Of a stretch of DNA of 64,000 nt, positions 1 through 64,000 are shown in pieces. The notes under the pieces were generated by a model, which ran no database searches, was not told the origin of the DNA, and was given only the letters and a program-made list of their open reading frames with translations. Location of the stretch: NCBI RefSeq assembly GCF_021726475.1, contig NZ_JAKJRU010000008.1:62001-126000 (forward strand), written 5' to 3'. Origin of the DNA: Pseudomonas oligotrophica. Its GTDB lineage: Bacteria > Pseudomonadota > Gammaproteobacteria > Pseudomonadales > Pseudomonadaceae. The position numbers were made by a program, and so were the translations under genes. The number at the start of each line of letters is the position of its first letter. The first letter of the stretch is position 1.

Positions 1-684
1 CAGGATGTCGAGTTGGTACACGACAGCCGCGATCTGCGAACCCACCACCACGATTAGAACCAGGGCCATTGCAGGCACTGGCAGCCAGGCCCAACCTGCG
101 CTCCATGCGCGAAGCAGCAGAGATCGGCGTCCGCCAAATTCGGTGAGCACAGCCGCTACCAAGGGTAGGACGATCAGTAACAGGAAGGCTTCTGCGAAGG
201 GCCACAGCTCGATCACTGTGCCGGCTTCGGGGCCAAGGATTAGCCGCAAGTAGAGGGGCAGCAGCAGAAGCTGGAGCAACAGCAGCAATGGCGTCGCCGC
301 GAGCACCAGACGAGAGTCCCCTTTGCCCAGGTGGGTGAAGACCACCACGTAATCGATACAAGGCGTCAGCAGGACAAGCAGCGCGCCGACCAACAAGGCC
401 TTGTTCGATGAGAGCGGCCACGTCACCAGCCACACCATCAATGGCACCAATAGGAAGTTGGCCAGCAACAAGGCACCGACGAAGCGGCGGTTGGCAAAAG
501 CTTCTCGCAGCTCCAAAAAAGGAATCTGCAGAAACATGGCATACATCAGCACGGCAATCGCCGGTGTGATGGCCATGGCCGTCAGTCCGGTGAATTGCGC
601 AGAGCTCAGGCCTGCAATGGCAGCGGCCACCACCGCCGCGAAATAAAATGCTATCTGGTGTTCTTCCAGCCAGTCCCGCGACAT
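1..684 (-). CDS. ACR3/SBF-like arsenic resistance permease (partial)
   Basis: The minus-strand frame is open from an ATG at 684 to the window edge (228 codons, no stop), so the C-terminus is missing. The protein is a string of hydrophobic helices. The stretch TPCIDYVVVFTHLGKGDSR, followed by a leucine-rich helix, is typical of the ACR3/bile-acid:sodium-symporter-like arsenic resistance proteins of the inner membrane. A GGGAAG ribosome binding site lies about 8 bases before the ATG. It is divergent from dsbB across about 200 bp. Arsenite or a related oxyanion as substrate is inferred from the family; no arsR or arsC is visible in the window. Confidence 0.75.
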   Translation of the reverse strand, partial: MSRDWLEEHQIAFYFAAVVAAAIAGLSSAQFTGLTAMAITPAIAVLMYAMFLQIPFLELREAFANRRFVGALLLANFLLVPLMVWLVTWPLSSNKALLVGALLVLLTPCIDYVVVFTHLGKGDSRLVLAATPLLLLLQLLLLPLYLRLILGPEAGTVIELWPFAEAFLLLIVLPLVAAVLTEFGGRRSLLLRAWSAGWAWLPVPAMALVLIVVVGSQIAAVVYQLDIL

Positions 685-893
685 CTGATATCTTCCCTTG
701 TTGCGCAAGGGCGACATTCTCCCACTGGCATCGGATTTAACCCAGCGTTGAGGCTGGTTGCTTTTCGCTTTGCCGTTGGGCGAAGTCCGCAACGGTCCTA
801 ACAAGTCCTGCCGATAAGAGGATGCATGATGTTTCGAAATAACTGGATGGCGGGTCTGAGGCAAGTGCTCGCCATCGCCAGGAGTTAACCGCA

Positions 894-1328
894 ATGAATC
901 CTCAACCTTCAGGCATGCCCTGGAACCTGCTGCTGCTAACCTGGCTGGTCGCACTGGTATCGACCCTGTCCGCGCTGTTCATTGGTGAGGTGATGGGCCA
1001 GGCACCCTGCGTGTTGTGCTGGTTCCAGCGTGCCTTCATGTTTCCGCTGGCGGTGATCCTGGCCATCGCCTGCTACCGCTCGGATTTCACCGTCTGGCAC
1101 TATGCCCTGCCGCTGACCGCTATCGGTGCGGCACTGGCATTTGTTCACACGCTGCTCTATGCAGGGCTGATTCCACAGCCGATCCAGCCCTGCACGGCCA
1201 CTGGTCCATCCTGCTCAGGCGCCGGAATGACCCTCTTCGGCGTGGTGCCCCTGCCGGCACTCGCCTTGTTCGCTTTTATCCTTATCGCCATCCTGCTCAT
1301 AATCATCCGTCGGAGAACCACCCCATGA
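894..1328 (+). CDS. dsbB: Disulfide bond formation protein B (DsbB/BdbC type)
   Basis: Inner-membrane thiol oxidoreductase that reoxidises DsbA and passes electrons to quinone. The 144-aa protein has four hydrophobic segments. The first periplasmic Cys pair is C39-V-L-C42 and the second pair is C100/C107, the DsbB/BdbC arrangement. A good ribosome binding site (CAGGAG) precedes the ATG. The stop overlaps the ATG of the following dsbA-like gene (ATGA), so the two are translationally coupled. A dedicated DsbA/DsbB pair on a metal-resistance island probably serves cysteine-containing envelope proteins or oxidative protection; that role is inferred. Confidence 0.88.
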   Translation: MNPQPSGMPWNLLLLTWLVALVSTLSALFIGEVMGQAPCVLCWFQRAFMFPLAVILAIACYRSDFTVWHYALPLTAIGAALAFVHTLLYAGLIPQPIQPCTATGPSCSGAGMTLFGVVPLPALALFAFILIAILLIIIRRRTTP

Positions 1329-2005
1329 ATCGCCGTTCCGTGGTCCTGATCGTCAGTGTCGTGATCCTGGCCGTCTTTGCTGCCGCCGCATTCTTCTATT
1401 CCCCCTCGCAATCGCCTCAACAGGCCCAGGCTCCCGGTTCGACAGCCCAAGAGACCGCGACACAACCCAAACAGAACGGCGGCCAGTTGGTTCGCTTCCA
1501 CTCACCAGTGTTCGGCCCGGCGCAAGCGCCAGTGACCATCGTCGAATTCTTTGACCCTTCCTGCGAGGCATGCCGCGCCTTCCACCCCTATGTGAAGCAG
1601 ATCCTCGCCGAGAACCCGGAAGACGTGCGTTTGGTGCTGCGCTATGTACTGTTCCATCAAGGCTCCGAAGAGGTGGCGCGAATGCTGGAGGCGGCGCGTA
1701 AGCAAAATCTCCATGAACAAGTGTTGGGGGCTGTGCTGGAAGCCCAACCCGGTTGGCACGACGACCCCAAGGTAACGCAGGCATGGGCTGCTGCAGAGCG
1801 CGTCGGTTTGAACTTGGAACAGGCCCGCCAGGACATGCATACGCCTGGCGTCAACGCCGTGCTGGAAACGGACATGCAGGACGTTAAAGCCGTTGGGGTT
1901 CGTGGCACGCCGACTTTTTTTGTCAATGGTCGTGCGCTCAGCGAGTTTGGCCCGGAGCCGCTGCGCCAGTTGGTGAACAGCGAAGTGGCCAAGGCACGAG
2001 AATGA
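1325..2005 (+). CDS. dsbA: DsbA-family thiol:disulfide oxidoreductase
   Basis: Membrane-anchored periplasmic thioredoxin-fold protein of 226 aa. An N-terminal hydrophobic anchor (residues about 6-25) is followed by a Gln/Ala/Pro-rich linker and then a DsbA-like domain with active site C80-E-A-C83 and the cis-proline loop GVRGTPTFFVNG. The frame stays open well upstream, but the ATG at 1325 overlaps the dsbB stop and gives the signal anchor, so it is chosen. It forms an operon with dsbB and the downstream methyltransferase. The CEAC active site differs from the CPHC of housekeeping DsbA and is common in BdbD/DsbA-like paralogues. Its substrates are unknown. Confidence 0.87.
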   Translation: MNRRSVVLIVSVVILAVFAAAAFFYSPSQSPQQAQAPGSTAQETATQPKQNGGQLVRFHSPVFGPAQAPVTIVEFFDPSCEACRAFHPYVKQILAENPEDVRLVLRYVLFHQGSEEVARMLEAARKQNLHEQVLGAVLEAQPGWHDDPKVTQAWAAAERVGLNLEQARQDMHTPGVNAVLETDMQDVKAVGVRGTPTFFVNGRALSEFGPEPLRQLVNSEVAKARE

Positions 2006-2009
2006 CACT

Positions 2010-2471
2010 ATGAGCGCGCTGGAAAACCGCGTGCCACCGCTGCTCGTGGCCGGCCTGATCGCTGTGCTGATGGGTTTGTCGGGAACCAAATTGCCGGGTT
2101 TCGAACTGGCATGGACCGCGCGCCTGACCTTCGCTTTGCCAATACTGCTCCTGGGGCTCGGCGTGTGCCTCGCCGGCGTCCTGTCGTTTCGCCGCGCGCG
2201 TACTACGGTTAATCCATTGCAGCCGCAGCAGGCTTCTGCATTAGTGGAGGCTGGCATCTACCGGTACAGCCGCAACCCCATGTACTTAGGCTTTGCCATT
2301 ATCCTGGCGGCTTGGGCGCTGGTCTTGGCCTCGCCTCTAACCCTGCTTGGCGTAGTTGCTTTCGTGCTGTACATGAACCGTTTCCAGATCCCAGCCGAAG
2401 AGTGGGCGCTGGAAACATTGTTCGGCGAATCATTTGCCCGCTACCGTGCACGAGTCCGCCGCTGGCTCTGA
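2010..2471 (+). CDS. Isoprenylcysteine methyltransferase-like membrane protein
   Basis: A 153-aa integral membrane protein of the ICMT/PEMT superfamily (methyltransferase family protein, COG2020 type). It has about four hydrophobic helices followed by the signature TVNPLQPQQAS, then GIYRYSRNPMYLGF, and a C-terminal EEWALETLFGESFARY motif that binds S-adenosylmethionine in this family. It starts four bases after dsbA and so is the third gene of that operon. Bacterial members often sit in metal-resistance loci next to cation exporters; their substrate is not established, so no specific reaction is assigned. Confidence 0.8.
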   Translation: MSALENRVPPLLVAGLIAVLMGLSGTKLPGFELAWTARLTFALPILLLGLGVCLAGVLSFRRARTTVNPLQPQQASALVEAGIYRYSRNPMYLGFAIILAAWALVLASPLTLLGVVAFVLYMNRFQIPAEEWALETLFGESFARYRARVRRWL

Positions 2472-2685
2472 GCGTCCGCGGCGGTAGCGACTGGCGGGGC
2501 TTGCTCGTCGCGGCAGCCTGCCGAAGGTGCCACGACCTAGCCTGATCTCCTCGTGACGAGCTGCTTTGGCCACATGCCGCTAGCATGTCTCTGGTCGAAG
2601 ACATAGCGCCAACGAGTGATGTCGCAAGTTCACTCCGTTGATATCGAGATAACTGTCTAGCAACAGCGTTGAGCGCAAAGCAGGC

Positions 2686-3606
2686 TTATGCTTCGCTGCG
2701 ATGACTGTCGGCCTGCCTGGTGTCGATACAAACACTGCCGTCTAGCTCCATTTCAAGTGTCGAGTGGCTGACTTTGAATTGCTCATGAAGTACTCGTTTT
2801 AAATCAGTCTTTACTCGTTCAATATCGGGCAGGCTAGCCTTCTTGATGACAACATGTGCTTCCAGTGCGATTGTATGCTCAGCGATTTCCCATACGTGTA
2901 CGTGGTGAACACTCACAACGTCGTTTACATGTTCCATGATATTGATTATGTCGGCGATGGAAACTCCTTCTGGCGCGCCCTCCATCAACAAGTGAATGGT
3001 TTTAGGTAGCATGCTAAAGCCCTGCCATAGCACGTAACCAGCAATCATCAGCGTCAGGACAGTATCTGTCCAATACCAGCCATACAGGAGGATCAATGTT
3101 CCGGCAATAATAACGCCGACGGAGGCCAACGCATCCGACACGTTGTGCAAGAATGCCGCCTTTATATTCATGCTATTCTTAGACATTGTGTAGGTGAGCA
3201 AGGCCGTAGCGATATCTACAATCAAGGCTATTCCCGCCACCACGACCACTGTCCATCCTTCAATGGGCTGTGGGGAAAAAAACCGACCTATAGCTTCGTA
3301 GATGAGGTAGAGACCAACGATAATCAGCGTGACCAAGTTAATCAAAGCCGCTATGGTTTCACTGCGTCGGTAGCCAAAGGTTTTAAAAGCATCTGGCGGT
3401 TTGCGGCCGATCTTACGTGCGATGAGCGCAATAACCAGTGATGCAGCATCGCTCAAGTTGTGTAGTGCATCCGCTATGAGCGATAAGCTCCCAGAAAGTA
3501 TCCCGCCAACAACTTGTGCCAGAGTTAGTGCAGTATTAACGCCAATAGCTGCGATTAAACGCTTATCACCCATGGCTTCGGTGTTATGGTTATGTTCGTG
3601 AGCCAT
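2686..3606 (-). CDS. Cation diffusion facilitator (CzcD/ZitB-like Zn/Co/Cd exporter)
   Basis: A 306-aa CDF exporter of the cytoplasmic membrane that swaps divalent metal for protons. The His-rich N-terminus (HEHNHN) is followed by six transmembrane segments. The metal site shows the HxxxD pairs H49/D53 in helix 2 and H154/D158 in helix 5, typical of Zn-CDF proteins. The C-terminal cytoplasmic domain carries HVHVWEIAEHTIALEAHVV. A ribosome binding site (GGAG) precedes the ATG at 3606. About 250 bp upstream there is a CzcR-like box (3855-3870), which suggests co-regulation with czcICBA. Czc loci commonly pair a CDF protein with the RND pump. Confidence 0.9.
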   Translation of the reverse strand: MAHEHNHNTEAMGDKRLIAAIGVNTALTLAQVVGGILSGSLSLIADALHNLSDAASLVIALIARKIGRKPPDAFKTFGYRRSETIAALINLVTLIIVGLYLIYEAIGRFFSPQPIEGWTVVVVAGIALIVDIATALLTYTMSKNSMNIKAAFLHNVSDALASVGVIIAGTLILLYGWYWTDTVLTLMIAGYVLWQGFSMLPKTIHLLMEGAPEGVSIADIINIMEHVNDVVSVHHVHVWEIAEHTIALEAHVVIKKASLPDIERVKTDLKRVLHEQFKVSHSTLEMELDGSVCIDTRQADSHRSEA

Positions 3607-3854
3607 ATTTTTACCGCTCCTTAAAAACTAGCGTAAGAAAAATAGGGGAGCCAAACGACCGCCCATAAGAGATAATAAAAATACTAGCGCCTATACCATC
3701 TGGCCCTCCAAGCCACACTGACAGAAAATGCGACCACCCTCGAGCGAGTTCGTGCGTTATCGTCTTTAACTCGCCGACAACAGGTCGATCTCTCTCAAAC
3801 GATAAACGACGTTGCTCGCTAATGATATGGATTATGCGGTGCCATGATCTGAAG

Positions 3855-3870
3855 ATGACAAAAATGTAAT
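3855..3870. promoter_or_regulatory. Predicted CzcR-type operator, one mismatch
   Basis: ATGACA-AAAA-TGTAAT, one base off the perfect box ATTACA-N4-TGTAAT found between czcI and the porin gene. It lies in the 494-bp gene-free divergent region (3607-4100) between the CDF exporter and the small periplasmic protein gene. Binding by CzcR is inferred from the shared motif. Confidence 0.5.
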
Positions 3871-3967
3871 CTTCCAATCAATTTTGTCGTAGGCTCAAGC
3901 CCCTTGCAGATTGGTGCGCCTTGTTGCTGCAATGACGAAGCAAGGCGCTCATGTCACTCCACAATGG

Positions 3968-3996
3968 AAGCATTACATTTCAATAATGTAATGCTT
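3968..3996. repeat. Perfect 12-bp inverted repeat upstream of small periplasmic gene
   Basis: AAGCATTACATT (3968-3979), spacer TCAAT, AATGTAATGCTT (3985-3996). The arms contain the same ATTACA/TGTAAT half-sites as the CzcR-type boxes, but 9 bases apart instead of 4. It ends about 105 bp before the ATG at 4101, where an operator or an early transcript hairpin could act. There is no T-run after it, so it is not an obvious terminator. Confidence 0.6.
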
Positions 3997-4100
3997 GGCT
4001 CATGCTGCTGTTAGCTTCAGTCAGGCAAAATTCATTCGAACCTGTAGAGCTCACCGAGAAAGCTCAGCAAGCCACCTTTGAATTTAGCGAGGACTGCCCT

Positions 4101-4331
4101 ATGAATCTGTTGAAAGCTATTGTTGTTGGTTTGGTAATTTTCGGCTCCGCATCGTCTTATGCAGGAGATGGATACGACCGTTCAATGAAATTTAATGAAA
4201 AATTCCGAGCAGATCAAAAGCGAATTCACGGAACCGAATCCGCCGAAAAAAAAGCAAACGAGTTGAAGGTTAATGATATTCGCCAAGATCAGAACAACAC
4301 GGAAATTAAGAAAGAAACCAAAGCTGACTAA
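4101..4331 (+). CDS. Small secreted periplasmic protein of the metal locus
   Basis: A 76-aa protein not assigned to a named family. It starts with a clear signal peptide (MNLLKAIVVGLVIFGSASSYA, likely cut after the final A). The mature part is about 55 residues, strongly charged and Lys/Glu/Asn-rich, beginning GDGYDRSMKFNEKF; it has no cysteine and looks helical or disordered. The frame is open from further upstream, but the ATG at 4101 is preceded by GAGGA and begins the signal peptide. A rho-independent terminator follows at 4400. Its position between a CDF exporter and czcCBA, with CzcR-like half-sites upstream, suggests an accessory metal-responsive periplasmic role, which is inferred. 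Confidence 0.68.
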   Translation: MNLLKAIVVGLVIFGSASSYAGDGYDRSMKFNEKFRADQKRIHGTESAEKKANELKVNDIRQDQNNTEIKKETKAD

Positions 4332-4399
4332 CCGCTTAATATCTGAACGATATCCGCCGCCGGCAGCTTCCAAGCACCGTTGGAAGCAGTTGTACTCTA

Positions 4400-4423
4400 A
4401 GCGCCCTTCGGGGCGCTTTTTTG
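4400..4423 (+). terminator. Rho-independent terminator after small periplasmic gene
   Basis: AGCGCCC-TTCG-GGGCGCT stem with a stable TTCG tetraloop followed by a T-run (4418-4422). It lies 70 bp after the stop at 4331. Confidence 0.85.
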
Positions 4424-4499
4424 TGTCCATCACTTGCCCGCAACATCGCTACCAGCGAATCGCCCCGGCCTTTATAGGCCGTTTCGTTAAGTCAGGCCG

Positions 4500-4725
4500 C
4501 TATCGCCTGATCTGTCTGTTATTAGCGTTCGCAAGAGCATATCCGATTGAGCTGAACAGACGCTGGTGGCGTACAACGCATCCACGTCAGGGTCGCCATC
4601 TCAACGGCCTCGCGGTTCGTCCATGATTGAAGGTGTCAGCTCGGCCTTGTAAAGCCCGCTGATCGTTCCAGCCAGGGCGTTTTCGTAGCTATCGCCCGTG
4701 CTGCCGCCCGGGGCAGGTCAGCCGC
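4500..4725 (-). pseudogene. Remnant of an IS3-family transposase (orfB C-terminus)
   Basis: Read on the minus strand, the region encodes GDSYENALAGTISGLYKAEL, the end of the DDE integrase-core domain of IS3-family OrfB (usual form YDNALAE-x-NGLYKAE). After frameshifts, REAVEMATLTWMR and then VRHQRLFSSIGYALANAN follow in other frames, the usual OrfB C-terminal order, ending at a stop at 4500-4502. At least two frameshifts and no N-terminal part make it a dead fragment. The rest of 4332-4970 holds no gene. It marks past IS activity beside czcA. Confidence 0.7.
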
Positions 4726-4914
4726 TGCTTGCATAATCTTTCGTCAGCTCACCGTGGGTGAAAGCCATCAGCCGAGGAGGCGTATGTAGCGCGGAGTCAT
4801 ACGCACTAAGCGCTGAGCACCCTTTCTATTCACCGTTTAGATGCATTAGACCTACGCTATAAAGGCTTTGCTGCCCGCTGCGCCGCCGCTGAATCTTAGC
4901 ACTCCGAAACCAAC

Positions 4915-4950
4915 ACGCCCCGTTCTCGCGAGCTAGCAAGAACGGGGCGT
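4915..4950 (-). terminator. Hairpin terminator downstream of czcA
   Basis: Perfect 12-bp stem, ACGCCCCGTTCT (4915-4926) with AGAACGGGGCGT (4939-4950) and a 12-base loop, starting 20 bp after the czcA stop. The T-run on the minus strand is weak (GTTGGTTT), so termination may be only partial. Confidence 0.65.
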
Positions 4951-4970
4951 TGTGTGCCGCCATCCAATCT

Positions 4971-7900
4971 CTAGCTTGTTCTGTCAGCGGCCAACGCGAT
5001 TTCTTGCTCCTCCAATTCGTCTTCGCGCCGATGAGCCAGCTGGTAGAGCAACGGCAGTACCAATAGCGTTAGCACCGTTGAGGAGAGAATCCCCCCGATC
5101 ACCACCGTCGCAAGGGGGCGCTGTACCTCTGCACCGGTACCCACATTCAAGGCCATCGGAACGAACCCGAGTGAAGCCACCAAGGCTGTCATCAATACCG
5201 GCCGTAGCCGGGTCAGAGCGCCCTCGCGGATCGCGGTGCCCAGAGGTAAACCTTGCTCCCGTAGGCTACGGATGAAGGAGATCATTACCAGGCCATTTAG
5301 AACGGCGACGCCCGACAGAGCAATAAAGCCAACTCCTGCTGAAATGGACAATGGGATATCTCTCAGCCACAGCGCAACAATGCCTCCGGTGAGCGCAAAT
5401 GGAATCCCTGTAAACACCAACAAGCCGTCTTTGACATTGTTGAACATCATGAAAAGCAGAATGAACACCAGGAGCAGCGCCACAGGGACGACAATCTGCA
5501 GCCGCTTCGTTGCAGATTCAAGCTGCTCAAAGGTACCGCCCCAGTCGATCCAATAACCTGACGGGATATCTACCTGGGCCTGGATTTTCTGTTCTGCCTC
5601 AGATACGAATGATCCAATGTCCCGACCACGGACGTTTGCACTAACGACAATTCGCCGTTTCCCTTCCTCTCTACTGATCTGATTCGGACCGGGGGCCAAA
5701 TCCAGAGTGGCCACCTCGCCGAGGGGGATATAACTTATGGCGCTGTTTAATTCCCTTGGAAGGGCAATTGGGAGCCTCTCAATTGCGGCGAGATCGCTTC
5801 GTATCTCGTCCGGTAAACGAACTACGATATCGAAACGCCGGTCTCCTTGAAACAAGGTGCCTACCTCTCGGCCCCCGATGGCTACTGCAACCGCTTGCTG
5901 TACAGTATCTAAACTCAGGCCGTATCGTGCGATTTGATCGCGATCGATATCAATCGTGAGCATAGGAAGGCCAGTCGTTTGCTCGACCGTAACCTCGGAG
6001 GCGCCTGGTACTTGTCCTAGCACCTCGGACACTTCCGCCGCCGTGCTGTTAAGAACCTCCATGTCATCACCATAGATTTTCACGGCTACAGCGGCACGAA
6101 CACCGGAAATCAACTCGTTGAAACGCAGCTGAATAGGCTGGGAAAACTCGTAGTTATTGCCCGGTAACTCAGCGGCGGATGCTTGGACCTCGCTTAAGAG
6201 TTCGTCGCGCGACTTGCCTGGATCCGGCCACTGCTCTTGTGGCTTCAGCATGACGTACCCGTCAGAGATGTTTGGAGGCATGGCATCGGATGCCACCTCC
6301 GCAGTGCCTGTGCGCGCAAAAATCCGCTCGATCTCCGGAAACTCATCCATGAGCTTTCGCTCCAGCTGCTGCTGCATCTCGACAGACTGACTAAGGCTGG
6401 TAGCCGGTACACGAAGGGCTTGGATAGCGAAGTCCCCCTCGTTGAGGCTAGGCACGAATTCACTGCCCATACGTGCCCCTACGAGGCCGGAAAGTACAAC
6501 TGCAACAACGGCAAAGGTGAGCACTACTGGCTTGTTGGACATCACCGCATCGAATGCAGGTGCGTAGGCCCGTTTAGCATTGCGGATTAGAAAGTTTTCC
6601 TTCTCTGTAACACGCTTGCCGATAAAGAGCGCAACGGCTGCCGGGACGAACGTCACCGAGAGAATCATCGCCCCGAATAGCGCTGTCACTACGGTAAACG
6701 CCATGGGCGTGAACATCTTACCTTCTACCCCTGTAAGGGCGAATATCGGCAGATATACGATCATAATGATCAGCTGCCCATAGAGTAGAGGCCGACGCAC
6801 TTCCTTTGCCGCAGCGAACACTTCATGAAGCCGTTCGGACAGCGTTAATGCCCGCCCGTGATGGGACTGAGCGTGAGCAAGTCGACGCACGCAGTTCTCA
6901 ACAATCACCACGGCACCATCGATAATGATGCCGAAATCCAATGCGCCTAAGCTCATCAGGTTGGCGCTGACCTCGTTGGCTACCATGCCGGTGAACGTAA
7001 AGAGCATCGCCAGCGGTATAACAAGTGCGGTTAGGATCGCCGCACGGATATTGCCCAAGAAGAGAAAAAGTATAACCACAACAAGAATGGCACCCTCAGT
7101 GAGGTTCTTCTTAACGGTGGATATAGCTTTGTCTACGAGTACAGTTCGATCGTAGACAGTAATCGCCTTTACGCCCTCTGGAAGCGAAAGGTTTATCTCT
7201 TTCATCTTGTCATCGACAGCCCTAGAAACTACCCGGCTATTTTCACCGATAAGCATGAAAGCCGTACCTAGAACCACTTCGCGGCCATTCTCGGTGGCTG
7301 CGCCAGTACGGAGCTCCTTTCCAACCTCTACCGTCGCAACGTCGCGGATACGTACTGGGGTACCGTCAACGTTGCTAATAAGGGTATTGCGGATGTCCTC
7401 TACTGATTGCATTTGTCCTGGAGCACGAACAAGATACTGCTCGCCGCGTTTTTCAATATATCCGGCACCTAGATTGTTATTGTTTTGCTCAACCGCCTCG
7501 ATCAAATCTTGTAGTGTTAGTCCAAACGACCGCAAAGTGTCTGGGTTGGGGGCGATCTGATATTCCTTTGCATATCCTCCGATCGTATTGATCTCAGTTA
7601 CGCCTGGTACATTGCGGACTTGCGGTTTGATGATCCAATCTTGAATCTCACGCAAGTCAGCAGAGGTATAAGGCGTACCGTCCGATTTGGTGGCACCGTC
7701 CTCAGCTTCAACCGTCCAAAAATAGATTTCGCCAAGCCCAGTGGAAATAGGGCCAAGTGTTGGAGTGACGCCTTCCGGAAGCTGATCTTTGGCCCCTCCC
7801 AAGCGCTCATTCACAAGTTGGCGGGCAAAATAGATGTCAGTGCCTTCCTCAAAAATAACTGTGATCTGAGAAAGTCCATATCGAGACAAGGAACGGGTCT

Positions 7901-8141
7901 GCTCGAGCTTGGGCAACCCGGCCATTACCGTCTCGAGCGGGTAGGTAATGCGCTGCTCCACTTCCAGCGGGGAATAACCTGGGGCCGCAGTGTTGATTTG
8001 CACCTGTACGTTGGTGATATCAGGGACAGCATCGATAGGCAGCTTTTGGTAGCTGTAAGCTCCTAACGCTGCCATGCCAAGCACGGCTAGCAAAACCAGC
8101 CAGCGATGCTCTATAGAAAAGCGAATGATACGTTCGAACAC
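4971..8141 (-). CDS. czcA: Heavy-metal efflux RND pump CzcA
   Basis: A 1056-aa inner-membrane proton antiporter of the heavy-metal RND (HME) family, the pump of the CzcCBA tripartite efflux complex that expels Co, Zn and Cd. It has the normal family length, twelve predicted transmembrane helices and two large periplasmic loops. The helix-4 signature DFGIIIDGAVVIVEN (around residue 400) is the HME1 form linked to Zn/Co/Cd, with the two Asp and one Glu of the proton relay present, as opposed to the Cu/Ag form. The start MFERIIRFSIEHRWLV is canonical. It is the last gene of the minus-strand operon czcI-czcC-czcB-czcA; the intergenic gap to czcB is 16 bp. Confidence 0.96.
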   Translation of the reverse strand: MFERIIRFSIEHRWLVLLAVLGMAALGAYSYQKLPIDAVPDITNVQVQINTAAPGYSPLEVEQRITYPLETVMAGLPKLEQTRSLSRYGLSQITVIFEEGTDIYFARQLVNERLGGAKDQLPEGVTPTLGPISTGLGEIYFWTVEAEDGATKSDGTPYTSADLREIQDWIIKPQVRNVPGVTEINTIGGYAKEYQIAPNPDTLRSFGLTLQDLIEAVEQNNNNLGAGYIEKRGEQYLVRAPGQMQSVEDIRNTLISNVDGTPVRIRDVATVEVGKELRTGAATENGREVVLGTAFMLIGENSRVVSRAVDDKMKEINLSLPEGVKAITVYDRTVLVDKAISTVKKNLTEGAILVVVILFLFLGNIRAAILTALVIPLAMLFTFTGMVANEVSANLMSLGALDFGIIIDGAVVIVENCVRRLAHAQSHHGRALTLSERLHEVFAAAKEVRRPLLYGQLIIMIVYLPIFALTGVEGKMFTPMAFTVVTALFGAMILSVTFVPAAVALFIGKRVTEKENFLIRNAKRAYAPAFDAVMSNKPVVLTFAVVAVVLSGLVGARMGSEFVPSLNEGDFAIQALRVPATSLSQSVEMQQQLERKLMDEFPEIERIFARTGTAEVASDAMPPNISDGYVMLKPQEQWPDPGKSRDELLSEVQASAAELPGNNYEFSQPIQLRFNELISGVRAAVAVKIYGDDMEVLNSTAAEVSEVLGQVPGASEVTVEQTTGLPMLTIDIDRDQIARYGLSLDTVQQAVAVAIGGREVGTLFQGDRRFDIVVRLPDEIRSDLAAIERLPIALPRELNSAISYIPLGEVATLDLAPGPNQISREEGKRRIVVSANVRGRDIGSFVSEAEQKIQAQVDIPSGYWIDWGGTFEQLESATKRLQIVVPVALLLVFILLFMMFNNVKDGLLVFTGIPFALTGGIVALWLRDIPLSISAGVGFIALSGVAVLNGLVMISFIRSLREQGLPLGTAIREGALTRLRPVLMTALVASLGFVPMALNVGTGAEVQRPLATVVIGGILSSTVLTLLVLPLLYQLAHRREDELEEQEIALAADRTS

Positions 8142-8157
8142 AGTCTATAACTCCGTA

Positions 8158-9504
8158 TCAGTGAGCATGCGAGGCGCTGGCTTTGCCAAGCTCGGACTTA
8201 ATGATGAAACTGTTGGCCAAGGCATAGCGCACTCCGGCCTGAAGACCTTCCTTGATTTCAACCGCTTCACTATCGCCGCGACCAGTCACGATTGGCTGAG
8301 CAGCAAAGCCATGGTCGGTCCGTACAAACACCACCGGATTATCTTCCAACGTGTGGATCGCATCGGGCTTGACTGCAACCGGCACGGACACTCCGCCAGA
8401 GCCTACCCGCACTTTGACGAACAGGCCGGGACGCCAAACACCTTCCGGGTTCGGAAGCGTGACCCGGGCGGTAGCGGCGCGGCTTTGCTGACCAACAAGT
8501 GAGCCGACATAAGAAACGGTGCCATTGGCACTGGACTCGAATGCTGTGGCTTCGATAACCGCGTTGCTGCCGACTCGTACCGCGCTGAGTGCATTGGCAG
8601 GAACGCTGATATCTGCCCAAACGGTAGAGAGATCGGAAATGATGAATATCTGGTCGTCGGTATTGACTGACTCACCGAGCGTGATGTCCTTCTCAACGAT
8701 CATCCCATCGAACGGCGCCCTGAGTTCGTAGCGGCTCAATGCGTCTGGCTTGCCAGCATCACTACCAAGCGCTTGTAGCTGTGCTTTTGCATTCGCAACC
8801 GTCAGCTCTGCTTCCCGTAGAGCCTGTTGTGCCTGTAAATAATCCTGTTCTGCAGAAATACGCTCTTCCCACAGCTCCTTTTCGCGTCGATAGGTTTTCT
8901 GAGCCAATGCAAGACGTTTTTGTGCCGCGTAGAACTCGCTTCTACGTTCCGACAGGTCGGTACTCGCGATCACAGCAAGCACTTGCCCCTGTTTCACCTG
9001 TTCGCCCAAATCGACTTTGACCGCTTCAACGACACCTGAGAGACGAGGCACAACTTGCGCTGTACGATCCTGGTTAAACGTAATTTCACCTGGCAGCTCG
9101 ATTGCGCTTTGTATCTTTGCGGGCTCAGCAGTTGCCAGTGAAATGCCGGCGGCTAGGATTTGTGTCTCTGAGAGTTCTACCTCTGCTGTTTCAGTGTGCT
9201 CCGCTCCCTCGGGCTCATCTTCATGCTCATCTTTCTCTGCCGCACCGACCTCGTGATCGCTATCGGCGCCTCCTTCATCATGTCCATGATCTCCTTCGGC
9301 TTCAGCATCCTCATCCGAATGCCCTTCATCCTCCTGCTCCGATGCGTCACCATGCTCGCTATGTGCGTCGCCCGCTTCGGGCACAGCTGGACTACTGCGA
9401 AGAAGCAATCCGCCAAGCACAAGTGCCACGCTTAATATGACGACGATCCAAAAAATCTGCTTCTTGTGACCAGCCAAGGAAGATGTATTCGATTTACTTT
9501 TCAT
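8158..9504 (-). CDS. czcB: RND efflux periplasmic adaptor CzcB
   Basis: A 448-aa membrane fusion protein linking CzcA to the outer-membrane channel CzcC. It has an N-terminal membrane anchor (residues about 15-33), then a striking acidic and histidine-rich segment (about residues 40-105, with many D/E/H and motifs such as GHSDED and GDHGHDEG). Barrel-sandwich, helical-hairpin (residues about 195-245, with EKELWEERISAEQDYLQAQ) and beta-barrel domains follow. Known CzcB proteins have shorter His-rich metal-binding N-termini; this one is long and likely binds several divalent ions. The start ATG has the upstream ribosome binding site AAGGAATCC. Confidence 0.95.
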   Translation of the reverse strand: MKSKSNTSSLAGHKKQIFWIVVILSVALVLGGLLLRSSPAVPEAGDAHSEHGDASEQEDEGHSDEDAEAEGDHGHDEGGADSDHEVGAAEKDEHEDEPEGAEHTETAEVELSETQILAAGISLATAEPAKIQSAIELPGEITFNQDRTAQVVPRLSGVVEAVKVDLGEQVKQGQVLAVIASTDLSERRSEFYAAQKRLALAQKTYRREKELWEERISAEQDYLQAQQALREAELTVANAKAQLQALGSDAGKPDALSRYELRAPFDGMIVEKDITLGESVNTDDQIFIISDLSTVWADISVPANALSAVRVGSNAVIEATAFESSANGTVSYVGSLVGQQSRAATARVTLPNPEGVWRPGLFVKVRVGSGGVSVPVAVKPDAIHTLEDNPVVFVRTDHGFAAQPIVTGRGDSEAVEIKEGLQAGVRYALANSFIIKSELGKASASHAH

Positions 9505-9513
9505 ATGGATTCC

Positions 9514-10821
9514 TTATGGCTGAGTGGCCGAGGTGATAACGGCCGACCCATCGCCGACGATTCGGGCGATTTCCGCCGCCGCCTGGTTAGCTTGCGAGAG
9601 CGCAGACAGATACTGAGAGCGGGCTTGGAAAAGCGTGCGTTGAGCATCCAGTACGTCAAGGAAGGTGAACTTTCCTAGTTCGAACCCCTTGCTGGCAGCT
9701 TCATAAGCGCTTTGGGCACTGGGGAGCATGTCGTTGCGCAACAGTTCGAACTGCTGGCGAGCAGTGCGCAGCCGCATGTGCGCTTGGGAAAGTTCGCTTT
9801 TCAGGCGTATATGGACGGCGTTAAGCTCGTCCTGCGCCTGGTAGGCCCGTTCCTGTGCTGCTCCGATGTTGCCTTGGTTTCGATCAAACAACGGCAGGGG
9901 CATCGAGATACTCACCAGTCCCAGCGTGCCGTTATATTCATCTGAGCGTTGGGCACCTACGCTAACCGTCACGTTAGAAAAGCGATTCGTCCTTTCCAGC
10001 TCCAACGCAGCCCGACGTCTTTCAGCCTCCCGACGCGCGCGGGTTAGTTGGGCGGAATCGTTCAAACGGCTATAAAGCTCAGCTAGCTCGGGAAGAGGAG
10101 GCACTGCCTCTACCGGCTCTTTTACTCGCTCAAAGCGTGGCTGTGGATTTCCCCAGTTGGCCGCCAGCCGAGTGCGCGCAGCTTCGAGTTCAGCTGTGGC
10201 CTGGGCAAGCTCTACTTGCACTCCAGTAGCCGCAACCCGCGCCCGGGTTTCCTCTACGGGAGAGACCATGCCGGCCCTCACACGTCGATTGGCAACGTTC
10301 ACAGCTTGCTTCGCAAGCTTTGAAGCAGCCTGAGCGAGGTCCAGCCGTTCTTGAGCAGTAAGCACATCGTAGTATGCACCCATCACTGCCCCCCTCAGTC
10401 GAGCTTGGGCGTCCTGTAGGTCGGCGGCCGCTACGTCCATGGCGCGTTGCGCTGCCTCAATACGAGCCGAACGTTTACCACCCAGCTCTATTTCTTGGCT
10501 CAGTTCAAGCGTGGTCTCCGGGGCATCGCCCCGGATTCCCTCCTGGCTAGCGGACAATATTGGATTCGGACGTGCTCCTGCTTGGCTAATCAATGCGCGA
10601 GAAGCAGCCAGCTCACGTCTTGCAGCAGCCAGTTCAGGGCTTGCAGAGCTAGCGAGTTCCAAGGCGCGTACAAAGCTTATGGAGTCGACAGACTCAACGG
10701 GGAAGGTATTTGACACACTGACAGGTAAGGTCTGTGTGAAGGTCGGCAACTCTAAGGGTTGCGCAAAGGCGAGATTGCACGACAACGTCGTCAACCCCAG
10801 CGAGAAAAGAGCTTTTCGCAC
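9514..10821 (-). CDS. czcC: TolC-family outer membrane efflux protein CzcC
   Basis: A 435-aa outer-membrane channel of the CzcCBA complex. An N-terminal signal peptide (MRKALFSLGLTTLSCNLAFA) is followed by the repeated alpha-helical OEP domains rich in Ala, Gln and Arg; the second repeat contains FELGKFTFLDVLDAQRTLFQ, the conserved TolC-family turn. The stop lies 9 bp before the czcB start, so the genes are co-transcribed. Its length matches Czc/CusC-type channels. Confidence 0.95.
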   Translation of the reverse strand: MRKALFSLGLTTLSCNLAFAQPLELPTFTQTLPVSVSNTFPVESVDSISFVRALELASSASPELAAARRELAASRALISQAGARPNPILSASQEGIRGDAPETTLELSQEIELGGKRSARIEAAQRAMDVAAADLQDAQARLRGAVMGAYYDVLTAQERLDLAQAASKLAKQAVNVANRRVRAGMVSPVEETRARVAATGVQVELAQATAELEAARTRLAANWGNPQPRFERVKEPVEAVPPLPELAELYSRLNDSAQLTRARREAERRRAALELERTNRFSNVTVSVGAQRSDEYNGTLGLVSISMPLPLFDRNQGNIGAAQERAYQAQDELNAVHIRLKSELSQAHMRLRTARQQFELLRNDMLPSAQSAYEAASKGFELGKFTFLDVLDAQRTLFQARSQYLSALSQANQAAAEIARIVGDGSAVITSATQP

Positions 10822-10879
10822 CGAAATCTCCTAAAAAAAGGGAAGGTTCGGTGAGACGTCAGATACAGATAAATGGCGC

Positions 10880-11260
10880 TTACTGGTTACTTTGGCGTCC
10901 CACCGGTTTTGCACCGATGCGCCAATTAGGTTTCTCAGGACGCCCCGCTTCAGCCGATGCGTAGCTAGCAGAAGGAAACGGTTTCAAGCTCATTGATAAT
11001 ACCGAACCAGGACAGATCCCTTTCGTTATAAGCGGCTTGATATGGTCGCCATGAAAGACACAGTCTCCATCCAGACTGATTTTTTTTGCGGCTTTTGACG
11101 ATCCTTCCTCGTCAGTACCCAGAGACTCGTGCGGATGTTCGTGATGTCCAAGATGATTTGCTGCCGAACCATCCTCATGACTGCAGCTCGTGCTAACAAC
11201 TGCCCATGATGATTGCAATGGGAACAAGGCTAGCAACATCAGCAAAACTATTTTTCTCAT
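10880..11260 (-). CDS. czcI: CzcI-like periplasmic metal-resistance protein
   Basis: A 126-aa protein at the head of the operon (order czcI-czcC-czcB-czcA as in Cupriavidus). The ATG at 11260 begins a signal peptide, MRKIVLLMLLALFPLQSSWA. The mature part holds a His-rich segment (HLGHHEHPHES) and a few cysteines (CSHED, GDCVFHGDH), fitting a periplasmic metal-binding role. In Cupriavidus, CzcI is linked to regulation of czc expression. The frame continues upstream to 11389, but that extension would destroy the signal peptide. Assignment rests on position, size and composition more than on strong motif identity. Confidence 0.75.
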   Translation of the reverse strand: MRKIVLLMLLALFPLQSSWAVVSTSCSHEDGSAANHLGHHEHPHESLGTDEEGSSKAAKKISLDGDCVFHGDHIKPLITKGICPGSVLSMSLKPFPSASYASAEAGRPEKPNWRIGAKPVGRQSNQ

Positions 11261-11487
11261 CCAAGGCAAAACGATGACTTCCTGGTTTAGATGTCGAATC
11301 CAATCATAAGAACTACCCCCGCCAAGACGCGAAACACATGCGCCTCTACTGCGATAGTGATTCGCCCTGAATTTAGTAGACAAATACACGAAAGCGTTTT
11401 TATCAGCCTTGCCAAGCCGGCGAGATAGCTGATGGCTATGGGGTGGTGACTTTAAATAAGTGTGGATAACGACCTGGTGACCGCAAC

Positions 11488-11503
11488 ATTACAAATCTGT
11501 AAT
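11488..11503. promoter_or_regulatory. Perfect CzcR/CopR-type operator between czcI and porin gene
   Basis: ATTACA-AATC-TGTAAT, a perfect dyad of the type bound by CzcR/CopR/IrlR-like OmpR-family regulators of metal resistance. It sits midway in the 400-bp divergent region (11261-11660) between czcI and the OprD-type gene, so one bound regulator could act on both. A degenerate extra half-site (ATTACA) is at 11533-11538. No other gene is seen in this interval. Confidence 0.7.
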
Positions 11504-11660
11504 CGAAGGAGTGCGCGATTGGGCTTCCTCAGATTACAAAATAGTCATTTGCCGCTAATCCTGCCGTCATCTCTAGGGGAAGAACATGGCCAAGCGCTAA
11601 AAACAAAAAGGCGAAAGGCGTCATTCGAGCACTGACCTGCCGTACATAAGGAGCATCATC

Positions 11661-12980
11661 ATGAGCAAAAAGGCCGTTTTTTCGCTGACAGCCCTTTCAC
11701 TGGCATTGGGCAGCGCCCCGGTCTTTGCCCAATCGGAAACAGCCGAGGGCTTCATCGAAGGCAGCACGCTATCGCTGATAAATCGCAACTTCTATTTCAA
11801 TCGGGATTTTCGCGACGGTGAGAGTGCCGCCGGCAATGGCTACTCCGAGGAATGGGCCCACGGATTGATGGCCTTCTTCGAGTCCGGATATACCCAAGGC
11901 TCGGTAGAGATTGGCTTCGACGCTTTCGCCATGCTCGGCCTCAAGCTCGACTCCGGTTCGGGGCGCTCCGGTGTGGGCGGCAGCATCGACCTGCTTCCCC
12001 ACGACAGCGCTGGCGATCCTGAGGATGACTTCACACGGGTGGGGGGCGCGGTGAAAGCACGCTTGCTGGACACCGAGATCAAGGCCGGCGATGTATTTCC
12101 CACTACACCTGTCGTGCACTTCGGCGACTCTCGGCTGCTGCCGGAGTCTTTCAAGGGTGTCACCGTTGTGAACAACTCGCTGGACGACCTCACCCTTCAG
12201 GGAGGCCGCTTGCACGCGATGAGCCAGCCCAACACCAGTAACATGAACGAAGACTTCGTCACCTTCTACGGCGGGGGCGTAGACGCGCCTTGGCTCGGCT
12301 ACGCAGGCGGTGACTACAGCGTGAATGAAAATATCAGTCTTAGCCTGTACACCAGCCGCCTCAAAGATGCCTGGAACCAGCATTACTTCGGTGCGTCGGC
12401 CACCTATCCGCTCTCCGATATCGTCGCGCTGCTGGCCAGCTTCAACTATTACAAGGCAACCGACGAAGGCCGTGAGTTGCTGGGCGAGTTCAACAACAAC
12501 ATCTGGAGCTCCAGCCTGGGTGTCGCCTTCGGCGCGCACACCGTCACGGCGTCGTATCAGCGAAACAACGGTAACAACGACTTTGACTACTTGCGCCAGG
12601 CGGACTCGATCTACCTGAACAACTCCATTCAGTACAGTGATTTCAACTCACCTAAAGAGCAGTCCTGGATGCTGCGCTACGACCTGAACATGGCGGAGTA
12701 CGGCATACCCGGGCTTACTTTCATGACCCGCTACGCCCGCGGTTGGGGCGCCGATTACAGCAACGCGAACGAGGTGTACATGCGCCAAGACGATAACGGT
12801 GCGCCGCTGACGGGACAGAACCGCTGGGAACGCGACGTCGAAGCCCGCTACGTTGTACAGACTGGCTCTCTCAAGGATTTGTCTCTGCGGGTGCGCCAGG
12901 CTACCACGCGGGCGACTGCTTTCGAGTCCGACCTCGATGAGGTCCGATTCATCGCCGAGTACCCTCTCTCGATCTTGTGA
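11661..12980 (+). CDS. OprD-family outer membrane porin
   Basis: A 439-aa outer-membrane channel of the OprD family for small substrates such as basic amino acids, peptides or carboxylates. A signal peptide ending APVFA is followed by the OprD signature start (GFIEGSTLSLINRNFYFNRD), then alternating amphipathic strands, and a C-terminal strand ending in L. AAGGAG lies upstream of the ATG. It is divergent from czcICBA, shares the CzcR box, and precedes czcRS. In P. aeruginosa, CzcRS lowers oprD expression and links zinc to carbapenem resistance; here an OprD-type gene is physically inside the czc locus, which suggests the same coupling (inference). Substrate unknown. Confidence 0.92.
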   Translation: MSKKAVFSLTALSLALGSAPVFAQSETAEGFIEGSTLSLINRNFYFNRDFRDGESAAGNGYSEEWAHGLMAFFESGYTQGSVEIGFDAFAMLGLKLDSGSGRSGVGGSIDLLPHDSAGDPEDDFTRVGGAVKARLLDTEIKAGDVFPTTPVVHFGDSRLLPESFKGVTVVNNSLDDLTLQGGRLHAMSQPNTSNMNEDFVTFYGGGVDAPWLGYAGGDYSVNENISLSLYTSRLKDAWNQHYFGASATYPLSDIVALLASFNYYKATDEGRELLGEFNNNIWSSSLGVAFGAHTVTASYQRNNGNNDFDYLRQADSIYLNNSIQYSDFNSPKEQSWMLRYDLNMAEYGIPGLTFMTRYARGWGADYSNANEVYMRQDDNGAPLTGQNRWERDVEARYVVQTGSLKDLSLRVRQATTRATAFESDLDEVRFIAEYPLSIL

Positions 12981-13042
12981 AACACCATGAGCAACACCAC
13001 ATCTTCTTTAGTTTTGCTCCCTTGGTTTGAAGATGTGTTTCA

Positions 13043-13066
13043 GGCGCCCATCAGGGCGCCTTTTTT
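13043..13066 (+). terminator. Rho-independent terminator after the porin gene
   Basis: GGCGCCC-ATCA-GGGCGCC stem directly followed by TTTTTT, 60 bp after the porin stop. Confidence 0.9.
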
Positions 13067-13113
13067 CGTTTGGTGCACCCGCTCGCGCTGCGGGTCAACC
13101 AAATGACCGGTAG

Positions 13114-13130
13114 ATTACAAATTCGCAAGA
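13114..13130 (+). promoter_or_regulatory. Half-conserved CzcR-type box upstream of czcR
   Basis: ATTACAAATTCGCAAG: the first half (ATTACAAAT) is identical to the perfect box at 11488 and the second half is degraded. Its position about 170 bp before czcR is compatible with autoregulation. The rest of 13067-13300 shows no gene. Confidence 0.35.
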
Positions 13131-13300
13131 TAGCCCTCACAGGGCTTTTACCGCGTTAAAGTGCTTCCCGCTTCCCTGGGCAGATCTTTTCGCCTCTGCC
13201 TTTCACGCTAGAGCCAAGCCGCTTTCGTCTTGACCTAGTTACTACATGGATTTTTTTGGTTCCGCTTACCGCGCACCTCCTTGCCGAGTTACCTCAAAAT

Positions 13301-13975
13301 ATGCGCATCCTGGTTGTCGAAGACGAGATCAACGCTGCGGAATACTTGCAGCAGGGTCTTATCGAATGTGGTTACTTGGTCGATTGCGTAAGTGATGGCC
13401 TCGATGGGTTTCACCTGGCACTGCAGAACGACTATGACATCGTGCTGCTAGATGTGAATCTGCCAACCATGGATGGGTGGGAGGTTCTCGAACTCATCAG
13501 GCGGCGTAAGCAGACACGCGTCATCATGCTGACTGCCAATGGCCGCTTAGAGCAAAAAGTCCGCGGCTTGGAATCGGGCGCCGACGACTATCTGGTCAAG
13601 CCGTTCCAGTTCCCCGAGCTGCTTGCCCGTATCCGGACACTGTTGCGGCGAGGCGAGGCAGTCACACTTCCGAGCAACCTGCGTGTAGCCGACCTCGAAC
13701 TGGACCCGGCCCGGCATAGGGCTTACCGGAGCGGTCAGCGTATCGACCTCACCAGCAAAGAATTTGCGTTATTGCATCTGCTCATGCGCCGGACTGGCGA
13801 AGTCCTCACGCGTACGGAAATAACTGCCATGGTGTGGGACATCAATTTCGACTGCGATACCAATGTGGTGGATGTTGCGATTCGTCGCCTGCGGATGAAA
13901 GTGGACGAACCCTTCGGCGATCGCCTGATACACACCATCCGGGGTGTGGGCTACGTGCTGGAGGCGCGGCCTTGA
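13301..13975 (+). CDS. czcR: Heavy-metal response regulator CzcR
   Basis: A 224-aa OmpR/PhoB-type response regulator. The receiver domain begins MRILVVEDEINAAEYLQQ, the phospho-acceptor Asp is in DIVLLDVNLPTMDGWEV and the conserved Lys in DDYLVKPFQFPELLARI. The C-terminal winged helix runs to IRRLRMKVDEPFGDRLIHTIRGVGYVLEARP, the CzcR/IrlR/CopR subfamily ending. An upstream in-frame TTG at 13256 exists, but the ATG at 13301 gives the canonical start and length. Its stop overlaps the TTG start of the sensor gene (TTGA). It is predicted to bind the ATTACA-N4-TGTAAT boxes of this locus. Confidence 0.93.
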   Translation: MRILVVEDEINAAEYLQQGLIECGYLVDCVSDGLDGFHLALQNDYDIVLLDVNLPTMDGWEVLELIRRRKQTRVIMLTANGRLEQKVRGLESGADDYLVKPFQFPELLARIRTLLRRGEAVTLPSNLRVADLELDPARHRAYRSGQRIDLTSKEFALLHLLMRRTGEVLTRTEITAMVWDINFDCDTNVVDVAIRRLRMKVDEPFGDRLIHTIRGVGYVLEARP

Positions 13976-15345
13976 AGCCACTCAGCCTCGCATCGCGTCT
14001 CGCGCTTCAAATCACACTGACCGGCGCCGCTTTGGTCGCGCTGCTGATTGCACTGAGCTACTGGGTACTGGTGCGCCAACTGGAACTGCGCGCCCAGGAG
14101 GAAGTGACGGCCAAGCTCTCTCAGATCGATCATGGACTCCTCGAAGACACCAAAGCCCGTATGGGCCGCTCCTGGCAACACGCATTGAGCGATACCGTAC
14201 TCGGCCATGACAACCTTTCGATTACGGTCATCGGCGATACAGCGAAATCACCCATTTTCAGTATCGGCCGATTCGCCAATGCGCCGCAGCAGCTGGATCT
14301 CGTGAGCAGGGACGGCGACTATCTTGGCTGGACAACGAAAGATGGCGTGCAGATGCTAACCGGGCGCAAGCAAATCCAAGTCCCGGGACTGGCTCCAATG
14401 ACGCTTTTACTTTCGCAAGATCGCAGTGCCGATCAACGGCTGGTGGCTGCATTCCTGCGCTCGGCCTTAGTGACCGTGCCGATGCTACTGATATTGATCG
14501 GATTGGCTGGATGGCTAATCGCCCAAAATGGCTTGCGGCCGCTTCGCAAGTTCCGGGCCTTGGCGACTAAGGTATCTACACAGGATCTATCACCTCGAAT
14601 CCGCACCGATCGGCTTCCGCAAGAGCTCCAGGCATTGGCGCACAGCCTCAACGTAATGCTTCATCGACTCGATGACGGCGTTCAGCAACTGTCACAATTC
14701 TCGGACGATGTGGCTCATGAGTTAAAAACTCCGCTGAACAACCTGATAGGCAAGGCGCAGGTGACTTTGGTGCGTGAGCGAAGCAAGGAGCATTATCGGG
14801 AGGTGATCGAGTCGTCGGTTGAAGAACTCGAACGCATGGATCGAATCGTGTCAGACATGCTGTTTCTCGCCCAGGCCAGCCACGCCAGCCCAGCACTGAA
14901 GCTCGAACAATTATCTTTAGGAAGCGAGGCGAGGCGCGTATGTGAATACTTCGAAGTCCTTGCCGAAGAAGCGGGAGTCGCTACGACAGTAACGGGCGAT
15001 GCCATGATTTTGGGAAATCGACTTATGGTCCAGCGGGCCATTTCCAACCTGCTATCCAACGCGCTGCGGCATTCAAATACTGGCAGTACGGTCGAACTTA
15101 AGATCCTTGAGGAGGACGTAGACATCGTCTCGCTGGCTGTCACCAATCATGGCGCGACTATCGAATCGGATCATCTCCCACATCTGTTCGACCGCTTTTA
15201 CCGCGTTAACGGCATACAACCTCGCGGGGCAGGATTGGGGCTAGCGATTGTCCGCTCAGTGATGAACCTCCACAAAGGCCACGTGGCCGTCGCCAGCAAA
15301 GACGGTCGGACCACGTTTGAACTCACGTTTCCTCGGCAGGCCTGA
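13972..15345 (+). CDS. czcS: Heavy-metal sensor histidine kinase CzcS
   Basis: A 457-aa inner-membrane sensor kinase, partner of CzcR. Two transmembrane segments (about residues 12-35 and 160-185) flank a periplasmic sensor domain. A HAMP linker follows, then the H-box FSDDVAHELKTPLNNLIGKA, the N-box ISNLLSNALRHS and the G/F boxes HLFDRFYRVNG and GAGLGLAIVRS. No ATG fits; the TTG at 13972, overlapping the czcR stop, is the most likely start and gives a normal length for the CzcS/CopS/IrlS family. The periplasmic region senses excess Zn/Cd/Co in known homologues. Confidence 0.9.
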   Translation: MKPLSLASRLALQITLTGAALVALLIALSYWVLVRQLELRAQEEVTAKLSQIDHGLLEDTKARMGRSWQHALSDTVLGHDNLSITVIGDTAKSPIFSIGRFANAPQQLDLVSRDGDYLGWTTKDGVQMLTGRKQIQVPGLAPMTLLLSQDRSADQRLVAAFLRSALVTVPMLLILIGLAGWLIAQNGLRPLRKFRALATKVSTQDLSPRIRTDRLPQELQALAHSLNVMLHRLDDGVQQLSQFSDDVAHELKTPLNNLIGKAQVTLVRERSKEHYREVIESSVEELERMDRIVSDMLFLAQASHASPALKLEQLSLGSEARRVCEYFEVLAEEAGVATTVTGDAMILGNRLMVQRAISNLLSNALRHSNTGSTVELKILEEDVDIVSLAVTNHGATIESDHLPHLFDRFYRVNGIQPRGAGLGLAIVRSVMNLHKGHVAVASKDGRTTFELTFPRQA

Positions 15346-15467
15346 CTCAAAGTGATACCGCACGGAGACAGCCATCACTACGAAGGGGCAAAAACCACAG
15401 GGACAAACAACCATTTCGAGGGCATGCGCGTTGGCCGGGTAACCAGGCCCGCAAGCCCCAACGCCGT

Positions 15468-15872
15468 TCATTTAATGCATGCGTCCTCGCTAATTCCGGC
15501 GAGAATGCCGCAAGCCTCAACTTCCCGCCCATCGTTGCAATTAGCCCGCAGTGAAACGAGTTGTCGTTCGAGTGATTGCAGAGCGGTTATCTGGGATCTG
15601 ACTTGAGAAATGTGATCATCGAGTAAGGCATTGACGGCCGTACAAGGCTGGCGAGGGTCATCCTGGTAGCTTTGGAGTGCGTGAATCTCTGGAAGTGACA
15701 GATTCAAGATTCGGCAGCGCCGGATGAAAGCTAGCCGCTCGCCATGCTTCTCGGTGTAGACACGATAGCCGTTCGCCTGGCGATCAGGCGGTGGCAACAA
15801 GCCCTGCTGCTCATAGAAGCGGATCGTCTGTGTATCAATCCCTATTAGCCTTGCTAACTGACCAATGCGCAT
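15468..15872 (-). CDS. cadR: MerR-family Cd/Pb-responsive regulator (CadR-like)
   Basis: A 134-aa MerR-family activator. The N-terminal winged helix (MRIGQLARLIGIDTQTIRFYE) is followed by a long dimerisation helix and a C-terminal metal loop. Cysteines C77, C112 and C121 match the CadR/PbrR pattern, with the C-terminal loop NCNDGREVEACGIL; a fourth, C53, lies nearer the N-terminus. An ATG at 15887 is also in frame, but the ATG at 15872 has the GAGG ribosome binding site and the canonical start. It is divergent from the second CDF-type gene, across a perfect MerR-type promoter (15901-15931), so it most likely activates that exporter when Cd, Pb or Zn is present. It lies downstream of czcS in opposite orientation. 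Confidence 0.9.
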   Translation of the reverse strand: MRIGQLARLIGIDTQTIRFYEQQGLLPPPDRQANGYRVYTEKHGERLAFIRRCRILNLSLPEIHALQSYQDDPRQPCTAVNALLDDHISQVRSQITALQSLERQLVSLRANCNDGREVEACGILAGISEDACIK

Positions 15873-15900
15873 CGTGTGAATCCTCATCGGCTCTGCGTTA

Positions 15901-15931
15901 TTGACCTTATAGTAGCTATAAGGCTTTTAAT
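15901..15931 (+). promoter_or_regulatory. MerR-type promoter with 19-bp spacer and CadR operator
   Basis: The -35 TTGACC (15901-15906) and -10 TTTAAT (15926-15931) are separated by 19 bp, the over-long spacer typical of MerR-activated promoters. The spacer holds a perfect dyad, CCTTATAG-TAG-CTATAAGG (15905-15923). The promoter faces the exporter gene at 15965, and the cadR start lies 30 bp to the left, so this is the expected CadR target. Confidence 0.88.
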
Positions 15932-15964
15932 GATCCCATCTTCGATTTCAAGTGGAGCCGTATC

Positions 15965-16855
15965 ATGAGCAAGTCCGATGGTCCCTGCGGCTGCGATGCG
16001 ACACCAGCCGCTGATGCCGATATGCAAAACCCTTCCGATACGACGGGGCAATGGGTCAGTGTTTACGCCGTGCCCAAGATGGATTGTCCATCAGAAGAGC
16101 GAATGATCCGCTTGGCGCTGAATGGTTTGGACGGAGTTCGGAAGCTGACTTTTGATCTGTCGGACCGTCGGTTAGATGTCATGCATGACAGTGCCGTTGA
16201 GCCCATAACCAAAAAGCTGGCGACGTTAGGGCTAGGCGCCACTCTTCAGAAAACTGTCGCGGCAGACCCTGAGATGATCAAAGCCGCCGAGAATCCGGCG
16301 AACTCTACACAGGAATCCCGCTCCCTACGTTTACTGTTAGGCATCAACGCCTTCATGTTCGTGGTAGAGATGACTGCTGGCCTGATTGCCAGGTCCGCGG
16401 GTCTGATTGCCGATTCGCTCGACATGTTCGCTGACGCGGCAGTGTACGGCCTGGCCCTTTATGCGGTTGGGCGCAGCGTCAATCTGCAGGTGCGTGCTGC
16501 ACACCTTGCTGGTGTGCTCCAGCTGATTTTGGCCCTCGGCGTGCTCGTAGAGGTGATCAGACGCTTTATATTCGGCAGCGAGCCCGAGTCGCTGATAATG
16601 ATGGCCGTCGCGTTCCTGGCATTGCTCGCCAACACGGGTTGTTTGCTGCTGATTTCCAAACACCGGGAAGGTGGTGCTCACATGAAAGCGAGCTGGATAT
16701 TCTCCGCCAATGATGTGGTCATCAACATGGGCGTCATAGTCGCCGGAGCGCTCGTCGCTTGGACTGGGTCCAACTACCCAGACCTGATTATCGGTACCGT
16801 CGTGGGATTCATCGTTCTCAACGGCGCTCGGCGTATTCTGGCGCTCAAGGGTTGA
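15965..16855 (+). CDS. CDF-type cation transporter with N-terminal HMA-like domain
   Basis: A 296-aa inner-membrane metal exporter. The N-terminal third is a soluble HMA-like ferredoxin-fold domain (residues about 33-95) with the motif KMDCPSEE, preceded by a Cys-rich start (GPCGCD). Six transmembrane helices follow, with CDF-type acidic sites in helix 2 (DSLDMFADA) and helix 5 (ANDVVINMG). It lacks the C-terminal cytoplasmic domain of classic CDF proteins. CadR-adjacent genes of this build are usually annotated cation transporter and export Cd/Zn/Pb. It is controlled by the MerR-type promoter directly upstream. Confidence 0.87.
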   Translation: MSKSDGPCGCDATPAADADMQNPSDTTGQWVSVYAVPKMDCPSEERMIRLALNGLDGVRKLTFDLSDRRLDVMHDSAVEPITKKLATLGLGATLQKTVAADPEMIKAAENPANSTQESRSLRLLLGINAFMFVVEMTAGLIARSAGLIADSLDMFADAAVYGLALYAVGRSVNLQVRAAHLAGVLQLILALGVLVEVIRRFIFGSEPESLIMMAVAFLALLANTGCLLLISKHREGGAHMKASWIFSANDVVINMGVIVAGALVAWTGSNYPDLIIGTVVGFIVLNGARRILALKG

Positions 16856-16910
16856 AGGAGCTCCCGTTACAGAAAAAGGGTGTCTTCATGCCTGTAAGCC
16901 ATCCGGGTCT

Positions 16911-16941
16911 AGCGGCGTCAGCTAAAACTGGCGACGCCGCT
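16911..16941. terminator. Hairpin between convergent exporter and HAD genes
   Basis: AGCGGCGTC (16911-16919) pairs with GACGCCGCT (16933-16941), 9-bp stem and 13-base loop, at the convergent ends of two genes. T-runs are poor on both sides, so it is a likely but modest bidirectional terminator. Confidence 0.5.
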
Positions 16942-17574
16942 TTAGCCGTTGGCGGATGGTGGGTATTGCAGAACGTGGGCTGCAAAGTCCATCAGCGAGA
17001 CGAAGCCGCACTGATCGGCTTTTCCTTCACGCTGTAGGTGGTAGCCCCGCATGCCTTGCCCAATTGGACCAAGCATATCGGCTTGCAACGTGTCACCGAT
17101 CATTGCGATAGCGGAGGCTTCGCAGCCAAGCTGTTCGATCATCTGACGATAGATTGCGGGCTCAGGCTTTATTGTCCCAACCTCAAAGCTCCATCCGTAA
17201 ACATCGAACGACGGCAGTAACAGTTTGGCCGGAATCGCATATGGGGCTGCGAGATTGGAGCACAACGCGAGATTCAGGCCGGCGTCCTTTAGCTGATTTA
17301 GCGACTCCAACGCATCATCGAAAAGGCGAACGCTGGCCAGCTCGGTGAAAAGGTCGCTTTCAAGGCTAGCTAACTCAGAGTTGCTCAACTGCGCACCGAA
17401 ATAATCGGCAGCTCCAGCCAAGCCCAGATTTCGAGTCATCAGAGTCCGTGCGTCATCCGGCCTTGGTGTTTTGCCCTGAAGCCGCAGGTTCTGCATCAGT
17501 TGGCGGAAAGGATGGCGGCGCTCACCTATCTGGAGAAGCGTGCCAAACACATCGAAAACTACTGCTTGTATCAT
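16942..17574 (-). CDS. HAD-superfamily hydrolase
   Basis: A 210-aa haloacid-dehalogenase-like hydrolase. Motif I is DVFGT with nucleophile D8; the usual second Asp is replaced by F10, as in 2-haloacid dehalogenases and some other HAD-IA members, which argues against a simple phosphatase. Motif II is LALCSN, motif III the Lys in GTIKPEPAIY, motif IV MIGDTLQADMLG. The cap inserts between motifs I and II (residues about 15-90). It stands alone between the CadR/exporter unit and the truncated tcmP. The substrate cannot be deduced from sequence. Confidence 0.82.
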   Translation of the reverse strand: MIQAVVFDVFGTLLQIGERRHPFRQLMQNLRLQGKTPRPDDARTLMTRNLGLAGAADYFGAQLSNSELASLESDLFTELASVRLFDDALESLNQLKDAGLNLALCSNLAAPYAIPAKLLLPSFDVYGWSFEVGTIKPEPAIYRQMIEQLGCEASAIAMIGDTLQADMLGPIGQGMRGYHLQREGKADQCGFVSLMDFAAHVLQYPPSANG

Positions 17575-17631
17575 GCCGGTACCTCTACCGTTGGAGGCGA
17601 ACCGCCCACCCGAAGAGCGATGCCGCCCCTC

Positions 17632-18486
17632 TCAGTTTTCTGAACTGGATTTCTTCAGAGGTGGCACGAAGAAGATGGGTCTTTGCGGGGGCGCTATCAG
17701 GATATCTGTCGACTTGATGCTTGTGCCTTTTCGACGCCTTGTTTTGCCGTTCTTGTCGACCGCCAGCAGATCACCGGTCGCGACAGCAATGTCGAGTGCC
17801 TGCTTTACGCGAAGCTCGTCAGCCATGGTGTAGTTGGTCAATCCGCTCATCAGGCCCAAAAAAGGTTGCCGTTCTACCTCGTAGACCTGTTTGGGCAAGA
17901 GCTCCGAAAGTTCTCCTCGGATGCGGTCATTGGTAGCATCGTCGAAATAATGCTCATCCAACAGCAAATCGTGCTGACCTGTCACGGCGATATCCCGATT
18001 GGCGTCGTAGCTGAAAAAGCTGGAAGGCGACAGCATATGGGAAAAGTTGTTGCCGTATTTCCAGTGGATCTTCTTCATCACATCGTTAGCGCGGTAGTTG
18101 TTCGCCAGATGGATAAACCAATAGGCCATCGGGTTGCTGCCGGCCGGACGAATGAAGAAGACGGTCATGTACTGGGCACCGCTTTCCTGCTTGATCCCCT
18201 CGGACAGATAGCGCTGGATCAGGTATTGCCAGCTCCGTGGCTGATGCGCCTTCAGCTGTTTAAGCATGTCCCATGGCACATGCTGATCCAAGCCGATATT
18301 TGCAATGGCTTTCCGGTTCGCTTGGCGGTCGGCTAGATACGTAACCAAAAAATCGACATTGAAGGTCAGCAGGACCTCGGCTTTGTTGAGATTCTGGAAA
18401 ATCCATTTGATCTTAGGGAACGGCACATCGCCATACATCATGCCCAGCCCCGCAGCGAGGATTGCCTTTTTCCGAGCCGGCTGCAT
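17632..18486 (-). pseudogene. Three-Cys-motif partner protein TcmP, N-terminally truncated
   Basis: The 284-residue frame matches the C-terminal two thirds of TcmP-family proteins, which are partners of three-Cys-motif radical-SAM-like proteins in phage-defence and mobile loci. Recognisable stretches are IKWIFQNLNKAEVLLTFNVD and WQYLIQRYL. The normal N-terminus, about 100 or more residues with the SAM-binding-like FAGPG and DPFG regions, is missing. The frame begins exactly where integrase-like sequence starts on the other strand (18487), so a deletion removed the 5' part. The partner gene is not in the window. A short ORF could still be translated, but full function is unlikely. Confidence 0.65.
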
Positions 18487-18738
18487 ATCTCAGACCATCT
18501 ATCCACTCGTCAATACGCTCGTATCGTCAAAGGTTGGGTGAAAGCCATTGGCCCTGATCCAGCCCTGTATGGCATTCACACAATAAGACGTACGAAGGCA
18601 TCGCTGATCTATCGCAGGACGAAGAACCTGCGGGCAGTTCAACTGTTGCTCGGCCATACGAAGCTGGAGAGCACCGTTCGATATCTGGGGATTGAGGTCG
18701 ATGATGCCCTAGAGATGGCGGAACAGACCGAGGTTTGA
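18487..18738 (+). pseudogene. C-terminal fragment of a tyrosine recombinase
   Basis: An open frame gives STRQYARIVKGWVKAIG, then GIHTIRRTKASLIY, LLLGHTKLESTVRYL and a C-terminus ending EMAEQTEV, i.e. the HxxR box, second His and active-site Tyr of a tyrosine recombinase. The core Arg of box I and the whole N-terminal arm-binding domain are absent. The left edge coincides with the broken start of tcmP on the other strand, marking a deletion or recombination junction. An internal GTG at 18538 could start a 66-aa peptide, but it would not be an active recombinase. Confidence 0.8.
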
Positions 18739-18902
18739 CCATGCATAGCGACGGTCGAAGCCAGGCCGTCGCTAACCGGCCAGAAGCCGTCGTTGTGATC
18801 CTTGGATACAGCGCCAAAGCCGTGGCCGGCTGTCAAAAGCCGCAGGCCATTTTCGATAGTAGTGCGGCAATTGATTTAGCACCGGCAGACTGGGGAAGGA
18901 CA

Positions 18903-19685
18903 ATGAATGTATTTGTTACGCCGATAGCCACGCTTTTGGAACAGGGTGCGGGCGAGCTACAGGGAGCAATTCAGGGCGATCAACCTGAGCTTCAACTATA
19001 CGAAAAAATCGATTGGTTCCTGCTCGGCAAGGTGTTCAATGACGATCGGTTTCGTGGCCTCGACTCCACGATCCTTCAGCTTGCCGCACATTCGAGGAAC
19101 GTATGGACAGCAGGCGTCCGCATGGCTCTCAGTGGGCAGCCGTACGCGGTACCACCAATCGTGCGCACCGCCCTTGAAGCGGCCTGCTATGCCTCGCTGA
19201 TCAATCATGATGTCTCGCTCGCGAGGATCTGGCTCGACCGCCACAACAACCCGCAATCAATGAAAGCTTCCCGTAAAGCGTTTGGCAGTGCTGTCGAGAC
19301 GGTGAGAAAACTGCTCAACTCCAAAGCCTCTGGGCTTGGCGATCAGGTTAACGAGGCATACCAGGGCTGCATCGATGATGGAGCTCATCCGAACACCAGG
19401 GGTATACCGCGGACACGAAAGCTAGTTTTAGGCCCAAACAATTTCCGAGAAGAATACGACGAGACGACCGATTTCTACGGCATTCCTTCCATCAAATCCA
19501 AGGATGCCTTGTGCCTAGTCGCATATATAGGCCTGCTTATGTGTCACATCCTGTGCCTAACATTCATGCCTTTTCATGAATTGCCCCACGGCCTCCTTGA
19601 TGAAATGTTGGACGAATTCAACGGCATCATTCCGCAGGCTGATGCCTCACCAGTAGATTTTTCGTCAATCATTAGACATGACTAG
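18903..19685 (+). CDS. Hypothetical helical protein
   Basis: A 260-aa protein I cannot assign to a named family. It is mostly alpha-helical, without a signal peptide. A central stretch (PPIVRTALEAACYASLINHD and LARIWLDRHNN) has the R-x3-E helix pattern seen in several uncharacterised helical families. A hydrophobic segment (about residues 203-220, CLVAYIGLLMCHILCLTF) could be one membrane helix or a buried core helix. The ATG at 18903 has a strong GGGGAAGGA ribosome binding site; an upstream in-frame ATG at 18735 would add 56 residues that look like non-coding sequence, so the later start is chosen. It follows the integrase scar and may be cargo of a former element. Confidence 0.6.
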   Translation: MNVFVTPIATLLEQGAGELQGAIQGDQPELQLYEKIDWFLLGKVFNDDRFRGLDSTILQLAAHSRNVWTAGVRMALSGQPYAVPPIVRTALEAACYASLINHDVSLARIWLDRHNNPQSMKASRKAFGSAVETVRKLLNSKASGLGDQVNEAYQGCIDDGAHPNTRGIPRTRKLVLGPNNFREEYDETTDFYGIPSIKSKDALCLVAYIGLLMCHILCLTFMPFHELPHGLLDEMLDEFNGIIPQADASPVDFSSIIRHD

Positions 19686-20093
19686 GTTGCGCGTTGCGCG
19701 AAGTGAATAGCTGTTTGGGGTACCGTCTCACACTTGGCCAACAGTCCCGTCGATGTCGGCCAAGAATCTGCCTTACGATCACGCATACGCTGTCTGCACA
19801 GCTCGGAGCGAGCTCCAGTCTTAGTCGATTTGACTGGCAAGGTTGGAGATCGTCACCGACTGCTTTTGGCCGTAAGCGGAAGCTGGGCTATCTGCCCCTA
19901 GAGCGGTGTGTTCAAGTTCGCTGTTCGAAATTTAGCGAAATTCCCTAGCTCACCTTTCTAAACTAAGACGCCTCACCGTAGCGTTAGCCCATGCAGTGGC
20001 GAGCTAGAAAAAAGCTGGCATTTGATTCGGTTGTCACCAACGGCCCATCGGAGAGAAACGCCTTTCATCTCGCCGAAAAGCGTCCTGGCATAT
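19686..20093. other. Gene-free interval, nothing recognised
   Basis: A 408-bp gap between the hypothetical gene and yedK. Only short open frames without ribosome binding sites or recognisable protein patterns are seen. No clear terminator or repeat was found. Confidence 0.5.
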
Positions 20094-20807
20094 TTATACC
20101 AGTGGTTGGGCGATCCTATCGATAAGTTCGGGCCCCTCATTCCGCACGTTCCCGACGGCCTTTCCCACCGGACGCCACTCGAACTCCTCCACGCACAAAC
20201 CATGCTTTAGTGCGAGCTCTTCAGCCTCGTGCGGCGGTAAATCCGAGGACATCCAGTGAGCCGCGTACTCGGGCGTTAGAACCAGTGGACGCCGATCGTG
20301 AATGTCGAGCATGCCGGCAGCGCTGGATGACGTAATGACAACAAACCCGTCGCCGTCTCGCGGTTCCAGCGAGCCGCCTCGCTGAAACCGCCCGAGCGCA
20401 GCGAAAAACATCGGCTCACCGCTACGGAGCGTGATGTAGTAGGGCTGCTTGATCTTCGGATTCTCCGCGTTCTTCTTCCACTCGTACCAACCATCAGCGG
20501 GCACTATGGCGCGGCCTGTTTGCCAGATATCGCGAAAGAATCTGCTAGTCGCGGCAGTTTCCACCCTGGCATTTATCGCTGGTGGTCGTTTCCCCTGTGC
20601 CCACAATGGGGCGTATCCCCACCTGACCGGCTCCATGCAGATCCCGTCATCGTCTTGGTGCAGGAGCTGGACCATTGATTGCGGACACACGTTGTAGCGT
20701 CCAATCGGCTCGGGGTTTACGTAGCCTTGCAGCGGCAAGGGCAGCTGCACCGCAATCCTGTCCAGATACTCAAAGGCGATTCGGTACTGAGTGAAACGTC
20801 CACACAT
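20094..20807 (-). CDS. yedK: SOS response-associated peptidase YedK (SRAP/HMCES)
   Basis: A 237-aa SRAP-domain protein that caps abasic sites in single-stranded DNA through a thiazolidine link to its N-terminal cysteine. The start chosen at 20807 gives M-C-G-R-F, exposing catalytic Cys2; the frame is open upstream, but any longer form would bury it. The other family residues are present: the Asn of INARVET, the Glu of GWYEW and the His of IHDRRPLVL. It is divergent from umuDC; the LexA box at 20859-20874 lies 52 bp upstream and probably controls both directions. Confidence 0.93.
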   Translation of the reverse strand: MCGRFTQYRIAFEYLDRIAVQLPLPLQGYVNPEPIGRYNVCPQSMVQLLHQDDDGICMEPVRWGYAPLWAQGKRPPAINARVETAATSRFFRDIWQTGRAIVPADGWYEWKKNAENPKIKQPYYITLRSGEPMFFAALGRFQRGGSLEPRDGDGFVVITSSSAAGMLDIHDRRPLVLTPEYAAHWMSSDLPPHEAEELALKHGLCVEEFEWRPVGKAVGNVRNEGPELIDRIAQPLV

Positions 20808-20858
20808 GGGTGCCCCCCGCACATCTGGTTCAATTGACCAGGCTTTAGCCTCAGAATA

Positions 20859-20874
20859 CTGTGTGCACATACAG
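20859..20874. promoter_or_regulatory. LexA (SOS) box between yedK and umuD
   Basis: CTGT-GTGCACAT-ACAG, matching the gammaproteobacterial LexA consensus CTGT-N8-ACAG with a favourable flanking T-A (TACTGT). It ends 16 bp before the umuD start and is 51 bp from yedK, so LexA would repress both divergent SOS genes. Confidence 0.88.
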
Positions 20875-20890
20875 TTATGAGGTCTGTGCC

Positions 20891-21322
20891 ATGCCCGTCC
20901 ATATCTTGGGACCTGCTGCTCCCACCACAATTTCGCTGCCGTTTTTCAGTTTCTGCGTGCCCGCGGGATTCCCGAGCCCAGCGCAGGACCACATGGAGGG
21001 GAGCATCTCGCTCGACGAGCTGATGAACATCCGAGCTCCGCATACCTACCTGGCGCGCGCAGACGGGGAGAGCATGATCCAGGTCGGCATCTTCGACCGG
21101 GACATTCTAATCATCGATCGGGGACGGGAGGCAGAGAAGGGGGAGGTAATCATCGCAGCGCTGAATAACGAGCCTCTGGTCAAGATTTTCGACCGAGCCG
21201 GCAGCCAAGTGATTCTGCGCTCGGCCAATCCGAAGTTTCCGCCGCGGTACCTCCTCGAAAGCGAAGAACTCTACGTATGGGGCGTGGTGTCATACAGCAT
21301 CCGAATCCATGGCAAGTACTGA
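20891..21322 (+). CDS. umuD: DNA polymerase V subunit UmuD
   Basis: A 143-aa self-cleaving LexA/S24-family protein. The cleavage site is A25-G26 in CVPAGFPSP; the catalytic dyad is S61 (ADGESMI) and K98 (EPLVKIF), spaced as in E. coli UmuD. Cleaved UmuD' joins UmuC to form translesion polymerase V. The frame is open ten codons further back, but that start would lie within the LexA box, so the ATG at 20891 is used. It overlaps umuC by 14 bp. Confidence 0.95.
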
Positions 21323-22589
21323 GCGGGCAATCGCCCTCATCGATTGCAACTCGTTCTACGCCAGCTGCGAGCGTGTCTTCCGACCAGACTTGCGCCGTAC
21401 GCCTATCGTCGTGCTTTCGAACAATGACGGCTGCGTAATCGCGCGCTCAACCGAGGCAAAGCAGCTCGGTATCAAGATGGGCGTGCCGTATTTTCAGATT
21501 CGGCGCGACCTGGAGCGTTTGGGCGTTGTGGTGTTTTCCAGCAACTACGCACTGTACGGCGATATGAGCGAGCGCGTCATGACGGTCATCGAGAGCCTGG
21601 TCCCTACGGTTGAGGTGTACTCAATCGACGAGTCGTTTGCCGACCTTACCGGTGTGCCAGACGTCGAAGTGCTCGGCAGGCGGATCCGCGCTGAGGTACT
21701 GCGCAGCACGGGTATCCCGGTCGGGGTGGGCATTGGGGGGACCAAGACGCTCGCCAAGTTGGCGAACCATTCAGCGAAGCGCTGGCAGAAGCAGACGGGT
21801 GGGGTAGTGGACCTGCTTGACCCGGTGCGGCGCGACAAGGTGCTGCGCGTGACTGACGTCGGCGATGTATGGGGTGTCGGCCGCCGGATGACCGAGCACC
21901 TGAACAGGTTGGGCATACGTACTGCTTGGGATCTAGCCAGCGCGGATGCCTGGACCCTGCGCAAAAAATTCAGCGTGGTCATCGAGAAAACCGCACGCGA
22001 ACTGCGCGGGACGCCGTGCCTCGATCTGGAGGACGTCGCGTCACCCAAACAGGAAATCTGCTGCTCGCGAATGTTCGGCAAGCGCTTGCGCGAGCTGGAG
22101 CCAATCAAGGAGGCAGTGGCGGCATACGCTGCTAGGGCCAGCGAGAAGCTGAGGGGCCAGCAGTCACTGTGCAAGCGTCTCCGAATCAGCATCCGGACCG
22201 GCATGTTCAATCCCGACGAGCCTAAGTTTGCGAAAGGCGTGGTGTGTGAGCTGTCGTATCCTACCGACGACACCCGATACATCGTCCGAGCGGCGATCGC
22301 CGGTTTGGAGCACATCTATCGCGAGGGATTTTCGTTCAGCAAGGCCGAGGTCCTGCTGATGGACCTGTGCCAGCGTGGCGAGTACACCGGTGATCTATTC
22401 TCCCAAACTCAACCTGCTGCCTCGGAGCGCGTTATGGGGGTGCTCGATGCAATCAACGCCAAGTGGGGCCGCAACACCCTACGGCCAGGCCGTGTAACCA
22501 CCGCGCCGGACTGGGGCATGCGACGGGAGATGATGAGCCAAAGCTTCACAACCAGGCTGGATCAGTTATGGGTGGTGCGTTGCAACTAG
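21309..22589 (+). CDS. umuC: DNA polymerase V catalytic subunit UmuC
   Basis: A 426-aa Y-family translesion polymerase of normal length. The palm motif begins [16 protein letters not shown] and the second carboxylate pair is in [11 protein letters not shown]. Helix-hairpin-helix and little-finger domains follow, and the C-terminus carries the DUF4113-like tail ([12 protein letters not shown]). Translationally coupled to umuD by overlap. Mobile umuDC (rumAB/mucAB-like) cassettes raise mutation rates after DNA damage; this copy lies on the island. Confidence 0.95.
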
Positions 22590-22663
22590 CCGAGCGGATG
22601 CGACGGCCGGTGATTTTCCATGTGTCGGTTGTAGTGCGATTCGCTTGGCGCTGAAAGCGGATA

Positions 22664-22690
22664 GATAAAAGCCAGGCATTGCCTGGCTCT
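22664..22690 (-). terminator. Terminator between convergent umuC and mvaT-like genes
   Basis: AGCCAGGC-ATT-GCCTGGCT (22670-22688) with a TTTTA run on the minus strand, so it best serves the mvaT-like gene ending at 22709; it may also slow umuC transcription on the plus strand. Confidence 0.75.
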
Positions 22691-22708
22691 TGTGCTGGAC
22701 GGGATAGC

Positions 22709-23074
22709 TTACTGAAGCCAACTCTCCACCTTGTCGGCGCCGTGCTTTTCTTTCCAGGCTTTCAAAATCTTATGATTGCCACCCTTAGTCTCTACCACCT
22801 CTCCAGTTTCTGGGTTTTTGTAAACCTTAACTTGGCGCTGCCGACGAGGCGCTTGAGACGTCGGGGTGGCGCTGATGCTGGTGCGGCTGGGCTTCGGATC
22901 CAATATTGAAATAATTTCGCGCAGGCCTACGTCATATTGCCCCATCAAATTGCGGAGTTTTTCCTCGAACTCGATTTCGCGCTTGAGTTTGTCGTCATTC
23001 TTAAGAGCATCAAGCTGCTTTAGCTGGGCTGCGAGCTGGGCTTCTAGAGCTTTGAATTCGGCGAGTTTGGACAT
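22709..23074 (-). CDS. MvaT/MvaU-family H-NS-like nucleoid silencer
   Basis: A 121-aa MvaT-family DNA-binding protein. The N-terminal half is a coiled coil for oligomerisation (MSKLAEFKALEAQLAAQLKQ onward, rich in K/E/L). A Ser/Thr/Pro-rich linker leads to the C-terminal AT-rich-DNA-binding domain with KVYKNPETGEVVETKGG and NHKILKAWKEKHG. These proteins are pseudomonad analogues of H-NS that silence AT-rich foreign DNA. A copy on the island probably moderates expression of the island or of other islands; core paralogues are expected elsewhere in the genome. The ATG has the ribosome binding site AGAAGG. Confidence 0.93.
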   Translation of the reverse strand: MSKLAEFKALEAQLAAQLKQLDALKNDDKLKREIEFEEKLRNLMGQYDVGLREIISILDPKPSRTSISATPTSQAPRRQRQVKVYKNPETGEVVETKGGNHKILKAWKEKHGADKVESWLQ

Positions 23075-23426
23075 GGGTAACCTTCTGAGAACGAAACTGC
23101 TTTGTGTGTCTCAGTCTACCGTTTGGGCACAGAGGGAGAAAACTAAGGACCGACCGATTTCGCGAGTGATCCAGTCATCGAGAGGCTGGCAGGGATAGCG
23201 CTGCGGAGTGTTTGTCAGCCAGAGATGTGCGTAATTTCCTGACATATGAAGTGGTGGGTTCGCAGAATGGGAGGTGACCAAGCGGCGGCCGTTGCATAGA
23301 AACGTCGCGCATCCCGTAGAGGAAGCGGACGTGAGCAGGCTTCTTCCGCTTTAGCAGAGGTAGCCATGCATAGCATCGAAATTCGAGCTAGCCATTTACC
23401 TGCGGCAAATGAAGAAAGCTGCCTTT

Positions 23427-23632
23427 TTTGACAACAATGGCAGCCGCTTCGCGAAGGCAGTTGATCATTTTGGTCTTATTGCTCGGTCTCGCTCCACATT
23501 CGTTTCGCTTACCTGCAAACGCCCAAAATGCTCAACTGCCCCATACTTGAAGATTTCAAGTATGGGGTGCGGGGGCATACTTGAAGGAACGCTTCGCTGC
23601 TTCAAGTATGCCCCCGCAATTTTGTTGTCAAA
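23427..23632. repeat. Tandem-hairpin element with outer inverted repeats
   Basis: Three nested or tandem perfect dyads. The outer arms are TTTGACAACAA (23427-23437) and TTGTTGTCAAA (23622-23632). Hairpin A is CCCCATACTTGAA-GAT-TTCAAGTATGGGG (23539-23567, 13-bp stem, 3-base loop). Hairpin B has an 18-bp stem (23569-23586 with 23600-23617) with a 13-base loop. A and B share the core CATACTTGAA, so the arms can also pair with each other in alternative ways. Hairpin B is followed by AATTTTGTTGT. Unknown class: structured RNA, recombination site or a degenerate repeat element are all possible. Confidence 0.75.
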
Positions 23633-23901
23633 TCATAGCCGCCAGGCGTTGCCTGGCCGAAATAGCGATGGAGCAAAGAGACGTGGCTATCGCACTCATG
23701 AGCCTTGCCGTCCCGTAACTGACATCGAACAAAGTTGTTCGCTCTGGAGCGCTGGCCGAACCGTCTAGCGATGGTATAAGCGCATAAATGAGGCAGATGA
23801 AGTTACGTAAAAATGCTGTTCAAACGAGCTTTTATTGGTTATATAGATTTCACTTAACTGTCTGATATTTAACGAATTAAAGGAAATTATAACCGAAAAA
23901 G

Positions 23902-23923
23902 GCAGTGCCAGTTCTGGCACTGC
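23902..23923. repeat. Perfect 10-bp hairpin
   Basis: GCAGTGCCAG-TT-CTGGCACTGC with a 2-base loop, followed by further imperfect GC-rich palindromes to about 24000 (for example AATGGC...GCCATT). Not followed by a T-run, so probably not a terminator. Confidence 0.6.
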
Positions 23924-24101
23924 TGCTGCCAATGACGGCGCTAAAAACGCCTGTAATGGCGCTCTGTAGTGCCATTAGAGGCGTCAAGAGTGCCGGCAAT
24001 GACCTCCGATGGCGTGGTCTTCCAATTCTTAACGTGGCCAGAGTCCATACCGCGACATTCGCACCATTTGCTGCTGCACGCGTGTTGTATCACGACGTCT
24101 A

Positions 24102-24249
24102 TGCGACATGATCTGAATGTCGCAGTCTCGTCCTGTCACACGTGCGGCTTGCTGCAGCGGGTGGGTGTGAAAGGCCGCATAACTGCACTGCGTGCGTGTC
24201 ACATGTGGGGCTTATGACACGGTGTACTGCGACGCTCGGAAAGCGTCGC
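24102..24249. repeat. Cluster of inverted and direct repeats
   Basis: TGCGACAT-N7-ATGTCGCA (24102-24124) is a perfect 8-bp dyad. GTCACACGTGCGGCTT (24135-24150) and GTCACATGTGGGGCTT (24198-24213) are direct repeats differing at two positions, 63 bp apart. GCGACGCT-CGGAA-AGCGTCGC (24229-24249) is a perfect 8-bp hairpin. Clustered repeats of this kind beside recombinase genes could be accessory binding sites for the recombinase or an excision factor; this is inferred. Confidence 0.5.
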
Positions 24250-24439
24250 GGTTCCTATGTGTGACATGACTATCGCTTCGCGCTGCCGACTGTCACGGAA
24301 ATTCTAGTCGTAGTGTGTGGGCTGCTCTTACTGGCGGCGGATTGATCAGCAAAGTGGTCGTTGGATGGTTTCAGCGAGCGTCGCCCCCCTGAGTCAGTTG
24401 AACACTTGGTCTATGCGGCTGCGATACAGAACGAAAAAA

Positions 24440-24464
24440 GCCGCAGGGTTAGCTGCGGCCTTTT
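24440..24464. terminator. Bidirectional terminator next to recombinase gene
   Basis: GCCGCAG-GGTTAG-CTGCGGC with a T-run on the right (CTTTTATT) and an A-run on the left (AAAAAA), so it can stop transcription in both directions, including that from the recombinase gene ending at 24519. Confidence 0.8.
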
Positions 24465-24518
24465 ATTCATCCTGTCTCATAATCATCTCCAGGCGACGAT
24501 TGTTTTGAACGCTACGCG

Positions 24519-25778
24519 CTAGCAAGGCTTTTGCTTAGTTCTCCTTCCTCGCTTTCCGCGTCCGGCTTGGTTTGCGAGCAGGTTTTTAAAATGCTCCCAG
24601 CGGATCTGCTCGGTCTGTGCGTTGTATGTCAGTCCCCGTTCCATCTGCTCCAGTAATCGCAAACTCAGTGGCTGCTCCAAGTAGTGGTCTGCTGTGACTT
24701 CTGGAGCACCACCCTCATGGCCGAGCAGATAGGCAATGGTTGAAGGGGGTATACCTGACCGTTCAAGTCTCACGGCAAACGAGCGGCGGAAGCTTTTAAA
24801 ATTTAGACCACCATTTACGGCTGGCGGGCAGTGCTGACCGATGTATCCTGTCCCCGTGCACGGCCCGCAGAAAAACCGACTTGGGTCGCGGGAGTACAGG
24901 TGCTTCGGATCGAAGCTCAGCTCGTTGAAAAGCAGTGCATCGTTGCCTTCGGCCTGACGCCGTTCTTCTACGAATTTTAGAAAGCCCATCTCCACTAGCT
25001 TCGAGCAGATTGGGATCTGCCGGGCCGACGGCCCCGTCTTCAAAGACTTGTTGTAGCCATTATCGTTGATATCGATAAGGTCGACGCCGTGGACATCTTG
25101 GATCACATCATGCACACGTAGCTGGCAGAGCTCGTTAAGCCGCGCGCCGGTATAGAGCCCAAGCGGGAGCAACCAAAACCGATAGGGCTTGGCGTCCTGG
25201 TTGATTTTCGGCAGGTCGCCTGCGAGATACTTTCTGTAGGGCCAGCCTGAGAACATCTGATTCAGATTGCTATCCAGAAATGGCTTGGTGATTTCGGCGT
25301 GTTTTGTATTGCAGGTCGCGACTTTGATCGCCTCGGTAATCAGCTTGCTCTCAAGTGCTTCGTCCAGCATTCGATTGAACAACTGATAGTAGGTCGTGAG
25401 GTTTGCGCCTTTGCTACCCGACGCAGCGTTCTGCTTGAGTAACGACGGTAGCTGATCCTTCAGACGCTGTACGTCGGCCCGATCAAGCTCAGCAACTCGG
25501 CGGGTAGGATTATCTTGCGTCAGAGCGATTTTTAGTTTCTCCATCCGCGCTCGAAGCATGTGCTCGGATTTCCCTGCGTAATTGTTTTCTCGCAGAAAGC
25601 GGGACAGCGTTATGTCCATGAACTCGGTAAGCAAAGGAGAAGACTGAAAGCGGTTTATCGCATCCGTAATCGCTGAAATGTTTGCCAACGCGATTCGCAA
25701 GTGTTCTTCATGGCCGGGTTCGACGATAAGACTCAGGCCTTTGTAAAAAGGAATGGAGAGGGGGGCAGTTACATTCAT
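24519..25778 (-). CDS. Tyrosine recombinase 1 (island integrase, small)
   Basis: A 419-aa site-specific recombinase. The catalytic domain holds R213 (LYTGARLNELCQL), K247 (NKSLKTGPSARQIP), the box II residue R331 in KSFRRSF, H354 (LLGHEGG) and nucleophile Y366 (ADHYLE). The usual box II His of HxxR is Lys (K328), while the neighbouring recombinase has a normal HxxR. The catalytic core resembles that of recombinase 2 (FW-L-LGL-TGARL-ELCQLR in both), so they are paralogues. The N-terminal 200 residues are a DNA-binding arm. It starts from the ATG at 25778 with the upstream ribosome binding site TGAGGTATAT. Confidence 0.88.
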   Translation of the reverse strand: MNVTAPLSIPFYKGLSLIVEPGHEEHLRIALANISAITDAINRFQSSPLLTEFMDITLSRFLRENNYAGKSEHMLRARMEKLKIALTQDNPTRRVAELDRADVQRLKDQLPSLLKQNAASGSKGANLTTYYQLFNRMLDEALESKLITEAIKVATCNTKHAEITKPFLDSNLNQMFSGWPYRKYLAGDLPKINQDAKPYRFWLLPLGLYTGARLNELCQLRVHDVIQDVHGVDLIDINDNGYNKSLKTGPSARQIPICSKLVEMGFLKFVEERRQAEGNDALLFNELSFDPKHLYSRDPSRFFCGPCTGTGYIGQHCPPAVNGGLNFKSFRRSFAVRLERSGIPPSTIAYLLGHEGGAPEVTADHYLEQPLSLRLLEQMERGLTYNAQTEQIRWEHFKNLLANQAGRGKRGRRTKQKPC

Positions 25779-25940
25779 ATATACCTCACAGTGGGTGAGG
25801 CTTGAGATTATTACTGGATGGATAAACAGTCAAGATAATCTATTAGGATTTACCATGCGATAGTTTTTATTGACAACTTGTCAATAATCGCAAGATGAGC
25901 AAAAGGTAAGAGCGAGCCCCTACCTTTTATTAGCTGAATA

Positions 25941-28382
25941 TTATGCGTACGTTTTCCAGTGCCGCTTAGCAACCCGCACGCTGGGGAAGGGGGTGCCAAC
26001 CGGGCGACCGACATTGAAAACGCCCTGGCGTTCTCGTAACTCTTGATAGTGCCGGTAATGGATGTGTCCCAGCCCTAGCCCGAAATCGAGCTTGTCGAGC
26101 TCGTCTTTGAGCACGTCAGACGGATAGCAGTCGCCGTACCCACCGGTGGTACTTTTATCCGAGTGGCCTACAAGCGCTTTGGCTTTCGCCAGGTCAAGGT
26201 TCTGCCTGCGAAATTGATTGATAAAGGTGTGGCGCAGACCGTGGTACGTCAGGCCGTCATCTCCCAGGCCGCAAAGCCCAAGGTAACCCCGGCTAATCTG
26301 GCTTGAGCCGAGAAACCAACGGCTCGCAACATGCCCGGGAGAAAGGTCGCCGTATACCCGAATATTGTCGAAAAGCGGAGCCTTGCCGTCTCGCTCGACA
26401 GCTTCCAGGCGTGCTTGATGAAACTCCAGGAAGCCCGACTCGATAAGCTGCCGGTGAATCGGCACCAACCTTTCCGAATCGGACGTCTTCAGCTGTTTCG
26501 ACCCGCTTCGATTGATGCTGATGAGCCAGACGCCGAGTTCTTGCCGAATGTCTTCGAGCCGTAGCTGGCACAGCTCACTTAGCCTTGCGCCTGTAAAAAG
26601 GCCAAGCAGCGGCAGCCAAAACTTGTAGTCATCCAAGCGCCAGCGCGGCGGCGTGGTCAGTGTGTAGGCCGGACCGTGAAGAAGTTTCTCGATCTGGCTT
26701 GGGCTATACGTGCGCTTCCTCGGCGCCTCGGCTCCTTTGGTGCTGAATGCCAATCCGGCCGCGATATTTTCGGTGATGTAACCCTGATCATGAGCGTAGG
26801 TGACAAGGGCCCTTGCCAGCTCAAAGAACTTTTTCGCGGTGCGTGGATTGATCGGCTCGAATTTCCCGTCGCTGATGATCTTGCTCAGCGGCTGATTACG
26901 GGTGGCGCGAAGGCGGTGCCGGTTCTTCGGATAGCTACGCAGATGATCGCGTAGCGTGTTGAATTCAGCGCGAGTCAGCGTCTCGACTTGCCGGTGCCCG
27001 CCAAGCAGCTCGCACAGGCCTTCCAGGCGGGCCTTTGCGGTAATGCGAGTCCGCGGGTTAGCCCAGGCGCCTTCACGAATTTGCCGTTCTTCGTATTCCT
27101 TTACCAATGCTGCGAGGCTCAGCCCTGCGTTTGGACTGCTCGTCGGCGAGACAATGCGTTCGCTGACCGAAGGTTGGGTAAAGAGGGTTTCAAGCTTCGC
27201 TTTCTGCGCGTCGGGCAGAACGCTCCCGAGCGCATTCAGCAACGCGAGCGTGCCTGGATCCTGTGGCGGTGCCACAGGATCTGTCGGCGAGTTCAGCTCC
27301 GGAATCGTCTGCATAGGCTCGGTGGTTGCAGCAGAACCCAACATCCGCCGAACCAGGTCACCGATTTCCTGCATGGCTTGGGCGTAAGGATCTTCGTGAT
27401 CGTCTTCCTGAAAGTAACGCAACAGCACCTTATCAACCTTCTGCAGCGTATACGTCAGCATGAGGACCGCAATGATGATGGAGCTAGTGAGCAGCTCAAC
27501 CCGAAAGCTTTTCTTTTCTCTCAGATGCGCTTTCATGCAGAGCGGATCAAGTTCGATAAGCATCACATAAAGCCCCGACTCCTCCTGCACCAAGAGCGCT
27601 CGATCAATGATGCGGAGCTTCAGATGCATCGCGTTGGCTTGCTGAAGATGAAAATGCAAAGCTTGCCGAGATTGCGGTAGTGCTTGGGGGATGTGCATGA
27701 GATTCCGACCCTGGTCTGGGCGGGCATGGCACAGGTATTCGTAAAGCGTCATCGCTGCAAACGCAGGAGATTCTTTCGAATAGCGCCCTGGAGAGGGTGG
27801 GACGGTCTCGAGTACATCAAGGGCAGCGTAAATGTACCGGGCAGCGTCGCTCGCCACGTTCTGGTTGCTGGTTCCGAGCGGCCAGTCAAAGCGTACGAAC
27901 CCAACGCCAAGCGCTTTCACCAGTGCGGGCGTGGGTGTTAGTGCGAAAAAGATTTCGCCCCCTGGCTCGTGGCTATAGAGCACCACACGCTCGGCACTCT
28001 CTTTCATCATGCGAGCGTGGGCGACCGAGAGATCTTGGTTCGCGAGCTTCATTGGCGACGGGCGTACTTTCCAAACTCGGTCGGCGAATTTGAGTGCTTC
28101 CGCTACCGCCAAGTGAAACCTTTGGAGGTCAGCCAGCAGGCGGTCAGAAAAGAGCTCGACGTAGTGCTCGGTCGCCTTCGCAAGAAACTGCTCGAAAGAG
28201 GCGTTCAAATACCTTGCGAGGTCACGTGCAAGCGCTTCGTCGTGGCTGAGCGACCACCGGATTTGCGCAGGCAGTTTCGGGTTGGCCGCGAAATGCTTCG
28301 GGAATGTGAGGTAGTACTGGAAGCCAGTGTTGGCTTGATAGACGAGGTGCGGAACACCTGTTTTGCTTTGGCGCTTGGACAT
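25941..28382 (-). CDS. int: Tyrosine recombinase 2 (large, ssrA-adjacent island integrase)
   Basis: A very large site-specific recombinase of 813 aa, nearly double the usual size. The catalytic domain is C-terminal: R600 in GLFTGARLSELC, the Lys of SKQLKTSDSERLVP, the HxxR box TYHGLRHTF, second His in VGHSDKST and a Tyr in TGGYGDCYP. The N-terminal 400 residues begin MSKRQSKTGVPHLVYQANTG and hold a region I do not recognise beyond the start, which resembles DUF6538-like N-termini of other island integrases. The ATG at 28382 is preferred over upstream in-frame starts because it begins this conserved motif and follows AAAAGG. The gene ends its 5' side about 100 bp from the tmRNA 3' end, so it is the likely integrase for ssrA. 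Confidence 0.9.
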   Translation of the reverse strand: MSKRQSKTGVPHLVYQANTGFQYYLTFPKHFAANPKLPAQIRWSLSHDEALARDLARYLNASFEQFLAKATEHYVELFSDRLLADLQRFHLAVAEALKFADRVWKVRPSPMKLANQDLSVAHARMMKESAERVVLYSHEPGGEIFFALTPTPALVKALGVGFVRFDWPLGTSNQNVASDAARYIYAALDVLETVPPSPGRYSKESPAFAAMTLYEYLCHARPDQGRNLMHIPQALPQSRQALHFHLQQANAMHLKLRIIDRALLVQEESGLYVMLIELDPLCMKAHLREKKSFRVELLTSSIIIAVLMLTYTLQKVDKVLLRYFQEDDHEDPYAQAMQEIGDLVRRMLGSAATTEPMQTIPELNSPTDPVAPPQDPGTLALLNALGSVLPDAQKAKLETLFTQPSVSERIVSPTSSPNAGLSLAALVKEYEERQIREGAWANPRTRITAKARLEGLCELLGGHRQVETLTRAEFNTLRDHLRSYPKNRHRLRATRNQPLSKIISDGKFEPINPRTAKKFFELARALVTYAHDQGYITENIAAGLAFSTKGAEAPRKRTYSPSQIEKLLHGPAYTLTTPPRWRLDDYKFWLPLLGLFTGARLSELCQLRLEDIRQELGVWLISINRSGSKQLKTSDSERLVPIHRQLIESGFLEFHQARLEAVERDGKAPLFDNIRVYGDLSPGHVASRWFLGSSQISRGYLGLCGLGDDGLTYHGLRHTFINQFRRQNLDLAKAKALVGHSDKSTTGGYGDCYPSDVLKDELDKLDFGLGLGHIHYRHYQELRERQGVFNVGRPVGTPFPSVRVAKRHWKTYA

Positions 28383-28443
28383 GATGGCATACCTTTTGGA
28401 TTCACAGACGGACTGTGAGTAATCCAATGCCATCAAATCTGGC

Positions 28444-28472
28444 CTGAAACCCGCGTTCTAGACGGGTTTCAG
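28444..28472 (-). terminator. Hairpin just beyond tmRNA 3' end
   Basis: CTGAAACCCG (28444-28453) pairs with CGGGTTTCAG (28463-28472), a perfect 10-bp stem, 9 bp downstream of the tmRNA CCA end on its transcript. No strong T-run follows. It lies on the island side of the junction and may replace the native ssrA terminator. Confidence 0.6.
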
Positions 28473-28480
28473 TGTTGAAT

Positions 28481-28859
28481 TGGTGGAGCCGGGGGGATTT
28501 GAACCCCCGTCCGCCAGCTCTCCGCTATTGGTTCTACATGCTTAGCCAGATCTACTGAGTTAACTCCGCGCCGCCCGATTGGCAGGGTGCTTGGAGCGAG
28601 CTGTATGAGATTTAGCCGTTACGTCTACAGCGAACTTGGCGGCGATCCTGTTCTGTCTGACGGTCATTTCGGGTTTACAGGCATCCCCTAGTGACCGCTG
28701 GAGCCGAAGCTACCAGATGAAGGTTAGGCGGCTAGCGCGTACCCTTCGTAGTTGTCGTCGTTGGCAACTATAGGTTTGCAACAGTTTATTTACGAGTTCT
28801 GTTACCAACTCGGCATGCCCCTCAAGTTTCGTTACCGGCGTCGAATCCTAATCGGCCCC
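28481..28859 (-). ncRNA. ssrA: Transfer-messenger RNA (tmRNA)
   Basis: On the minus strand the gene begins GGGGCCGATTAGGATTCGACG and ends with the encoded tRNA-like acceptor and CCACCA; the T-arm GGTTCAAATCC is intact. The tag reading frame (28724-28765) starts at the resume codon GCC after TAGTT and encodes ANDDNYEGYALAA then TAA. tmRNA acts with SmpB (encoded at 38329) to rescue stalled ribosomes and tag the product for proteolysis. The 3' end is a common integration site, and here it borders the recombinase genes directly. The tag is longer than the ANDDNYALAA of P. aeruginosa by the three residues EGY. Confidence 0.97.
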
Positions 28860-28891
28860 TGGCGAAGCTTTTGGTGCTTCGATGGCTGCGG

Positions 28892-28920
28892 AGTCTACAA
28901 CGGTGTTTTTTCGCTGTCGA
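28892..28920 (-). promoter_or_regulatory. Predicted sigma-70 promoter of ssrA
   Basis: On the minus strand: -35 TCGACA (28920-28915), 17-bp spacer, -10 TAGACT (28897-28892). Start of transcription would be near 28885, about 25 nt before the mature 5' end, which then needs processing by RNase P. The -35 lies within an arm of the long inverted repeat 28911-28961. Confidence 0.6.
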
Positions 28921-28961
28921 TCATTTTTTAGCCATGCTGGTTAAAAAGTGATCGACAGCGA
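28911..28961. repeat. Long inverted repeat overlapping the ssrA promoter
   Basis: Arms of 23 bp with two mismatches and a 5-base loop; the outer 13 bp (TCGCTGTCGATCA with TGATCGACAGCGA) are perfect. One arm contains the -35 element of ssrA. It could be an operator, a cruciform or a repeated intergenic element. Confidence 0.65.
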
Positions 28962-28985
28962 CAGGGCCGAAGCCGGTCGGCCCTG
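28962..28985 (-). terminator. Hairpin after the small secreted protein gene
   Basis: CAGGGCCGA-AGCCGG-TCGGCCCTG, a perfect 9-bp stem just past the stop of the gene at 28996. A T-run follows only after 14 bases, so efficiency is uncertain. Confidence 0.55.
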
Positions 28986-28995
28986 CCGGTATGGC

Positions 28996-29301
28996 TTACT
29001 GGCCCGCGCCCGAGCCAGAGCCGCTAGTGCCGCCACTGCCGGTGCTGCCCGGGCCCTTGAGTTCTTGCAGGGCCTTGGTGCTGTGCGCGATGCAGGCTTC
29101 CTTGTCGCCGGCCTGCTGGGCCTGCTTGGCCTGGCTGGTCAGTTCTTCCACCTGGCTGCGGGCAGGTTCGCCGAGGGTGGCCGTATTGGCCGCCATGTTG
29201 TTCTCGATTTCCTGCAGGTTGATGGCGCACAGGTCGTCTTCGGCGAACACGGCGGGGCTGGCGAGCAGTACGGCGGATGCGAGCAGAGCGTGAATTTTCA
29301 T
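28996..29301 (-). CDS. Small secreted hypothetical protein
   Basis: A 101-aa protein of unknown function. It begins with a signal peptide (MKIHALLASAVLLASPAVFA, cut after FA). The mature part has two cysteines (DLCAIN and EACIAH) that could form a disulfide, a helical Gln/Ala/Glu-rich middle and a low-complexity Gly/Ser tail (GSTGSGGTSGSGSGAGQ). GGAGG lies 8 bases before the ATG at 29301; an upstream open extension is not used since it would remove the signal peptide. It is located between ssrA and the lactate operon, in the core genome, and likely periplasmic. Confidence 0.75.
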   Translation of the reverse strand: MKIHALLASAVLLASPAVFAEDDLCAINLQEIENNMAANTATLGEPARSQVEELTSQAKQAQQAGDKEACIAHSTKALQELKGPGSTGSGGTSGSGSGAGQ

Positions 29302-29480
29302 GGTGGGGCCTCCAGTCTTGTGGACGTCCCGGGCCTGCCTGAAAACTGTGGAAACGGCGGCGCCGAGTCGAGTCGAACCCGTCAGGGGCTCTGAAATTCC
29401 GACTGCGATTGCGCCTGAGCGTTCATCGAAATGCCATGAACGGAGCGGCCCCGGCATTGCGCCGGAGCCGCTTTCGCCAT

Positions 29481-32330
29481 TCAGGCCGGCACGGCGGCCT
29501 TGGGTCGGGTGACGCGGTCGACCAGGTAGACCAGCCCGTGATAGTCGATCTCGCCATGCCGCGACAGGCCGATCTCGCAGGTGCGGCTGGTAGAGATGCC
29601 TTCCTCGCAGACCTGCACGGCGTTCTTCAGGCTGCGCAGCGCATGCTCGTTCAGTTCCGGCGTGGTGAAGCCCTTGTCGCCGGCGAAGCCGCAGCAGTGG
29701 ATGCCTTCAGGCACCACGACTTCCTTGGCGCAGTGGCGGGCGATGTCGATCAGCGCCTGCGCCTCGCCCAGGTGCTGGGTGCTGCAGGTGACGTGCACGG
29801 CGATCGGCTTGTCCTGCGGGACGAAGTCCAGCTTGTCGAGCAGATGCGTGCGGATGAAGCGCACCGGGTCGTACAGGTCGAGGCGCTGATCGGTCAGGCC
29901 CTGGACCAGGCGCAGCGTGCAGGGGCTGGTGTCGCAGTAGATCGGGTCGAGCCCGCCGCGGCTGGCCTTGAGCAGCGCATCGAGCATTTCCTGGCGCTTG
30001 CGTTCGCCCTGTTCGGCGTAGCCCTTGGAGGCGAACGGCTGGCCACAGCACAGGTCGTTCAGCTCATCGGGGAAGATTACCTGGTAGCCGGCCTTCTCCA
30101 GCAGGCCGCGGGTCTTGTCGAGCAGCGGCTCCTGTTCCTGATCGCGTGCCGCCGGGCCCATGGCACGGGAAACGCAGGCGGCCAGATAGACCACGCGCGG
30201 GCGCTCGTCCTGCATGGCTGGTTTGGGTAGATGCAGGCGTTGCAGCGGCTGCGGTGTCGCAGGGGTCCACTGCGGCACGCGGCCCTTGCTGGCGTTGGTC
30301 ATGGTCGCAGACAGCTTGGCCAGGCGCTTGGTACCGAGAATGATGTGCGCGCCATTGGCGGCATGCAGCATGAACCGGGTGCCCTGCACGGCGGTGGAGA
30401 AATGATCGGCCAGCCAGTTGGCGGTTCCTGTTTTGCTCGCTTCGCGTCCGCGCAGCTTGCGCACCAGGTCGCCGGTGTTGATGCCGACCGGGCAGCGCTG
30501 CGCGCAGAGGCCGGTCGCGGCGCAGGTCTCGACGCCGTGGTAGTGGTAGAGCCGCTCGATTTCCGTGGTGTCGACGCCGGCGCGCTTGCGCGCCTGGATG
30601 TCGCGCCAGATGACGATACGCTGGCGTGGCGTCAGGGTCAGCCCGTTGGATGGGCAGACCGGCTCGCAGAAGCCGCACTCGATGCACTTGTCGACGATCT
30701 CGTCGGCGGCCGGCATCGGCTTGAGGTTCTTCAGGTGGATGTCCGGGTCTTCGGAGAGCACCACGTCCGGGTTGAGGATGCCGGTGGGGTCGAGCAGGCG
30801 CTTGATCTTCCACATCAGCGCGTAGGCCTCGCTGCCCCATTCCAGCTCGACGAAGGGCGCCATGTTGCGCCCGGTACCGTGCTCGGCCTTGAGCGCGCCG
30901 CCGAACTCGACGGCGACCAGCTGCGCCACTTCGCCCATGAAGGCCTCGTAGCGGGCGACTTGGGCCGGATCATCGAAGCCCTGGGTGAAGACGAAGTGCA
31001 GGTTGCCCTCCAGCGCGTGGCCGAAGAGGATCGCCTCGTCGTAGCGGTGCTTGTCGAGCAATTCGATCAGCCGGTTGACGCCCTCGGCCAGGCGCTCGAC
31101 CGGGAAGGTCACGTCCTCGATGATCACCGTGGTGCCGGTCTGGCGCACCGCGCCGACTGCCGGGAAGGTGTCCTTGCGGATCTTCCACAGCTGGTTGTAG
31201 ACCACCGGGTCCTCGCTGAAATCGACCTGCTTTTCCACCGGGAAGTGCGCGATGGAGGCCATGATCTGGTTGATCTGCTCGTGCAGCAGCGATTGCGTTG
31301 CGGCGCGTGATTCGATCAGGAGCGCGCAGGCCGTCGGTGACAGTTCCTTCACCCACTCGGGCATGCCGGCCTTGTGCTCGACCGAGCGCAGGCTGCGACG
31401 GTCGAGCAGCTCCACCGCGGACACCGGTTGCTGCTTGAGCACCGGCACGGCGAGGCAGCAGGTTTCCACGTCGGGGAACACGACCAGCGCGCTGGCCTTG
31501 TGCGGATGGTCCGGTACGGTGTCGTAGGTCACTGCGCTGATGAAGCCCAGCGTGCCTTCGGAACCGACCATCAGGTGGTTGAGGATGTCCAGCGGCTCGT
31601 CGTAGTCGACCAGCGCATTGAGCGAAAAGCCGGTGGTGTTCTTCAGCCGGTACTTGTGGCGGATCTTCGCGGCCAGTTCGGTATTGGCGCGGGTTTCGCG
31701 ACCCAGCTCGGCCAGCTGCTCGAGCAGGGCGGCGTGGCTCTGGCGGAACGCGGCAACACTGGCGGCATCCTCGCTGTCGACCACGGTGCCGTCGGCCAGC
31801 ACCACGCGCAGGCCGGCGAGGGTCTTGTAGCTGTTCTGCGCGGTGCCGCAGCACATGCCGCTGGAGTTGTTGGCGACGATGCCACCGATCTTCGCGGCAT
31901 TGATCGAGGCCGGATCAGGGCCGATCTTGCGCTGGAAGGGTGCGAGCACGGCGTTGGCGTTGGCGCCGATGACGCCGGGCTGCAGGCGGATCTGCTCGCC
32001 GCCGTTGCGAATCTCGCGGCCGTTCCAGCTGTCGCCGAGCACGATCAGTACCGAGTCGCTGATCGCCTGGCCGGACAGGCTGGTGCCGGCGGCGCGGAAG
32101 GTCACCGGCACGTTCTCGGCATGCGCCAGTTTGAGCAGCCTGATCACTTCGGCTTCGGTTTCGACGCGTACCACCAGCTTGGGCACCAGCCGGTAGAAGC
32201 TGGCGTCGGTGCCGAAGGCGAGGGTGGAGAGCGGGTCGTCGAAGCGGCGCTCGACCGGGATCAGGCGCTCGACTTCGCGGAGGAACGCCGCCGGCAAGGG
32301 CGCACGTTCGAGCTGTGCGGCCGCGTTCAT
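29481..32330 (-). CDS. dld: FAD/Fe-S D-lactate dehydrogenase (Dld-II type)
   Basis: A 949-aa fusion enzyme for NAD-independent D-lactate oxidation to pyruvate, feeding electrons to the quinone pool. The N-terminal FAD-binding PCMH domain (GTSLSGQAISDS, KIGGIVANNSSGMCCGT) is followed by an FAD-oxidase C-terminal domain, two 4Fe-4S motifs (CIECGFCEPVCP and CAATGLCAQRCP) and a C-terminal CCG domain (CCGQPF, CCGFAG). Its start overlaps the lutC stop by 4 bp, so it is the last gene of the lactate operon. An open frame extends upstream to 32573 inside lutC; the ATG at 32330 is the coupled start. The assignment as D-lactate rather than glycolate-type rests on context. Confidence 0.9.
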   Translation of the reverse strand: MNAAAQLERAPLPAAFLREVERLIPVERRFDDPLSTLAFGTDASFYRLVPKLVVRVETEAEVIRLLKLAHAENVPVTFRAAGTSLSGQAISDSVLIVLGDSWNGREIRNGGEQIRLQPGVIGANANAVLAPFQRKIGPDPASINAAKIGGIVANNSSGMCCGTAQNSYKTLAGLRVVLADGTVVDSEDAASVAAFRQSHAALLEQLAELGRETRANTELAAKIRHKYRLKNTTGFSLNALVDYDEPLDILNHLMVGSEGTLGFISAVTYDTVPDHPHKASALVVFPDVETCCLAVPVLKQQPVSAVELLDRRSLRSVEHKAGMPEWVKELSPTACALLIESRAATQSLLHEQINQIMASIAHFPVEKQVDFSEDPVVYNQLWKIRKDTFPAVGAVRQTGTTVIIEDVTFPVERLAEGVNRLIELLDKHRYDEAILFGHALEGNLHFVFTQGFDDPAQVARYEAFMGEVAQLVAVEFGGALKAEHGTGRNMAPFVELEWGSEAYALMWKIKRLLDPTGILNPDVVLSEDPDIHLKNLKPMPAADEIVDKCIECGFCEPVCPSNGLTLTPRQRIVIWRDIQARKRAGVDTTEIERLYHYHGVETCAATGLCAQRCPVGINTGDLVRKLRGREASKTGTANWLADHFSTAVQGTRFMLHAANGAHIILGTKRLAKLSATMTNASKGRVPQWTPATPQPLQRLHLPKPAMQDERPRVVYLAACVSRAMGPAARDQEQEPLLDKTRGLLEKAGYQVIFPDELNDLCCGQPFASKGYAEQGERKRQEMLDALLKASRGGLDPIYCDTSPCTLRLVQGLTDQRLDLYDPVRFIRTHLLDKLDFVPQDKPIAVHVTCSTQHLGEAQALIDIARHCAKEVVVPEGIHCCGFAGDKGFTTPELNEHALRSLKNAVQVCEEGISTSRTCEIGLSRHGEIDYHGLVYLVDRVTRPKAAVPA

Positions 32331-32998
32331 GCGTCCTCCAGGATCAGCACGACCAGATCCTTCGGCCCGTGGGCGCCGTAGGCCAGCACCTGCTCGATGT
32401 CGGCGGTTTTCGACGGGCCGGAAACCAGCAGGGCATTGGTCGGCATGCCGGCGGCCCACTGGAACTTCTGCTGGATCTCGTAGAAGTTGTCGTGGATTTC
32501 GCTGGCCTTGAGGATGGCGAAATGCACCGGTGGCACCAAGCTCATCAGGCGTGGTTCCTCGCGGGTCGGCCACATGATCAGGCTGCCGGTGGAGGCGATG
32601 GCGCCGAGAGTGCCGGTGAGGCTGGCCGGGGTGTCGTTGAAGAGCTCGTCCTTCCAGTCCTCGACCGGGCGGTCATAGGCCTTCAGCGTCGGCAGGCCTT
32701 CACGACCGGCGCAATGCGCGGTGAAGCGCTGGCCGTACGGCGTGGTCGGGGCGATCAGCAGGCTCGGCAGCTGGCGGTCGTGCAGCAGCTGCTCGAGCAG
32801 GGCGGGCCAACCGGCGTCCGTGGTCAGGTGAATCTCGGTGTGCACCGCTTCCATCAGCTGACGCAGACGGGCGATGCGCTGCTCCGGCGCGTAGCTCCAG
32901 GGCTGGGTCACCAGCGACTCGTCGTAGTCATCGACGATCGGCGTGGTGCCTTCCAGGCTTTTTTTCAGCTTGGCGAGAATATTGGCTTTGGCGCTCAT
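32327..32998 (-). CDS. lutC: L-lactate utilization protein LutC/LldG
   Basis: A 223-aa LUD-domain protein, the third subunit of the LutABC (LldEFG) L-lactate dehydrogenase complex. It shows the LUD-domain features GTLGAIASTGSLIM and a C-terminal GPSKTADIEQVLAYGAHGP. The start at 32998 gives MSAKANILAKLKKSL; upstream open sequence belongs to the palindromic repeat at 33024-33105. It overlaps dld by 4 bp. A 136-bp gap with a repeat element separates it from lutB, so it may be expressed less than lutAB. Confidence 0.92.
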   Translation of the reverse strand: MSAKANILAKLKKSLEGTTPIVDDYDESLVTQPWSYAPEQRIARLRQLMEAVHTEIHLTTDAGWPALLEQLLHDRQLPSLLIAPTTPYGQRFTAHCAGREGLPTLKAYDRPVEDWKDELFNDTPASLTGTLGAIASTGSLIMWPTREEPRLMSLVPPVHFAILKASEIHDNFYEIQQKFQWAAGMPTNALLVSGPSKTADIEQVLAYGAHGPKDLVVLILEDA

Positions 32999-33023
32999 GT
33001 CAGGCTCCCGGAAACGGCACGTT

Positions 33024-33105
33024 GGTGGAAAAAAGCTGCGCTTGTTTTCCACCCTACGGAGCCCGCAGGCCGGCGTAGGGTGGACAACGGCGCAGCCTTG
33101 TCCAC
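33024..33105. repeat. Repetitive palindromic element inside the lut operon
   Basis: Three consecutive dyads: GGTGGAAAA/TTTTCCACC (33024-33053), CCACCCTACG/CGTAGGGTGG (33049-33083) and GTGGACAA/TTGTCCAC (33080-33105). The sequence GTAGGGTGGACAA with these palindromes resembles the dispersed intergenic repeats common in pseudomonads. It sits between lutB and lutC and would form strong hairpins in the operon mRNA. Confidence 0.7.
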
Positions 33106-33134
33106 GCGGGCGTTGAGGCTGCAACGGTCGAGGC

Positions 33135-34595
33135 TCATCGCTTGCCCTCCAGGTGTTCCTTGGCCAGCTCGTGCAGCGAGCGGGCAGCCGGTTTCGGTGC
33201 GCTGTGGTTCTGCGTCCAGGGGCCGATGTTCGATGGCGTCAGGGCGCGCAGGCGTGTGGCGAAGAAGCCGAACAGGCGGTACAGCGTCGGGCTGGTGTTG
33301 AGCAGGCGCCAGCCGGCCCAGATCAGCCGCTCTTTGCGCGAGTACTTGCTGCCCTGGCCGCGCATGACCTTGTGCGGGTCGTCCGGTGCCTTGACGTTCT
33401 CCTCGCGCAGGCGCCGCAGGAGGGTCGGAATCGGAATCTTCACCGGGCAGACTTCGCCGCAGGCGCCGCACAGCGACGAGGCGCTGGGGTGGTCCGGCAC
33501 CTTGTCCAGGCCGACCATGTGCGGAGTAATGATCTTGCCGATCGGCCCGGGGTAGACCTCGCCGTAGGTGTGGCCGCCGACGCGGGTGTACACCGGGCAG
33601 TGGTTCATGCAGGCGCCGCAGCGGATGCAGTTGAGGGTCTGGCGCAGCTCGCTGTCGGCGAAGGCCTGGCTGCGGCCGTTGTCCAGCAGGATCAGGTGCA
33701 CTTCCTGCGGGCCATCGAGCTCGTGCGCCTTGCGCGGGCCGGAGATCATGTTGACGTAGGTGGTGATCGGCTGGCCCAGCGCCGAACGGGTCAGCAGCGA
33801 GAGCAGCGGGACCACGTCGCGCAGGTTTTCCACCACCTTTTCGATGCCGGTGACGGCGATATGTACCGGCGGCACGGTGGTGCTCATGCGGCCGTTGCCT
33901 TCGTTCTCCACCAGCAGCAGGGTACCGGTCTCGGCCACCGCGAAGTTCACCCCGGAGACGCCGATATCGGCCTCGAAGAACTTCTGCCGCAGGGTGCGGC
34001 GGCCGATCTGAATGAGCTGGTCGACATCCTTGGTGTACTCCACGCCGAGTTTCTCGTGGAACAGGGACGCGACCTGGCCGGCGTTCTTGTGGATTGCCGG
34101 CATGATGATATGGGAAGGCTTTTCGTGGTCGAGCTGGACGATGTACTCGCCCATGTCCGATTCCAGGCATTCGATGCCATGGCCCTCGAGGAAATGGTTC
34201 ATCTCCATCTCTTCGCTGACCATCGATTTGCCCTTGATCACTTGTCGCGCCTCGTGAGCGCGGGCGATCTCGAGGACGATGTTGTTCGCCTCGTCTACCG
34301 TCTCCGCCCAGTGCACTTTCACACCGTTGCGGGTCAGGTTGGCTTCCAGCCGCTCGAGCAGTTCGGGCAGCTTGGACAGTGCGCGAGCGCGGATATGGTT
34401 GCCCATCTCGCGCAGCCGCTCGCGTTCGTCGGCATCGCTGAACGCCGCGGCGCGCTTGGTCATCAGCGAGTCCATGGCGGTGCGGAAGTTGCGCCGCAGC
34501 TGCTCGTCCTTCAGCGACTTGCGGGCACGGGCGCGGAAGTCCGGGTCGCCGGCGTTCTCGATCTGGATCGCGGGGATGCGCTGTTCGGCGTTCAT
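33135..34595 (-). CDS. lutB: L-lactate utilization iron-sulfur protein LutB/LldF
   Basis: A 486-aa subunit of the L-lactate oxidising complex. The N-terminal LUD domain (VIKGKSMVSEEMEMNHFLE; ETGTLLLVENEGNGRMSTTV) precedes a ferredoxin domain with two 4Fe-4S clusters, CIRCGACMNHCPVY and CGACGEVCPVKIP. The C-terminus has the usual DUF3390-like tail. The ATG at 34595 overlaps the lutA stop by 4 bp (translational coupling). Upstream open frame to 34817 is inside lutA and not used. Confidence 0.95.
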   Translation of the reverse strand: MNAEQRIPAIQIENAGDPDFRARARKSLKDEQLRRNFRTAMDSLMTKRAAAFSDADERERLREMGNHIRARALSKLPELLERLEANLTRNGVKVHWAETVDEANNIVLEIARAHEARQVIKGKSMVSEEMEMNHFLEGHGIECLESDMGEYIVQLDHEKPSHIIMPAIHKNAGQVASLFHEKLGVEYTKDVDQLIQIGRRTLRQKFFEADIGVSGVNFAVAETGTLLLVENEGNGRMSTTVPPVHIAVTGIEKVVENLRDVVPLLSLLTRSALGQPITTYVNMISGPRKAHELDGPQEVHLILLDNGRSQAFADSELRQTLNCIRCGACMNHCPVYTRVGGHTYGEVYPGPIGKIITPHMVGLDKVPDHPSASSLCGACGEVCPVKIPIPTLLRRLREENVKAPDDPHKVMRGQGSKYSRKERLIWAGWRLLNTSPTLYRLFGFFATRLRALTPSNIGPWTQNHSAPKPAARSLHELAKEHLEGKR

Positions 34596-35413
34596 CGGGC
34601 ACCTCCGGTGCGTTGCCAGAGGAAGCTCGCCAGATGCTGGCCGCGCAGGGCTTCGCGCTGCTTTTCCAGCGAGCCGTTGATGTTCATCAGGCAGCCGCAG
34701 TCGGCGCTGACCACCTGATGCGCGCCGGATTCCTTCAGCGCACGGGTCTTGTCCAGCACCATGGCGCCGGAGATGTCGGGCATGCGCACGCTGAAGGTGC
34801 CACCGAAGCCGCAGCATTCGCTTTCGTGGTCATGCTCGACGCGCTCGACCTGGCCCAGCTGGGCGAGCAGGGCGCGGCCGTGCAGGTGGGTGTTCATCTC
34901 GCGGCGGGCCGAGCAGGAGGTGTGCAGGGCGACCTTGGTCGGCGTGCCGGCGTCCTTGAACTCGACCTTGCAGACGTTGAGCAGGAACTCGGCCAGCTCG
35001 AAGGTGCGCTCGGCGAGCGCTTGCGCCTTCTTGAGGGTCTGCGGCTCGTCCTTGAACAGGTCCAGATAGTGGTGGCGCAGCATGCCGGCGCAGGAACCGG
35101 AAGGGACGACCACCGGCCAGTCGTTGGCGAACAGCTCCAGCTGCGCGCGGGCGACCTTGCGCGCCTCGTCGGTATAGCCGGTGGTGTAGGCCGGCTGGCC
35201 GCAGCAGGTCTGGCCCTGCGGGTAGTGCACGGTCAATCCTTCGCGTTCGAGCAGGCGGATGGCATCCAGGCCAGCCTCGGGATAGAACAGATCCACCACG
35301 CAGGTACCGAACAGGTAAACCTGGCTCGGCTTGGCAGGATATTCGCGTGGTTTGGGCAGCGGCGGCGCGACGCGGGTGGCGTTCGGCGCGGCGTTGTAGA
35401 AGAGTTCACTCAT
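34592..35413 (-). CDS. lutA: L-lactate utilization protein LutA/LldE
   Basis: A 273-aa protein with two CCG (cysteine-rich) domains, CCGQPAYTTG and CCGFGGTFSV, plus Cys residues in LFGTCVVDLF and HTSCSARREM, all of the LutA/GlpC-like Fe-S family. It works with LutB and LutC to oxidise L-lactate to pyruvate. The start ATG at 35413 is preceded by GGAG; an upstream open extension lies in the intergenic space. It follows lldP by 96 bp, with a hairpin between. Confidence 0.94.
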   Translation of the reverse strand: MSELFYNAAPNATRVAPPLPKPREYPAKPSQVYLFGTCVVDLFYPEAGLDAIRLLEREGLTVHYPQGQTCCGQPAYTTGYTDEARKVARAQLELFANDWPVVVPSGSCAGMLRHHYLDLFKDEPQTLKKAQALAERTFELAEFLLNVCKVEFKDAGTPTKVALHTSCSARREMNTHLHGRALLAQLGQVERVEHDHESECCGFGGTFSVRMPDISGAMVLDKTRALKESGAHQVVSADCGCLMNINGSLEKQREALRGQHLASFLWQRTGGAR

Positions 35414-35470
35414 CGGCTTGGTCTCCGGGTGGGCCCGGTTATCCGCACGGGGCGGGATGTTGGAAACGCT

Positions 35471-35495
35471 CTTGCCCCGCGCATGGCGGGGCAAG
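35471..35495 (-). terminator. Intra-operon hairpin between lldP and lutA
   Basis: CTTGCCCCGC-GCATG-GCGGGGCAAG, a perfect 10-bp stem. It lies between the permease and enzyme genes of one operon and lacks a T-run; likely an attenuator or mRNA-processing element setting relative expression. Confidence 0.6.
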
Positions 35496-35509
35496 ACTTC
35501 ACGGTTCGA

Positions 35510-37204
35510 TCACTGCCCGACCAGCGGGTCGCTCACGCCCATCACATAGATCGCGATCAGCGTCAGCAGGCCCGAGATCAGCACGTAGTAAAGCGTCGGC
35601 CAGACCGTCTTACGAAGCGTAGTTCCTTCGCGGCCGAGCAACCCGACCGTGGCCGAGGCGGCGACCACGTTGTGGATCGCCACCATGTTGCCCGCCGCGG
35701 CCCCGACGGCCTGGGCGGCGACGATCAGCGCGCCGGAGATGGTCAGGCTGTGCGCCACACCATACTGGAACTGGCTGAGCATCATGTTGCTGACGGTGTT
35801 GGAGCCGGCAATGAAGGCGCCCAGTGCGCCGACGCTCGGCGCCAGCAGCGGGTAGACCGAGCCGACGCTGTCGGCGACGAAGCGCGCCATGGTGATCGGC
35901 ATGCTCGCCAGCTCGGCGCCGTTGACCCCGGAGTTGATCAGGATGCGCACCATCGGCACGGTGAACAGCAGGACGAAGCCGGCACCGATCAATACCTTGC
36001 TCGACTCACCGACGGCGGCGGCCAGTTCGCGGGCCTTCATGCCGTGCAGGAAGAAGGTGGCCAGGACCACCAGCACCAGGATGCCGCCGGGCAGGTACAG
36101 CGGCATGAAGTCGGCCTTGACGCCGGCTTCGCCGAGGATGTCCGGGAACAGCAGCACGACGGATTTCATGAAGGCGCCGACTTCCGGCACCGTGCGGCTG
36201 ATCACCAGCAGCGCACCGACCAGTACGTAGGGCAGCCAGGCGCGCACGGCGCTCATCGGCTTGGCGGTCAGTTCGTCGAGCTTCATCTCCACGCTGCCGA
36301 GCCACTCGCTGGGCCACTCGCGGGCATCGGCGAAGTCCCAGGTCTTCTTCGGTACCAGGAAACCGAAATGCGCGGCCGTAGTGACAATGGCCAGACCAAT
36401 CAGGCCGCCGAGCAGGGACGGGAACTCCGGGCCGAGCAGCAGGCCGGTGGCGACGTAGGGCAGGGTAAAGGCCAGGCCGGCGAACAGCGCGAAGGGCAGC
36501 ACCTCGAAGCCGGCCTTCCAGCTCTTTTCCTTGCCGAAGAAGCGGGTCAGCAGCAGCACCATGATCAGCGGCATCACCGTGCCGGTCATCGCATGCAGGA
36601 TCGCCACCTCGCCGGTGATCAGCCGCAGGAAGGCGTCCCAGCTCGAGCCCTGGGCGGCCAGTTGCGCGCCGAGCGCCGCGGTATCCAGGCCGCCGTTGAT
36701 GCCGATGATGATCGGCGTACCGACCGCGCCGAAGGATACCGGCGTGGACTGCACCAGCATGCCGAGCATCACCGCGGCCAGCGCCGGGAAGCCGATGGCC
36801 ACCAGCAGCGGGGCGGCGATGGCGGCCGGGGTGCCGAAGCCGGAGGCGCCTTCGATGAAGCAGCCGAACAGCCAGGCGATGATGATCGCCTGGATTCGCC
36901 GGTCGGGGCTGATGGTGGTGAAGCCCGCGCGGATCGCGGTGATGCCGCCCGAATGCTTGAGCGTGTTGAGCAGCAGGATGGCGCCGAAGATGATCCACAG
37001 CACGCCGGCGGTGATCACCAGGCCCTGCAGGGTCGAGGCGAGCACGCGGTTGAAGCTCATGTCCCAGACATAGAGCGCGATACCGGCCGTCAGCAGGTAG
37101 ACCACCGGCATGGCGCGCTTGGCAGGCCAGCGCAGGCCGATCAGCAGGATGGCGGCAAGCAGGATGGGGGAAAACGCCAGGAAGGCGAGTAGGCCGTTGG
37201 ACAT
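35510..37204 (-). CDS. lldP: L-lactate permease
   Basis: A 564-aa inner-membrane lactate/proton symporter of the LctP family, with about 12-14 hydrophobic helices, the family pattern [20 protein letters not shown] around residue 110 and a C-terminal [17 protein letters not shown]. The ATG has the ribosome binding site CAGGAG. It is the first gene of the operon lldP-lutA-lutB-lutC-dld and divergent from lldR, with LldR-type operators between them. Expression would be induced by lactate. Confidence 0.96.
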
Positions 37205-37312
37205 GGATCAGACTCCTGCGGCAGGCTGGCGGAGCGGGCCGCAGCTGGCCCCCGGCTGGTGGATCGGGTGAGACGTCATGCGTTGGTCCTCTTCTTATTC
37301 AGGTTGCCTGTC

Positions 37313-37329
37313 AATTGGTAATACCAATT
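37313..37329. promoter_or_regulatory. LldR-type operator O1 (perfect palindrome)
   Basis: AATTGGTA-A-TACCAATT, 17 bp, matches the TTGGT-N3-ACCAA form used by FadR-subfamily GntR regulators such as LldR and PdhR. It lies 109 bp upstream of lldP in the divergent region. Confidence 0.85.
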
Positions 37330-37454
37330 CTGCCAGGCGAAGAGGCAGGGTAAGAGTTGCCGCTCCGGTGCGTCAATTAGGGTGCTATAGACATTGGTAG
37401 TAGCGTTGCGGCTTGCCGCCGGACGGCGTCGTCGTTAGCCTTGCGCAATTTTCA

Positions 37455-37471
37455 AAGTGGTCAAACCAATC
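37455..37471. promoter_or_regulatory. LldR-type operator O2 before lldR
   Basis: AAGTGGTCAAACCAATC, the O1 palindrome with a few changes, ending 12 bp before the lldR ATG. Two operators flanking the divergent promoters suit repression of both lldP and lldR, possibly with looping. Confidence 0.65.
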
Positions 37472-37483
37472 TCGGGAAGTTTC

Positions 37484-38284
37484 ATGGAAATCGGAATGGT
37501 GCGCCAGCGGCGGCTGGCCGACGACATCGTCACGCAGCTGGAAACCATGATCCTGGAGGGCACGCTCAAGGCTGGCGAGCGCCTGCCGGCCGAGCGCGCG
37601 CTGGCCGAGCAGTTCGGCGTCTCGCGGCCATCGCTGCGCGAGGCGATCCAGAAGCTGGTGGCCAAGGGGTTGCTGGTCAGTCGCCACGGTGGCGGCAACT
37701 TCGTCTCGCAGTCGCTGGGCTCGACCTTCAGCGATCCGCTACTGCACCTGTTGGAGAGCAATACCGACGCCCAGCGCGACCTGCTGGAGTTCCGCCATAC
37801 CTTGGAAGGCAGCTGCGCCTACTATGCGGCGCTGCGCGCCACCGAGGTGGACCAGCGCCGCCTCAGCGACGCCTTCGCGGTGCTGCAGGACTGCTACACG
37901 CGCGAAGGCAAGGTCACCCGTGCCGAGGAGGGCGCGGCCGATGCGCAGTTCCACCTGGCGATCGCCGAGGCCAGCCACAATGCGGTGCTGCTGCACACCA
38001 TCCGCGGGCTGTTCGACCTGCTCAAGCGCAACGTGGTGACCAACATCGGCGGCATGTACGCGCTGCGCGACGAGACGCGTCACATGCTGATGAACCAGCA
38101 CCGCGAACTCTACGAGGCGATCATGGCGCGCCGCGCGGACGAGGCGCGCGACGTGATCCACCGGCATATCAACTATGTGCAGGAAGTGCTCGCCGAGGGC
38201 CAGCAGGAAGCGCGGCGCCTGGCGCGAGCGCAGCGCCGACAGGGCTCTGCGGGTGGCGAACTGCAGGCCTCAGGCGACAAGTAG
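37484..38284 (+). CDS. lldR: GntR/FadR-family lactate regulator LldR
   Basis: A 266-aa transcription factor. The N-terminal winged helix (RLADDIVTQLETMILEGTLK, ERLPAERALAEQFGVSRPSL) is followed by an FCD effector domain with metal-binding residues (FRHTLEGSCAY; FHLAIAEASHN; HRELYEAIMARR). LldR represses lactate genes until lactate binds. The ATG at 37484 has CGGGAAG directly upstream and starts the normal N-terminus; a GTG at 37457 lies within operator O2, so it is less likely. Divergent from lldP. Confidence 0.93.
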   Translation: MEIGMVRQRRLADDIVTQLETMILEGTLKAGERLPAERALAEQFGVSRPSLREAIQKLVAKGLLVSRHGGGNFVSQSLGSTFSDPLLHLLESNTDAQRDLLEFRHTLEGSCAYYAALRATEVDQRRLSDAFAVLQDCYTREGKVTRAEEGAADAQFHLAIAEASHNAVLLHTIRGLFDLLKRNVVTNIGGMYALRDETRHMLMNQHRELYEAIMARRADEARDVIHRHINYVQEVLAEGQQEARRLARAQRRQGSAGGELQASGDK

Positions 38285-38294
38285 GGACGTGGAA

Positions 38295-38316
38295 CGGGAG
38301 CCGCGATGGGCTCCCG
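38295..38316. terminator. Hairpin between lldR and smpB
   Basis: CGGGAGCC-GCGATG-GGCTCCCG, an 8-bp perfect stem between convergent genes. No good T-run is present (CTTG), so a weak bidirectional terminator. Confidence 0.55.
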
Positions 38317-38328
38317 CTTGTGGCAGCG

Positions 38329-38811
38329 TCAGTCGTCCTTGCCCTTGCTGCGCATGGCGCGCTGGATCTCGCGGTCGGAGTCGCGCTCCTTCTCGCTGTG
38401 GCGCTTGTCGAACTCCTTCTTGCCCTTGGCCAGGGCGATCTCGCACTTGATCATGTGCTTCTTCCAGTACAGCGCCAGCGCCACGCAGGCGTAGCCTTTC
38501 TGCTGTACGGCACCGAACAGCTTGCCCAGCTCGCGCTTGTTCAGCAGCAGCTTGCGGGTGCGCGTCGGGTCGGCGATGACGTGGGTGCTGGCGCTGGTCA
38601 GCGGGCTGATGTGCGCGCCCATCAGCCAGGCTTCGCCATCCTTGAGCAGCACGTAGCTGTCGACCAGCTGCGCCTTGCCGGCGCGCAGGCTCTTGACTTC
38701 CCAGCCGGCGAGCACAAGCCCGGCCTCGAATTTCTGTTCGATGAAGTAGTCGTGCAGCGCCTTCTTGTTCAGCGCGATGGTCCCGGGGGACTGTTTTTTC
38801 TGTTTGGCCAT
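38329..38811 (-). CDS. smpB: SsrA-binding protein SmpB
   Basis: A 160-aa tmRNA-binding protein needed for trans-translation. Start [20 protein letters not shown] and the conserved blocks [21 protein letters not shown], then [20 protein letters not shown] and the Lys/Arg-rich C-terminal tail ([16 protein letters not shown]) that enters the mRNA channel are all seen. The gene is convergent with lldR and divergent from ratA. The start at 38811 is preferred over an open upstream extension. It works with the tmRNA encoded in this window. Confidence 0.97.
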
Positions 38812-38988
38812 AGGGCGCGCATTATAGGGAGTCGCGCAGCGGCTGGCGACAGGCGCGCAGCGGGGGCGAACTTGAGGCGATCCGGCTAATCCCGGACAAT
38901 GCTGCACGATGTTTCAGGCGCCGGTGCCCCGGTGCCTGGCTCGACGCTGACCGGCCGGCCGGCGCTCGTACCGAAGTAGAAGGTCCGC

Positions 38989-39423
38989 ATGACGACGCAT
39001 ATTCAACGCTCCGCGCTGCTGCCCTATCCCGCGCAGGCTCTGTTCGACATGGTCAACGACGTGGCGAGCTACCCGCAGTTCCTGCCCTGGTGCACGGCCA
39101 CCGAGGTGCTGTCCAGCAGCGATACGCTCATGCAGGCGAGCATGACGGTGGGCAAGGCGGGGCTGAGCCAGCGCTTCAAGACCCGCAATCAGCTGGAGCC
39201 GGGCAAGCGTATCGAGATGACTCTCGAGGAAGGGCCGTTCAGCCACCTGCACGGCATCTGGGAATTCAAGGCGCTCGGCGAGAAGGCCTGCAAGATCAGC
39301 CTCGACCTGCGCTTCGACTACGCCGGGCCGCTGGTCAAGATGGCCCTGGGCCCGCTGTTCACCCAGGCTGCCAACACCCTGGTCGATGCCTTCTGCGAAA
39401 GGGCCAGGCAACTCTATGGATAA
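38989..39423 (+). CDS. ratA: RatA/COQ10-family START-domain protein
   Basis: A 144-aa START-like (SRPBCC) protein. The start MTTHIQRSALLPYPAQALFDMVNDV and YPQFLPWC are signatures of the RatA/Coq10 family. In E. coli RatA was described as a toxin blocking 70S assembly, while Coq10 homologues bind ubiquinone; the latter role is possible here. It is divergent from smpB, a conserved neighbourhood, and overlaps rnfH by 8 bp. Confidence 0.92.
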   Translation: MTTHIQRSALLPYPAQALFDMVNDVASYPQFLPWCTATEVLSSSDTLMQASMTVGKAGLSQRFKTRNQLEPGKRIEMTLEEGPFSHLHGIWEFKALGEKACKISLDLRFDYAGPLVKMALGPLFTQAANTLVDAFCERARQLYG

Positions 39424-39724
39424 GCCGATCGCCATCGAGGTCGTCTACGCCCTGGCCGACCGCCAGCGCCTGCTGAGCCTCACCGTGCCGCCGGGCACCA
39501 GCGTGCGCCAGGCTGCGCTGCTTTCGGGCATGGACCGTCATTTCCCCGGGCTGGACCTGGCCGGCGCGCCGCTGGGCATCTTTGGCAAGGCGGTGGCCAA
39601 GCCCGACGAGCGGCTGGTACAGGACGGCGAGCGGGTGGAGATCTACCGCCCGCTGATCGCCGATCCGAAGGAGGTGCGCAAGCAGCGCGCTGCCAAGGCT
39701 GCGGCGAAGAAGGCCGACGACTGA
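39416..39724 (+). CDS. rnfH: RnfH-family ubiquitin-like protein
   Basis: A 102-aa beta-grasp (UPF0125/RnfH) protein, with VYALADRQRLLSLTVPPGTS, then GIFGKAV and ERVEIYRPLIADPKEVRKQR; the Ala/Lys-rich tail is typical. Cellular role is unclear despite the Rnf name. The ATG at 39416 lies inside the end of ratA (overlap 8 bp), with GGGCC-type weak ribosome binding, so translation is likely coupled. A strong terminator follows. Confidence 0.9.
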   Translation: MDKPIAIEVVYALADRQRLLSLTVPPGTSVRQAALLSGMDRHFPGLDLAGAPLGIFGKAVAKPDERLVQDGERVEIYRPLIADPKEVRKQRAAKAAAKKADD

Positions 39725-39740
39725 GCGTGCCAGGGCAGGC

Positions 39741-39767
39741 ACAAGGCCGGGCAATGCCCGGCCTTGT
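39741..39767. terminator. Terminator after ratA-rnfH
   Basis: ACAAGGCCGGGC-AAT-GCCCGGCCTTGT, a perfect 12-bp stem followed by CTTGTCT on the right, between convergent rnfH and the SIMPL-domain gene. Confidence 0.8.
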
Positions 39768-39820
39768 CTTGTCTGCTGTGGATCGGTCGCGGGGCGCCTG
39801 GCGGTCGTGCGGCGGCCGGC

Positions 39821-40519
39821 TCAGGGTTGCACGACCTCGATCACGCCGCTGGCGGTAAGGCTGATCGGCCGGCTGCCGGCCTCGATCTCCGGTACGGCGG
39901 CGGCATCGAACATGGCGGTTTTCATCCGCGGGCTGTGCAGCGGCTGGAAGCCGCCGCCATCGAGGCTGAGGCTGACCAGCCGGTATTCGCGGCCGCCCAG
40001 CGCCTCGGTGGCCAGTTTTGCGCGGGCGCGGAACGCGGCCACCGCCTCCTTCAGCAGGGCGTCCTCGGTCTGCCTGCCGAGCGTCTCGGACACGCTGAAC
40101 TGCATGTCGGCCATCTTCAGCGTCTGCAGAAGCTCGGCGACAAGCCCCGCCAGCATGGCGAAATCGGCGCTCTCCAGGTGCAGTTCGGCGCGCTCGCGCC
40201 AGCCGACGATCTTCTGTCCCTTGTCGTCGTAGACCGGGTAGCTGCTGCGATTGCCCTGGCGGGTAGTGACGCCCTTGGCCAGCCGCGCGCGCTGCATGGC
40301 CTGGTTGAGGGTCTGGGTGGTGCCCTCGGCCAGGCGCGCCGGATCGCTGTGCTGGCTCTCGCTGTAGAGCGTGACCTGCATGCGGTCGTGCGGCACCTCG
40401 CGACTGACCTCGGCGCGCAGCGACACCTGGTTGTAGCGCGGCTCGTCGGCCAGGGCCGGGGCGCCGATGGCCGTTAGGCATGCCAGCAGGGCGATGCTGT
40501 GAGAGACTCGCTTGAACAT
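39821..40519 (-). CDS. Periplasmic SIMPL-domain (DUF541) protein
   Basis: A 232-aa secreted protein with a signal peptide (start MFKRVSHSIALLACLTAIG, cut near ALA) and a single SIMPL/DUF541 domain: QVSLRAEVSREVPHDRMQVT, then the helical middle and the final SLTASGVIEVVQP. Family members include E. coli YggE and form oligomeric periplasmic or outer-membrane assemblies; YggE is tied to oxidative stress. The ATG at 40519 is chosen, as the upstream ORF extension would block secretion. It is divergent from roxS. Confidence 0.9.
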   Translation of the reverse strand: MFKRVSHSIALLACLTAIGAPALADEPRYNQVSLRAEVSREVPHDRMQVTLYSESQHSDPARLAEGTTQTLNQAMQRARLAKGVTTRQGNRSSYPVYDDKGQKIVGWRERAELHLESADFAMLAGLVAELLQTLKMADMQFSVSETLGRQTEDALLKEAVAAFRARAKLATEALGGREYRLVSLSLDGGGFQPLHSPRMKTAMFDAAAVPEIEAGSRPISLTASGVIEVVQP

Positions 40520-40679
40520 GGGCTGCTCCTTGTCGTGTGCAGAGAGGACGGGCAAGAGGAATCGAGCGATGAATGTAACCGGCCCTGGCCGTTTGCACAG
40601 TGAATCCGTGCGTCCCGTTGCCGCACGGGATTCGGCGTATGGGTGGCTTCGTTATACTCGCCGCATCCTTGGAGACCCC

Positions 40680-41933
40680 ATGTATTCATCCGTTCAGCTG
40701 CTGTCGGCCAGCCGCGAGAATCTGCGGCTGCTGATCCTGATCCGAATTCTCGTGCTCGCCGCCCAGTCCGGTGCGGTGGGCATCGCCTATGCGACCCAGC
40801 TGCTGACGCTGCCCTGGCTGGCTCTGGGCGTGACCCTGGCGCTGTCGGCGCTGCTCTGCCTGGGCACCGCGCTGCGCCTGCGCGGGCCCTGGCCGGTGAC
40901 CGAGCTCGAGTACGCCGTGCACCTGGGCTGCGACCTGCTGATCCATAGCGCGCTGCTGTACTACTCCGGCGGCTCGACCAACCCCTTCGTCTCCTATTAC
41001 CTGGTGCCGCTGACCATCGCCGCGGCCACGCTGCCGTGGCTGTACTCGATCGTGCTGTCGGGCTTCGCCCTGGCCGGCTACACCGCGATGCTGATCTGGT
41101 ACGATCCCCTGCAACTCGATCCGGCGCAACGCGCCACGCTGCAGGTCTACGGCATGTGGCTGAGCTTCGCCCTGGCCGCCGCGCTGATCACCTTCTTCGT
41201 CGCCCGCATGGCCGAGCAGTTGCGCCAGCAGGCCCAGCTGCAGGCCCAGCGCCGCGAGGAGAGCATGCGCGACCAGCAACTGTTGGCGGTGGCGACCCAG
41301 GCGGCCGGCGCGGCCCACGAGCTGGGCACGCCGCTGGCGACCATGAGCGTGCTGCTCAAGGAATTGCGCCAGGAATACAAGGAACCCCAGCTCCACGAGG
41401 ACCTCGGGCTGCTGCAGTCCCAAGTCCAGCTGTGCAAGGAAAGCCTGCAGCAACTGGTGCGCGCGGCCGAGGCCGACCGTCGCCAGGCAGTCCAGGAGCA
41501 GACGGCCAGGGAGTGGGTCGATGCCGTGCTGCAGCGCTGGCACCTGATGCGCCCCGAGGCGACCTATCGCTTCCAGTGCCTGGGCAAGGGCAGCGCGCCG
41601 CGGCTGATGCCGGCGGCCGACCTCAGCCAGTCGCTGCTCAACCTGCTGAACAATGCCACCGATGCCTGTCCGGACGACCTCGACGTGCGCCTGGACTGGG
41701 ACGCCCAGTGGGTCAAGCTGACCATCCGCGACCACGGGGCCGGCGTGCCGCTGGCCATCGCCGAGCAGATCGGCCGGCCGTTCATCACCACCAAGGGCAA
41801 GGGATTCGGCCTCGGCCTGTTTCTCAGCCAGGCCAGCGTGACCCGCGCCGGCGGCACCGTGAAGCTCTACAACCACGAAGAAGGTGGCACACTGACCGAG
41901 TTGCGCCTGCCGCATGGCTTGCTGCGCAGCTGA
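40680..41933 (+). CDS. roxS: Redox-sensing histidine kinase RoxS (RegB/PrrB type)
   Basis: A 417-aa membrane kinase of the RegB family. Six transmembrane helices occupy residues about 15-180; the ubiquinone-sensing loop GGSTNPF is present between helices 3 and 4. The H-box is AGAAHELGTPLATMSVLL and the ATPase motifs are LLNLLNNATDA, DHGAGVP and GKGFGLGLFLSQA. It controls respiratory genes by redox state through RoxR, 32 bp downstream. The ATG at 40680 gives the family N-terminus; the frame is open further up. Confidence 0.93.
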   Translation: MYSSVQLLSASRENLRLLILIRILVLAAQSGAVGIAYATQLLTLPWLALGVTLALSALLCLGTALRLRGPWPVTELEYAVHLGCDLLIHSALLYYSGGSTNPFVSYYLVPLTIAAATLPWLYSIVLSGFALAGYTAMLIWYDPLQLDPAQRATLQVYGMWLSFALAAALITFFVARMAEQLRQQAQLQAQRREESMRDQQLLAVATQAAGAAHELGTPLATMSVLLKELRQEYKEPQLHEDLGLLQSQVQLCKESLQQLVRAAEADRRQAVQEQTAREWVDAVLQRWHLMRPEATYRFQCLGKGSAPRLMPAADLSQSLLNLLNNATDACPDDLDVRLDWDAQWVKLTIRDHGAGVPLAIAEQIGRPFITTKGKGFGLGLFLSQASVTRAGGTVKLYNHEEGGTLTELRLPHGLLRS

Positions 41934-41965
41934 CATTCAGGCGTGCCAATTGGAGGAATGCAGAC

Positions 41966-42526
41966 ATGACCGATGAGTTGCAGCAAGAGGGAGAAGAGCA
42001 ACCTCATCTGCTTCTGGTGGATGACGATCCCACGTTCACCCGCGTGATGGCACGTGCCATGAGCCGCCGCGGCCTGCGCGTGAGCATCGCCGGCTCGGCG
42101 GACGAGGGGCTGGCCATGGCCCGCCAGGACATACCCGATTACGCCGTGCTGGACCTGAAGATGGACGGTGACTCCGGCCTGGTGCTGCTGCCCAAGTTGC
42201 TGGAAGTCGACCCGGAAATGCGCGTGCTGATCCTCACCGGCTACTCGAGCATCGCCACCGCCGTGGAGGCCATCAAGCGCGGCGCCTGCAACTACCTGTG
42301 CAAGCCGGCCGATGCCGACGACGTGCTCGCCGCGCTGCTGTCGCAGCACGCCGACCTCGATTCGCTGGTGCCGGAAAACCCGATGTCTGTCGATCGCCTG
42401 CAGTGGGAGCACATCCAGCGCGTGCTCAGCGAGCACGACGGCAACATCTCCGCGACCGCGCGCGCCCTCGGCATGCATCGCCGCACCCTGCAACGCAAGC
42501 TGCAGAAGCGCCCGGTCCGCCGCTGA
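41966..42526 (+). CDS. roxR: Redox response regulator RoxR (RegA/PrrA type)
   Basis: A 186-aa response regulator. The receiver domain has acidic residues D19-D21 (LLVDDDPTF), phospho-acceptor D63 (VLDLKMDGDSG) and the Lys in NYLCKPADADD. A Fis-type HTH at the C-terminus (NISATARALGMHRRTLQRKL) is the hallmark of the RegA/PrrA/RoxR family. The ribosome binding site GGAGG is seen upstream. It is the partner of RoxS and controls genes such as terminal oxidases in other pseudomonads. Confidence 0.94.
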   Translation: MTDELQQEGEEQPHLLLVDDDPTFTRVMARAMSRRGLRVSIAGSADEGLAMARQDIPDYAVLDLKMDGDSGLVLLPKLLEVDPEMRVLILTGYSSIATAVEAIKRGACNYLCKPADADDVLAALLSQHADLDSLVPENPMSVDRLQWEHIQRVLSEHDGNISATARALGMHRRTLQRKLQKRPVRR

Positions 42527-42537
42527 ACCGCCCGCGC

Positions 42538-42576
42538 GGCGCCCGGCGGGCCTCGCTGCCGCCGGGCGCCGTTTGC
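42538..42576 (+). terminator. Terminator after roxSR
   Basis: GGCGCCCGGCGG (42538-42549) pairs with CCGCCGGGCGCC (42559-42570), a perfect 12-bp stem followed by GTTTGCTTT. Confidence 0.8.
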
Positions 42577-42614
42577 TTTAACATGCCCGGACTCCTTCGC
42601 GCCAAGGCCCCGGC

Positions 42615-43553
42615 ATGCCCCTGATCCTGCAGACTCTCAACGTCACCGCGCCGGTCTTCGCCATGCTCTTCGTCGGCGTGGCACTGCGTCGCCTGGGCTG
42701 GATCGACGTGCCCTTCATCAACACCGCCTCGGCGCTGGTGTTCCGCGCGACCATGCCGACCCTGCTGTTCATCTCCATCATCGAGGCGGACCTGGCCGCC
42801 GCACTGCAGCCGCGCGTGTTGCTCTACTTCAGCGCAGCGACCCTGGCGACCTTCCTGCTCGCCTGGGGCTGGGCGCTGCTGCGCTGCCCGCCAGCCGACC
42901 GCGGGGTCTACGTGCAGGGCGCGTTCCGCGGCAACAACGGCATCGTCGGCCTGGCCCTGGCCAGCAGCCTGTACGGCGACTACGGCCTGTCGTTGGGCGG
43001 CGTGCTGGCCGGCCTGGTGATCCTGCTCTACAACGTCCTCTCGGCGGTGGTGCTGGCGATCTACAGCCCGAGCGGCCGCTACGATGTCGGCTCGATCGTC
43101 GCCAGCATCCTGCGCAACCCGTTGATCATCGGCGTGGTCGCGGCCATGCCCTTCGCCTACTGGCAGATCGGGCTGCCGGGCTGGCTGATGACCAGTGCCG
43201 GCTACTTCGCCAAGATGACCCTGCCGTTGGCGCTGATCTGCATCGGCGGCACGCTCTCGCTCGCCGCGCTGCGCGAGAGCAGCGGCCCGGCGCTCAGCTC
43301 GAGCCTGATGAAGATGGTCTGGCTGCCGCTGCTGGGCACCGTCGGCGCCTGGCTCTGCGGCCTGCACGGTCCGGAACTCGGCATCCTGTTCCTCTATTTC
43401 GCCAGCCCGACCGCGGCGGCCAGCTTCGTCATGGCCCGGGCGGTGAATGCCAATGCGCAGCTGGCCGCGGCGATCATCGTCATCACCACCTTGATGGCTG
43501 CGTTGACCATCAACGCCGGATTGTTCCTGCTCGGCTGGCTGGGCTGGATCTAG
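42615..43553 (+). CDS. AEC-family transporter
   Basis: A 312-aa auxin-efflux-carrier-family permease with about ten transmembrane helices in two halves. Characteristic stretches are FRATMPTLLFISI and GAFRGNNGIVGLALA (the Asn-Asn-Gly of helix 4) and FLYFASPTAAASFVMA near the C-terminus. Bacterial AEC proteins export or import small carboxylates such as malonate or malate; the substrate here is not known. The start ATG at 42615 lies shortly after the roxR terminator. Its own promoter is expected. Confidence 0.88.
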   Translation: MPLILQTLNVTAPVFAMLFVGVALRRLGWIDVPFINTASALVFRATMPTLLFISIIEADLAAALQPRVLLYFSAATLATFLLAWGWALLRCPPADRGVYVQGAFRGNNGIVGLALASSLYGDYGLSLGGVLAGLVILLYNVLSAVVLAIYSPSGRYDVGSIVASILRNPLIIGVVAAMPFAYWQIGLPGWLMTSAGYFAKMTLPLALICIGGTLSLAALRESSGPALSSSLMKMVWLPLLGTVGAWLCGLHGPELGILFLYFASPTAAASFVMARAVNANAQLAAAIIVITTLMAALTINAGLFLLGWLGWI

Positions 43554-43749
43554 CGCGGCCGACGCGCCTGCTGCCGGCCGAGTTCCGTGCCGCTTTGTGA
43601 CCGAGGTCGGTTTTTGGCAAAGAGGCGTCGGCCAATCCTCGTAATCGCCCAGCGTGCCGCAGATAAAGCACCGCGTTTGCGGCAGATTCCCCGGATGAAT
43701 CAACGGCTTGCCTGGCCAGGCAAGCCGTCCTGCGTGCTGGGGAATCACC

Positions 43750-44724
43750 ATGGCTGTTCTGTTCTCACCTTCGAGCCGCGCGCTGATCCGCGGCGACATC
43801 CGTGTGGTCAATCCGCGCCGGCTGGTGCTGCGGGGTATCGCCGTCTTGCTCGTGCTGAGCCTGGCCAGCTTCGCCGGCGGCGTCTGGCTCGGCCGCGACC
43901 TGGGTGGGTCGCCCGAGGCGACCGGGCTCGCCCCGCGCGAACTCGGCAACGAGGGTCGCTTCGCCATCGCCCGGGTCGGCGAAGTCGTCGGCCGCCTGAA
44001 ATCCCTGGAGTCGGACCTGCTCGCCCTGCAGCAGATGATGGACGAGCAGCGCACACTGCACCGTCAGCTCTCGGCGCTCGATCCGACGCTGCTGCCGGTG
44101 CTGGTGCCCGAGCGCGGTGCTGCCGGCAGCGGTGGCGTGCTGCTGCCGCCGCGCGGCTGCTCGCAGACGCTGCAGGACGCCGAACTGGCGACCCTGGGGG
44201 ACCTGTCACGCAGCGAAGGCTCGGCGCGCTGCCTGCGCCAGCTGCTCGATGCGCTGATGCAGCGCGCGGCCGAACGCAATGCCGCGCTGATGGCCATTCC
44301 CTCCCGGCGCCCGGTGGGCCAGGCCCGCCTGGGCTCGGCCTTCGGCAATCGACTCGATCCGTTCCGCAAGCAGCTGGCCTTCCATTCCGGCGTCGATTTT
44401 GCCCTCGCCACCGGCTCCGCCGTGCGCGCCGCCGCCGGCGGGCGGGTGCGCTTTGCCGGCACCCGCGGCGCCTACGGCAAGCTGGTGGAGATTGACCACG
44501 GGAATCGCCTGGTGACCCGCTATGCGCACCTGTCGCGGCTGGATGTACGCAAGGGCGAGGTGGTCACCCCCGAACAGCGCATCGGCGCGGTCGGCTCGAC
44601 CGGTCGCTCCACCGGCCCGCACCTGCATTTCGAAGTGCTGCACAAGGGCCGCTTCGTCGATCCGCAGCGTTTCCTGGCCCTGGGCGACCTCGAGCGAGTC
44701 GGCGATGGCTTGGCCGAGGACTAG
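43750..44724 (+). CDS. M23-family murein metallopeptidase
   Basis: A 324-aa membrane-anchored peptidoglycan endopeptidase. One N-terminal transmembrane helix (residues about 28-50) is followed by a helical coiled-coil region and the C-terminal LytM domain. Zinc ligands are in FHSGVDFA (H and D) and GPHLHFEV (HxH), and the fold pattern GKLVEIDHGNRLVTRYAHLS is intact, so it should be active. It overlaps the next small gene by 20 bp and is followed by a bactofilin gene, the classic bactofilin/M23 peptidase pair that shapes the cell wall locally. Confidence 0.92.
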   Translation: MAVLFSPSSRALIRGDIRVVNPRRLVLRGIAVLLVLSLASFAGGVWLGRDLGGSPEATGLAPRELGNEGRFAIARVGEVVGRLKSLESDLLALQQMMDEQRTLHRQLSALDPTLLPVLVPERGAAGSGGVLLPPRGCSQTLQDAELATLGDLSRSEGSARCLRQLLDALMQRAAERNAALMAIPSRRPVGQARLGSAFGNRLDPFRKQLAFHSGVDFALATGSAVRAAAGGRVRFAGTRGAYGKLVEIDHGNRLVTRYAHLSRLDVRKGEVVTPEQRIGAVGSTGRSTGPHLHFEVLHKGRFVDPQRFLALGDLERVGDGLAED

Positions 44725-45061
44725 CAAGCCCAGCACCCGCGAGCTGCTGCGGGCCGAGCACCGGCTGCAGGCGGTGCGCGACCGGCGCTCCGGGCGCTGG
44801 GTCTGGCTGGCGCTGCTGCTGGTGATCGGCGCGCTGCTCGCTTTGCGCAACCACGAGCAGGCGTTGCATGCGCAGCAGGTCGTCGCGCTGGCCGAGGAAA
44901 GTCGCGCGTTGCGCACCAGCCTGGAGCAGCGGCGCCTGCAAGGGCAGGAAAGCCAGGCCACCCAGGAGCAGCTGCTCAGGCGCATCGCCACGCTGTCGGC
45001 CCAGGTCGAGCGCCTGCAGACGGACCTGGCCTTCTTTCGCCAGCAGAAGAAAGCCCGATAA
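44705..45061 (+). CDS. Small membrane-anchored coiled-coil protein
   Basis: A 118-aa protein not assigned to a named family. It has one transmembrane helix (about residues 32-48, WVWLALLLVIGALLAL) and a C-terminal coiled coil rich in Gln, Leu, Glu and Arg (residues 55-115, e.g. LEQRRLQGQESQATQEQLL). It begins inside the end of the M23 gene in another frame and ends 13 bp before the bactofilin gene. The layout suggests it bridges the peptidase and the bactofilin filament at the membrane; that is inference. Confidence 0.78.
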   Translation: MAWPRTSKPSTRELLRAEHRLQAVRDRRSGRWVWLALLLVIGALLALRNHEQALHAQQVVALAEESRALRTSLEQRRLQGQESQATQEQLLRRIATLSAQVERLQTDLAFFRQQKKAR

Positions 45062-45074
45062 CCCACTGGAGTAG

Positions 45075-45503
45075 ATGATGTTCAACAAGAAACGCCCGGT
45101 TTCCCGGGTCACCGTCGAGCAGTTTTCCAGCCTGATTTCCGGCAATATCTCGCTCGATGGCGGGGTCAGCTTCGAGGAGGGCCTCAAGGTCAGTGGCCAG
45201 GTGAAGGGCAACGTCTGTCACAAGCCGGGCACGCACAGCCTGCTGGCGCTCAGTGCCGAAGGCCGGATCGAAGGCAACGTCAGCAGCTACGATGCGCTGA
45301 TCGACGGCACCATCGTCGGCGATCTGGTGGTCGAGCACCTGCTCGAGCTGCACTCCAATGCCCGGGTGCGCGGCAATATCCGCTACCGCCAGCTGAGCAT
45401 GGAGAACGGCGCGGTGGTCGACGGCGTGCTCAGCCGGATGGGCGACGAGGAAGAGGGCGCGCAGGTGTTCGAACTGCCGCGACCTCAGGTCCGCGAGGGC
45501 TGA
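45075..45503 (+). CDS. Bactofilin (polymer-forming cytoskeletal protein)
   Basis: A 142-aa protein of the bactofilin (CcmA/DUF583) family, which forms nucleotide-free filaments under the membrane. A beta-helix domain of repeated short strands (GNISLDGGVSFEEGLKVSG, then GRIEGNVSSYDALIDGTIVG, ARVRGNIRYRQLSM) with regular G/I/V spacing fills most of the protein, with short disordered ends. Two adjacent ATGs (45075, 45078) follow GGAGTAG. It forms an operon with the M23 peptidase and the coiled-coil protein. Confidence 0.93.
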   Translation: MMFNKKRPVSRVTVEQFSSLISGNISLDGGVSFEEGLKVSGQVKGNVCHKPGTHSLLALSAEGRIEGNVSSYDALIDGTIVGDLVVEHLLELHSNARVRGNIRYRQLSMENGAVVDGVLSRMGDEEEGAQVFELPRPQVREG

Positions 45504-45519
45504 GCACGCGTGCCGGCCG

Positions 45520-46608
45520 TCAGCGCTGGGCCTTCCAGGCGCGGCCGGCGATGACCAGGATGGTCACCGCGGTCAGTGGGATCACGTAGCCCAGCATCGC
45601 CTCGCCGAAGGTCTGGGCGAACGGCCGGCCGGTGTTGGCCAGCACCAGGTAGGCCGTGTAGGCGACGTAGTAGCCAAGGAACAGCAGGCCCTCCCAGCGG
45701 CGGATGCAGTAGCCGGCGAAGAAGATCGGCAAGCAGGCCAGGGCGACGCCGATCATCACCGGGAAGTCGAAGGCCAGCGCCGTCGCGGACACGCCGATCG
45801 CCTTGGGCGAGACCAGCGACGCCAGGCCCAGCACGCAGAGCAGGTTGAACAGGTTGCTGCCGACGATGTTGCCCACGGCAATGTCGCGCTCGCCGCGGAT
45901 CGCCGCGAGAATCGAGGTCGCCAGCTCCGGCAGCGAGGTGCCGATGGCGATCACCGTCAGGCCGATCACCAGTTCCGAAAGGCCCAGCGCGCGGGCCAGC
46001 GCGACGGCACCTTCGACGAGGAAGTTCGACCCCAGCACCAGCAGCACCAGCCCGGCGAGCACCAGGCCGGTGTTGATCAGGCTGGCATGCGGCTTGGCCG
46101 CTTCGTGCAGGCCGAACTCGCGGGCGAACTCGTCGTCGGCCTCGTTGACCTTGTTGTTGCGCCGGCTGTTGACGATCAGGAAGCCCGTATAGCCCAGCAC
46201 GCAGACGAACAGCAGGGCACCATCGAGCCGGCCCAGGGCGCCATCCCAGGCCAGTGCGTAGGTCAGCAGACTGGCGCCGATCATGAGCGGCACGTCCAGG
46301 CGGATCAGCTGGCGCGACACCACCAGCGGCGCGACCGCCGCGGTCAGGCCGAGGATCAGCAGCACGTTGGCGATGTTGCTGCCGATCACGTTGCCGACCG
46401 CGATGTCGCCGCTGCCGCCCCATGCCGCCTGCACGCTCACCGCGGTCTCCGGGGCGCTGGTGCCGAAGGCGACCACGGTCAGGCCGATGATCAGCGGCGA
46501 GATGCCGAACTGAGCGGCCAGGCGGGCGGCGCCGCGGACCAGCACCTCGGCGCCGACGACGAGCAGCACCAGGCCGGCCACGAGGTAAACAAAGGTCATC
46601 AGGGTCAT
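45520..46608 (-). CDS. Calcium/sodium antiporter (YrbG-type, copy 1)
   Basis: A 362-aa inner-membrane exchanger of the CaCA family with two inverted halves. The alpha repeats are VVAFGTSAPETAVSV-QAAWGG with GNVIGSNIANVLLILG, and VIAIGTSLPELATSILA with GNIVGSNLFNLLCVLG, carrying the Glu residues that bind Ca2+. It is downstream of a close paralogue at 46634 (25 bp gap) and convergent with the bactofilin gene. Duplication in tandem is unusual. Confidence 0.92.
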   Translation of the reverse strand: MTLMTFVYLVAGLVLLVVGAEVLVRGAARLAAQFGISPLIIGLTVVAFGTSAPETAVSVQAAWGGSGDIAVGNVIGSNIANVLLILGLTAAVAPLVVSRQLIRLDVPLMIGASLLTYALAWDGALGRLDGALLFVCVLGYTGFLIVNSRRNNKVNEADDEFAREFGLHEAAKPHASLINTGLVLAGLVLLVLGSNFLVEGAVALARALGLSELVIGLTVIAIGTSLPELATSILAAIRGERDIAVGNIVGSNLFNLLCVLGLASLVSPKAIGVSATALAFDFPVMIGVALACLPIFFAGYCIRRWEGLLFLGYYVAYTAYLVLANTGRPFAQTFGEAMLGYVIPLTAVTILVIAGRAWKAQR

Positions 46609-46633
46609 CGAAGGCTCCGCAGGGTGGGATAGA

Positions 46634-47704
46634 TCAGTGCCGGCGTTTCCAGGCGCGCAGAAAGATCACCGCCAGGGTGGTCGCGGTCAAGGGCAATACG
46701 TACCAAGTCATTGCATGGCGCAGCAGCTCGAGCGCGCCGAGGCCGGCGGCGAACAACACCAGGTACAGGCAGTAGGCCAGGTAGTAGCCGAAGAACAGCA
46801 GGCCCTCCCAGCGATTGATGCAATACCCGGAGAAGAAGATCGGCAGGCAGGCGGCGAACACCGCCAGCATCACCGGGAAGTCGAACGCCAGCGCGTTGGG
46901 TGAGATGGACAGCCCGCCGGGGGCCAGCGAGGCCGCCGAGCCGAGCACCAGGGTCAGGTTGTAGATGCTGCTGCCGACTACGTTGCCCACGGCGATGTCG
47001 CGCTGGCCGCGCAGTACGGCGAGCAGCGAAGTGGCCAGCTCGGGCAGCGAGGTGCCGACGGCGACGACGGTCAGGCCGATGACCAGCTCCGAGAGACCGA
47101 AGGCCCGGGCGAGGCTGGAGGCGCCCTCGACCAGCAGGCGGGAGCCGACCACCAGCAGCCCCAGGCCGAGCAGGATCAGCGGGACCTGCGCCAGCCAGCC
47201 CGGTGCGCCGGTGTCCGCCCTGCGCGGTGGCGGGGCCGCGGCATGGCGGCGCTCGTGCCGCGCCGCGAACACCAGGAAGGCGCTGTAGCCGAGCATGGCG
47301 AGCAGCAGCAGCGCGCCGTCCCCATGGCTCAGGCGGCCGTCATGGGCGAGCAGGTAGGCCAGGCCGCCGGTGGCGAGCATCACCGGGATGTCCAGGCGGA
47401 TCAGCTGGCGCGAGACCAGCAGCGGCGCCACCAGCGCGCACAGGCCGAGGATCAGCAGGATGTTGGCGATGTTGCTGCCCAGCGCGTTGCCCACCGCCAG
47501 GTCGCCGCGCCCGGACAGCGATGCCTGCAGGCCGATGGCGGTTTCCGGCGAGCTGGTGCCGAGTGCGACGATGGTCAGGCCGACGATCAGCGGCGCGATC
47601 CCCAGGCGGATGGCCAGGCGCGATGCGCCGCGCACCAGCGCCTCGGCGCCGGCGACCAGCAGCATGAGGCCGGCGACCAGGTAGCTGGCGACCAGCAGCG
47701 ACAC
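46634..47704 (-). CDS. Calcium/sodium antiporter (YrbG-type, copy 2)
   Basis: A 356-aa CaCA-family exchanger, paralogous to the next gene. Alpha repeats are VALGTSSPETAIGLQASLSG with GNALGSNIANILLILG, and VAVGTSLPELATSLLAVLRG with GNVVGSSIYNLTLVLG. The two proteins align over their whole length but differ at many positions (for example GSNLF versus GSSIY in repeat 2), so the duplication is not recent. Likely co-transcribed with copy 1. Confidence 0.92.
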   Translation of the reverse strand: MSLLVASYLVAGLMLLVAGAEALVRGASRLAIRLGIAPLIVGLTIVALGTSSPETAIGLQASLSGRGDLAVGNALGSNIANILLILGLCALVAPLLVSRQLIRLDIPVMLATGGLAYLLAHDGRLSHGDGALLLLAMLGYSAFLVFAARHERRHAAAPPPRRADTGAPGWLAQVPLILLGLGLLVVGSRLLVEGASSLARAFGLSELVIGLTVVAVGTSLPELATSLLAVLRGQRDIAVGNVVGSSIYNLTLVLGSAASLAPGGLSISPNALAFDFPVMLAVFAACLPIFFSGYCINRWEGLLFFGYYLAYCLYLVLFAAGLGALELLRHAMTWYVLPLTATTLAVIFLRAWKRRH

Positions 47705-47756
47705 TAGGCGGCTCCCGTGCTGGACACGGTCGCGCCAGGCAGCCCAGGCAAGTCGC

Positions 47757-48161
47757 TCACCGTTCGGCTTCGATGCGCACGCGCACCACGCCGTCGTCGA
47801 TCATGTCGAGCTTTTGGGCGGCTGCACGGGACAGGTCGATGATGCGGCCGCGCCGGTAGGGGCCGCGGTCGTTGATGCGCACGGTCACCTGGCGGCCATT
47901 CTCCAGGTTGGTGACCCGCACCCGGGTGCCGAAGGGTAGCGAGCGGTGGGCGGCGACCAGGGCATTCTGGTCATGCGCCTCGCCGCTGGCGGTCTTCTGG
48001 CCGTGGTGCATGCGCGCATAGAACGAGGCCTTGCCTTGCTGGGTGAAGGCCTGCGGGCGCTCGCGCGGTGGTTTTTCCGGTGCCGGGGCCGGCGGCCGTT
48101 CGGCACAGCCGGCAGCGAACAGGATGAACAGGGCGACGGCCAGCAACCGACCGATATGCAT
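47757..48161 (-). CDS. RlpA-like septal ring lipoprotein
   Basis: A 134-aa lipoprotein with a signal peptide and lipobox ending AAGC (Cys19). The single double-psi beta-barrel domain shows [17 protein letters not shown], then [17 protein letters not shown] and [20 protein letters not shown], including the Asp of the RlpA-like active site. It lacks a C-terminal SPOR domain, so it is shorter than true RlpA. It is likely a lytic transglycosylase-like envelope protein. It sits between the antiporters and gatB. Confidence 0.88.
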
Positions 48162-48235
48162 GGGGCGATCCTTCCCTCTGACCAGGCTGGCGGCGCCGGC
48201 GGCCGTGCGTGCCGGCTGCCGCCGTGGCCTTGTTG

Positions 48236-49681
48236 TCAGCCTTCGAGTTTCTTCTTCAGCAGTTGGTTCACCTGGCCGGGGTTGGCCTTGCCCTTGGAAG
48301 CCTTCATCGCCTGGCCGACGAAGAAGCCGAACATCTTGCCGCGCTTGGCCTCATCGCTGGCGCGGTACTGTTCGACCTGCTCGGCGTTGGCGGCCAGCAC
48401 CTCGTCGAGCATCGCCTCGATCGCGCCGGCGTCGGTGACCTGCTTGAGGCCCTTCTGCTCGATGATCGCGTCCGCCGAGCCTTCGCCGGCGGCCATGGCC
48501 TCGAAGACCATCTTGGCGATCTTGCCGCTGATGGTGTCGTCCTTGATGCGCAGGATCATGCCGCCCAGCTGCTCGGCCGAAACCGGCGACTGCTCGATGT
48601 CCAGGCCTTCCTTGTTCAGCAGGCTGGACAGCTCGCCCATCACCCAGTTGGCGGCGAGCTTGGCATCGCCGCAGGTGGCGTTGACCTGCTCGAAGTAGTC
48701 GGCCAGCTCGCGGCTGGCCGACAGCACGCTGGCATCGTAGGTGGACAGGCCGAACTCGCGCTCGAAGCGCTCGCGCTTCTGCGTCGGCAGCTCCGGCAGC
48801 TCGCCGCGCAGCTGCTCGAGGAAGCTCTGCTCGATCACCACCGGCAGCAGGTCCGGACAGGGGAAGTAGCGGTAGTCGTTGGCTTCTTCCTTGCCGCGCA
48901 TCGAGCGCGTCTCGTCCTTGTTCGGGTCATACAGGCGGGTTTCCTGGATGACCTTGCCGCCGTCCTCGATCAGCTCGATCTGCCGCTGGATCTCGTGGTT
49001 GATCGCCTTTTCGATGAAGCGGAAGGAGTTGACGTTCTTGATCTCGGCGCGGGTGCCGAAGGCTTCCTGGCCCTTGGGGCGTACCGAGACGTTGCAGTCG
49101 CAGCGCAGCGAGCCCTCGGCCATGTTGCCGTCGCAGATGCCCAGGTAGCGCACCAGCGCGTGGATGGCCTTGACGTAGGCCACCGCCTCCTTGGCCGAGC
49201 GGATGTCCGGTTCGGAGACGATCTCCAGCAGCGGCGTGCCGGCGCGGTTGAGGTCGATGCCGGTCATGCCGTGGAAGTCTTCGTGCAGGCTCTTGCCGGC
49301 ATCCTCTTCCAGGTGCGCGCGGGTGATGCCGATGCGCTTGACGGTGCCGTCTTCCAGGGTGATGTCGAGGAAGCCCTTGCCGACGATGGGGTGGTCCATC
49401 TGGCTGGTCTGGTAGCCCTTGGGCAGGTCGGGGTAGAAGTAGTTCTTGCGCGCGAAGACGTTCTTCTCGCCGATCTCGGCGTCGATGGCCAGGCCGAACA
49501 TGCAGGCCATGCGCACGGCGTTCTCGTTGAGCACCGGCAGGGTGCCGGGCATGCCGAGGTCGACCAGGCTGGCCTGGGTGTTGGGCTCGGCACCGAAGGT
49601 GGTGGCGCTGCCGGAGAAGATCTTCGAGCGGGTGCTGAGCTGTGCGTGGATTTCCAGCCCGATCACGGTTTCCCATTGCAT
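48236..49681 (-). CDS. gatB: Asp-tRNA(Asn)/Glu-tRNA(Gln) amidotransferase subunit B
   Basis: A 481-aa subunit that phosphorylates and amidates mischarged Asp-tRNA(Asn) or Glu-tRNA(Gln). The start [20 protein letters not shown] is canonical, with [13 protein letters not shown] and, later, the kinase-type core [13 protein letters not shown]; the tail domain (YqeY-like) ends [15 protein letters not shown]. It is the last gene in gatC-gatA-gatB. The gaps are 13 and 14 bp. Confidence 0.97.
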
Positions 49682-49694
49682 CTGTTCGGTCTCC

Positions 49695-51146
49695 TCAGAA
49701 TCCGGCCGGGGCGCGCAGGTGCCAATCGCTGACCTGCTGGTACTGGTGCGCGACGTTGAGCAGGCGGGCCTCCTGGAAGTACGGCGCCAGCAGCTGCACG
49801 CCGACGGGCAGGCCGTCGATGAAGCCGGCCGGCATCGACAGGCCGGGAATGCCGGCCAGGTTGGCGGTGATGGTGTAGATGTCCTCGAGGTAGGCCGAGA
49901 CCGGGTCGGCGTTCTTTTCGCCGAGCTTCCAGGCCAGGTTCGGCGTGGTCGGGCCGAGGATCAGGTCGACCTCCGCGAAGGCCGCGACGAAGTCGTTCTT
50001 GACCAGCCGGCGGATCTGCTGTGCCTTGATGTAGTAGGCGTCGTAGTAGCCGGCCGAGAGGGCGTAGGTGCCGACCATGATGCGGCGCTTGACCTCGTCG
50101 CCGAAGCCTTCGGCGCGGGAACGCTTGTACAGATCGGTGAGATCGGCCGGGTTCTCGCAGCGGTAGCCGAAGCGCACGCCGTCGAAGCGCGACAGGTTGG
50201 AGCTGGCCTCGGCCGGGGCGATCACATAATAGGAAGGGATCGCATGCTGCATGTTCGGCAGGCTGATGTCCTTGACCGTGGCGCCGAGCTTTTTCAGTTC
50301 CTCGACCACGGCCAGCACGGCGCTGGCGATCTTCGGATCCAGGCCCTCGCCAAAGTATTCCTTCGGCAGGCCGATGCGCAGGCCGGCCAGCGGCTGGCTC
50401 AGCGCGGCCAGGTAGTCGTCCAGCGGCTGGTCGACGCTGGTCGAGTCCTTCGGGTCGAAGCCGGCCATGGCGCCGAGCAGCAGCGCGCAGTCCTCGGCGG
50501 TGCGCGCCATCGGGCCGCCCTGGTCGAGGCTCGAGGCGTAGGCGACCATGCCCCAGCGCGAGACGCGGCCGTAGGTGGGCTTGAGGCCGGTGAGGTTGGT
50601 CAGCGCCGCCGGCTGGCGGATCGAGCCGCCGGTGTCGGTGCCGGTGGCGGCCGGCAGCAGGCGGGCGGCGATCGCCGCGGCCGAGCCACCGGAGGAGCCA
50701 CCCGGCACGCGGGTCAGGTCCCAGGGGTTCTTCACCGCGCCGTAGTGGCTGGATTCGTTGGCCGAGCCCATGGCGAACTCGTCCATGTTCAGCTTGCCGA
50801 GCGTGACCGTGCCGGCGGCGGCGAGCTTCTCGACGACGGTGGCGTCGTAGGGCGCGGCGAAGTTGTCGAGCATCTTCGAGCCGCAGCTGGTGCGGATGCC
50901 CTGGGTGCAGAACAGGTCCTTGTGGCCGATCGGTGCGCCGAGCAGCGCGCCGCTCTCGCCGGCGGCGCGGCGCGCATCGGCGGCGCGCGCCTGGGCCAGG
51001 GCCAGTTCCTCGGTAACGGTGATGAAGCTGTTGAGCTGCGGGTCGAGGCTGGCGATGCGCGCCAGCAGGCTGCCCGCCAGCTCCTCGGCGGAGAACTGGC
51101 GGTCGCTCAGGCCGCGGGCGATCTGGGCTAGGGTCAGTTGATGCAT
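49695..51146 (-). CDS. gatA: Amidotransferase subunit A (GatA)
   Basis: A 483-aa glutamine amidase of the GatCAB complex. The amidase signature is intact: the Lys of [14 protein letters not shown], and [15 protein letters not shown] plus [16 protein letters not shown] with the cis-Ser and nucleophile Ser. It releases ammonia for the amidation. The ATG at 51146 gives [16 protein letters not shown]; an ATG at 51164 overlaps gatC and is not needed. The middle gene of the operon. Confidence 0.97.
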
Positions 51147-51160
51147 GTCGGCTTCCTCAA

Positions 51161-52748
<1,588 letters not shown>

Positions 52749-52885
52749 GTCCGGCGCAACGCGCACCAGGCGGCAAGCGCGGAGGGTGGCACGATGCTTC
52801 CCTTCGGCTTGCCGCGTCTGGTTTCTAGCCCAGTCGCGAGGTATCGACGATCAAACCGCTATTCGCCAAAGGACCCTCGCTCGGC

Positions 52886-53827
52886 GTGCGCCTGCTGGTG
52901 CTGGCTGTCGTCTGCGTCGCGCTGATGGTGGTGGATGCGCGTTTCGATACGCTCAAGCCGGTGCGCAGCCAGCTCGGCCTGGCCCTGACGCCGTTCTACT
53001 GGCTGGCCGACCTGCCGGTGCGCGCCTGGAACACCGCGACCCAGCAGCTGACCAGCAGCAGTACGCTGATGGCCGAGAACGAGCGGCTCAAGGCCGAGGC
53101 CCTGCTGATGCAGCGCCGCCTGCAGAAGCTGGCCATGCTCACCGAACAGAACGTGCGCCTGCGCGAGCTGCTCAATTCCGCGGCGCTGGTCGACGACCGC
53201 GTGCTGGTGGCCGAGCTGATCGGCCTGGACCCGAACCCCTTCACCCACCGCGTGCTGGTCGACAAGGGCGAGAAGGACGGCGTGTTTCTCGGCCAGCCGG
53301 TGCTCGACGCCAGCGGCCTGATGGGCCAGGTGGTGGAGGTGATGCCCTATGCCGCGCGGGTGCTGCTGATCACCGACGTCACCCACAGCATTCCGGTGCA
53401 GGTCAATCGCAACGGGCTGCGGGCGATCGCGGTCGGCACCGGCGACCCCGAGTACCTGGAGCTGCGCCACGTGGCCGAGACGGCGGATATCAAGGAGGGC
53501 GACCTGCTGGTCAGCTCCGGCCTGGGGCAGCGCTTCCCGAGTGGCTATCCGGTGGCCCAGGTGCGCGAAGTGGTGCGCGATTCCGGCCAGCCGTTCGCCA
53601 TCGTCCGCGCCACGCCGACCGCGATGCTCAACCGCAGCCGCTACCTGCTGTTGGTCTTCAGCGATTCGCGCAGCCCCGAGGAGCGCGCCGCCGCAGCCGC
53701 CCAGGCACAGGCCGAGGCCGACGCCCGGCGGCCGCAGGGCGAGGCGCCGACGGGCACGTCCGAGGCGGCGGCGCCGGCGCCCGCATCGCCTGCCGCGACA
53801 GAAGCACCTGCCGGAGAGCCGCAATGA
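52886..53827 (+). CDS. mreC: Rod shape-determining protein MreC
   Basis: An inner-membrane and periplasmic protein that scaffolds the elongasome. From the GTG at 52886 it has 313 aa: a transmembrane helix (MRLLVLAVVCVALMVVDARF), coiled coil (AENERLKAEALLMQRRLQKL), the beta-barrel MreC domain (HRVLVDKGEKDGVFLGQPV; FPSGYPVAQV) and an Ala/Pro-rich tail. Similarity to other MreC proteins seems to go on upstream as IKPLFAKGPSLG, but that part is preceded by ACG at 52847, not by ATG, GTG or TTG. A good ribosome binding site (CGAGGT, 52836-52841) is placed for ACG or the adjacent ATC. I annotate the safe GTG; the true start may be 13 codons earlier. Confidence 0.9.
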   Translation: MRLLVLAVVCVALMVVDARFDTLKPVRSQLGLALTPFYWLADLPVRAWNTATQQLTSSSTLMAENERLKAEALLMQRRLQKLAMLTEQNVRLRELLNSAALVDDRVLVAELIGLDPNPFTHRVLVDKGEKDGVFLGQPVLDASGLMGQVVEVMPYAARVLLITDVTHSIPVQVNRNGLRAIAVGTGDPEYLELRHVAETADIKEGDLLVSSGLGQRFPSGYPVAQVREVVRDSGQPFAIVRATPTAMLNRSRYLLLVFSDSRSPEERAAAAAQAQAEADARRPQGEAPTGTSEAAAPAPASPAATEAPAGEPQ

Positions 53828-54309
53828 TCGTGCGCCCGCGCAACGGATGGGTGATCTGGCTGACGCTGATCATCGGCCTGGTGCTCAGCATCGTGCCGAT
53901 GCCGGCCAGTGCCGAGCTCGGCCGGCCGCTGTGGCTGGGCATGGTGATCGCCTTCTGGGCGCTGGTGCTGCCGCATCGCGGTGGGATGGGCGCGGCCTTC
54001 TGCGCCGGCCTGGCGCTCGACGTGCTGGCCGGCACGCTGCTCGGGCAGAACGGCCTGCCGCTGATCCTGGTGGCCTTCCTCGTGCTCAGCCTGCAGCAGC
54101 GCCTGCGCATGTTCCCGCTCTGGCAGCAGAGCATGGTCCTGTTGGTGGTGCTCGGCATCGCCCAGCTGGTGCAGCTGTGGCTCAACACCCTCACCGGCAA
54201 CCGGCCGCCGACGCTGCTGTTCCTGGTCCCGGTGCCGATCAGCGCGCTGCTCTGGCCGTGGCTGTTCGTCGCGCTGCAGTGGCTGCGCCGGCGCTTCGAG
54301 GTGTCCTGA
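53824..54309 (+). CDS. mreD: Rod shape-determining protein MreD
   Basis: A 161-aa integral membrane protein with five hydrophobic helices, including SAELGRPLWLGMVIAFWALV and GAAFCAGLALDVLAGTLLGQ, and the conserved C-terminus WPWLFVALQWLRRRF. It joins MreC in the elongasome. The ATG at 53824 overlaps the mreC stop (ATGA). Upstream open frame in mreC is not used. Confidence 0.95.
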   Translation: MIVRPRNGWVIWLTLIIGLVLSIVPMPASAELGRPLWLGMVIAFWALVLPHRGGMGAAFCAGLALDVLAGTLLGQNGLPLILVAFLVLSLQQRLRMFPLWQQSMVLLVVLGIAQLVQLWLNTLTGNRPPTLLFLVPVPISALLWPWLFVALQWLRRRFEVS

Positions 54310-54417
54310 GGCCGGCGTGCCGGCACCGCCCGCTGCCCGCCCGCGCGCGGCTTCGTCGCGCTTTTCGTCGTCCCGTCGATATGCGACTCTGCGCCTTATT
54401 TTGCGCAAGGATCAGGC

Positions 54418-55008
54418 ATGGGCGCGTTGTACCTCGCCTCGGCGTCTCCCCGACGCCGCGAATTGCTCCAGCAGATCGGAGTTCCGTTTTCGCTTCTCGC
54501 GGTGGCTGTCGATGAAGACCCGATGCCGGGCGAGCCGGCCGAGGCCTATGTGCAACGGGTCGCGCTGGACAAGGCACGCGCCGGGCTGGCTGCGCTGGAC
54601 ACGGTGGATGCCTGCGTGCTGGGCGCCGACACCAGCGTGGTGCTCGACGGGCGCATCCTCGGCAAGCCGGTCGACCGCGCCGACGGCCTGGCGATGCTGC
54701 AGGCGCTGGCCGGGCGCAGCCATCGCGTGCTGACGGCCGTGGCGCTGGTCTCGCCCAGCGCCTGCGAGACCCGCCTGGTGGCCAGCGAAGTCGAGTTCCG
54801 CCCGATCGCCGCGGCCGAGGCCGAGGCCTACTGGGACAGCGGCGAGCCTTGCGACAAGGCCGGGGGCTACGGTATCCAGGGCTGGGGCGCGGCGTTCGTC
54901 AGCCGGATCGCGGGCAGCTACTCGGCGGTGGTCGGCCTGCCGCTCTGCGAGACCGCCCAGCTGCTCGATCTCTTCGGCCTGCCCCGTTGGTGCAAAGCCG
55001 CGACATAG
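54418..55008 (+). CDS. maf: Maf-family nucleoside triphosphate pyrophosphatase
   Basis: A 196-aa house-cleaning pyrophosphatase (YhdE type, dTTP/UTP) with the Maf start [18 protein letters not shown], the [17 protein letters not shown] motif with the general-base Asp, [11 protein letters not shown] and the [20 protein letters not shown] motif. It follows mreD, the usual arrangement, and precedes rng. About 108 bp separates it from mreD. Confidence 0.95.
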
Positions 55009-55083
55009 AGCCGGCCGGCAATTCTGCCGGAGGCTAGAATCCAACCATCGGGCAACTCCCCCTCAGTACCGCCGGGAAGAACA

Positions 55084-56541
55084 ATGAGCGAAGAAATTCT
55101 GATGAACATCACGCCGATGGAATCGCGCGTGGCGGTGGTGGAGAACGGCGTGCTGCAGGAGGTGCATGTCGAGCGCACCCAGCGCCGCGGCATCGTCGGC
55201 AACATCTACAAGGGCAAGGTAGTGCGCGTGCTGCCGGGCATGCAGGCGGCTTTCGTCGACATCGGCCTGGACCGCGCGGCCTTCATCCATGCCTCGGAAA
55301 TCTCCAGCCGCGAGGGCAATGCCGTCGAGCCGATCAACGCGCTGGTCCACGAGGGCCAGAGCCTGGTGGTGCAGGTGACCAAGGACCCGATCGGCACCAA
55401 GGGCGCGCGGCTGACCACCCAGCTGTCGATCCCGTCGCGCTACCTGGTCTACATGCCGCGCACCAGCCACGTCGGCATCTCACTGCGCATCGAGGAAGAG
55501 GCCGAGCGCGAGCGGCTCAAGCAGGTCGTCGCCGAATGCGTCGAGGCCGAGGGCATCCAGGAGGCCGGTGGCTTCATCCTGCGTACGGCCGCCGAGGGCG
55601 CCGGCAAGGACGAGATCCTCATGGACATCCGCTACCTGCGCCGGTTGTGGGAGCAGATTGCCGGCCAGATGAAGACCGCCTCGGCGCCGTCGCTGATCTA
55701 CGAGGACCTGGCCCTGGCGATGCGTACCCTGCGCGACCTGGTCAACCCGCGCATCGAGAAGATCCGCATCGACTCGCGGGAGAACTTCCAGAAGGTCCGC
55801 CAGTTCGTCAGCGAGCTGATGCCCGAGCTCGGCGACCGCCTGGAGCACTACCCGGGCGAGCGGCCGATCTTCGACCTCTACGGCGTCGAGGACGAGATCC
55901 AGAAGGCCCTCGAGCGCAAGGTGATGCTCAAGTCCGGCGGCTACCTGATCGTCGACCCGGCCGAGGCGATGACCACCATCGACGTCAACACCGGCGCCTT
56001 CGTCGGCCATCGCACGCTCGAGGAAACCATCTTCAAGACCAACCTCGAGGCGGCCACGGCGATTGCCCGCCAACTGCGCCTGCGCAACATCGGCGGAATC
56101 ATCATCATCGACTTCATCGACATGGAGGACGAGGAACACCGCCGCCAGGTGCTGCGCACCCTGGAGAAGCAGCTCGAGCGCGACCACGCGAAGACCAACA
56201 TCATCGGCATCACCGAGCTGGGACTGGTGCAGATGACCCGCAAGCGCACCCGCGAGAGTCTCGAGCAGGTGCTCTGCGAACCCTGCCTGGCGTGCCAGGG
56301 CCGCGGCAAGCTGAAGACTCCCGAGACCATCTGCTACGAAATCTTCCGCGAGATCCTGCGCGAGGCGCGGGCCTACCAGGCCGAGGGCTACCGCGTGCTG
56401 GCCAACCAGAAGGTGATCGACCGGTTGCTCGATGAAGAGTCCGGCAACGTCGCCGACCTCGAGGCGTTCATCGGACGGTCGATCAAGTTCCAGGTCGAGA
56501 GCATGTACTCGCAGGAACAGTACGACGTGGTGCTGCTCTGA
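55084..56541 (+). CDS. rng: Ribonuclease G
   Basis: A 485-aa endoribonuclease that matures the 5' end of 16S rRNA. The S1 domain (GIVGNIYKGKVVRVLPGMQA) and the catalytic region with DVNTGAFVGHRTLEETIFKT and IIDFIDMEDEEHRRQVL show the Asp residues that hold Mg2+; the Zn-link CEPCLACQGRGKLKT is present. Length matches RNase G rather than the longer RNase E. Start MSEEILMNITPMESRVAV is canonical. Short spacing (19 bp) to yhdP suggests co-transcription. Confidence 0.97.
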   Translation: MSEEILMNITPMESRVAVVENGVLQEVHVERTQRRGIVGNIYKGKVVRVLPGMQAAFVDIGLDRAAFIHASEISSREGNAVEPINALVHEGQSLVVQVTKDPIGTKGARLTTQLSIPSRYLVYMPRTSHVGISLRIEEEAERERLKQVVAECVEAEGIQEAGGFILRTAAEGAGKDEILMDIRYLRRLWEQIAGQMKTASAPSLIYEDLALAMRTLRDLVNPRIEKIRIDSRENFQKVRQFVSELMPELGDRLEHYPGERPIFDLYGVEDEIQKALERKVMLKSGGYLIVDPAEAMTTIDVNTGAFVGHRTLEETIFKTNLEAATAIARQLRLRNIGGIIIIDFIDMEDEEHRRQVLRTLEKQLERDHAKTNIIGITELGLVQMTRKRTRESLEQVLCEPCLACQGRGKLKTPETICYEIFREILREARAYQAEGYRVLANQKVIDRLLDEESGNVADLEAFIGRSIKFQVESMYSQEQYDVVLL

Positions 56542-56560
56542 GTCCGCGCGGGAGCGAGCG

Positions 56561-59500
56561 GTGGCCGGGGCTGCGGAGTGCCGCGCGGTGACGGGCGGCG
56601 CTGCCTTGCTGGCGCGTTTGCTGCAGCGCCTGTTCGGCGTGCTCGCCGGGTTGCTGGTGCTGGCGGCGCTGTATGTCAGTCTCGGTCGCCAACTGGTGCC
56701 ACTGGTGGCCGAGTACCGCGCCGATGTCGAGGCGCGCCTGGAGCAGGCCCTGGCGCTGCCGCTGGCGATCGGCCGGCTGGAGGGCGCCTGGGAGGGCTTC
56801 ACCCCGCGGTTGCTGGCGCATGACGTGGTGCTCGGCGACGGCGCCTCCGCGCTGCGCCTGGATCGCCTGGTGCTGGTGCCGGACCTGGCCGACTCGCTGC
56901 TCGCGCGGACGTTGCGCCTGCGCTCGCTGAGCTTCGCCGGTGTACACCTGACCGTGGCCCAGGACGGTGACGGCCGCTGGCGGATCGAGGGGCTGCCCAG
57001 GGGCGGGGACGCTTCGCCGCCGGATGTCGAGGCCATCCTGCGTGGCCTGCAGGCGGTGCGCAGCCTGGCCCTGCAAGACAGCCAGATCACCTTCGAGCCG
57101 GCCGGCGCGGCGCCGGTGACGCTGACCTACACCTCGCTGGCCCTGCACAACGCCGGCAGTGACTGGCGCCTGGATGGCCGCACGGTGCTCCCCGATGGCC
57201 AGAACCTGAGCCTTTCGCTGGCGGCCCAGGGCCGCGTCGGCGAGTGGCGTGATGCCCGGGCCGACCTCTACCTGAGTCTGCCGCAGAGCGACTGGGCCGC
57301 CTGGCTGCCGCGGCGGCTGACCGGCGACTGGCGGCTGGATGAGCTGAAGGCCGGCGGGGAAATCTGGCTGCGCTGGGAGAAACGGGCGCTGGGCCGCGCG
57401 GTTGCCCGGCTGAACGCGCCGAGCCTGGCGGGTGCCTACCAGGCTCGTGAGCCAGTGCGCCTGGAGGACCTGGCGGTCGATCTCTATCTCGACCGCCTGG
57501 GTGATGGCGCCTACCGCGTCCTCGCCGAGCGCCTGGCCTTCGACTTCGGCGCGCAGCGGCTGGACGATGTCCGCCTGGCGCTGCAGCGTGACGCGGCCTC
57601 CGGCGACTGGCAGCTGCAGGCCGATCGCCTGCGTATCGCGCCGCTCGCCACGCTGGCGCTGGCGCTGGCCCCCTTGCCCGAAGCCGGCGTGGAGACGCTG
57701 ACCGCGCTGGCGCCCCAGGGCACGCTGCGCGATATCCGCCTCGCCTACCGTCCGCGGCTGGATTCGCCAGATCGGCTTCGCTACGCCGCGCAGCTCGACG
57801 ATATCCGCCTTGCCGCCCATCACTGGATTCCCGCGGTGGAACATGGCTCCGGCAGCATCCGCGGCGACCTCGCCGCGGGCGTGCTGGATATCGACAGTCG
57901 CGATTTCGGCCTGCACCTGGCGCCGCTGTTCGCCGAGCCCTGGACCTATCGGCGGGCCCAGGGACGCCTGAGCTGGCGTCTCGACGAGGAGGCCTTCACC
58001 CTCGCCGCGCCCTATCTGAGCCTCGACGGCGAGGAGGGCCGCCTGGCTGGGGACTTCCTGATCCGCCTGCGGCGCGACCCGGCCGCCGAGGACTACATGG
58101 ACCTGCGCGTCGGGCTCAGCGAGGGCGATGCGCGCTTCGCCAGCCGCTACCTGCCCACCCGCTCGCCGGCCCTCAGCGGCGCGCTGGCCGAGTGGCTGAG
58201 CACGGCCATCCGCGGCGGTGCCATCGACCAAGGCTATTTCCTCTACCAGGGCGCGCTCAACCGCGGTGCCGCGGCCGAGGCGCGCAGCATGAGCCTGTAT
58301 TTCAAGGTGCACGATGCCGAGCTGGCCTATCGGCCGGGCTGGCCGGCACTGCGCGACGGCCGCGGCGAGGTGCTGATCGACGACGACGCGGTGCGCGTGC
58401 GCCTGGCCGAGGGCCGCCTGCTCGACAGCCAGGTGCGCGATGCCAGCGCGCAGATCCTGCGCGGCCAGCCGGGTACGCCGCGGCTGGCGCTGCGTGGCGA
58501 GGTCTCCAGCAGCGTGGAGGATGCCCTGCAGCTGCTGCGCGAGGCACCGATGGGTACCGCGGCGTTGTTCGGCGACTGGCGCGGGCAGGGCGCGCTGGAC
58601 GGGAGCGTCGAACTGGATCTCCCGCTGGGCCAGGGGCCGGCGCCGAAGGTGGTGGTGGACTTCGCCAGTGCCGATGCGCAACTGCGCATCGCCCAGCCGA
58701 CGCTGGCCTTCGAGCGCCTCAAGGGACACTTTCGCTACGACAGCGAGAAAGGCTTCAGCGCCGAGGACATCAGTGCGCGCACCTTCGGCCGCAGCGTGCG
58801 CGGGCGTGCAGTGGCGACCGGGCGCGCCGGCGCGCCTTCGACGCGCATCGAGGCGCAGGGCAGCATCGCACTGCCCGAACTGGCCGGCTGGCTCGGCGTC
58901 GCCCAGCCGCTGCCGGCCGCCGGCGAGCTGCCTTACCAGCTGCGGCTGAGCCTGGACGGTGACGACAGCCTGCTGCAGGTCGACTCCTCGCTGCTCGGCC
59001 TGGCCATCGAGCTGCCGGAACCCTTCGGCAAGCCCGCCGAGGTGCGCCGCGACACCTCGCTGCGCATGACCCTGCGCGGGCCGCAGCGTCGCTACACGCT
59101 GCTGCACGACCAATTGGCGGCACTCGACTACATCGCCCCGGAAGGCGACTGGCGCCACGGCCGCGGCGAACTTCGGGTCGGGCCGGGCGCCGCGGTGCTG
59201 CCGGCGCGGGATGGCCTGCGGGTGCGCGGGACCCTGGCCCAGCTCGACCTGGCTGCCTGGCAGGCGGTGCGCCAGCGTTACCTGTCCGGCGACAGCGTTG
59301 CCGGTGCTGCCGGAGCCGAGCCGTTGCGCGAGGCGCAGCTGCACATTGGTCGTTTCGACGGGCTGGGCAGTCGCATCGAGGCTCTCGACATCGACCTCCA
59401 GCGCCAGGCCGACGCCTGGTCGCTCGGCCTGCGCAGCGAGACCATCGCCGGGCGGCTGCGCCTGCCGGATGCCGCAGGCCAGGCGATCACGGCAAACCTC

Positions 59501-60397
59501 GAGCACCTGCGGCTGCCGGCCGGCACGTCCGGCGTCGCGGCCGGCGAGCGTCCCGATCCGCTGGCGGCCGTCGACCCGGCCGGGCTGCCGCCGATGGATC
59601 TCGCCATCGGCCAGGTCTGGCTGGGCGAGGCGCCGCTGGGCCGTTGGGCGCTGAAGATGCGCCCGCAGGACGGTGGCGTGGCCTTCTCCCAGGTCGATCT
59701 CCAACTCAAGGGCCTGCGCGTCGAGGGCAGCGGGGGCTGGCAGGACGGGGTGACCCGCTATCGCGGGCGCCTGTCGGGCGGCAACCTTGCCGACGTGCTG
59801 CTGGCCTGGGGCTTCGCCCCCTCGACCACCAGCGAGAGCTTCCGCCTGGATGTCGACGGCAACTGGCGCGGCTCGCCGGCCTGGTTCGCCCTGTCGCGCT
59901 TTTCCGGCAGCCTGGAGCCACGGCTGCTCCGTGGGCAGTTCGTCGAGGTGGAGGGCAGCGCCCAGGCACTGCGGGTGTTCGGCCTGCTCAACTTCAATTC
60001 GATCGGCCGGCGCCTGCGCCTGGACTTCTCCGACCTGTTCGGCAAGGGCTTCAGCTACGACCGGCTGAGTGGTTCGCTGCTCGCCGAGCAGGGCCTCTAC
60101 CGTACGCAGAAGGCGATCAGCGTGACCGGGCCGTCGAGCAACCTGGAGCTCGAGGGCACGCTGGACATGGTCGCCGATCGCATCGATGCCAAGCTGCTGG
60201 TGACGCTGCCGGTGAGCAACAACCTGCCGCTGGCGGCGCTGATCGTCGGCGCGCCGGCGGTCGGCGGGGCGCTGTTCGTCTTCGACAAGCTGCTCGGCGA
60301 CAAGGTCGCCCGCTTCGCCAGCGTCCAGTACGATGTCCAGGGCCCCTGGCAATCGCCGCGGATCACCTTCGACAAGCCCTTCGAGAAGCCGGAGTGA
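56561..60397 (+). CDS. yhdP: YhdP-family AsmA-like envelope lipid transport protein
   Basis: A 1278-aa protein of the AsmA-like clan (YhdP/DUF3971), an inner-membrane-anchored bridge that moves phospholipid to the outer membrane. An N-terminal helix (LLQRLFGVLAGLLVLAALYV) is followed by a chorein-like start and a very long beta-rich region of repeated amphipathic strands. The C-terminal DUF3971/AsmA portion holds FNSIGRRLRLDFSDLFGKGF and LPVSNNLPLAALIVGAPAVG. The GTG at 56561 is used because GGGAG precedes it; a GTG at 56588 is also possible. The open frame begins inside rng but that part is not coding. Confidence 0.93.
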   Translation: MAGAAECRAVTGGAALLARLLQRLFGVLAGLLVLAALYVSLGRQLVPLVAEYRADVEARLEQALALPLAIGRLEGAWEGFTPRLLAHDVVLGDGASALRLDRLVLVPDLADSLLARTLRLRSLSFAGVHLTVAQDGDGRWRIEGLPRGGDASPPDVEAILRGLQAVRSLALQDSQITFEPAGAAPVTLTYTSLALHNAGSDWRLDGRTVLPDGQNLSLSLAAQGRVGEWRDARADLYLSLPQSDWAAWLPRRLTGDWRLDELKAGGEIWLRWEKRALGRAVARLNAPSLAGAYQAREPVRLEDLAVDLYLDRLGDGAYRVLAERLAFDFGAQRLDDVRLALQRDAASGDWQLQADRLRIAPLATLALALAPLPEAGVETLTALAPQGTLRDIRLAYRPRLDSPDRLRYAAQLDDIRLAAHHWIPAVEHGSGSIRGDLAAGVLDIDSRDFGLHLAPLFAEPWTYRRAQGRLSWRLDEEAFTLAAPYLSLDGEEGRLAGDFLIRLRRDPAAEDYMDLRVGLSEGDARFASRYLPTRSPALSGALAEWLSTAIRGGAIDQGYFLYQGALNRGAAAEARSMSLYFKVHDAELAYRPGWPALRDGRGEVLIDDDAVRVRLAEGRLLDSQVRDASAQILRGQPGTPRLALRGEVSSSVEDALQLLREAPMGTAALFGDWRGQGALDGSVELDLPLGQGPAPKVVVDFASADAQLRIAQPTLAFERLKGHFRYDSEKGFSAEDISARTFGRSVRGRAVATGRAGAPSTRIEAQGSIALPELAGWLGVAQPLPAAGELPYQLRLSLDGDDSLLQVDSSLLGLAIELPEPFGKPAEVRRDTSLRMTLRGPQRRYTLLHDQLAALDYIAPEGDWRHGRGELRVGPGAAVLPARDGLRVRGTLAQLDLAAWQAVRQRYLSGDSVAGAAGAEPLREAQLHIGRFDGLGSRIEALDIDLQRQADAWSLGLRSETIAGRLRLPDAAGQAITANLEHLRLPAGTSGVAAGERPDPLAAVDPAGLPPMDLAIGQVWLGEAPLGRWALKMRPQDGGVAFSQVDLQLKGLRVEGSGGWQDGVTRYRGRLSGGNLADVLLAWGFAPSTTSESFRLDVDGNWRGSPAWFALSRFSGSLEPRLLRGQFVEVEGSAQALRVFGLLNFNSIGRRLRLDFSDLFGKGFSYDRLSGSLLAEQGLYRTQKAISVTGPSSNLELEGTLDMVADRIDAKLLVTLPVSNNLPLAALIVGAPAVGGALFVFDKLLGDKVARFASVQYDVQGPWQSPRITFDKPFEKPE

Positions 60398-60450
60398 ACG
60401 CCGGCCGCCAGGGACATTCCAAACCTTTCCCAGCAGCGTGCGCCACGTCC

Positions 60451-61299
60451 ATGTCGATCGCCGTGATACAGATGGCCAGCCAGGCCGATATCCAGCGCAA
60501 CCTGCGCGACGCCCGCGAACTGCTCGCGCGTGCGGCCGAGGCCGGCGCGCGCCTGGCCGTGCTGCCGGAGAACTTCGCGGCGATGGGCCACCCGCGAGTG
60601 CCGGCGGTGGCGCGCGCCGAAGCCGAGGGTTGCGGGCCGATCCTGCCCTGGCTGGCGACGGTGACCCGCGAGCTCGGCCTCTGGCTGGTGGCTGGCACCA
60701 TCCCGCTGCCGCCCGACGGGGCGCCGGCCGATGCCCGCCCGGCCGCCTGTTCGCTGCTGTATGACGACCAGGGGCGCCGCGTGGCGCGCTACGACAAGCT
60801 GCACCTGTTCGACGCCGAGGTGGCCGACAGCCGCGGCCAGTACCGTGAATCGGACGACTACGTCGCCGGCCAGCGCCTGGTGCTGGCCGACACCCCGGTC
60901 GGCCGGCTGGGCCTGACGGTCTGCTACGACCTGCGTTTTGCGGAGCTCTACGGCGCGCTGCGCGCGGCCGGCGCCGAGCTGATCGCCGCGCCGTCCGCGT
61001 TCACCCAGGTCACCGGCGAGGCCCACTGGGACGTGCTGATCCGCGCCCGTGCCATCGACACCCAGTGCTACCTGCTGGCCGCCGCCCAGGGCGGCGAGCA
61101 TGCCGCAGGCCGGCGCACCCACGGGCATTCGGCGATCGTCGATCCCTGGGGGCGGCTGCTGGGCGGGCAGGCGAGCGGGCCTGCCAGCATCGTCTGCGCC
61201 CGTGACGCCGCCGAGCAGGCGGCCTTGCGCCGGCGCATGCCGCTGGCGCAGCACCGGAGGTTTTCTGTACCGTGCCTGGGCACGGCGAATGTGGAGTGA
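60451..61299 (+). CDS. Nitrilase-family carbon-nitrogen hydrolase
   Basis: A 282-aa amidase of the Nit1/NitFhit-like branch, with the catalytic triad E ([12 protein letters not shown]), K ([12 protein letters not shown]) and C ([14 protein letters not shown]). Homologues deaminate deaminated glutathione as metabolite repair; that is a likely role. The ATG at 60451 gives the canonical start [18 protein letters not shown]. It lies between yhdP and tldD and ends 2 bp before tldD, a conserved operon in pseudomonads. Confidence 0.92.
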
Positions 61300-61301
61300 C
61301 T

Positions 61302-62744
61302 ATGAGCGACTGGCTGTTACCCGTTAGCGAACGCCTGCTGACACCCGGCGGGCTCGGCATCGACGATCTTCCCGGGCTGCTCGGCGAGCTGGCCGGCCCC
61401 GGCATCGACGCCGCCGACCTCTATTTCCAGGACCAGGTCAGCGAGTCCTGGGTGCTGGAGGACGGCATCGTCAAGGAGGGCGGTTTCCATCTCGAGCAGG
61501 GCGTCGGGGTGCGCGCACTGGCTGGCGAGAAGACCGGTTTCGCCTATAGCAACGCGATCACCGCCGAGGCGCTGCGCCAGGCCGCCCAGGCGGCACGCTC
61601 GATCGCCCGCAGCGGCGGGCGCACGCCTGTCGAAGTGCTGGCCCGGGCGTCCTTCGCGCCGCTCTATGCCGAGGGCAACCCGCTCGACGCCATGAGCCGT
61701 GCCGACAAGGTCGAGCTGCTCAAGCGTGTCGACGTCGCCACCCGCGCGCTGGACCCGCGCATCAAGCAGGTCACGGTGAGCCTCGCCGGGGTCTGGGAGC
61801 ATATCCTGGTGGCGGCGCTGGACGGCTCGCTGGCCAGCGACATCCGCCCGCTGGTGCGCTTCAACGTCAGCGTGATCGTCGAGCAGAACGGCCGGCGCGA
61901 GCGCGGCGGCCACGGCGGCGGCGGGCGCACCGGCTACGACTACTTCCTCGACCAGGACCGCGCCATGGGCTATGCCCGCGAGGCGCTGCGCCAGGCGCTG
62001 GTCAACCTCGAGGCGCTGCCAGCGCCGGCCGGCACGCTGCCGGTGGTGCTCGGCCCGGGCTGGTCCGGCGTGCTGCTGCACGAGGCGGTGGGCCACGGCC
62101 TGGAAGGCGATTTCAACCGCAAGGGCAGCTCGGCCTACAGCGGGCGCATCGGCGAGCGGGTCGCCTCGCCCCTGTGCACGATCGTCGACGACGGCACCCT
62201 GGCCAACCGCCGTGGCTCGCTGAGCGTGGACGACGAAGGCACGCCCACCCAGTGCACCACGCTGATCGAGAACGGCGTGCTCAAGGGCTACATGCAGGAC
62301 AAGCTCAACGCCCGGCTGATGGGCGTGGCGGCGACTGGCAACGGCCGTCGCGAGTCCTACGCGCACCTGCCGATGCCGCGCATGACCAATACCTACATGC
62401 TGGCCGGCGAGAGCGAGCCGGAGGAAATCATCCGCTCGGTGAAGAAGGGCATCTACTGCGCCAACCTCGGCGGCGGCCAGGTGGACATCACCAGCGGCAA
62501 GTTCGTCTTCTCCACCAGCGAGGCCTATCTGATCGAGGACGGCCGCATCACCGCGCCGGTCAAGGGCGCGACCCTGATCGGCAATGGCCCGGAAGCCATG
62601 AGCCGCGTGTCCATGGTCGGCAACGACCTGGCGCTGGACAGCGGTGTCGGCACCTGCGGCAAGGATGGCCAGTCGGTGCCGGTCGGCGTCGGCCAGCCGA
62701 CCCTGAAGATCGATGGCATCACGGTCGGCGGGACCGGCGCGTGA
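61302..62744 (+). CDS. tldD: Metalloprotease TldD
   Basis: A 480-aa zinc protease subunit that with TldE (PmbA) trims peptides such as microcin precursors and CcdA. The HExxxH motif is in [18 protein letters not shown]; the C-terminal [20 protein letters not shown] is conserved. The ATG at 61302 gives [20 protein letters not shown]; an open extension upstream is in the nitrilase gene. The partner gene pmbA begins at 63393, separated by yjgA on the other strand. Confidence 0.97.
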
Positions 62745-62768
62745 GCCGCGCCGGCCGCTCGGCGCGGT

Positions 62769-63290
62769 CTATTTCAGGCCGCGCTTGATCTCGTCGAGCT
62801 CGCGGATGTACTTGAACACCTTGCGCGCGGCCGCCGGCGGCTTGTTGTGGGCCGCCTCGTGCTGGGCATGGCGCACCAGGCTGCGCAGGTGCTGGCGGTC
62901 GGCATCGGGAAACTCGGCGACGAACGCCTCCAGCGCCTCGTCGTTGCCGGCAATCAGGCGATCGCGCCAGCGCTCCAGGGCGTGGAAGCGCTCGTTGTAC
63001 TGGCGGGTGGAGGCGTCGACCTGGTCGACCAGCGCCAGGATCGCCTCGACATCCTGGTCGCGCATCAACCGGCCGATGTACTGGATGTGGCGCTTGCGGG
63101 CGATGTGCGCCTTGTGTTTCGGCGCATCGGCCAGCGCCTTCTGCAGGGTATCGGACAGCGGCAGGCGCGCAAGCAGCTCGGGCTTGAGCGTGGTCAGCCG
63201 CTCGCCGAGATCCTGCAGCGCCTGCAGTTCGCGCTTGACCTGCGACTTGCTTTTTTCGCCGAGCGGGTCGGTATCGGGGTAGTCAGACAT
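62769..63290 (-). CDS. yjgA: Ribosome-associated protein YjgA (DarP)
   Basis: A 173-aa DUF615 protein that binds 50S precursors and aids late large-subunit assembly. The start [20 protein letters not shown] and [40 protein letters not shown]-like blocks and the end [15 protein letters not shown] fit the family. It is convergent with tldD and divergent from pmbA, a conserved order. The ATG at 63290 is used rather than a long upstream open frame antisense to pmbA. Confidence 0.94.
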
Positions 63291-63392
63291 GAAAACTAGG
63301 GTCCAATCGGGAAGTGCGGGCCATGATAGCAGCAGCTCGGGTATGCGACCGCCGGTTGCCGGGCCTGGGCGTTGAATGGTTTGGGAGTGCTT

Positions 63393-64000
63393 ATGAGCGA
63401 AGTTGAGGGAATCGGGCCGCAGGCGCTGCCCGGGTTGCAGGAGCGGGTCGCGCAGATCATCGACGAGGCGCGGCGGCAGGGCGCCAGCGCCTGCGAGGTG
63501 TCCGTCTCGCTGGAGCAGGGGCTGTCGACCACGGTGCGCCGTGGCGAGGTCGAGACGGTCGAATTCAACCGCGACCAGGGCTTCGGCATCACGCTCTACG
63601 TGGGCCAGTGCAAGGGCTCGGCCAGCACCACCGGCAGCGGCCCGCAGGCCATCCGCGAGACAGTCGCGGCCGCACTGGCCATCGCTCGCCATGCCTCGGA
63701 GGACACCTATGCCGGCCTGGCGGATGCCGCGCTGATGGCGCGCGAGCTGCCGGAGCTCGATCTCTACCACCCGTGGCAGATCAGCCCCGAGCAGGCCATC
63801 GAGCAGGCGCTGACCTGCGAGGCGGCGGCATTCGCCAGCGACCCGCGCATCCGCAATGCCGATGGCACCAGCCTCAACACCCACCAGGGCTGCCGGGCCT
63901 ATGGCAACAGCAACGGCTTCATCGGCAGCTATTGCAGCACCCGCCACAGCCTGAGCTGCGTGATGATCGCCGAGGCGGACGGGCAGATGCAGCGTGACTA
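63393..64000 (+). CDS. pmbA: Metalloprotease subunit PmbA/TldE (partial)
   Basis: The first 202 codons of PmbA, partner of TldD, cut by the window end. It starts [20 protein letters not shown] and has [20 protein letters not shown], then [19 protein letters not shown] and [17 protein letters not shown], family blocks of the N-terminal domain. The ATG at 63393 follows GGGAGTGCTT. It is divergent from yjgA. Confidence 0.95.

Follow-up and report, generated by a model that had tools for sequence, protein, structure and literature searches.

Several described mobile elements bear on the locus studied here. In the parts of the report considered (PMC12595487), the Pseudomonas islands I23, I44 and I55 lie right behind the tmRNA gene with a 14-bp direct repeat (CCCCGGCTCCACCA), carry variable cargo and are described as having no genes for autonomous transfer; I55 is carried by a jumbo phage, and its excision requires its integrase. 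GInts combine several tyrosine recombinases with variable cargo, and all four gin genes are needed for movement; as far as the sections drawn on extend (PMC5385486), ginABCD are contiguous, GinC lacks the first arginine, GinD is small, and the pseudomonad representatives sit at an ABC-transporter gene with imperfect repeats of 10-11 nt. SEs are described, in the available portion of their report (PMC10214605), by the order intA-tfp-intB plus srap, imperfect terminal inverted repeats and a 6-bp footprint. RIT elements, by the partial account used (PMC3414803), span about 3.5 kb, with three tyrosine recombinase genes overlapping by a few bases.

We compared these systems with an island in the tmRNA gene (ssrA) of Pseudomonas oligotrophica. 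The stretch of DNA that was analysed (64 kb, C19:62001-126000; hereafter the window) belongs to a genome of 3.98 Mb in 20 contigs, 99.98% complete. Like I23, I44 and I55 as described (PMC12595487), the island uses the tmRNA site and carries variable cargo, and CCCCGGCTCCACCA also ends its att core; those islands, however, have one integrase (IntY) and AlpA, whereas here two recombinases, IntL and IntS, lie behind ssrA and a third, IntX, lies elsewhere in the island. With GInts it shares several tyrosine recombinases and variable cargo (PMC5385486), but the ginABCD order is missing: IntL and IntS are followed by non-coding DNA and an MvaT-like gene, and IntL, IntS and IntX all retain the first catalytic arginine, which sets them apart from GinC as described in that source. 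A single element holding two catalytic tyrosine recombinases, one ordinary and one large, recalls SEs and Tn554, the latter in size pattern only and by the description in PMC10214605. Unlike in SEs as characterized there, IntL and IntS are adjacent with no Tfp-like gene between them, and the att site is a 23-bp direct repeat at ssrA. Three recombinases in a row, as in the trio typified by relative L061, resemble RIT elements (PMC3414803), yet against that description the genes here do not overlap, the cargo is large, the target is ssrA, and IntX lies about 26 kb from IntS. By analogy, we read the ssrA island as working like the Tn554, GInt and SE systems, yet by the traits compared it falls outside GInts, SEs and RIT elements.

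A tmRNA island and its boundaries

By anatomy the element is a tmRNA island: an integrase gene beside the tmRNA 3′ end and a far direct repeat, which place an element among tRNA- and tmRNA-targeted islands, are both present. The features at this level are the following.

28481-28859, minus strand: ssrA (tmRNA), the integration target, restored by the right end of the island (ARAGORN; Rfam RF00023, 192 bits)
28481-28503, minus strand: right att core, TTCAAATCCCCCCGGCTCCACCA, with its partner copy at C19:33531-33553 (window -28469 to -28447)
1-22589, no strand assigned: right part of the cargo, with RND and cation efflux, OprD porin, sensor kinase, UmuDC-like and SRAP genes (Pfam)

The 26-base 3′ end of ssrA has exactly one further copy genome-wide, on the same strand at C19:33531-33556 with one mismatch in 26, and the 23-bp att core within it is an identical direct repeat at both island ends. 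The island is therefore about 56.95 kb long, with 28.5 kb of it to the left of the window, inside which no second ssrA end was found at up to three mismatches in 20 bases. The first-pass annotation, made from the window, had proposed an ssrA-integrated island with a hairpin and then two minus-strand tyrosine recombinases behind the tmRNA, and a far att site left of position 1. This proposal was borne out: tmRNA, minus-strand integrases and far direct repeat are all in place, the open reading frames, PF00589 matches and fold agree, and the presence of the ssrA-end repeat at window -28469 rules out a far boundary lacking one. The contrast it drew between an AT-richer accessory side and a core side was likewise recovered, with G+C changing at ssrA from about 0.50-0.60 on the left to 0.65-0.73 on the right. 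The island reaches far to the left of the region to which it had first been assigned.

Left of the core, the bases differ between the two copies, while on its right ssrA is restored; such flanks fit strand exchange in the T-loop segment, which would probably take place within the 7 bp TTCAAAT. The region right of TTCAAAT is identical on both sides, so that the island restores ssrA. The T-loop is a class of integration site in tRNA genes. The core is near-palindromic in appearance, so its sequence alone does not require that two different recombinases act on it.

Since the closest recombinases, near-identical to those of the island, come mostly from relatives named Stutzerimonas, the host is here regarded as a Stutzerimonas. 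Among 56 genomes of that genus, a second att core was found in 18 of the 21 with full-length IntL (all except G004, G006 and G019) vs 7 of the 35 others. Core-to-core lengths of 57-82 kb were measured for five single islands with a core at each end (G000, G023, G029, G033 and G036; 82, 72, 72 and 61 kb in the last four), and in this non-exhaustive set the same recombinases were not encountered at a locus devoid of cargo. The 30-bp island-side left arm is identical in G000, G023, G033 and G036, while G029 and G003 have a common left arm different from it. Beyond the left core, a terminator-like hairpin resembles one behind ssrA in the island-free genome G030. The gene to the left of the island (C19:30817) is not near ssrA in relatives, lying about 446 kb off in G003, so it is the att repeat and the terminator-like sequence, and not gene order, that mark the left flank.

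The element is a metal-resistance island. A simple script called 41 island ORFs, 32 of which, IntL and IntS included, were scanned with Pfam. Matches comprised a heavy-metal P-type ATPase, CusB/CusF-like proteins, RND efflux parts, a multicopper oxidase and two-component regulators, and further cation efflux proteins, OprD, UmuDC-like genes, a SRAP protein and an MvaT-like silencer, in keeping with the accessory cargo initially supposed to lie left of ssrA. Neither AlpA nor any relaxase family was found in the 32 scanned ORFs, and relaxase PF03432 had no match in the whole host genome; PF03432 genes are present in two pair-bearing relatives (L147 and L149). For any intercellular transfer, the best precedent is the Pseudomonas tmRNA islands moved by a jumbo phage, as portrayed in the part of the source considered (PMC12595487).

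The IntL-IntS pair and its control regions

Two recombinase genes and two non-coding elements make up the right end of the island.

25941-28382, minus strand: IntL, large tyrosine recombinase of 813 aa from ATG (831 aa from an upstream TTG), PF00589
24519-25778, minus strand: IntS, tyrosine recombinase of 419 aa with the catalytic set R-K-K-R-H-Y, PF00589
28383-28480, minus strand: leader between ssrA and IntL with two predicted hairpins, the second sequestering the IntL RBS and AUG (fold, single folds, covariation)
25867-25887, no strand assigned: palindrome TTATTGACAAGTTGTCAATAA in the IntL-IntS gap, a candidate operator over a -35-like TTGACA

Both proteins scored above the PF00589 cut-off and share 31% identity over 324 aa; the 162-bp gap between their genes holds no other gene. 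In alignments IntL retains R, K, HxxR, H and Y. Box II of IntS starts with K (KSxR; R in L064), which we take to be tolerated at that place, and the roles assigned to the catalytic residues of both enzymes are likewise presumed. The modelled core-binding domain of IntL matches lambda Int (best Z 13.4, rmsd 2.0, 101 residues), while in the model of the whole protein the catalytic domain is poorly predicted (mean pLDDT 61). The N-terminal region of about 415 aa matches no solved fold; its model, of moderate quality (pLDDT 73), had no PDB match at E <= 0.001, which is not evidence of a new fold. Four comparisons with our own Nei-Gojobori script gave dN/dS values of 0.04-0.07 for IntS and 0.05-0.08 for IntL. 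By these alignments and comparisons, both recombinases are catalytically equipped and under purifying selection.

Across 398 Pseudomonadaceae genomes, all 34 IntS matches at E <= 1e-90 have IntL on the same contig, two of these partners being interrupted IntL genes. Matches short of that threshold include IntS fragments without IntL in G047 (152 aa) and at a second place in G029 (134 aa), as well as strongly diverged pairs in G481 and G531. Besides the 21 full-length genes, the 56 Stutzerimonas genomes hold an IntL split into two pieces (G028 and G043) or reduced to a fragment (G017, G021 and G040); IntS follows IntL in 21/21 full-length cases, although it is truncated in G003 and hits the contig end in G014 and G037. 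Distances of the two proteins correlate over 10 loci (Mantel r 0.965, p 1e-4, uncorrected for shared ancestry). A sample of 390 genomes from the order yielded full-length IntL at E <= 1e-60 in the window's genome only, with partial relatives of 623-636 aa in two more.

Outside the genus, the pair adjoins tmRNA in L140, L143, L145, L146, L149 and the strongly diverged L150, and tRNA-Gly(CCC) in L147 and L148; the fetched stretches of L139, L141, L142, L144 and L151 showed no tmRNA or tRNA beside it. IntL had no phage match at E <= 1e-20 and, in plasmids, matches at 27% only (two Azospirillum records), while 16 plasmid records matched IntS at E <= 1e-5, none covering 80% of it. No prior description of the pair appeared among the top literature matches by title and abstract opening, which is no proof of absence. 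From these comparisons, IntL and IntS form a conserved pair, mostly beside ssrA.

The first-pass annotation had treated two adjacent recombinases as uncommon and one of them as perhaps redundant. Neither idea held up, since a pair linked in 34/34 cases and under strong constraint is a conserved module and not an oddity of this strain. The truncated IntS of G003 could suggest that IntS is a duplicate of IntL that has become redundant or is decaying; that candidate was rejected by the unbroken co-occurrence and the IntS dN/dS of 0.04-0.07, and with the catalytic residues also retained we consider it highly improbable.

Ninety-eight bases separate ssrA from the IntL ATG. The folded stretch of 111 nt, including 13 coding bases, reached -46.1 kcal/mol (z -5.8, 0/200 shuffles), and in 16 single folds the IntL start lay at or in the base of the second helix, despite differing arm sequences. 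Over 13 distinct rows, 13 of 31 pairs changed on both sides vs 6.5 in shuffles, with 0/500 reaching 13. Pairing was possible in 84% of leader cells vs 32-43% for the slid structure, a comparison in which the structure is favoured by having been taken from the window's own fold, while four divergent rows that look misaligned count against it. One of five measures, further pair types, was within chance (50/500 shuffles). RNAalifold on the MAFFT alignment returned 22 pairs, 11 of them changed on both sides. It missed part of the second hairpin, and given this and the misaligned rows, single folds and the stated structure were used instead. These patterns point to an RNA structure in the ssrA-IntL leader that covaries and is predicted to sequester the IntL start codon.

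The palindrome in the gap is of a type, ATTGACAAnTTGTCAAT, that is exact in 9 of 16 loci (several of them close relatives), imperfect by eye in six more and absent from L149. Terminator-like hairpins were seen by eye between IntL and IntS in several loci. With its own promoter palindrome for IntS and such intergenic hairpins, the two genes can be expressed apart, and we infer that they are separately controlled. Separate expression would also suit an arrangement in which IntL alone integrates and excises the island, with IntS resolving dimers or tandem islands or directing excision. Tandem ssrA islands seem to exist: the IntL-IntS pair of G008, G054 and G028 lies beside a partial att copy and not a whole ssrA. 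In L147 and L148, about 2.2-2.5 kb separate the IntL and IntS genes. However, no site proper to IntS was identified, and the pair is linked across genera with parallel divergence, which makes this division of labour rather unlikely in our view.

IntX and the repeat block behind IntS

The third recombinase and the DNA behind IntS are best considered together.

C19:59665-60558 (window -2335 to -1442), opposite strand to IntS and about 26 kb away: IntX, 297 aa (profiles)
24102-24301, no strand assigned: diverged array of TGYGACA/TGTCRCA half-sites, partly on a 16-bp lattice (relatives L142, L145, L081)
23426-24208, minus strand: non-coding block, parts of which are homologous to the DNA immediately preceding IntX genes that stand alone (local comparison)
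23539-23567, no strand assigned: palindrome CCCCATACTTGAA-N3-TTCAAGTATGGGG, of a type recurring near IntX genes (sequence)
23568-23618, no strand assigned: second, longer hairpin with the same CATACTTGAA core (sequence)

IntX matches PF00589 weakly (E 4e-4, below cut-off) and, by profile, four solved tyrosine-recombinase sequences (E 3e-4 to 5e-3); R, K, R, H and Y are conserved in the alignment, and three comparisons gave dN/dS values of 0.10-0.14. IntX and its link to the repeat cluster had gone unmentioned at first because they lie outside the window or need relatives to be recognized. Matches at E <= 0.001 occurred in 26 of the 56 Stutzerimonas genomes, in 22 of them full or near-full at at least 65% identity. 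Of the 20 genomes whose pair is intact, 19 contain IntX, vs 3 of 36 others (Fisher p 7e-11, uncorrected for ancestry). The sole intact-pair genome without it, G019, is an assembly of about 400 contigs; the three that have IntX and no intact pair are G028 (interrupted IntL), G047 (IntS remnant) and G050 (265-kb plasmid), and G040, with an IntL fragment and a 43-aa IntX fragment, was counted as lacking it. The gene lies between two att cores in seven genomes (G000, G008, G023, G028, G029, G033 and G036) and, in five more (G020, G026, G027, G037 and G041), to the island side of a core; in G006 no far core was found. Five Halopseudomonas-type loci (L139, L140, L143, L144 and L146) have the contiguous one-strand order IntL-IntS-IntX. 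IntX often travels with the IntL-IntS pair.

IntX might nonetheless be a passenger: a small mobile unit in its own right that frequently inserts into these islands and plays no part in their movement. Its homologues stand alone on the chromosome and are also carried by a 265-kb plasmid and by small plasmids (about 3.2 kb), and some genomes (G047 and G010) hold two or three copies. A profile search of 19 genomes with the pair or its remains was positive in seven and negative in 12, namely six Stutzerimonas whose pair is decayed, in fragments or poorly assembled, plus six others. Against this stand the near-constant presence of IntX in Stutzerimonas genomes with intact pairs, its position relative to the att cores, its contiguity with the pair in the Halopseudomonas-type loci and the persistence behind IntS of DNA related to its upstream region; we hold the passenger explanation to be possible but doubtful. 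No IntX relative was found in phages.

The repeat cluster originally reported beside the second recombinase is real, and consists of the array at 24102-24301 and the palindromes at 23539-23618. All array and palindrome counts are descriptive, the patterns having been defined after being seen; controls were 100 first-order resamplings per locus for the array and 65.5 kb of background for the palindrome. The window array has six half-sites within 700 bp behind IntS (shuffle maximum 3). In L142 and L145, 17-19 alternating TGCGACA/TGTCGCA half-sites follow IntS, mostly in 16-bp steps (shuffle maximum 4), and L081 has the same near-regular array about 2.9 kb behind IntS. Six other loci (L045, L051, L052, L055, L056 and L057) show three or four GTGACA hexamers at nearly constant places, and the four of these tested with a stricter half-site pattern held at most two sites. 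The half-sites of L061 form a palindrome, GTCGCATAATGCGAC, every ~110-120 bp behind IntX. Several loci, among them L063, L065 and L149-L151, have no half-site array. Upstream of stand-alone IntX relatives, arrays are present in L102, L104, L105, L113 and L153 and absent in L103, L161, L162 and L163; none was found on plasmids of 3.1-3.2 kb, and a bare 7-mer search returned noise only.

Homology extends beyond the half-sites. In a small local comparison, from which all these E-values derive, the block at 23426-24208 matched DNA upstream of stand-alone IntX in L102 (61%, E 4e-18), in L113, L104, L105 and L153 (E 1e-8 to 1e-6) and in others down to E 1e-3, and the block behind IntS in L142 matched at 68% (E 3e-66). 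The region 23115-24500 had no match on plasmids. The palindrome CCATACTYGA-N-TCRAGTATGG occurs in 18 of 37 records, behind IntS in eight and within about 400 bp of IntX in ten, and is absent from the 65.5 kb background and the other 19 records, including pPS1M3, L113, L146 and L153. It accompanies an IntX homologue on the 3.2-kb plasmid pPDDCC3357-6, and is missing near the relocated IntX of Stutzerimonas L012, L107, L108, L111 and L172 and of this island. The cluster is thus a decayed array accompanied by palindromes, and it is related to the sequence that precedes some of the stand-alone IntX genes.

One could go further and suppose two recombination layers, with IntL and IntS acting at ssrA and IntX and the array/palindrome block forming an internal cargo-loading site, integron-like without IntI or attC. 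Circles with the same palindrome, such as pPDDCC3357-6, could then enter as cargo at the internal site. We think this quite improbable. Under such a loading scheme, the CCATACTTGA palindrome and the 16-bp array would be candidate IntX sites.

Movement of the island and its significance

On balance, we consider it probable that the element is a site-specific island of 57 kb that occupies the ssrA 3′ end and owes its movement to a module of several recombinases; the combined observations suggest that several enzymes, and not one, move this island family. Most likely, IntL and IntS together would integrate and excise the island at the att core. Insertion would place IntL downstream of the promoter of ssrA and at a distance from that gene's native terminator. 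The structured leader may hide the IntL start codon in read-through transcripts and the palindromic operator may allow separate control of IntS, so that synthesis of both enzymes could be gated. IntX would act as an accessory or second-site recombinase whose gene originally lay directly behind IntS. In most Stutzerimonas islands that gene has probably since relocated within the island, leaving its upstream-related DNA behind IntS.

The leader structure, the IntS-promoter palindrome, the IntX association and the IntX-related repeat block are newly found. In the portions of the literature compared, tmRNA islands carry a single integrase, and the linked pair described here departs from that. A large and an ordinary recombinase paired at a classical tmRNA/tRNA site connect such islands with the Tn554, SE and GInt systems, and make IntL and IntS a clean case for testing why several recombinases are involved. 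The block behind IntS is a conserved non-coding module with a testable function, and the covarying leader suggests how an island behind a transcribed RNA gene could avoid integrase synthesis by read-through.

Genes beside the recombinase module

The pair of adjacent tyrosine recombinases beside ssrA, IntL and IntS, is adjoined by a predicted regulatory gene:

Window 22709-23074, minus strand: MvaT-like xenogeneic silencer gene

Copies of this silencer at 92-98% identity were found in 11 of the 40 related loci searched, and one further locus of that set, L080, carries a copy at 42% identity. In some relatives, mobilization genes are found in the neighbourhood of the module. Relaxase (PF03432) and NikA/MobC-like genes lie close to IntS in L147 (8787-10546) and L149 (8939-10509), relatives located at tRNA-Gly and at ssrA, respectively. 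A protein with a phage GPA replication domain is encoded behind IntS in both L149 and L064.

Putative recombinase remnant and IntX surroundings

Two further features lie within the island, the second given in coordinates of C19, the contig holding the whole island:

Window 18538-18738, plus strand: integrase C-terminal domain fragment, 66 aa, PF00589 match just below cut-off
C19:58661-59095, minus strand: 144-aa protein, encoded divergently from the third recombinase, IntX

The cargo fragment is a putative remnant of another recombinase. Two HAD-family hydrolases, both of 210 aa, were also observed, at the island's left end (C19:33967-34599) and in the cargo (window 16942-17574). The 144-aa protein had no match in Pfam or NCBIfam; it is kept next to IntX in several loci and is missing there in others.

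Other possible elements

Stand-alone IntX relatives with half-site repeat arrays share a common gene setting in L102, L104, L105 and L113, with proteins including a methyltransferase, an HTH regulator, a P22 antirepressor-like protein and DUF6957. These are perhaps a separate element family. At the ssrA core site, genomes G015 and G016 have no IntL match, and their first and second att core copies are only 5.6 and 6.1 kb apart, suggesting that smaller, different elements may also use this site.
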